A stretch of DNA of 22,175 nt from a virus: positions 1 through 22,175 of IMG/VR virus record IMGVR_UViG_3300021404_000043; one strand, 5' to 3'. The position numbers were made by a program, and so were the translations under genes. Below, in pieces: positions 1-22,175 of the stretch; the first letter of the stretch is position 1, and every line of letters begins with the position of its first letter. The notes under the pieces were generated by a model. The model had not been told where the DNA came from. It worked only from the letters and a program-made list of their open reading frames with translations, and searched no databases.

Positions 1-20
1 AACACACGGACCGCTATCAC
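1..20 (-). CDS. 5' end of a leftward gene, truncated by window edge
   Basis: A GTG at 18-20 overlaps the TGA stop of the preceding gene as GTGA. It sits 5 bases after a strong Shine-Dalgarno sequence (GGGAGGAG on the minus strand). Only six codons (M-I-A-V-R-V) are inside the window, so no product can be named. The ribosome-binding site and the overlap pattern shared with its neighbours are the whole case for it. It implies the leftward operon continues beyond the left edge. Confidence 0.5.
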
Positions 21-220
21 CGGTACTCCTCCCGTTCGAGCATCTGCAGCCGCTCATCCGTCAGATCGTTGATGCGGCCCTGCAGCCTGATGAATTTTTT
101 CAGCGTGCGCAGGGCCCGGACTGAGATACAGGCCGCCATCACAATAAAGAACAGGCTGAGTAATGACAACAGGACCTGGATCGCCTGAAAAGGCGTAACA
201 TGCGATGTTACAGGTGGCAT
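17..220 (-). CDS. small single-span membrane protein
   Basis: A 67-residue hypothetical protein. A hydrophobic segment at about residues 12-35 (AIQVLLSLLSLFFIVMAA) forms one likely transmembrane helix, followed by a basic and then charged helical tail (LKKFIRLQGRINDLTDERL). The ATG at 220 overlaps the upstream TGA as TGATG. A GTG one codon earlier (223) is an equally possible start, and both follow a GGAG about 6-9 bases upstream. It lies in a leftward operon with another small membrane protein. A membrane anchor with a coiled-coil tail fits small phage envelope proteins such as holin-like or spanin-like products, but no motif proves this. Confidence 0.65.
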   Translation of the reverse strand: MPPVTSHVTPFQAIQVLLSLLSLFFIVMAACISVRALRTLKKFIRLQGRINDLTDERLQMLEREEYR

Positions 221-444
221 CACACAGCTCTCCGCCAGCGTTCGGGGATCGGGTAATTGCGCTTTGGCATCGGCGGGGCTTTGAGCGGGATCGCCGTCAT
301 CGTCGACCAGCCCTCTTCACAAAGCCGCGCGAGGCGCAGCAGTTCGGCCTTCTCCTGCGCGGGAGAAAGCGTGGGCGGCGGCATCGGCGGCGTATCGCCG
401 TCGATGAGCCGGTTTCCTTTGCGCCTGTAGGTGTAACTCCTCAT
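220..444 (-). CDS. hypothetical protein, proline-rich
   Basis: A 74-residue protein of unknown function. I chose the ATG at 444 because it overlaps the upstream stop as ATGA. The frame stays open to 648, but the extra residues are arginine/glycine-rich and lie opposite a better gene in another frame. The product is soluble: a proline-rich stretch (DGDTPPMPPPTLSPAQ) leads into a helix (KAELLRLARLCEEGW), with more prolines near the C-terminus. No catalytic or metal-binding motif is visible. It is translationally coupled on both sides. Confidence 0.6.
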   Translation of the reverse strand: MRSYTYRRKGNRLIDGDTPPMPPPTLSPAQEKAELLRLARLCEEGWSTMTAIPLKAPPMPKRNYPIPERWRRAV

Positions 445-710
445 GGGCGGCGCTCCATACAGATAGTTTGATCCTCGAAGTGGGCCGGTGTCGTGAAGGG
501 TACCTTGATTCCCGTCCCGGGGATAAACTCTCCGTCCGCATTCATCATCCCGCCGCCGGTATCCACGTAAGTCGTGATTTGATCGACCCAGACGCGATGC
601 GTCACCGAGCGGGTGCAGGGATGTTTCGCGAGCCAGATGATCCCCCATATCGCGAGACTGAGTGTCACGGCGACCAGGACGAACACGACATCCCGCGCAC
701 GGAGGATCAT
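441..710 (-). CDS. small membrane-anchored protein
   Basis: An 89-residue protein with one N-terminal hydrophobic helix at about residues 7-28 (VVFVLVAVTLSLAIWGIIWL), preceded by RAR. The remaining roughly 60 residues are hydrophilic and contain two cysteines (in HPCTRS and TICMER). By the positive-inside rule the C-terminal part would lie outside the inner membrane, where the two cysteines could pair. Both ends overlap neighbours by ATGA. No family recognised. A periplasmic phage accessory role is inference only. Confidence 0.65.
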   Translation of the reverse strand: MILRARDVVFVLVAVTLSLAIWGIIWLAKHPCTRSVTHRVWVDQITTYVDTGGGMMNADGEFIPGTGIKVPFTTPAHFEDQTICMERRP

Positions 711-1084
711 CTGAAGTCCGCGAGGAAACCCTTTATGGCAAGGGCTTCCTCGACTGTTCTTATCTCACCAGTATGGTAGGGCCGGCCGATATGCTGCGAA
801 AGACGCCGGTAAACGTCGCCGCGGCGGAACCCTTTGTGCTTCCATAAGCCATCGAGCACCGAGTGGATCTCGATGCGCAGCGCCCGCATGATCGCGGTCG
901 GAATATTACCCAGTGGACTGTGCGGCTGGCGTGAGTTGTGATGACAGCCGACATAGTTCTGGCAGCCGTCGCACTTCCAGAACGGCAGCAGCCACAGATC
1001 GCGCCGGTGGGGATAGATCTCGGCCCCGTATGTCAGCCGCGCCTCGATCTCGCGCTGACAGCCGCAACAAAAGATGGTCTTCAC
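707..1084 (-). CDS. DUF3268 zinc-finger-containing protein
   Basis: A 125-residue protein starting at GTG. The pattern matches my knowledge of the DUF3268 family (PF11672): C6/C7/C9 near the N-terminus, then FWKCDGCQNYVGCHH with C38, C41, C47 and H48/H49, a PLG turn, and the characteristic helix IMRALRIEIHSVLDGLW followed by RRGDVYRRLSQHIG. The two cysteine pairs probably bind one zinc. The family is widespread in phages and plasmids and its function is unknown; nucleic-acid binding is plausible. The stop overlaps the next start as ATGA. Confidence 0.8.
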   Translation of the reverse strand: MKTIFCCGCQREIEARLTYGAEIYPHRRDLWLLPFWKCDGCQNYVGCHHNSRQPHSPLGNIPTAIMRALRIEIHSVLDGLWKHKGFRRGDVYRRLSQHIGRPYHTGEIRTVEEALAIKGFLADFR

Positions 1085-1090
1085 TCGCTT

Positions 1091-1483
1091 CTATGCCGCA
1101 GTAGTCGCGCGCCGGGCCTCTTGATACTCTCTCGCGGTCTGAGCTGTTTTACGCTCAAGCGGCGCGAAGTGAATCATGCGCGGCTCCAGCCTCAGATAAG
1201 AGGAAAAATTCAGGCTCGCCACTTTGCGCATGAAGTCGGCCTGATCGAACGCTTTCAGTACCTGACGGCCTTCAAAGGTCAGAGTAATGCCGTTTTTGCG
1301 ACGTGTCTCGGCGATGAATCCCCGGCGCTTGTTCGCGCCGAGAGTGAGCTGGTTGAAGGCGGAAATATCCTCGATGCCCGCGGTCGCGTTCGGTGAATTC
1401 AGGATCGCGCGAAGCTGACCGTACTGACGATTGGAAATACGCACGGCGTGTTGTCGCTTGGGTTCGATGTTCACACGGTTCAT
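1091..1483 (-). CDS. hypothetical protein
   Basis: A 130-residue basic, probably soluble protein. The ATG at 1483 follows a good Shine-Dalgarno sequence (AAAGGA, about 6 bases upstream). No transmembrane segment, cysteines or recognisable motif. The middle (residues about 55-75, RGFIAETRRKNGITLTFEG) looks like a beta-hairpin and the C-terminus is helical and alanine/arginine-rich. The charge is compatible with nucleic-acid binding, but this is weak. It lies between the AT-hook protein gene and the DUF3268 gene in the leftward operon. Confidence 0.6.
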   Translation of the reverse strand: MNRVNIEPKRQHAVRISNRQYGQLRAILNSPNATAGIEDISAFNQLTLGANKRRGFIAETRRKNGITLTFEGRQVLKAFDQADFMRKVASLNFSSYLRLEPRMIHFAPLERKTAQTAREYQEARRATTAA

Positions 1484-1494
1484 AGAGTTCCTTT

Positions 1495-1947
1495 CTAAGC
1501 GGCCTTGGCTGTGGACTTCCTGTTTCTTCGCTCGATGATCTTGAGGGCGCGTTCGACCTCGGCGGTTGAAGGCGAGTTATTGCGCGGCGTGATGCCTGCT
1601 TCGCGCATCGCCGCCCAGCGTTGCCGGGTGCGTTCACCGATATCCCTGCGCTGCTTCGCCGTCCATTGTTTCCGTTTTGCTCTGGCTTTGCGCGGCGCTG
1701 CGACGACTGCGAGAGTCTCGGCCGTCTCTGACTCCTCCTGCACTTCGGGTTCGTCGGCTGCTCTGCGAGGGCGCCCGCGCCTTGGCCGGGATTCCCGAAT
1801 GTCGCCATTCCGGATCAGTACAGGTTCGAGCCCGAGAACAGCGCGAGTCGTATTCAGCAGTTCGAGCGCGCTTTCGACCGCGAATGTTAAACCGGGCAGA
1901 AGTGATTGCATGGCCATTGCCTCAAATCGGGATGCGTTATTGTTCAT
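1495..1947 (-). CDS. AT-hook-type DNA-binding protein
   Basis: A 150-residue protein, first gene of the leftward operon. Residues 54-62 (RPRRGRPRR) contain the GRP core of an AT-hook, which inserts into the minor groove of AT-rich DNA. An acidic linker follows (about 66-78), then a basic helical segment at 90-118 ending RQRWAAMREAG, a tail I associate with acidobacterial DNA-binding proteins. The N-terminal 45 residues form a hydrophobic helix-rich region that could dimerise. A GGAG lies 10 bases upstream of the ATG, and the spacer between them is the palindrome TTAACGTTAA. It could be a regulator or nucleoid-type protein acting at the adjacent divergent promoter; this is inference. Confidence 0.65.
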   Translation of the reverse strand: MNNNASRFEAMAMQSLLPGLTFAVESALELLNTTRAVLGLEPVLIRNGDIRESRPRRGRPRRAADEPEVQEESETAETLAVVAAPRKARAKRKQWTAKQRRDIGERTRQRWAAMREAGITPRNNSPSTAEVERALKIIERRNRKSTAKAA

Positions 1948-1957
1948 TTAACGTTAA
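1948..1957. repeat. 10-bp palindrome between RBS and start of the AT-hook gene
   Basis: Perfect palindrome TTAACGTTAA filling the spacer between the GGAG and the ATG of the leftward AT-hook gene. It could be a short operator half-site or a weak hairpin affecting initiation. A single short palindrome can also arise by chance. Confidence 0.4.
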
Positions 1958-2030
1958 CTCCATTCAGTTTCGGTTCCTTGTCCGTGGCTATTTTTCAAGC
2001 TTTTCTCTCCCTTTAAAAACATCGTTGGTA

Positions 2031-2043
2031 ACTATAACATAGT
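2031..2043. repeat. 13-bp inverted repeat, candidate operator
   Basis: ACTAT and ATAGT are separated by AAC, a perfect 5-bp inverted repeat covering the best -10-like hexamer of the control region. An outer, offset GTA/TAC pair (2028-2030 and 2047-2049) extends the symmetry. Ribbon-helix-helix repressors often bind such short repeats, and an RHH gene begins 53 bases downstream. Assignment as an operator is inference. Confidence 0.35.
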
Positions 2044-2095
2044 GTTTACTTCTGTGTTGCCTTGATGTCCAGGTGCGTAATAGGATAGAGGCTGC

Positions 2096-2272
2096 ATGGC
2101 AAAGAACAAAGAGGAGCTTACTCTGGAGCGGATCCATCCCCGATTGCCTTCGGATCTGGTGGATGAGTTGCGAGACTACTGCAAGGCCAACGGGAATATG
2201 GACCGCGAGTACGTGGTCAGCCAGGCGCTGCGCGAGTTCCTCGACAGACGAAAACAGAAGAAGACCGCATAA
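2096..2272 (+). CDS. ribbon-helix-helix (CopG/Arc-like) DNA-binding protein
   Basis: A 58-residue protein, first gene of the rightward operon. It begins MAKNKEELTLERIHPRLPSD, then a helix (LVDELRDYCKANG), a turn, and a second helix (MDREYVVSQALREFLDRRKQ). This strand-helix-turn-helix pattern and length are typical of ribbon-helix-helix repressors, which dimerise and contact DNA with an N-terminal strand (here around TLERIHPRL). The Shine-Dalgarno region AGGATAGAGG lies upstream. Its TAA is followed directly by the ATG of the exonuclease gene. Likely an operon autoregulator acting at 1948-2095, by analogy only. Confidence 0.7.
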   Translation: MAKNKEELTLERIHPRLPSDLVDELRDYCKANGNMDREYVVSQALREFLDRRKQKKTA

Positions 2273-2914
2273 ATGCTGGTCGATCCCCGCATCGACAATC
2301 CGGTAATCGCATTCCGGCCCGCTGGCCATATCTACACGGTCGACGGGAGCGTAACGCGCTCGACCACGCAGGTGCTCGAAGACGCCGGGATCTCGGACTT
2401 CTCACGCGTGCCGCGAGACGTCCTGCAGTATGCGCAGGAGCGCGGCACGGCGGTGCATCGCGCCATCCACTATGAGATGGAGGATGACCTCGATCCGGCG
2501 ACGGTAGCGCCTGAGATCGAGCCTTATCTGGTCGCGCGGCGCAAGTTCATGATCGAGTCGGGCTTTGTTCCCGAACTGATCGAGCACATTGTCTATTGTC
2601 CGCGCTTCCGCTATATCGGCATGCTCGACGTGAAGGGTTTGTACCGGGGCGCCGACAGGACGATCCTCGACTGGAAGACAGGCGAAGAAACCGAGTCCTG
2701 GGGGCCGCAGCTGGCCAGTTACGCGCAGGCCTGCGTCGGCCCTTATGCCTGTTACGGCTATCGCCGTCTGGTTGTGCAGCTGAAAAAGGACGGTACGTTC
2801 AAGCTGCACTGGTATCCGTTCTCAACCTTCCGCAAGCACTTCGATACGTTCCTCTGGGCGCTCACCGAAAGCCGAAAAAAACAGGCTATATGGGCACAAC
2901 AGGCTATGGTTTAA
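2273..2914 (+). CDS. PD-(D/E)XK exonuclease, RecB/Cas4-like (phage recombination nuclease)
   Basis: A 213-residue protein with the full nuclease signature of the RecB-like PD-(D/E)XK superfamily: GTAVHRAIH with H62, IGMLDVKG with the metal-binding D119, ILDWKTG with D133 and K135, and QLASYAQA with Q146 and Y150. The family chews one strand of double-stranded DNA using magnesium or manganese. With the RecT-family protein encoded 1.8 kb downstream in the same operon, it would form a two-component annealing recombination system, the counterpart of lambda Exo/Beta or RecE/RecT (inference from context). No helicase domain is present, as usual for stand-alone phage members. The start follows the RHH gene with no gap. 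Confidence 0.85.
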   Translation: MLVDPRIDNPVIAFRPAGHIYTVDGSVTRSTTQVLEDAGISDFSRVPRDVLQYAQERGTAVHRAIHYEMEDDLDPATVAPEIEPYLVARRKFMIESGFVPELIEHIVYCPRFRYIGMLDVKGLYRGADRTILDWKTGEETESWGPQLASYAQACVGPYACYGYRRLVVQLKKDGTFKLHWYPFSTFRKHFDTFLWALTESRKKQAIWAQQAMV

Positions 2915-2926
2915 AGGACAATTAAA

Positions 2927-3145
2927 ATGGCCAGACTAAGAGACGACTCGAAGCAAACCGGATTCCGGATCGAAAGAGTTTTGCTGAATGAATTCCAGTC
3001 ACGGCTGGCGCGGGAGGGCCGCAAGATGGGGCCGGTGCTTGAAGGCTGGATCAAATCCTGGCTGAATGGTGAGCAAATGTCGAAGCCGCGACGAGAACCG
3101 CCGCCACCGGGCGAACACTGCCCGCTCTGCAGGATCACGATATGA
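2927..3145 (+). CDS. small protein, possible RHH fold with C-terminal cysteine pair
   Basis: A 72-residue protein with a good ribosome-binding site (AAAGGA). Residues 11-47 (TGFRIERVLLNEFQSRLA, then GPVLEGWIKSWLNG) read as a strand followed by two helices, like a ribbon-helix-helix domain. A proline-rich linker follows (about 54-61), then HCPLC near the end. One CxxC pair alone cannot complete a zinc site, so dimerisation or an intermolecular site would be needed. It overlaps the next gene as ATGA. Function unknown; a DNA-binding accessory role is suggested only by the predicted fold. Confidence 0.6.
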   Translation: MARLRDDSKQTGFRIERVLLNEFQSRLAREGRKMGPVLEGWIKSWLNGEQMSKPRREPPPPGEHCPLCRITI

Positions 3146-3795
3146 CAATCAATCTGGAAACGCTTCCCGAACGAATGAAAGCCCTGCCGTTTGATCCGGT
3201 CCACGGTCCGGTGCCGTGGTTTGTCGAATGGCTGGACGGCAAGCCTGAGTTCCGGCTGATGAATCCGGACAAGCTCGTCATGGCGCTCAGACAGAAGCTG
3301 TGTTGGGTCTGCGGCGGGCAACTGGGCATCCACAAGTCCTTTGTCGCCGGCCCGATGTGCGGGATCAACCGCACCAGCTCCGAGCCGCCGTCGCATTATG
3401 ACTGCGCCCTGTGGTCGGCCCTGAACTGCCCGTTTCTCAGTAATCCCCGGCAGGTGCGCCGGGAAGATGAGCTGGTCAATAACGCGAAGCTGGCGCATAA
3501 GTCGCCGGGCTTCGTGCTGGCGCGCAATCCAGGCGTGGCTATGCTCTGGAACACGCGCCATTACGAGATATTCAAGCCCTTCAATCATGGCTATCTGATT
3601 CAGATGGGTGAGCCGGAATCGGTGGAATGGTACGCGAACGGCCGCAAGGCCACGCGGGAAGAGGTCGAGCATTCGATTGACACCGGCCTGCCCTCGCTCG
3701 AACTGGTGGCCTCGAAAGAAGAGGGCGGCCTCGCGGCGCTCGAACGCGCCATCGCACGGTTTCGCAAGACAGTTTTTCCCGAGGAGACGAAGTGA
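3142..3795 (+). CDS. conserved phage hypothetical protein with zinc-binding cysteines
   Basis: A 217-residue protein. Residues 54-100 hold a cysteine/histidine cluster: CWVCGG (C54, C57), GPMC (C73), SHYDCA (H85, C88) and NCPFL (C96). It probably binds one or two zinc ions. I recognise the pattern CWxCGG...GPMC.xNR...EPPSHxxCA...CPFL from uncharacterised phage proteins of several hosts, but know of no function. An AGGAT lies before the ATG, which overlaps the upstream stop. It lies between the exonuclease and RecT genes, so a role in DNA replication or recombination is possible but unproven. Confidence 0.7.
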   Translation: MTINLETLPERMKALPFDPVHGPVPWFVEWLDGKPEFRLMNPDKLVMALRQKLCWVCGGQLGIHKSFVAGPMCGINRTSSEPPSHYDCALWSALNCPFLSNPRQVRREDELVNNAKLAHKSPGFVLARNPGVAMLWNTRHYEIFKPFNHGYLIQMGEPESVEWYANGRKATREEVEHSIDTGLPSLELVASKEEGGLAALERAIARFRKTVFPEETK

Positions 3796-4691
3796 CAACA
3801 CAAACGACACAAGACACTGAACCTGATTCACTGGTGGCCATAGACGTCGATAAGCTGACAACAGAGGTCATTCTTACGACCGTGGCGCCCGAACCCGGCA
3901 AGGCTCCGAACACGACGCCGCGCGTCATGGCGGCGATCGCGCTCGAAGTCACCGATCAACAGAGCCTGAATCTCGCAGGCCAGCGCCTGCACGCGAACCG
4001 CATCCTGCAATCCGAATCGCGCCGCCTGTTCAACTGGGAGGAGATCAAGGCCAATATCAACAAGACCAAAAACCTCATCCTGAAGCAGGAACACGATGTC
4101 ATGGATCCGCTCGAACTGGAGAACCGGATTCTGAGTCAGAAGGTCAATTCCTTCCTGAAAGCGGAGAAGTTCAAAGAGGAACAGCGCCAGCGCGATATCC
4201 GGCTGAGGCGCGAACAGGAAGAACGCTCACGCCAGATCGAGCAGCGGGCGGAACATCAGGTCCTCGAGCATCGCGTGAATGAAGAGATGTTCAGCGATCA
4301 CGCCGAACGCATTGAGCGGCTGATTGACCAGTCGGAGTCCGTCTCCGAACAGCACATCCTTGCTTCGATTCCCGAACCGGAGCGGATCGTCATCCCGCAG
4401 GAGCCGGTTGTGATGCCCGCGCCGATACCCGCGCCGCCGCCGATTGTGCTGCCGAGAGGCATGTCAGCCGCGCCGAAATACACCGGCGAGTTGTACGACC
4501 CGAAAGGCGAACTGGCCGCGTTGAAAGTGTTCCTGCAGGGGATTATCGACGGTAAGGTGTCGCCGCAATGGGTGACAATAGATTATTCAGCCATCGCGAA
4601 GTACGCGAACTCGGTCAAACCTATCGGATTCAACGTCCCGGGTATGCGCTGCGTCGTCGACTTTACGGTAAGCCAGCGCAAGAAAGGATAA
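3792..4691 (+). CDS. coiled-coil protein of the recombination operon
   Basis: A 299-residue protein starting at GTG (GTGA overlap). Its parts in order are an acidic N-terminus, a region with FNWEEIKANINKTK near residue 80, a long charged coiled coil at about 108-185 (KAEKFKEEQRQRDIRLRREQ and onward), a proline-rich hinge at about 194-222 (PAPIPAPPPIV), and a small C-terminal domain (about 228-296) with LKVFLQGIIDGKVSPQW. Similar helical proteins stand just before recT in other phages, but I cannot name the family. Likely a structural or scaffolding partner of the annealing machinery (inference from position). Confidence 0.65.
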   Translation: MTTQTTQDTEPDSLVAIDVDKLTTEVILTTVAPEPGKAPNTTPRVMAAIALEVTDQQSLNLAGQRLHANRILQSESRRLFNWEEIKANINKTKNLILKQEHDVMDPLELENRILSQKVNSFLKAEKFKEEQRQRDIRLRREQEERSRQIEQRAEHQVLEHRVNEEMFSDHAERIERLIDQSESVSEQHILASIPEPERIVIPQEPVVMPAPIPAPPPIVLPRGMSAAPKYTGELYDPKGELAALKVFLQGIIDGKVSPQWVTIDYSAIAKYANSVKPIGFNVPGMRCVVDFTVSQRKKG

Positions 4692-4697
4692 CAACAC

Positions 4698-5903
4698 ATG
4701 GCAACACAACAGCCGACGCCTCCGCCTCAGTCGCCGCAGGTGGACAGCCTGCAATCGCTGCGGTTCAAGTACAAGGGCCAGATCGCGGCCGCGCTTCCAA
4801 AGCACATCACGCCCGAGCGTATGATCCGCGTGGGAATGACCGCGGTCTCGCGCTCTGCGCTGCTCAAAGAGTGCACCATCAACTCGATTGCCGGGGCGCT
4901 GGTGCAGGCGTCCATCATGGGTCTCGAACCGGACGGGCTCTCAGGCCAGTGTTATCTCATCCCCTTCTGGAACTCGAAGCTGGAGATCAAACTCCCGAGT
5001 GGCGCAGTCAGAAAGGGCGGCTATGAATGCCAGCTGCAGGTCGGTTACAAGGGCCTGGTGAAGCTGGCTCTGAACACCGGCGAATACGCCATGATCGACG
5101 CGCAGCCGGTTCATGAGAAAGATCACTTCAAGGCGAAGAAAGGCTTCGAAGTCCTGCTCGAGCATGAGTGGCCGCGCACCGGCGACCGCGGCCCGGTACA
5201 GGGCTACTGGGCCGGTTATCTGCTCAAAGACGGCGGCAGAAACTTCGAATACTGGACCGTCGAACAGGTCCATGCGCATCGCGATCAGTATTCGCAGTCG
5301 GCCTTCCAGACCCGCTACAACAAAGACAAACGCGCGAAGGAGTTTGTGCTCGACGGCGCCGGCAACAAGATCCTCACCGGCCCGTGGAAGGACAGTCCCG
5401 ACTGGATGTGCCGCAAGACGCCGCTCAAAAGCGTCCTGAAGCTTGCGCCGGCCTCTTATGAGATGGCGATCGCGCAGCACCTCGATGAGATGTCCGAGAG
5501 TGGCAAGCGGCAGGCCTTCTCGGTCGAACTGCCCATGGAATTGAATCCGGGCGCTATGGAAGCGACAGCCGACGATGAGGACGAGAACGGCGATGATCGC
5601 CACCGCTCCATGATCCTCATGCCTCAGCGCAAGTCGGAAACGCAGCCCGATCCGCCGAAGGAAGAAGCGAAGCCAGCGGATCCGCCGAAAACCGAGCCGA
5701 AACAGGACCCGCCGAAGACCGATCCGCCGAAGACCGATCCGGCGAAGCAAACCTTTGTCGCCATGTGCGAGAGTCTCAGGGATCGCTTTCCGATGCGCTT
5801 CGATATGGTCCTGGCCGGGATCGGATGGGAAGCGGTTGACCTCGTTCCGGCGGCACGCTACGACAGCGTTCTCATTGACCTGCAGCGCGAACTGGGGGCA
5901 TAA
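4698..5903 (+). CDS. recT: RecT-family single-strand annealing protein with C-terminal extension
   Basis: A 401-residue protein. Residues about 18-275 follow RecT closely: helix (FKYKGQIAAALPKHITPERM), NSIAGALVQASIMGLEPD, GQCYLIPFWN, ECQLQVGYKGLVKLALNTGE, and the later KTPLKSVLKLAP. RecT proteins coat single-stranded DNA and anneal complementary strands; the exonuclease at 2273-2914 would supply the ends. The protein is about 130 residues longer than E. coli RecT. The extra part is an acidic patch (291-300), a DPPK-repeat linker (318-350) and a final helical domain of about 50 residues with FDMVLAGIGWEAVDLVP. The extension may recruit other replication proteins. An AAGGA lies upstream of the ATG. 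Confidence 0.92.
   Translation: MATQQPTPPPQSPQVDSLQSLRFKYKGQIAAALPKHITPERMIRVGMTAVSRSALLKECTINSIAGALVQASIMGLEPDGLSGQCYLIPFWNSKLEIKLPSGAVRKGGYECQLQVGYKGLVKLALNTGEYAMIDAQPVHEKDHFKAKKGFEVLLEHEWPRTGDRGPVQGYWAGYLLKDGGRNFEYWTVEQVHAHRDQYSQSAFQTRYNKDKRAKEFVLDGAGNKILTGPWKDSPDWMCRKTPLKSVLKLAPASYEMAIAQHLDEMSESGKRQAFSVELPMELNPGAMEATADDEDENGDDRHRSMILMPQRKSETQPDPPKEEAKPADPPKTEPKQDPPKTDPPKTDPAKQTFVAMCESLRDRFPMRFDMVLAGIGWEAVDLVPAARYDSVLIDLQRELGA
5649..5747 (+). repeat. in-frame repeat encoding a DPPK linker
   Basis: Imperfect repeats of a 12-15 base unit (GATCCGCCGAAG and variants) encode five DPPK/DPAK-type units in the RecT-family protein. The stretch is unstructured and alternates charge, and it probably acts as a flexible spacer. 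Such arrays change length easily by slippage. Confidence 0.6.
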
Positions 5904-5904
5904 A

Positions 5905-6081
5905 ATGGCAGACCAGGCCGAAGCCGCCATTCGCGAGACTGAGGCGCAGCTCGAAATCCTGCACGCACTCGCGCCTTTGTGCGCGGAAGGCCGCGAGAGG
6001 GTTATAAAAGCCGTCGACCTTCTCATGCGCGCCGATGCGCTTGTACCAGGGATTCTCGATAAGGTGGCAAGGACCACATGA
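5905..6081 (+). CDS. small helical protein downstream of recT
   Basis: A 58-residue protein starting at the ATG at 5905, one base after the recT stop, with the G-rich end of recT (CTGGGGGC) serving as ribosome-binding site. The sequence is almost all helical (EAAIRETEAQLEILHALAPL, then VIKAVDLLMRADALV) with one cysteine and no membrane segment. It overlaps the next gene as ATGA. Function unknown. The coupling to recT suggests a small partner protein, but nothing in the sequence proves it. Confidence 0.6.
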   Translation: MADQAEAAIRETEAQLEILHALAPLCAEGRERVIKAVDLLMRADALVPGILDKVARTT

Positions 6082-6338
6082 CGCCGGAACGCCTGAAAAG
6101 CGTGGAACTCTACGCCTGGGTAGGCGAAGACGAACTGGGATCGGGCGAGATCGGGCTCAAACAGGGCCTGGTCCCGGCCGGTTTCATCGCCCTGGTCTCC
6201 GCAGGGCCGAAGGTAGCCCGCGAAGACATCCAGAGTCAGATGGCTCTGCAGGCCGAGCGGTTCGGCAAGAAAATCTATCTTTGCCGGTTTACCTTCGCCG
6301 GGGTGATGAGAGAAACCATCGCGGGAGAACCGCTATGA
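6078..6338 (+). CDS. hypothetical protein
   Basis: An 86-residue protein of unknown function. It seems to be an alpha/beta fold: an N-terminal strand (SVELYAWVGED), a central strand (GFIALVSA), a helix (REDIQSQMALQAERFG) and a final strand (KKIYLCRFTFAGV). It begins with an ATGA overlap and ends in another, so translation is coupled to both neighbours. No catalytic residues or membrane segment are visible. Confidence 0.6.
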   Translation: MTPERLKSVELYAWVGEDELGSGEIGLKQGLVPAGFIALVSAGPKVAREDIQSQMALQAERFGKKIYLCRFTFAGVMRETIAGEPL

Positions 6339-6556
6339 CGCCGGACTGGGCTGCCGGGATGAAAAGAATCTCGGACGGCGTCTACGTCGACGCCAATGAG
6401 CACATGCACCTCGATCTGGAGGGTATGTGTCTGGGGGCCGGTGTGCCGCCGACGAAGGCGAATTGTGAGCTTATGGCCTCCGTCGCCCGGCAGATGTTCG
6501 AAGAACAGTACGGCGTCCGGGTGAACGAAGTGGACGGCGAAGGGAACCCGCTGTGA
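6335..6556 (+). CDS. small hypothetical protein
   Basis: A 73-residue protein. I chose the ATG at 6335 for its ATGA overlap; the open frame extends further upstream, but that part is opposite better genes. The sequence (MKRISDGVYVDANEHMHLDL) is acidic, with a helix in the second half (ANCELMASVARQMFEEQYG). The N-terminal WAAGMKRISDGVYVD pattern is common in small phage proteins of unknown role. No motif recognised. Confidence 0.6.
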   Translation: MTPDWAAGMKRISDGVYVDANEHMHLDLEGMCLGAGVPPTKANCELMASVARQMFEEQYGVRVNEVDGEGNPL

Positions 6557-6669
6557 GCTGGAATCTGATCGGCCTGTTCTGGCGATGGTCGCAGCGCGGC
6601 CGCTGGATCAATCGCAGCAATTTCAGGCGCATTCTCGAAATCGTGGAACGGGAGACAGGACCGCTGTGA
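6553..6669 (+). CDS. very small basic protein
   Basis: A 38-residue open frame starting at GTG. It overlaps the previous stop (GTGA) and the next start (GTGA at 6666). The product is basic and tryptophan-rich (LFWRWSQRGRWINRSNFRR) with a helical tail. The exact tiling with its neighbours is the main support, since no similarity can be seen at this size. It could instead be an untranslated spacer, but then the following GTG gene would be uncoupled, unlike every other gene in this run. Confidence 0.45.
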   Translation: MSWNLIGLFWRWSQRGRWINRSNFRRILEIVERETGPL

Positions 6670-6836
6670 GCACTGCTTCTATTCCGCCGCCTGAGACCTG
6701 GCCCTGTAATCACTGCGGACTGCCGTGCCTGAAGGGCGACGAGCTTTGTGGGCCCTGTTACGAGCGGCAGGCGCGCGAGGATCGCGAGGGCGACACGCTC
6801 GCCAATCTCGGAATGTGCGAGGCTGATTTCCGATGA
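6666..6836 (+). CDS. small zinc-ribbon protein
   Basis: A 56-residue protein starting at GTG, coupled on both sides. It contains CNHCGLPC and then CGPCYERQ about ten residues later, a four-cysteine treble-clef or zinc-ribbon layout like that of many short phage zinc-finger proteins. The tail is acidic (ARE-DREGD). The zinc site may bind nucleic acid or a protein partner. Specific role unknown. Confidence 0.6.
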   Translation: MSTASIPPPETWPCNHCGLPCLKGDELCGPCYERQAREDREGDTLANLGMCEADFR

Positions 6837-7075
6837 CGCGCGAAGACGAGGCCTGCCTCAATCTCGGCCGGGAAGTGATGCGGATGATTATCGACATCCG
6901 CGCCGTCACCACAACCGAACATGCCTACGCCCGGCGGAGGTTCACTTTCACGGGCGGCGAGGTCTATGTTCTGATCGCGAACGATGCCGTAGTCGCGGAC
7001 CACATGGAACACGCGGCGGAAGCGCAATTCGACGTGGTGACCGTCAGGCCACCATCAGAGGAGGAATCAGTTTGA
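6833..7075 (+). CDS. hypothetical protein
   Basis: An 80-residue protein of unknown function with an ATGA overlap to the preceding gene. A helix (EDEACLNLGREVMRMIIDI) is followed by two strands (AYARRRFTFTGGEVYVLIAN) and a second helix (VVADHMEHAAEAQF). No cysteine pair or membrane segment. Its tail encodes the very strong ribosome-binding site of the next gene. Position in the string of small early genes is the only functional hint. Confidence 0.6.
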   Translation: MTREDEACLNLGREVMRMIIDIRAVTTTEHAYARRRFTFTGGEVYVLIANDAVVADHMEHAAEAQFDVVTVRPPSEEESV

Positions 7076-7641
7076 ACGTCCTCGCATTGGGAACAAGCGT
7101 TACGCAGAGTGCGGCATATGCCGCGCTCAAAGAATACAAGGCGAACCGGGCGAAGTGGGACAAGCTCGACATGGAGATCGCCCGCGTCTATCGCGCCATC
7201 GCCAACGGCAAGACCGTGATCAGCGTCAACGATGCGATCCGCAAGGCCGGCGTCGACCAGCTGGGCCGGCCGCGCCTCGCGATCATGGCAGCCGACCAGC
7301 AGGTGTGCCTCTGCGATCCCTGGCACTCGGACAGGGTGATCTTCAGCAACGAGCACCGGTCGAAGGCCGCGGAATGGCACTTCGAGATTCCGTGGCCGGA
7401 GACGGAGCGCGTCATGTACCGCGGCACGCTGCACGCGAAATTGCCGCGCATTCCCCCGCAATACCGGCCTGCCGGATCCGGCCCGGATCTGCGCAAGTAC
7501 CACATCCTGTGGGAAGCGGACTGGAAGGCCATCCCGCGCGATCCCTATCTGCTCAAGCGCATCGGCAAGGACGCCTGGGTGGTTCTCGCCGCCTGGGATC
7601 TGACTGAGATCGAATTATCCGTATTGAGGGCGCATTCTTGA
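7072..7641 (+). CDS. conserved hypothetical early protein
   Basis: A 189-residue protein. The start is TTG at 7072 (TTGA overlap), supported by a near-perfect Shine-Dalgarno sequence (AGAGGAGGAA) with 7-base spacing; the frame is open upstream but lacks such a site. Domains are a helical N-terminal half (VTQSAAYAALKEYKANRAKW, then EIARVYRAIANGK) and a beta-rich, tryptophan-containing C-terminal half ending DAWVVLAAWDLTEIEL. Around residue 70, KAGVDQLGRPRLAI may be a turn between the domains. I do not recognise the family. The strong site suggests it is made in larger amount than its neighbours. Confidence 0.65.
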   Translation: MNVLALGTSVTQSAAYAALKEYKANRAKWDKLDMEIARVYRAIANGKTVISVNDAIRKAGVDQLGRPRLAIMAADQQVCLCDPWHSDRVIFSNEHRSKAAEWHFEIPWPETERVMYRGTLHAKLPRIPPQYRPAGSGPDLRKYHILWEADWKAIPRDPYLLKRIGKDAWVVLAAWDLTEIELSVLRAHS

Positions 7642-7686
7642 TCCGAACAGGAAATTGCGGTTTGATACCTTTCGTATATCGGTTGT

Positions 7687-7875
7687 ATGCTCTGGTTCTG
7701 CAGACACCAGCGAACCACTTTCCCGCAGACGCTTGCCCGGGTGACGTCAGTCGTATGCCTCGACTGCGGACGGCGGTTCTTCTATGATTTCGTCCGTATG
7801 CGCCGAGGTAAAGCCGTGCCCCCGCAGTTACCGCTTGCCGTTCGGAATCGAGCTGCAGATCTTCCGCCGGGGTAG
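7687..7875 (+). CDS. small CxxC protein of an acidobacterial type
   Basis: A 62-residue open frame. Residues 1-42 fit a small protein family I associate with Acidobacteriota: CRHQRTTFPQT, then VVCLDCGRRFFYDFVRMRRG. C5 and H7 with C24 and C27 could bind zinc. The C-terminal 20 residues look less protein-like and overlap the next reading frame by 92 bases. No good ribosome-binding site precedes the ATG. The gene may therefore end earlier in a fused form, or the two may be overlapping genes. Confidence 0.55.
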   Translation: MLWFCRHQRTTFPQTLARVTSVVCLDCGRRFFYDFVRMRRGKAVPPQLPLAVRNRAADLPPG

Positions 7876-8005
7876 CTGGCAACTGGTGCAGTCAGGATCG
7901 GTCTTCGCGTCCCGTTACGACGGCGCCACCAATCCGAAGGTTCAGCCGTTCTTCTGGCTGCAACTCGGGCCGCTGCGGATCGAATGGGAAGTCAGCCACA
8001 AATGA
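7784..8005 (+). CDS. small beta-rich hypothetical protein
   Basis: A 73-residue open frame whose stop overlaps the Uma2 start (ATGA). The C-terminal 50 residues are convincing protein, beta-rich and with regular hydrophobics (GIELQIFRRGSWQLVQSG and PFFWLQLGPLRIEWEV). The N-terminal 18 residues are read in the shadow of the preceding gene, so the true start may be the TTG at 7835 or a shift from the previous frame. No family recognised. Confidence 0.5.
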   Translation: MISSVCAEVKPCPRSYRLPFGIELQIFRRGSWQLVQSGSVFASRYDGATNPKVQPFFWLQLGPLRIEWEVSHK

Positions 8006-8505
8006 GCACCACCACCATGGAAGCTGCGCTTTACGAATACCTGCATACGTCTTATGAGGACGGGGACCGTGACTTCGTCGACGGGACTGTCGAGGAGAGA
8101 AATCTGGGCGAACGAGATCACGCGCGGCTGACTGGTTTGATCCTGAAATACCTCATGGATCGCGAGAAAGAATGGAAGATATACAGCTTGCCGGAACAAC
8201 GCGTTCAGGTGAGCGCGACAAGGTTCCGCGTACCCGATATCACCATCTGCAGGTATCAACCTGAAGGCAGCATCGTCACTGAACCGCCGCTGGCCGTGAT
8301 CGAGATTCTTTCCCCCGCGGACACCATGCGGAAAATGGAATGGCGTATTGCCGACTATCGCGCGATGGGGATTGAGTGCATCTGGCTGGTGGATCCGACT
8401 GACCGCAGCGCCTGGCTTTACCGGGACGATCGCCGCTATGAACTGCCGGACGGCATCCTGGAACACCCGGAAATGCGCATACCATTGCGGGAATTAGGTG
8501 AATAA
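8002..8505 (+). CDS. Uma2-family (DUF820) putative endonuclease
   Basis: A 167-residue protein with a start chosen at the ATG overlapping the upstream stop; an ATG six codons earlier is possible. It shows the Uma2 layout: an acidic N-terminal helix/loop (FVDGTVEERN), VPDITIC with D79, PPLAVIEILSP with E101, then RIADYRAMGIECIWLVDP. These make a PD-(D/E)XK nuclease fold. The usual helix lysine four residues before the tyrosine is arginine (R115), as I recall from acidobacterial members, although K111 is near. The biological role of Uma2 proteins is not settled. Finding one inside a phage early operon is unusual. Confidence 0.85.
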   Translation: MSTTTMEAALYEYLHTSYEDGDRDFVDGTVEERNLGERDHARLTGLILKYLMDREKEWKIYSLPEQRVQVSATRFRVPDITICRYQPEGSIVTEPPLAVIEILSPADTMRKMEWRIADYRAMGIECIWLVDPTDRSAWLYRDDRRYELPDGILEHPEMRIPLRELGE

Positions 8506-8572
8506 GCCTGAAAAACCTGCGTAATTCCGGTGCCAACCCTGTAGACTGATAAGGCAAACAGGAGAAACCTCT

Positions 8573-9331
8573 TTGCCCAACAGTAAAATCGTTTTTACAA
8601 ACGCCCTCCTCGAAGGCTTCGGCCGCACCCGCAAAAACGGTGCTTACGCCAAATTCTCCGCCCCGCTCACTCAGGACGTCATCGAAGCGATGGGATGGGA
8701 TGAGATCGCCGACTGGACCAAGGCTACGGAGCCGGATATTCAGCACGGCGAGCTGGCCTCGACCATCATCGAGATGAGTCCCAACGAGAAGGATCTGCGC
8801 AAGATGCAGACCGAGGTCCAGACGGCGAAGGTTTACAAGTTCAAGATCGTCTCGCTCGAGATCGAGGGCAAGCGCGGCCAGGGCCATCGCCTCGAAGTGC
8901 GCTTCAAGGCCGAGATCGCCGATGAGATCGGCTGCCGCAAGCTCGAAGAGTTCATGATGGGCGCCCAGAAGTGCCGCCTGACCATCGGCTATGTGCCGGC
9001 GGCGAAACAGGACACACTCTTCCCCGGCGGCGAGCGCGTCGACGTCGCGAGTGGAACCAAAGTCGATGACAAACAGAATCCTCTGCCTTTGCCTCTGGCG
9101 GCGGATTCGGCCGGATGCCCGTCATGCGACGCCGGAATCGACATGCTTAACGATCAGAAGACGCATGTCAATGGCGAGCCCTGCGTGGTCGCGCTGCGCA
9201 ATATGCCGGTCGATCAGAACGCCGGGTTTGTCGAGCGTTCGAAAGAACAGACCGAGCGGCGGCGGCGAGCTCGCGCGGCGGCTCCGCCTGCCGATCCGGC
9301 GGGCGCGGCGGCCAGCTATCCCGAAGTATGA
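8573..9331 (+). CDS. hypothetical early protein with C-terminal cysteine cluster
   Basis: A 252-residue protein starting at TTG, supported by AGGAG 8 bases upstream. The gene is preceded by 67 non-coding bases, so it may have its own promoter, though I see no clear one. Residues 5-140 form a soluble alpha/beta domain with a regular strand region (AKVYKFKIVSLEIEGKRG, then HRLEVRFKAEIADEIG). A proline-rich linker leads to CPSC (C182, C185), H198 and C204, a possible zinc site. The C-terminal tail is arginine- and then alanine/proline-rich. A single-strand-binding-like or replication role is conceivable but not shown. Confidence 0.65.
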   Translation: MPNSKIVFTNALLEGFGRTRKNGAYAKFSAPLTQDVIEAMGWDEIADWTKATEPDIQHGELASTIIEMSPNEKDLRKMQTEVQTAKVYKFKIVSLEIEGKRGQGHRLEVRFKAEIADEIGCRKLEEFMMGAQKCRLTIGYVPAAKQDTLFPGGERVDVASGTKVDDKQNPLPLPLAADSAGCPSCDAGIDMLNDQKTHVNGEPCVVALRNMPVDQNAGFVERSKEQTERRRRARAAAPPADPAGAAASYPEV

Positions 9332-9687
9332 ACCGGCAAGTCCTATACCCGCTGATCGCACTGGCTGCGGTACAGCTGTTCGCCCAGCTGACTGACAACG
9401 GCATCAATCACTCGGATCTGCCGCCTCCGCATCAGATACCGGCTCCCGCCGATCACATGACCATGACCGGCGAAGACTTTCGCACGGCGATGAGACTGGT
9501 CTATGTCTGCGGCGACACGGACGGCGTGATCACGGCGCTGGCGAAGGCGAACGAGGCCGACAAGATGGCGACGGTTCTCGAATTGAGAAGTCATGTGGAT
9601 TGCCAGTCGGTATACGACATCACGGGCTACAAGCCGGCGCCCGGTACCAAAGAGCACGCGCCGGCGACGCCGCCCTATCAGCACTAA
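9328..9687 (+). CDS. exported hypothetical protein
   Basis: A 119-residue protein with a likely Sec signal peptide: MNRQ, then a hydrophobic core (VLYPLIALAAVQLF) and AQ as a possible cleavage site near residue 20. The mature part has two cysteines (in YVCGD and VDCQS) that could form a disulphide, and a helical segment (DFRTAMRLVY). The tail is proline-rich. The ATG overlaps the upstream stop. Possibly a periplasmic phage accessory or superinfection protein; no homologous family is recognised. Confidence 0.6.
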   Translation: MNRQVLYPLIALAAVQLFAQLTDNGINHSDLPPPHQIPAPADHMTMTGEDFRTAMRLVYVCGDTDGVITALAKANEADKMATVLELRSHVDCQSVYDITGYKPAPGTKEHAPATPPYQH

Positions 9688-9799
9688 GCGCAAGGTTCAC
9701 GCTCCTCCGCTGATCGCAGGCTATCTGCTGCTGTTGGGCATCGTGATCGGCGCGGCGCTCTGCAGTCTCTCGGCTGACATCGCGAAGGCCTTCCGGTGA
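9593..9799 (+). CDS. possible small transmembrane protein, start uncertain
   Basis: An open frame whose last 30 residues are a convincing membrane helix (PLIAGYLLLLGIVIGAALCS) with a polar tail (ADIAKAFR) and whose TGA lies three bases before the next ATG. The only standard start, at 9593, lies 95 bases inside the previous gene and adds an arginine-rich stretch unlike a real protein. The true start may be a rare codon near 9690, or the peptide may be made by frameshifting from the preceding gene. A holin-like role is speculation. Confidence 0.35.
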   Translation: MWIASRYTTSRATSRRPVPKSTRRRRRPISTKRKVHAPPLIAGYLLLLGIVIGAALCSLSADIAKAFR

Positions 9800-9802
9800 G
9801 CC

Positions 9803-10177
9803 ATGAAGGTAACGCTCTGGGTGGCCACGTTCGAGAACCTGATTACAGGCTCCAATTCATCCGGCAACCAGTTCATTTGTCCGACGCCGGGAGGACGGCG
9901 CATGTACTGCGACCGGATCCCGCCCGACGCGCCGCAGGACTGGGATATGGGCCCGAAGCTGAAACCGGGCGATTACGGCGTCTATCACGAGCACCTCTGG
10001 TATCCTCGGCGGCATGGGCCTTATGCGGTAGCCACGGCGAAGACGCCCGAAGATGCCATGGCCGCGGCCAAAGGCTTCTGGCTGGTGCAGATCTTCCCCT
10101 GGGTAGAAATCACGTTTGAAATAGAAAAAGCGGCTACAGCCGAAGCTGTAGCCGCTCAAGGATCCTTATATGCCTAG
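9803..10177 (+). CDS. hypothetical protein
   Basis: A 124-residue protein of unknown function. The N-terminal half is beta-rich (MKVTLWVATFENL), with CDRIPPDAPQDW and GDYGVYHEHLWYPRR in the middle and a helix (TPEDAMAAAKGFWLV) before a final strand. It overlaps the next gene by 8 bases. Its last codons (AATAEAVAA) contain a perfect 12-bp hairpin that works as a terminator on the opposite strand, an odd use of coding sequence. No catalytic motif seen. Confidence 0.65.
   Translation: MKVTLWVATFENLITGSNSSGNQFICPTPGGRRMYCDRIPPDAPQDWDMGPKLKPGDYGVYHEHLWYPRRHGPYAVATAKTPEDAMAAAKGFWLVQIFPWVEITFEIEKAATAEAVAAQGSLYA
10121..10156 (-). terminator. intrinsic terminator for the leftward late operon
   Basis: Perfect 12-bp stem AGCGGCTACAGC / GCTGTAGCCGCT (10129-10140 and 10145-10156). 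On the minus strand the loop is TTCG closed by a C-G pair, the very stable cUUCGg tetraloop, and the stem is followed by TTTTTCTATTTC. On the plus strand the loop is CGAA and no T-run follows, so it should terminate leftward transcripts only. It lies 299 bases beyond the last leftward stop codon and within a plus-strand gene. Confidence 0.75.
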
Positions 10178-10454
10178 TCACGAAGAGTTCGCGTTCGCCG
10201 TTCTGGGGGTACTCATGCGCCGGGAAGGCCGCGATTCGATCCACGTCAGTTACGACGAACTCGCCGCCCAGCCGATCCAGCTGGTGATTGAGGAAGGTGA
10301 GGATTTCTCGATCATCGTCAGTTTGCCGTCTCCCGATGAGGCGCTGACCGAACAGGAGATCGCGCTTTACGAACAGGAAGCCTGCGAAGCCGGCCAGGCC
10401 ATAACCCACGCGTTCCCGCGCAATCGGCGGCAGCAGCAGCAGAAGATGGACTGA
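10170..10454 (+). CDS. last gene of the rightward operon, hypothetical
   Basis: A 94-residue acidic protein of unknown function. AAGGAT precedes the ATG, which lies inside the end of the previous gene. A helix (EEFAFAVLGVLMRREG), two strands (SIHVSYDELAAQPIQLVIEE and FSIIVSLP) and a second helix (TEQEIALYEQEACEAGQ) are predicted by eye. The C-terminus is glutamine/arginine-rich (RNRRQQQQKMD). Its stop codon touches the stop of the convergent late operon, so the late transcript would cover the whole gene in antisense. Confidence 0.6.
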   Translation: MPSHEEFAFAVLGVLMRREGRDSIHVSYDELAAQPIQLVIEEGEDFSIIVSLPSPDEALTEQEIALYEQEACEAGQAITHAFPRNRRQQQQKMD

Positions 10455-10697
10455 TTACTGTACGGGTTTGTTTAACAGCTCATCCACCCGGTCGAGCACG
10501 CCCCGCATACGTTCTTCCGTCATTCTGGTCATATCCGCTCTTACGACCGGCGCGCGGGCGGTCCGGTATGCGCCGATTTTCTCGCCGATATACTTCTTTC
10601 GCGCCGTGGTAAGACTCACGCCCTCGAAATAGGCGAGGTAGGCTGCGGCCAGGTTTCTTCCCAGTGCTTCGTCGGGATCGGGAACCACTGGATCCAT
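10455..10697 (-). CDS. last gene of the late operon, hypothetical
   Basis: An 80-residue protein with mostly helical, basic sequence (DEALGRNLAAAYLAYFEGVS, then a KKYIGEKIGAYRTAR segment and a C-terminal helix MRGVLDRVDELLNK). No membrane helix, signal peptide or catalytic motif. A GGAA lies about 7 bases before the ATG. It follows the membrane-anchored gene by 12 bases and ends back to back with the rightward operon. Function unknown. Confidence 0.6.
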   Translation of the reverse strand: MDPVVPDPDEALGRNLAAAYLAYFEGVSLTTARKKYIGEKIGAYRTARAPVVRADMTRMTEERMRGVLDRVDELLNKPVQ

Positions 10698-10709
10698 TCG
10701 CGTTCCATC

Positions 10710-11087
10710 TTAACGTTTTTCCCTGGTCGGCGGCAGAGGATGCTTGCGCAGCTGTTCGGCAAGCGCCTTCGCGTATTCATCCGGGGTTGCTTCGGGAACG
10801 GGAGGCTTGTAAGACCCGGGATGCTGGAGCGCATACATCAGCCGGTCGTTTTGCCGCCCGAGGTTGCCGCCCCAGGTGGTGACCATCTGCATGAAGCCGA
10901 CTTCGCCCGGCGTGCGCGCGAGGATGAGCAGCCCGCGCAGCGTCTCGTTATAGGCGCTCGACTGCGCTTTCTCATAGCCATCGGTCCAGGCCGCGGAAAC
11001 GCCCAATAGTGAGAACATGAGGCCGATCGCGGCCGACCAGAGCCAGGTTCTTACTCCCAGCGCCTTCGCTTGTTCGATCAGTTTCAT
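10710..11087 (-). CDS. membrane-anchored late protein
   Basis: A 125-residue protein. I chose the ATG at 11087 (ATGA overlap); the open frame extends far upstream, but that part is arginine/serine-rich and antisense-like. One transmembrane helix lies at residues 14-34 (TWLWSAAIGLMFSLLGVSAA), preceded by a basic N-terminus (KLIEQAKALGVR). The remaining 90 residues should be periplasmic, with a helix (AYNETLRGLLILA) and a proline-rich end. Type II membrane topology at the end of a tail operon is where inner-membrane spanins or other lysis accessory genes can occur, but the usual long coiled coil is missing. Confidence 0.65.
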   Translation of the reverse strand: MKLIEQAKALGVRTWLWSAAIGLMFSLLGVSAAWTDGYEKAQSSAYNETLRGLLILARTPGEVGFMQMVTTWGGNLGRQNDRLMYALQHPGSYKPPVPEATPDEYAKALAEQLRKHPLPPTREKR

Positions 11088-11239
11088 CGCACGAACTCCG
11101 CCACGCCATCGAGGACCATCTTGAGGGCGAGCCAGTCGACCAGTTCGGCTGTCTCGCCTTCCTGATAGCGGCGACCCGCGCCGCGCAAGACCCAATAGCG
11201 GAGGAACCGGACGGTTCGAAATATCTTGTCCTGGCGCAT
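11084..11239 (-). CDS. very small late protein
   Basis: A 51-residue protein, too short for many gene finders. Its stop overlaps the membrane protein start as ATGA, and it begins two bases after the fibre stop. The sequence RRYQEGETAELVDWLALKMV followed by DGVAEFVR matches a short motif common in small phage proteins (Y-x-x-G-E, then a helix ending in an A/G-rich turn). The N-terminus is basic and aromatic (FRTVRFLRYWVLRG). Function unknown. Confidence 0.6.
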   Translation of the reverse strand: MRQDKIFRTVRFLRYWVLRGAGRRYQEGETAELVDWLALKMVLDGVAEFVR

Positions 11240-11241
11240 GA

Positions 11242-13317
11242 CTAAGGGACCTGATACCACAACGTGCCGGTCGCACGCCAGCGGTAGAGAGAACAGGTGC
11301 CGAACGCGATGGTATTCGGAACCGCGATATGTGAGGTAGCCTGCACCGCGAAGGTGATGGGATCGGCGGCGGATACGTCGCAGACCTCGACCTGCTGGCC
11401 ATCGACAGCGCCGGGAGCGAGAATCGTGCCGGTGGCGCCGCCTGCAGGAGGCGTTACGTCAATGATGCCTTCATAGGCGGAAGTGCCGAAGACCTGAATG
11501 GTCTGGCCATTCCCGGTGAGCGTTTCCGTGATGCTGACCAGGCGGAACGTGTTCGAAATGCCGAGGATTCCCGATGCAAGGTTGTTACGCAGGGCCACGC
11601 TGGTGCCGGTCAGACTGAGGATCGACGTGCCGCCCGCCGAGAACTGCACGCCGCCGCAGAGCGCAAGCGAGGCCGAGCCCGCCGGACAGGTCAGACCCGC
11701 GCCCTGAATGGCGAAGCTGTTGGATTGATCGGGAGTGCCGCTGACATAAGCCGCGCCCGACTGATTAAAGGCAAGATCGGTAAGGCCCCGGACCTCCGAA
11801 TTGAAGATATTGTCGAACCAGAAACCGCCCTGCGGCGCGAAGGTATTGGTGGCCAGGTAGCTCATCCTCGACTGCAGCACAGCGACCTGCTGCGTCACCG
11901 AATTGGCGAAGGTGACCGATCCATTGACCGGCGCAGTCAGCGCCGAACTGAGCGTAACCGTGGTGCCCGCAATCGTGCCGGTGGTCAAAGCCGCCGTGCC
12001 GTTATTCGGGCGTCCGCCGATCAGCACAAACTGGCCGTTGACGATGCCGGCAGTCGAGCCGGTGATGGTGAGCGTATTGGTCCCCATCGTGCCGGTCGCA
12101 GTGGTCACAATCGGCGTCGAGACATCGCCTGCAAGGGTTTGCCACCACTGGCCGGGATAGGGAATCTCGCCATTCGACTGACCGGCTTTGATGCCGCAGG
12201 TGGCATTGTTCTCGACCTGGGGCTCGAAGGGATAGAGGTCGGTAAGCTGATTATCCAGCCCCATGATGACCATCTGACACACCGCGTAGCCGCCGCCGAC
12301 CGTGCCTTGCCCGCCTTCCGCTGCCAGGGTATGGATCTGGTTGGAAGCCGACTCTTCCACGAGGTTGGTGCAGCCGACGCCCGGCGCGAACAGATGGAAG
12401 TCGCCGCCGATCACAGCGGCGGCATTGTGCCCCAGGAACAGGTTATGGCAGGCGCTGTTATAGACCAGAATGTCCCCGACGTCCTGATCCGCGTCCGCGT
12501 CAATCGACAGGCCGACAGCCCACGGCGTGATGACGGCATCGTTATTGGTGACGTCCACGCCGTTGTGATGAATATTCAGCCGGTGAACGTGATTCTCATG
12601 CGAGCCGGCGAGGGCGACGGAGGGCGGTTCGGCCGCCATGGGATTGTAGTCGTATTCGAGGCCGTTGGCGCGGCAGCCGAAGACTTCGAGATCCTCATGC
12701 GTGAGGTTGATCCCGTACTCCTCGATGCACGGCGTGGTGCCGGTCGCATGGATACCGTTCCCGAAAACGGTCATATGCGAGACGCCGGTCGAGACGATGT
12801 AAGAGTTGGATCCGGTGTTGCCCGTGGCGGAACGATTGACGATCACGCCTCCCGCATAACCGGCGACAGCGCCCTGAAAGACCGTGGAAGACGTGCCGTT
12901 CGACGGCTGGATCATGGTGACGCGCTGACCGCCTCCCGTCCAGGGACAGTAAGGATTCTCGATGATCGGCCCCATAGCGCCATTCGAGAAAGACCCGGCC
13001 TGCACTACGACCGATCCTGAGCCTTGTCGCACACACGCATCATTCATGGAGGCAAAGGCCAGCGAGCCGTCAGCGATGCCGTTCGGAACGGTGACCAGAC
13101 CGTAATTGGCGCTGTTGATTTGAATGTTGGGATTGGCGACAGCGGCGGAAAGCTGCGAGGGCGAGGCGTTGCCGAGGATGTTCGGGCCGGTCCAGATCGG
13201 CAACGTCCCGGCGCGGCCGCCATTTGTGCCCACGATGGGCGTCGTAGGCGGCAAAGGCGTCTGCGCAGTCAGCAGTAAGCCGAAAAGCGGTAATAATATT
13301 ACCCGTTTTTGGGTCAT
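11242..13317 (-). CDS. tail fibre/spike protein with beta-helix and N-terminal signal-like sequence
   Basis: A 691-residue protein. The parts are: residues 1-20, a basic-hydrophobic segment (KRVILLPLFGLLLTAQ) resembling a Sec signal peptide; 26-51, an anchor motif shared with the neighbouring 234-residue fibre (TPIVGTNGG and WTGPNILGNA); about 85-395, right-handed beta-helix-type repeats with NGIHATGTTPC, HHNGVDVTNN and similar rungs; about 408-470, a beta module repeated in other virion proteins; and a C-terminal beta domain (CDVSAADPITFAV, ending LWYQVP). Such proteins bind or degrade surface polysaccharide. There are many cysteines for a fibre. Host receptor and enzyme activity cannot be read from sequence. 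Confidence 0.75.
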   Translation of the reverse strand: MTQKRVILLPLFGLLLTAQTPLPPTTPIVGTNGGRAGTLPIWTGPNILGNASPSQLSAAVANPNIQINSANYGLVTVPNGIADGSLAFASMNDACVRQGSGSVVVQAGSFSNGAMGPIIENPYCPWTGGGQRVTMIQPSNGTSSTVFQGAVAGYAGGVIVNRSATGNTGSNSYIVSTGVSHMTVFGNGIHATGTTPCIEEYGINLTHEDLEVFGCRANGLEYDYNPMAAEPPSVALAGSHENHVHRLNIHHNGVDVTNNDAVITPWAVGLSIDADADQDVGDILVYNSACHNLFLGHNAAAVIGGDFHLFAPGVGCTNLVEESASNQIHTLAAEGGQGTVGGGYAVCQMVIMGLDNQLTDLYPFEPQVENNATCGIKAGQSNGEIPYPGQWWQTLAGDVSTPIVTTATGTMGTNTLTITGSTAGIVNGQFVLIGGRPNNGTAALTTGTIAGTTVTLSSALTAPVNGSVTFANSVTQQVAVLQSRMSYLATNTFAPQGGFWFDNIFNSEVRGLTDLAFNQSGAAYVSGTPDQSNSFAIQGAGLTCPAGSASLALCGGVQFSAGGTSILSLTGTSVALRNNLASGILGISNTFRLVSITETLTGNGQTIQVFGTSAYEGIIDVTPPAGGATGTILAPGAVDGQQVEVCDVSAADPITFAVQATSHIAVPNTIAFGTCSLYRWRATGTLWYQVP

Positions 13318-13320
13318 GCT

Positions 13321-14025
13321 TTAGAAGCCCTCGAGGATGATCACGCCCGACGTGCCGGATCCGGTGATGGTGGCGCCGGAAGTGGTAAGCGATGTAACTG
13401 CGGCAGCGAGCGCCGTCGTCGGCGCGAAGATTCCCGGCAGGAAGCTCCAGACCTGAGAGAAGCTGAAACTGGCCGTGCCAGTCAGATTCTGCAGGACGAT
13501 GATTACCTTTCGGTTCGCTGATCCCGTGAAGGGATTCGTGACAACAATGCTTCCGGACGTCGAACCGTTGATGGTCGATCTGGCGGTCACCGGGCGGAAC
13601 TGGTAAGCGGAGACATAAGAGGGTGAAATCGTGTTGACTCCCGCTGCATTGGTAACGCCGATCGGATTAGCATTGTCAGCTCCAGGTATCAGCGCGCCGC
13701 CGTAGCCATTGCTGATATCCCAGCGGAGAACTCCGTTGAGGTTGAACTGAATGTCACCCGCTGCCTGCATCTGCAATGCGCCTGGAGTGATCCAGTAAGA
13801 CGCGCCGGCCCCTGCCACGATCTGCAGCCATGACGTTGCAGGGGTTGTGGCGCTTATAAAATTGAGCGCCGGAACAGCTCCGACCAGATTCAAGCCGCTG
13901 GCCACAAAGCCAGCATCGGTTGCATTGCCCAGAACGTTTGTGCCGGTCCAGACTGCTGCTGCACCGATCTTGCCGCCGTTGGTTCCCACGACCGGAGTCG
14001 TCGGCGCATTAACCGAAGGTGTCAT
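13321..14025 (-). CDS. short tail fibre protein sharing the anchor motif
   Basis: A 234-residue protein with an AAAGGAG upstream. Residues 10-35 (TPVVGTNGG, WTGTNVLGNA) match the anchor segment of the 691-residue fibre at 17 of 26 positions by eye. The rest is low-complexity, beta-rich and full of G, S, T, A and N (IPGADNANPIGVTNAAGV, RSTINGSTSGSIVVTN), typical of fibre shafts and tips. It probably attaches to the same baseplate position as its neighbour or forms part of the same fibre. It has no signal peptide. Confidence 0.7.
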   Translation of the reverse strand: MTPSVNAPTTPVVGTNGGKIGAAAVWTGTNVLGNATDAGFVASGLNLVGAVPALNFISATTPATSWLQIVAGAGASYWITPGALQMQAAGDIQFNLNGVLRWDISNGYGGALIPGADNANPIGVTNAAGVNTISPSYVSAYQFRPVTARSTINGSTSGSIVVTNPFTGSANRKVIIVLQNLTGTASFSFSQVWSFLPGIFAPTTALAAAVTSLTTSGATITGSGTSGVIILEGF

Positions 14026-14047
14026 TTTTGAGTTAGCTCCTTTGGAT

Positions 14048-14518
14048 TCAGGGAACGATGATGCCGCCGACTACGCTTGCGCCCGCTGCGACGGCCTGCG
14101 CCAGCGTGCCGGTGAAGCCGCTTCGTTTGGTCAGGCTCACGTCGACGCAGGCGAACTGACCCACCTGCACGCCCACTTCGCCCGATTCGACGCCGCCATA
14201 CGACTGCAGGCCGGTGGTCGAAAGAATGGAAGCGGCCGTCAGAAGATTGAAAGTAGGATTGTCTTTGCCGGTGACGATGCCGGCGAGGTTCGTCTCAAGC
14301 GCCGAGAGCGACGCGTCATCGATCGTGTAACCTTTGGCCACCATCACCTGGGCGAGCGCCGTGACGAACGTCGAAAGCTGATAGAACAGCTTGTTCGCCG
14401 TGGGTGAAGGAAATGTGGCATTGGTCGCAATGCCATTGACGCGCAGCGGATCGGTCTGATAGACAGCGTCCGGATCCTGATTCGCTTCAGAAGGGTTCCA
14501 CTGTAAAAACTGCCCCAT
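14048..14518 (-). CDS. tail fibre N-terminal-type protein
   Basis: A 156-residue protein with AAAGGA 9 bases before the ATG. The N-terminal half (QWNPSEANQDPDAVYQTD, then TFPSPTANKLFYQLSTFV and a helix with LAQVMVAKGY) follows a pattern I know from the baseplate-proximal ends of phage tail fibres. The C-terminal half is glycine/valine-rich. It lies directly after the DUF2612 gene, the normal place for fibre genes in Mu-like clusters, so it may be the adaptor joining the baseplate to the two larger fibres. Confidence 0.65.
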   Translation of the reverse strand: MGQFLQWNPSEANQDPDAVYQTDPLRVNGIATNATFPSPTANKLFYQLSTFVTALAQVMVAKGYTIDDASLSALETNLAGIVTGKDNPTFNLLTAASILSTTGLQSYGGVESGEVGVQVGQFACVDVSLTKRSGFTGTLAQAVAAGASVVGGIIVP

Positions 14519-14532
14519 GGTTCAAAGTCCTT

Positions 14533-15402
14533 TCAGAGAAAGTGGCCAAGATCGAAACCGGCGACATAAGGCGTCGATTCATCGAAGCCGAAGACCGGCA
14601 GCGTGGTCGTAGCGAGCGCGTAAGTGTAGAGCACTGCCTGCGGCCGCGGCACAATATAGCCGTTCAGAATCAGGTCGATCAGGATCGAGCTGAAATCGCC
14701 GCCCACGGTGACCGTCGCGGTCATGTTCATGTGATCGAGCAGTGTGATCGTCCCGCCCGGGAATACCGTCTGCCAGAAGGGACCGAGTGAGCCGATCTGA
14801 CCGTCCCAGTGATTCTGGAAGACGCGACACTGGAGCACTTGCCGGTAAGTATTGTCGTCGAGGATCGGGCTGATCGTCGAGACGATCACACAAGTGAAGC
14901 CGGTGCCGTGTCCTCCCGACGTAGGCACGCTGGGCCCGCCGAGCGCCGAATAGCCATTGCCGGGATTGACGATCTGGATCGTGCTCACCGATCCGCCTGA
15001 GCCGATGGCAGTGACCCGCAGCGTGCCATTCTGCGCGCCGGTCTGAATGACCGTAACGATATCCCCGACGATATAGCCTGTCCCGGCGCTGCCTGTGGTA
15101 GTGCCGCCTCCCGGCGCAACCGAATTCAGTCCGGTAGGCTGGAAGCCGACGAGCCGCGTCTGACCGACGATCACGCCGATCACGTCGAGCTGCGCCCCGA
15201 CGGCGGCCGGCAGATAGTAAGCGTTGAGTATCTCGAGGAGCGCCGCCGTCACGTCCTCGAGATACTGCAGGTTGTCATTCAGCCACGTGAGCATGTTGGG
15301 TGCCGGGCCCTGATACTCGGAGGTGACGAGCCTGAGATAGTAACTGTTCGGCAGCGCGAACGGCGCGGGCGGAACCGGATTGGGAACCAGAGGCGAAGAC
15401 AT
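14533..15402 (-). CDS. baseplate/tail protein of the DUF2612 (Mu gp48-like) family with inserted domain
   Basis: A 289-residue protein. DUF2612 features are seen at both ends: NLQYLEDVTAALLEILN and AVGAQLDVIGVIVGQTR (residues about 44-84), then LDDNTYRQVLQCRVF, NHWDGQIGS and the ending LPVFGFDESTPYVAGFDLG. Between residues 96 and 176 lies an extra glycine-rich stretch (GTGYIVGD, NPGNGY, GGHGTGF) that splits the family domain. Family members sit at the baseplate rim and connect to tail fibres. The start is coupled to the baseplate J gene by TGATG. Confidence 0.85.
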   Translation of the reverse strand: MSSPLVPNPVPPAPFALPNSYYLRLVTSEYQGPAPNMLTWLNDNLQYLEDVTAALLEILNAYYLPAAVGAQLDVIGVIVGQTRLVGFQPTGLNSVAPGGGTTTGSAGTGYIVGDIVTVIQTGAQNGTLRVTAIGSGGSVSTIQIVNPGNGYSALGGPSVPTSGGHGTGFTCVIVSTISPILDDNTYRQVLQCRVFQNHWDGQIGSLGPFWQTVFPGGTITLLDHMNMTATVTVGGDFSSILIDLILNGYIVPRPQAVLYTYALATTTLPVFGFDESTPYVAGFDLGHFL

Positions 15403-16823
15403 CAGACGAGGGTGACGATGATGTTCGAGGAATTAGTCTGCGCCGCCTGCGCGAAGCCGATCACGATATCCGACCCGGGCGGATTGACGTTGACGACGCT
15501 GATCGGCACGTTGACGCCGGTCACGACGGGAGCCTGCGAGAGCGTCACGTTCAGACCGGCGATCTGCAGGATCGTCGTATTGGGGAGGATCCCCGCGCCG
15601 ATCACGACCTGGCCGTTGATAAGGCCGATAGTCGAAGGCACGACGATGACGGGATTAAGCGCGTTCAGGTCAGCGGTCGACGGCGTGCCCACGGCGAACG
15701 TTCCGTAACTCAGGCTGCGGATGGCAAAGGTCGGATTCTCCGGATTGGCCCGCGCATCGAGCGCGGCATTGATCAGCTCGCCCGCATAGACGTCCTCGCC
15801 GATACTGAGCCCGCTCAGATAGAGCAGCACGTTCGCCTGAATCGCAGGCGGGACGGCCGAAGTGTAGCCGCTCAACGGATGGATGTTGTAAGAAACGTAG
15901 ACCTGCAGATAGGTCACGCCTATGTAAGAGATCGGCAGGCTGATACCGCCGTTCGAAGGATCGACGATCGAGCGCGTGATCGGAGTGGCCCCGCCGAACG
16001 TGTTGCAGCCGATGCCGCGATGGTCGTAAATCGCCTGACAGACGGCCTCCGGATCGCCGCCTTCGACGACGCAGCAGATCGAATGCGGAGGGATCCCGTT
16101 GACATCGGTCGAGTTCGTCGGATTCTCATAGACCTGAGACCGGGTGACGTTGGGGACGGCGGCGATTGCCGCCGCGGTGCCGGCGAGAGTAGTAAGCGAT
16201 GGCTGAGCTTGTGAGCTCAGCAGGCGGGCGCGGTATTGCGAATCCGCCTCGACCGGCAGGCCCGCCGTATTGGGATACACGCCGCCGACTGCGACGGCGA
16301 CCGGATTAGTGACGCTCGTCCAGCCCGCCGTGGGCGTGGCTATGGTCGTGATCGTATTCGGATCCGCCGTGACGATGCCAAGCAGCTGGCAGGTAGCCGT
16401 GGTCTGCACCGTGCCGCTGCCGGTGATCTGAATCGAGACGGGCAAGGCCCAGAAATTGCCGACCTGGTCTTGTACGAGCCCGTTATTGATGATCGCGCCG
16501 GGTGTGCCGGTGATAGTCAGTGAAACCGTGGACGAAGTCGCCTGTTTACGCGCCGTCCCGATCAGCACGCCGCAATTGTCGAGCGCGACGCCGGTGGCAT
16601 AGAGCGGATTGAGCGAGACGAACACCTGCTGCATGGCCGCGTTCGCATCGGAGTACTGCAGCGCGCGGATCGACGTGTCCTGATAGTCCGCGGTGTCCGG
16701 ACCGACATAGTTCGACTGGCCATAGATCGCCAGAAACTGAGTGAGCAGGTTCGACAGAATTTCCGGCTCGAGCGGAATCTGCAGGCCGGCCGGACCGACA
16801 AAAGGAGGAACGTAAGATCCCAT
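15402..16823 (-). CDS. baseplate J-like protein (Mu gp47 family)
   Basis: A 473-residue protein with the start set at the ATG at 16823, 11 bases after the upstream stop. Residues 1-100 (LTQFLAIYGQ, TSIRALQYSDANAAMQQVFV, ATGVALDNCGVLIGTARK) and 185-310 (GLPVEADSQYRARLLSSQAQ, VYENPTNSTDVNGIPPHSI) are the typical baseplate J core. These proteins form the wedge arms around the central hub in contractile tails. Residues about 392-445 carry the beta module also found in the fibres (LINGQVVIGAGILPNT), placed before the last strands (SSNIIVTLV). Translationally coupled to the DUF2612 gene. Confidence 0.88.
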   Translation of the reverse strand: MGSYVPPFVGPAGLQIPLEPEILSNLLTQFLAIYGQSNYVGPDTADYQDTSIRALQYSDANAAMQQVFVSLNPLYATGVALDNCGVLIGTARKQATSSTVSLTITGTPGAIINNGLVQDQVGNFWALPVSIQITGSGTVQTTATCQLLGIVTADPNTITTIATPTAGWTSVTNPVAVAVGGVYPNTAGLPVEADSQYRARLLSSQAQPSLTTLAGTAAAIAAVPNVTRSQVYENPTNSTDVNGIPPHSICCVVEGGDPEAVCQAIYDHRGIGCNTFGGATPITRSIVDPSNGGISLPISYIGVTYLQVYVSYNIHPLSGYTSAVPPAIQANVLLYLSGLSIGEDVYAGELINAALDARANPENPTFAIRSLSYGTFAVGTPSTADLNALNPVIVVPSTIGLINGQVVIGAGILPNTTILQIAGLNVTLSQAPVVTGVNVPISVVNVNPPGSDIVIGFAQAAQTNSSNIIVTLV

Positions 16824-16834
16824 ATTTCTTGCTT

Positions 16835-17263
16835 TCAGCGGCGGCGCGCGCGGGCAGGTGAGACCGCGAGCGCACTGCTTTGCTGGTTGATGACGGCCTG
16901 ATTGCCCGGAGTGCCGCTGACGCCGATGGTGCCGAAAGCCGTGATCACGCTGCACGAGAACGTGTAATGCCGCGTCGACGGGCCATAGGTGACCACCAGA
17001 TTCTGGACCCCGATCACAAAGGGAACACTCAGAATGCGCTGCCTCAGAATGAGGCCGACGCCATCGGTGGTGTTGGGAACGCCGAGGATCGACTGAAAGA
17101 CCGGCGTGCCGGTGTTGAGCGACTCCCACCACTCGCCCTGCAGCAGCTTGAGCGTGGTCCCGATGATCTGGGCGACCGCTTCGATGTCATAGATGAAGTT
17201 GGCGAGAGACTGGCCCCGGCCGGGATCGCCATTCTGCAACGCGCGTACCTGAATCGAAGGCAT
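16835..17263 (-). CDS. gp25-like baseplate wedge protein
   Basis: A 142-residue protein. LKLLQGEWWESLNTGTPVFQ followed by SILG at residues 38-61 is the signature of the GPW/gp25 family (EW..d...G.P..q.ilg), and LRQRILSVPFVIGVQNL fits the following conserved helix and strand. Family members form the innermost wedge and initiate sheath assembly. The start overlaps the spike gene stop as TGATG, and the next gene is baseplate J, the usual order. The C-terminus is basic (SPARARRR). Confidence 0.8.
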   Translation of the reverse strand: MPSIQVRALQNGDPGRGQSLANFIYDIEAVAQIIGTTLKLLQGEWWESLNTGTPVFQSILGVPNTTDGVGLILRQRILSVPFVIGVQNLVVTYGPSTRHYTFSCSVITAFGTIGVSGTPGNQAVINQQSSALAVSPARARRR

Positions 17264-18051
17264 CAGACCACCGGTCCTGTGGTTGACCCGCCAGACTGCA
17301 CGCCCGAGTGAGCGTGCGGCAGGAACGGTTTGCCGTCGATCGTCGTCTGCCCGCCGGTCGACTTGATCGCTACAGTCTCACCTTCGACGGACAGGTTTCC
17401 GGAAGCTTTGATGTTGATCGCGCCGGACGCGGTGATCGAGACGTCGCCCGAGTTACCGAGATCGATGACAACGCTTTGATCGTCATTGCGCAGCTGCGCC
17501 GAGTCCGTCGACCAGCCGGTGATGCCGGTCGGTGTCGAGCGCAGGCCGAAGATCGCCATCGCGTCCGAGAGTGAGTGGCGCCGGAAGCTGATCGGAGCCT
17601 GTACGCCTCCCGACTGCCACCAGGAATCGATACAGGCGTCAGCAAAGACGAGCAGGCATTCATCGCCCTTCACGATAGGCAGAGTGAGCGACCAGCCGCC
17701 TCCGGAGGGCAGAACGACCGGGATCGATTCGATAATCAGTCCCGGCACCAGCTTTACGACCTTGACATCGATCGGCGGCCCGGCAGGCCCGTTGAGGTTC
17801 ATCTGGACCGGCTCTTTGATCGCGATCTGAACCGAGACTGTCGCCGGCGGCCCGGGCTGAAAGTCTTCGACAATGGCCGGGATCGCCACGCGCAGCGATT
17901 GCATGATCTTCTTCGCGTGCTGATCGAAGCGTGAGATCGAGCGCAGGATGCGCTGGGATATCGGAAGCCCGGGATCCTGATCGGCTTGCGCGGTGACGTC
18001 AACAGTGAAAGTGGGAGTGCCCGAATCGGGAATGACGGGATTGTCGCCCAT
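17263..18051 (-). CDS. baseplate central spike protein (Gp138/gpV-like)
   Basis: A 262-residue protein. Residues about 53-165 match the Gp138 N-terminal OB-fold domain (LRVAIPAIVEDFQPGP, PVVLPSGGGWSLTLPIVKGD, SFRRHSLSDAMAIFGL). From about 198 a regular beta-helix shaft follows (GDVSITASGAINIKASGN). Near the end, FLPHAHSG carries an H-A-H triplet (H246, H248), like the iron-binding H-x-H of phage spike tips. The trimer would form the membrane-piercing needle under the hub encoded just upstream. The short C-terminal tail ends TGPVV. Confidence 0.85.
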   Translation of the reverse strand: MGDNPVIPDSGTPTFTVDVTAQADQDPGLPISQRILRSISRFDQHAKKIMQSLRVAIPAIVEDFQPGPPATVSVQIAIKEPVQMNLNGPAGPPIDVKVVKLVPGLIIESIPVVLPSGGGWSLTLPIVKGDECLLVFADACIDSWWQSGGVQAPISFRRHSLSDAMAIFGLRSTPTGITGWSTDSAQLRNDDQSVVIDLGNSGDVSITASGAINIKASGNLSVEGETVAIKSTGGQTTIDGKPFLPHAHSGVQSGGSTTGPVV

Positions 18052-18054
18052 GAG

Positions 18055-19167
18055 TTAGTTCGCTGCCGGCGGTGCTGATTTATCGTTCTCGACGATTTGC
18101 GCCCAGAAATTGGAAGTGACCGCGTGAATTTCCGTGTACCAGTCCTGGCCGCGCGTGTCCCCGACATAGCTCAGCCCGATGATGAGATAGACACCGGCTC
18201 TGTTCGGGATCGGATTCAATGCCGCGGTCTTCGTGACTCCCTGGCTGATCGGAAAGGGGTTGACCAGAGTCCCCGGAGCCAGCCCGACCGTGTCGCCGAT
18301 GAGCGGCTGCGCGTCCATCTCGACCCGGAAATCGAGTCCATCCTGCGTTTGTTCCGGCGTGCCGATAATAGTCTGCTTGATGACGTTGCTGACAACGCCA
18401 TTCGGCATGGTGGCTTGCACACCGGGCGGACTATAAGCCCAATCGGGAGCGGTGTTGGGATCGAAATTGACCTGGCGCAGGTTCACGCCGCCGCCGCCGC
18501 CGTGCGGCGAGACCCAGAACAGCATGTTATTGTCCCGGGCGATCTCAGCCAGCAAATCGTAAGGACGGCCAAAGTGCACCTGCGCCCGCGGAAACAGGAT
18601 TGAGGAGAGACCGGCCTGATCGATGGATGTCTCGTTCTGCGCCGTAAGACCGCTCTTGTCCATAATTTGCTGCACGGCGTGGAAGTAACTGACGTTCGAG
18701 GGCAGCGAGACATTGGCGTAATTCAGGGCATCGCCGAGGAAGCCGAAGGTGCAGCGCAGCGTCAGCCTCCAGTCGACCACCGATTCGCGCGTCCAGATCG
18801 GCTGCAGCACGTTGCCGACGTAAATGACATTGGCTTCAGGCGAGAACGCGCCTGCCGACGTTTGCCGGTAACCGGCGCTGATCACTACGGTGTCGCCGCG
18901 TTGCACCCTCGTATAGAACTGCCAGAGCTGACTGGTCGGCACAGAACCCGATGCGACCGCGCTGGCCGCGGTCTGAGGATTCAGGTTCCAGATCGTCAGC
19001 TCACCGGCAGAGTAAGCGGCCATCAGCTGGGTCGAGACCTTGAAAGAGGCTCGCAGGCTCTCGCCGGAAGGATTGCTCGACAGGGTCACCGTGCCCGTGC
19101 CCGTGGTCAGCTTGAACTGCCACGCGCGCCCGAAGTACGGCCTGAATTGCTGTTGCTGCGGAGTCAT
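18055..19167 (-). CDS. baseplate hub protein (gp27/gpD/Mu gp44-like)
   Basis: A 370-residue protein. The start is the ATG at 19167, overlapping the upstream stop as ATGA; longer versions of the frame run antisense-like. The N-terminal domain (YFGRAWQFKLTTGTG, SFKVSTQLMAAYSAGELTIW, RGDTVVISAGYR) and later SYFHAVQQIMDKSGL and LLAEIARDNNMLFWVSPHG follow the pattern of the ring-forming hub that joins tail tube to spike. It stands directly before the spike gene, as in Mu-like clusters. A GGGGG run lies near residue 223. Identification rests on order and general pattern rather than a diagnostic motif. Confidence 0.7.
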   Translation of the reverse strand: MTPQQQQFRPYFGRAWQFKLTTGTGTVTLSSNPSGESLRASFKVSTQLMAAYSAGELTIWNLNPQTAASAVASGSVPTSQLWQFYTRVQRGDTVVISAGYRQTSAGAFSPEANVIYVGNVLQPIWTRESVVDWRLTLRCTFGFLGDALNYANVSLPSNVSYFHAVQQIMDKSGLTAQNETSIDQAGLSSILFPRAQVHFGRPYDLLAEIARDNNMLFWVSPHGGGGGVNLRQVNFDPNTAPDWAYSPPGVQATMPNGVVSNVIKQTIIGTPEQTQDGLDFRVEMDAQPLIGDTVGLAPGTLVNPFPISQGVTKTAALNPIPNRAGVYLIIGLSYVGDTRGQDWYTEIHAVTSNFWAQIVENDKSAPPAAN

Positions 19168-22100
19168 TGCTGACCGGGTGAACTGACGCTGGTGACAGGC
19201 AATTGCACCGGCGGCACAGTGGGCGAATTGAAGACTGCGCCGGTGGGATTCTGTGTGAATACAGTGATCGCGCAACCGGCTCCTGCCGCCCCGACGAAAA
19301 GTCCGCTTTTGAAGGTAAGCGTGCAAAGTGAGGTGCCGCTGCCCGTGCTTACGGTGTCGGTAGCGCCGGACGATCCGTCGTTCGACATATAAGTGCCGCC
19401 GCTCAGTACCTGGACGCCCAGAGACGAGATCCCGAACCGGTTCGCCTGCGTGCTGTTGGGAGAACCGAGCGTCATCGTGCCGAAAGCCAGACCACCGGCA
19501 GAGGCCGGAGCCAATGAGCCCTGCGCGATCGTGGTCTGATAGCCCGGCGTGCTGAACCGGATCACCAGGTTGGTCTCGACGCCCGAGTGAATGCCCAGGG
19601 TGTTAAAGCTGCTGCTGTCGAGGCTCAGCGATTCACTGTTGTCAACAGGAGCGCCTGTATTCGGATTGATCCCGAGCGGATTGGTAGGCAACTGCGGCCC
19701 AAAAGCCCACAGGTGCGTGCGTCCATAGAACTGATAGGAGAAATGGGGATTGAACGGCGCGTTGAAATTGATCGAACTCAAAGGCCCATAGGTCATCGGG
19801 TTGACCACGCCTGCGTTTAAAGCCTGGCTCGTATTGTTGAAATTGTTGATGCCGATGACCCTGTTCGGGAAGTCGGCCCCGTTCATCTCGAAGAAAATGC
19901 CGTTCTTGAAATTGGCGATCGTGTTACCCGTAATCGTCGGACCGGAACCGACTACGACGGCATTTGCAATGAATTCAAAGCCGTTATTGTTATCGAACAT
20001 CTGATCGCCCGCGAGGCCGAAGACAAGCGGCGTCAGACTCAGTGCGGCGTAATTATTCACCGACGCGCCCGTCGAGTCGACGAGCGTTATGCTCGATCCC
20101 GGACTCGGCCCGACGAAGGTGCCCGGTGGAATGCCGAAACCGGCCACGAACATTCCGGCCACGATTGTGCCGTTCTGAACGCTGGAAACGGCGACTGAGT
20201 TCGAATTGAGAACTGACAGACCCACCGCTGTAATCGCATTGGTGCGGGTGACGATGTTATTGGTCAGTGTCCAGTTCGGCGCGAAAGAACCCATGTACAC
20301 GCCCACGGGACCGTCCGAATTGACGATGTTGTCGCTGAAATCGCCCCCGGCGCCGGTGAGATCTATCGGAACATAGCCGCCGGTGTAATTGATCGTGTTG
20401 TGGTGAAACCTCATATTGGTCCCCGCGACATACATGCCCGCGCTGGGCACAGCGGGATTCACGGCTATGTTGAACACGTTGTCATCGATGGTCATGTTCG
20501 GGATGCTGATCGAACCGCAGCAGCCGCCGAACGAAATCGCGCCGCCGCCGGTGGTGCTGGCGCTCGCATCGATGTCGATCTGATTATGGTGAACGGTGTA
20601 ATCGAAACAGAACGTGGTGGCGGCGACGGAAGCACTTCCGCCGAGACGGTTGTCGTGCAGGTTCACCTGGGCCGAGTACTCGTCGCACCAGATCGGATCG
20701 TCAATCCAGCCCTGGGTAAAGAATTCCGAGTTTCTGACTTCGAAGTTGACCGTGTTGTAAGCGATCTGGCCGCCCGCCCCTGACTCAGCGCCATGATTCA
20801 CCGGCGAAGTCCATTTCACATGGTCGAAAAGAACATTCCGGTTCGCGCCATCGACCATCCACTGGTTGCCGACCGTATTTTCCATTTCCACGTTACGGAA
20901 GATCACTCCCAGCATCTGAGACAGAACGATCACGCCGCCCCCTTCGGTCGAGACGGTCATCTTGAGATCGTCGATTTCGAAGTTCTGCAGAGCCTGTTTG
21001 GACGCGTTCGTTATGTTGGTATAGCCCTGATCCGACCAGATCACCGCTCCCGGCGGGTAAAACTGCAGCGGCGCGGGCTGACAGACACCGCCCACAAAAT
21101 CGCATACGTCATAGAAATTGATCGGCTGGTTCAGCGTCACGACACTACCGCTGATGGTCATGACGGTCCAGAGCGGAGTCAGAACTCCGTTGTTCCCCGC
21201 GCTCTCCGCATCCAGACCGGAGTTGCCGGTGACCAGCATGCCTGGGACGATGCCCGCTGTGGAACCGGTAATCGTTATCTGGGAAGTGCACGGATTGGTG
21301 CTGCAGATCGCCGTGCCTGTGGTGTTGATGACGCCCGCCCCGTCGCCTACGCGGGCCGGCGGAATGGTATTCGCGGGGGCGCCCACGCCCATGATTCCGC
21401 CTGAACGCCAGAGAGGAGTCGTCGTACCGGAGGTTCCGCTGTTGAGCGCCGTATAGACGTTCCGGCCCACGCGAATGGTCTGACCCGCGGTGTGAGCCGC
21501 GCCAGGGGTCCAGGGAGTTGCGCTGCCACCGGGTATATAAGGCTTTGCCGTATTCCAGTAAGGGTAAAGAATTCCGGCCGTCGCATCGCAACTCTTCACC
21601 CGGTTCAGTTCCCCATTGTTTTCCGATTGTTTGCCGTAGCCGCCACGAATCCAGATCGGGTCACTCGGCTTGAAGTTCGCACAGTCGGAAGGCGTGGCGA
21701 GCTGGATTGACGAAGAATATGCCGGGAGGTTCCCGGTATAAAAATAGACCGGCGTGGTCGCGCTGTCGAAACCAGCGCCGCCGGCGTAGTCCGGAGGGGT
21801 TGAGAGCAGAACGTTGCTACTGAGCGCCGGATTGAGAATCAGATGACTGCCGTTGCCCTGGATCTTCAGACCGTAGGGAGTGAGCGGCAGGATCACTCCG
21901 TTCACCTGCGACTGGATCGAATTGACGTAACACGTGCTGCTGTTTCGCATGCTGACGACGCCGCCCGCGAAGCCATACGTGCCGTTAGCCGATGGCGGCG
22001 GCGGACTGTCTGGTGGTCCCGATGGTTCGCCGGGAGCGCCCACCTGTGCCGCATAGTTAATCGCCCGCTGCAGCGCCGGACCGTCGTCGTGCGAGACCGA

Positions 22101-22175
22101 TGTGCAGGATAAGGTCGGGGCTGAATCGAAGTCCTGCATGTTGAGGGCTTGCGCCAGTTTCTGATTGACGTTGAG
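19164..22175 (-). CDS. giant pectate-lyase-fold tail spike, 5' end outside window
   Basis: At least 991 residues counted from the first ATG at 22139. The frame continues open to the window edge (LNVNQKLAQALNM), and no ribosome-binding site precedes that ATG, so the real start is probably outside. Residues 18-32 (HDDGPALQRAINYAA) are the usual entry to a pectate-lyase-type beta-helix. About 207-248 resemble a carbohydrate-binding module (WTPGAAHTAGQTIRVGRNVY). Two copies of a beta module lie at 286-342 and 644-705, and beta-helix rungs such as HHNQIDIDA and HHNTINYTG in between. The C-terminus has SLCTLTFKSGLFVG. Likely a polysaccharide-binding or -cleaving spike. Its position ahead of the hub gene is unusual. 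Confidence 0.75.
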   Translation of the reverse strand, partial: LNVNQKLAQALNMQDFDSAPTLSCTSVSHDDGPALQRAINYAAQVGAPGEPSGPPDSPPPPSANGTYGFAGGVVSMRNSSTCYVNSIQSQVNGVILPLTPYGLKIQGNGSHLILNPALSSNVLLSTPPDYAGGAGFDSATTPVYFYTGNLPAYSSSIQLATPSDCANFKPSDPIWIRGGYGKQSENNGELNRVKSCDATAGILYPYWNTAKPYIPGGSATPWTPGAAHTAGQTIRVGRNVYTALNSGTSGTTTPLWRSGGIMGVGAPANTIPPARVGDGAGVINTTGTAICSTNPCTSQITITGSTAGIVPGMLVTGNSGLDAESAGNNGVLTPLWTVMTISGSVVTLNQPINFYDVCDFVGGVCQPAPLQFYPPGAVIWSDQGYTNITNASKQALQNFEIDDLKMTVSTEGGGVIVLSQMLGVIFRNVEMENTVGNQWMVDGANRNVLFDHVKWTSPVNHGAESGAGGQIAYNTVNFEVRNSEFFTQGWIDDPIWCDEYSAQVNLHDNRLGGSASVAATTFCFDYTVHHNQIDIDASASTTGGGAISFGGCCGSISIPNMTIDDNVFNIAVNPAVPSAGMYVAGTNMRFHHNTINYTGGYVPIDLTGAGGDFSDNIVNSDGPVGVYMGSFAPNWTLTNNIVTRTNAITAVGLSVLNSNSVAVSSVQNGTIVAGMFVAGFGIPPGTFVGPSPGSSITLVDSTGASVNNYAALSLTPLVFGLAGDQMFDNNNGFEFIANAVVVGSGPTITGNTIANFKNGIFFEMNGADFPNRVIGINNFNNTSQALNAGVVNPMTYGPLSSINFNAPFNPHFSYQFYGRTHLWAFGPQLPTNPLGINPNTGAPVDNSESLSLDSSSFNTLGIHSGVETNLVIRFSTPGYQTTIAQGSLAPASAGGLAFGTMTLGSPNSTQANRFGISSLGVQVLSGGTYMSNDGSSGATDTVSTGSGTSLCTLTFKSGLFVGAAGAGCAITVFTQNPTGAVFNSPTVPPVQLPVTSVSSPGQQ

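Follow-up and report, generated by a model that had tools for sequence, protein, structure and literature searches.

Four stretches in three virion proteins of one phage are best explained as copies of a single mobile accessory beta domain, and we consider it rather probable that these copies were mostly recruited separately and act as outward-facing knobs adding weak contacts. The DNA analysed (the window) comprises 22,175 nucleotides, positions 1 to 22,175 of the IMG/VR virus record IMGVR_UViG_3300021404_000043. The module is also carried by many other phages and by some bacterial surface proteins. The original prediction had proposed a decoration or adhesive domain, possibly Ig-like, that spread through the structural genes of one phage. 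The separate module, its position as a loop insert in the baseplate J protein and its likeness to decoration proteins stood up to the analysis; the Ig-like fold and the spread within the phage did not.

The module was found at all four places in the three proteins where it had been located beforehand. It is encoded there by the minus strand; translation of the plus strand gives unrelated sequence. The first protein is a 691-aa tail fibre-like protein (open frame, 11242..13317, minus strand), whose module copy spans 11899..12102 (minus strand; aa 406-473). This protein had no match in phage records and, in viral contigs, was found only on a near-identical contig; its C-terminus gave a weak Phage_depo_C match under the cut-off (Pfam, E 0.037). 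The second is the Baseplate J (wedge) protein of about 473 aa (15402..16823, minus strand), which matched Pfam Baseplate_J (E 4.7e-12) and phrog_6 (E 1.7e-41). Its fold is kept, with Foldseek matches to 9b45_j (E 2.4e-27) and also to the wedge proteins of Pa193, XM1 and Pam3, and its module copy (15483..15689, minus strand; aa 380-448 of P0006) sits in a C-terminal hairpin loop. The third is a spike of 1003 aa that is cut by the window end (19164..22175, minus strand) and reaches 1049 aa on the near-identical contig. It holds two copies: spike A (21090..21320, minus strand; aa 286-362 of P0005), the two halves of which are separated by a long loop, and spike B (20016..20225, minus strand; aa 651-720 of P0005), the core of which, GM.V.G.GIP.GT, served as a DNA search pattern. 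The whole spike had no relatives in phage records and viral contigs outside the near-identical contig of the same phage, and a CBM-like-looking stretch of it matched no CBM model in Pfam.

Next, we compared the four copies with each other. The residue pattern by which they had been recognised matched none of the four in its literal form; a loosened form fits the fibre, spike A and J copies, and another form fits spike B. Fibre and spike A do share the string ITGSTAGIV, for which their DNA agrees at 22 of 27 bases. DNA identity between the stretches as first delimited was 58-65%; codon shuffles averaged 57-59%, and every pair stayed within its shuffle maximum, which agrees with the earlier statement that the DNA is diverged and the duplication not recent. 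At the protein level, none of 1000 shuffles scored as high as the fibre-spike A pair (z 7.3) or the fibre-J pair (z 5.8). For the spike A-J and spike B-J pairs (z about 3) 10 of 1000 shuffles each were as high, and for fibre-spike B 99 of 1000. Direct protein likeness between spike A and spike B was absent (588 of 1000 shuffles as high).

The copies were then scored with an independent profile of 119 non-redundant modules, all from other contigs. The excised copies scored 34.3 (J), 30.8 (spike B), 12.8 (spike A) and 11.3 bits (fibre), and all seven copies of the phage, including the three described below, outscored composition-matched shuffles (0 of 2000 each). The margins were narrow for the fibre (11.3 versus a shuffle maximum of 10.0) and spike A (12.8 versus 12.2), and fibre tiles outside the module scored up to 8.7 bits. 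On this profile J and spike B are clear matches; fibre and spike A are weak, yet they match each other, and fibre matches J, well beyond shuffles. With single copies, tblastn against phage records found two weak matches for J, two for spike B and no match for fibre, and phmmer against the PDB gave nothing convincing (best E 0.04). No Pfam or PHROGs model fitted the module when whole proteins and single copies were scanned, and no Pfam or NCBIfam model fitted the family when 81 module sequences were scanned; hits to MlaD (2 of 81 members, E 0.0003, Pfam) and RuvC (1 of 81, E 0.0071, NCBIfam) were taken as chance. PHROG families of large virion proteins include several that contain the module; one of these, phrog_5838, was matched by 31 of the 81 members (E <= 0.01).

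An AlphaFold2 model of the fibre copy (pLDDT 81.6, pTM 0.71), for which the family alignment was used and which therefore depends on the grouping, has six strands. On this model the module is probably a six-stranded beta domain of about 65 aa, predicted to form a barrel. In a fold search the model resembled phage decoration, tail-tube and tailspike domains. The best fold match among those listed was a tail tube domain of Acinetobacter phage Mystique (9n71, residues 100-184; E 9.4e-4, Z 9.7), where the resemblance is in fold only, the sequence profile giving no match at E up to 10; among the PDB matches listed, only 9n71 and 4ru4 had a Z of at least 8. Likeness in both sequence and fold was observed for 8eci chain 1, described as the capsid decoration protein of Arthrobacter phage Bridgette (PDB entry; PMC13033339). 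Profile A2, which includes rows from the window and had a bias correction of 24 bits, matched its residues 15-74 (E 3.7e-7), and a profile without the window rows scored 38.3 bits, whereas 2000 shuffles peaked at 8.1. The fold match of the fibre copy to 8eci (Z 7.3 over 73 residues) lies in a range that may mean a mere common arrangement. Given this profile match to a decoration protein of solved structure, the label of a decoration domain was apt. However, the Bridgette protein stands alone on the capsid, whereas the module is built into proteins of the tail, neck and baseplate; all seven copies are embedded in larger proteins, none of which matches a capsid protein. The suggested Ig-like fold was not borne out. 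There was no good Pfam Ig match: of 36 Pfam families 25 were listed, and the only one of these with Ig in its name was TSP_Ig-like (1 of 81 members, E 0.037). Likewise, no Ig domain was named among the 50 fold matches listed, although unlisted folds may still match. The barrel of the K1F endosialidase is described as bearing a polysialic acid site (PMC12632334), and a likeness of the modelled module to this enzyme may be a lead: 1v0e appeared in the Foldseek list (E 0.021), its matched residues being absent from the listing.

The claim of a separate module within a core baseplate protein was upheld by the relatives of J. All 8 cultured-phage relatives lack the insert, with clean insert boundaries. 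Among 80 J relatives in viral contigs, two belong to the same phage and three others bear the module in the same loop; two have an unrelated Gly-rich module at this loop, one ends in a C-terminal tail, and the remaining 72 show no addition. In the J model, which was built from an alignment without free modules because a mixed alignment of J and free modules misplaced the modules, the position of the module is flanked by strands 367-375 and 460-463. As pLDDT in this model is below 50 across the module (381-407, 409-436 and 438-444), we infer exposure of the module in J from the position of the loop. On the J tree the six insert-bearing rows correspond to six state changes, and state-change tests were compatible with one origin followed by losses. 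The window J and the J of contig locus L196 fall in a three-row set (SH-aLRT 100) together with one insert-free row, by nearest distance L214; inserts were therefore gained or lost among close J relatives.

The near-identical 85 kb contig bears three extra copies beyond the window, in a DUF4054 connector, a DUF3383 sheath and a Pam3-gp18-like plug, which brings the phage to seven copies in six genes. The module is missing in cultured-phage relatives of the sheath (7 of 7) and of the DUF4054 connector (2 of 2), the best score, J relatives included, being 2.5 bits; in 4 of the 7 cultured-phage sheaths the site is occupied by other sequence. Across 80 contig loci, module-bearing frames numbered 0 of 41 for the sheath, 0 of 6 for DUF4054 and 1 of 61 for the plug, this one being the same phage; the other 60 plug-like frames of relatives are without the module where the phage plug has it. 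A neck terminator bears the module at three further loci (L167, L182 and L193). Judged by sequence comparison, the module is an insertion in J, sheath and DUF4054 connector; in the fibre and spike insertion is inferred, because no module-free relatives were found for either.

A second Gly-rich module of the GTGY type, unrelated to the first, lies at 14866..15129 (minus strand) as an insert in a DUF2612 protein (14533-15402; Pfam E 2.2e-23), and this stretch was absent in 7 of 7 DUF2612 relatives, some of them partial. The sheath on the near-identical contig and the J proteins of L159 and L161 contain similar modules. As the J loop accepts this unrelated module too, the site is marked by the loop and not by the module.

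We judged the spread of the module on raw pair scores, not on a tree of modules. For every one of the seven copies, the relative with the highest score belongs to something other than this phage, and the copies thus appear, from these scores, to have been recruited mostly separately, by recombination, from a large pool. It is quite improbable that one adhesive domain was instead duplicated from gene to gene within this lineage, as the original prediction had it. Such a history would suit the ITGSTAGIV common to fibre and spike A, and also the only mutual ten-best pairs within the phage: J and sheath are each other's second rank, and fibre ranks second for spike A, which ranks tenth for fibre. 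Against it, DNA similarity is at the shuffle level, the median own-own pair score (46) is below the own-other one (51), and the best own partners of the spike B, connector and plug copies rank only 43rd, 76th and 157th of 527. That the likeness is a compositional echo of Gly/Thr/Val-rich beta proteins and no domain exists is very improbable; extra-module fibre tiles score little under the fibre copy, but same-composition shuffles fall short of the copies, the J insert has clean boundaries, and none of 2000 shuffles came near the match to the solved decoration protein.

The separately recruited accessory domain would be an interchangeable part, used by phages and by some bacteria with type V-secreted surface proteins; among 8 bacterial carriers scanned, three had PATR and one had ESPR, both indicative of type V secretion. 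Within this myovirus-like phage, conserved virion proteins would carry it as an insert in permissive loops, with the core fold of J retained around the insert. The putative knobs, of which the sheath would supply a very large number per virion, may make weak contacts, either with adjoining virion subunits or with glycans or exopolymer present on and around the cell; adhesion is plausible. Alternatively, the barrels may lock adjoining subunits and stabilise sheath, neck and baseplate, like capsid decoration proteins. The closest solved sequence relative is such a protein, and extra sheath domains have been proposed to cement the tail or to aid adhesion (PMC9230969); nevertheless, we regard this as a possibility on the unlikely side, since fibres, spikes and bacterial surface proteins bear the module without such a lattice and most J relatives manage without it. 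It is unlikely, too, that the module is a tolerated passenger, a short domain without any selected function that recombination and drift bring into permissive loops. Alternation of two unrelated modules at a single J loop and the coming and going of inserts among close J relatives fit such a passenger, but the seven copies of this phage, spread over six genes, have diverged and nonetheless outscore their shuffles with the family profile, an observation suggestive of selection on the fold.

Promiscuous Ig-like domains of phages (Fraser et al. 2006) are described as horizontally exchanged accessory parts of unrelated structural proteins (PMC9022992, PMC9230969), dispensable for tube formation or infection, although some mutants infect less well (PMC9022992). 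The module is likewise accessory, but it belongs to another sequence family and, by the model, to another fold. The extra domains of sheaths, mostly described as Ig-like and placed at the variable part away from the tube (PMC9230969), are likewise added parts; the module occurs additionally in J, connector, plug and terminator. A general survey of domain mosaicism described fragments that recur in phage proteins with no other relationship and are enriched in receptor-binding and baseplate proteins (PMC10684548), and the module is unnamed in the portion of the survey consulted. We found no prior description of the module in the literature searched, as far as its accessible text goes, which does not prove that none exists.

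We tentatively raise the possibility, itself doubtful, of a second, non-Ig class of mobile virion domains, comparable in scale to the Ig-like ones. Its barrel would recur in decoration proteins, sheaths, neck, baseplate, fibres and bacterial type V-secreted proteins, at fixed loops that take alternative modules, and it may be a glycan-binding currency between phages and hosts. In the reviews cited above, promiscuous virion domains are discussed mainly as Ig-like (PMC9022992, PMC9230969). A common module without its own Pfam or NCBIfam model, present in contractile sheaths and wedge proteins and at a loop that is shared in alternation with an unrelated module, would offer natural insert sites to probe the role of the domain, and naming it would let annotation pipelines label a domain now hidden in entries called 'hypothetical' or 'virion structural protein'.

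We re-checked four stretches of the window in which the original prediction had placed one beta module, namely in the fibre (11908–12084), in the Baseplate J protein (J; 15489–15650) and twice in the giant spike (21114–21284, called spike A, and 20025–20210, called spike B). All four were translated in frame on the minus strand and their positions were exact. The consensus pattern printed for them was too strict and matched none of the four. In pairwise alignments compared with 1000 shuffles, we observed strong links for fibre–spike A and fibre–J and weaker links for J–spike A and J–spike B, while spike A and spike B had no direct link. As had been proposed, no recent duplication of the copies was seen, since the whole-copy DNA identity stays within the codon-shuffle maxima.

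This virus record of 22,175 bases has its tail genes on the minus strand. Over the shared part it is near-identical (at least 99.9%) to three other IMG/VR contigs, and one of these, L007 (85,313 bases, analysed piecewise), reaches further upstream. Its families resemble those of a myovirus of the Pam3 or Burkholderia phage Magia kind: Baseplate_J, DUF2612, the DUF3383 sheath, the DUF4054 connector, the Pam3 gp18-like plug, a neck terminator, a Dit-like protein and a major capsid protein. A small frame at 2596–3156 of L007 (minus strand), flanked by structural genes, is by eye a putative GIY-YIG homing endonuclease. Another frame adjoining the neck genes (4939–6420) has SVGTPQLxxxSVTxxKL-type repeats and is perhaps a fibre stalk. 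A tRNA-Met gene lies amid the head-neck genes (3942–4018) and was the only tRNA found in the five pieces. In the window, the fibre (11242–13317) and the adjoining 234-residue protein (13321–14025) have in common an N-terminal-region motif, TTPxVGTNGGxxGxxxxWTGxNxLGNA, possibly a common attachment region.

To obtain a profile independent of the window, a degenerate DNA pattern of the spike B core was scanned over viral contigs (at least 120 stretches), and the window and recognised loci of the same phage were left out; the final profile comprised 119 non-redundant domains. In open frames, this profile, built from the loci of other phages, recovered J (28.8 bits, E 5e-8) and spike B (22.8 bits, E 4e-6), and also three additional copies on the 85 kb contig, in the plug (40.7 bits), the sheath (32.6 bits) and the DUF4054 protein (21.0 bits). 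Spike A gave a partial match, and the fibre reached 6.4 bits at most, in one of four profile rounds. When excised, all seven copies exceeded 2000 shuffles, with a small margin for the fibre and spike A. We also scored 205 tiles of the window's tail proteins, 168 of them without overlap with a module. Within those 168 the highest scores came from the fibre, at 8.7 bits; in the complete set, the top fibre tile (451–530, 12.2 bits) overlaps the module only in part. Given this small margin and the fibre tile scores, membership of spike A is suggested mainly by the pairwise scores, and that of the fibre copy mainly by these scores together with the structure model.

The AlphaFold2 model of the fibre copy, computed with 81 family rows, has six strands (pLDDT 81.6, pTM 0.71). 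With Foldseek, the sole PDB match at E ≤0.001 was the Mystique tail tube domain (9n71, Z 9.7), followed by the decoration protein of Arthrobacter phage Bridgette (8eci, E 0.022, Z 7.3), several phage tailspikes and, below them, E1 enzymes and F1-ATPase chains, with aligned segments such as residues 177–265 and 11–90. We take the matched segments to be small beta-barrel domains, and the modelled fold is for this reason named a barrel. The Bridgette protein was also matched by sequence (E 3.7e-7; 38.3 bits with a profile lacking window rows, versus at most 8.1 in 2000 shuffles). Among viral structure models, the fold was found in cyanophage fibres and, more weakly, in a tail sheath (E 0.015). 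The whole-J model was good (mean pLDDT 84.9), with the module itself poorly modelled.

The claim that the module sits in a core baseplate protein holds, and there it is an insert: the J proteins of eight cultured phages (392–400 residues) all lack it, and comparison with them places it between the last strands. Among the best 80 of at least 589 confirmed viral-contig relatives of J, 72 had no insert. The same module occupied the same loop at loci L148, L153 and L196 and in two rows that are this phage, and a different, Gly-rich module occupied it at L159 and L161. A further relative (L192, 5626–7047) carries about 80 extra residues past the usual C-terminus, IPT/TIG-like by eye. In a quick J tree, with insert columns left out, the six insert-bearing rows need six changes; its branches are compatible with a single origin of each module.

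At the loci of these best 80 relatives, the barrel was found in 5/80 J frames (two being this phage) and 1/61 plug frames (this phage), and in none of 41 sheath, 6 DUF4054 and 78 DUF2612 frames, so that the insert sites other than J are not common to this phage and these relatives. It also occurs in the neck terminator at L167, L182 and L193. Among seven cultured sheath relatives, three are short (366–381 residues) and four carry other sequence at the same site (491–494 residues), where this phage has two modules in tandem, the Gly-rich one and the barrel. The Gly-rich, GTGY-type module lies in the sheath (L007 7218–8888) and in the DUF2612 protein (14866–15129), and in 10 of 41 sheath relatives at the same loci; its profile was built from three seeds, L159 among them. 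Across 24 named relatives of four parent proteins (J, sheath, DUF4054 and DUF2612), nothing exceeded 2.5 bits with the barrel profile or 5.1 bits with the Gly-rich one. Among PHROGs, the Gly-rich modules matched families of head decoration, head closure and baseplate wedge proteins, among others.

The original prediction had the domain spreading through the structural genes of one phage. We compared each own copy with 521 modules from elsewhere and with the remaining six of this phage, and in all seven cases the best score went to an outside module. The J copy was closest to the J module of L153. For J the sheath copy ranks second, as does J for the sheath copy, and the fibre copy ranks second for spike A, which ranks tenth for the fibre; elsewhere the best own-copy rank was 43rd (spike B), 76th (connector) and 157th (plug). 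Median scores were 46 for own–own, 51 for own–other and 71 for other–other pairs. Being raw pair scores, and with far more modules in the outside pool than among the own copies, these values only argue against an old spread within one genome.

Scanning the same DNA pattern over bacterial genomes gave at least 117 stretches, with profile matches in 115 of 117 bacterial loci among the matches listed; very long open frames often had several each. Domain scans of eight module proteins that we chose from these found PATR repeats in three, an extended type V signal peptide in one, a phage tail collar domain in one and nothing named in three. Pfam and NCBIfam hold no model of the module's own.

We conclude that the module is a real, common accessory domain whose insertion sites are permissive loops of virion proteins. 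Promiscuous virion domains are a known kind, within which this one forms a family distinct from the Ig-like domains; by the predicted structure, it would also differ from them in fold. In reviews, Ig-like accessory domains on tubes are described as not essential, some mutants being less infective (PMC9022992), and glycan contact or cementing is suggested for accessory domains (PMC9022992; PMC9230969). Either role may apply to the module. We lean towards a putative role as exposed weak-contact knobs, given its further presence in fibres, in spikes and in surface proteins of bacteria.
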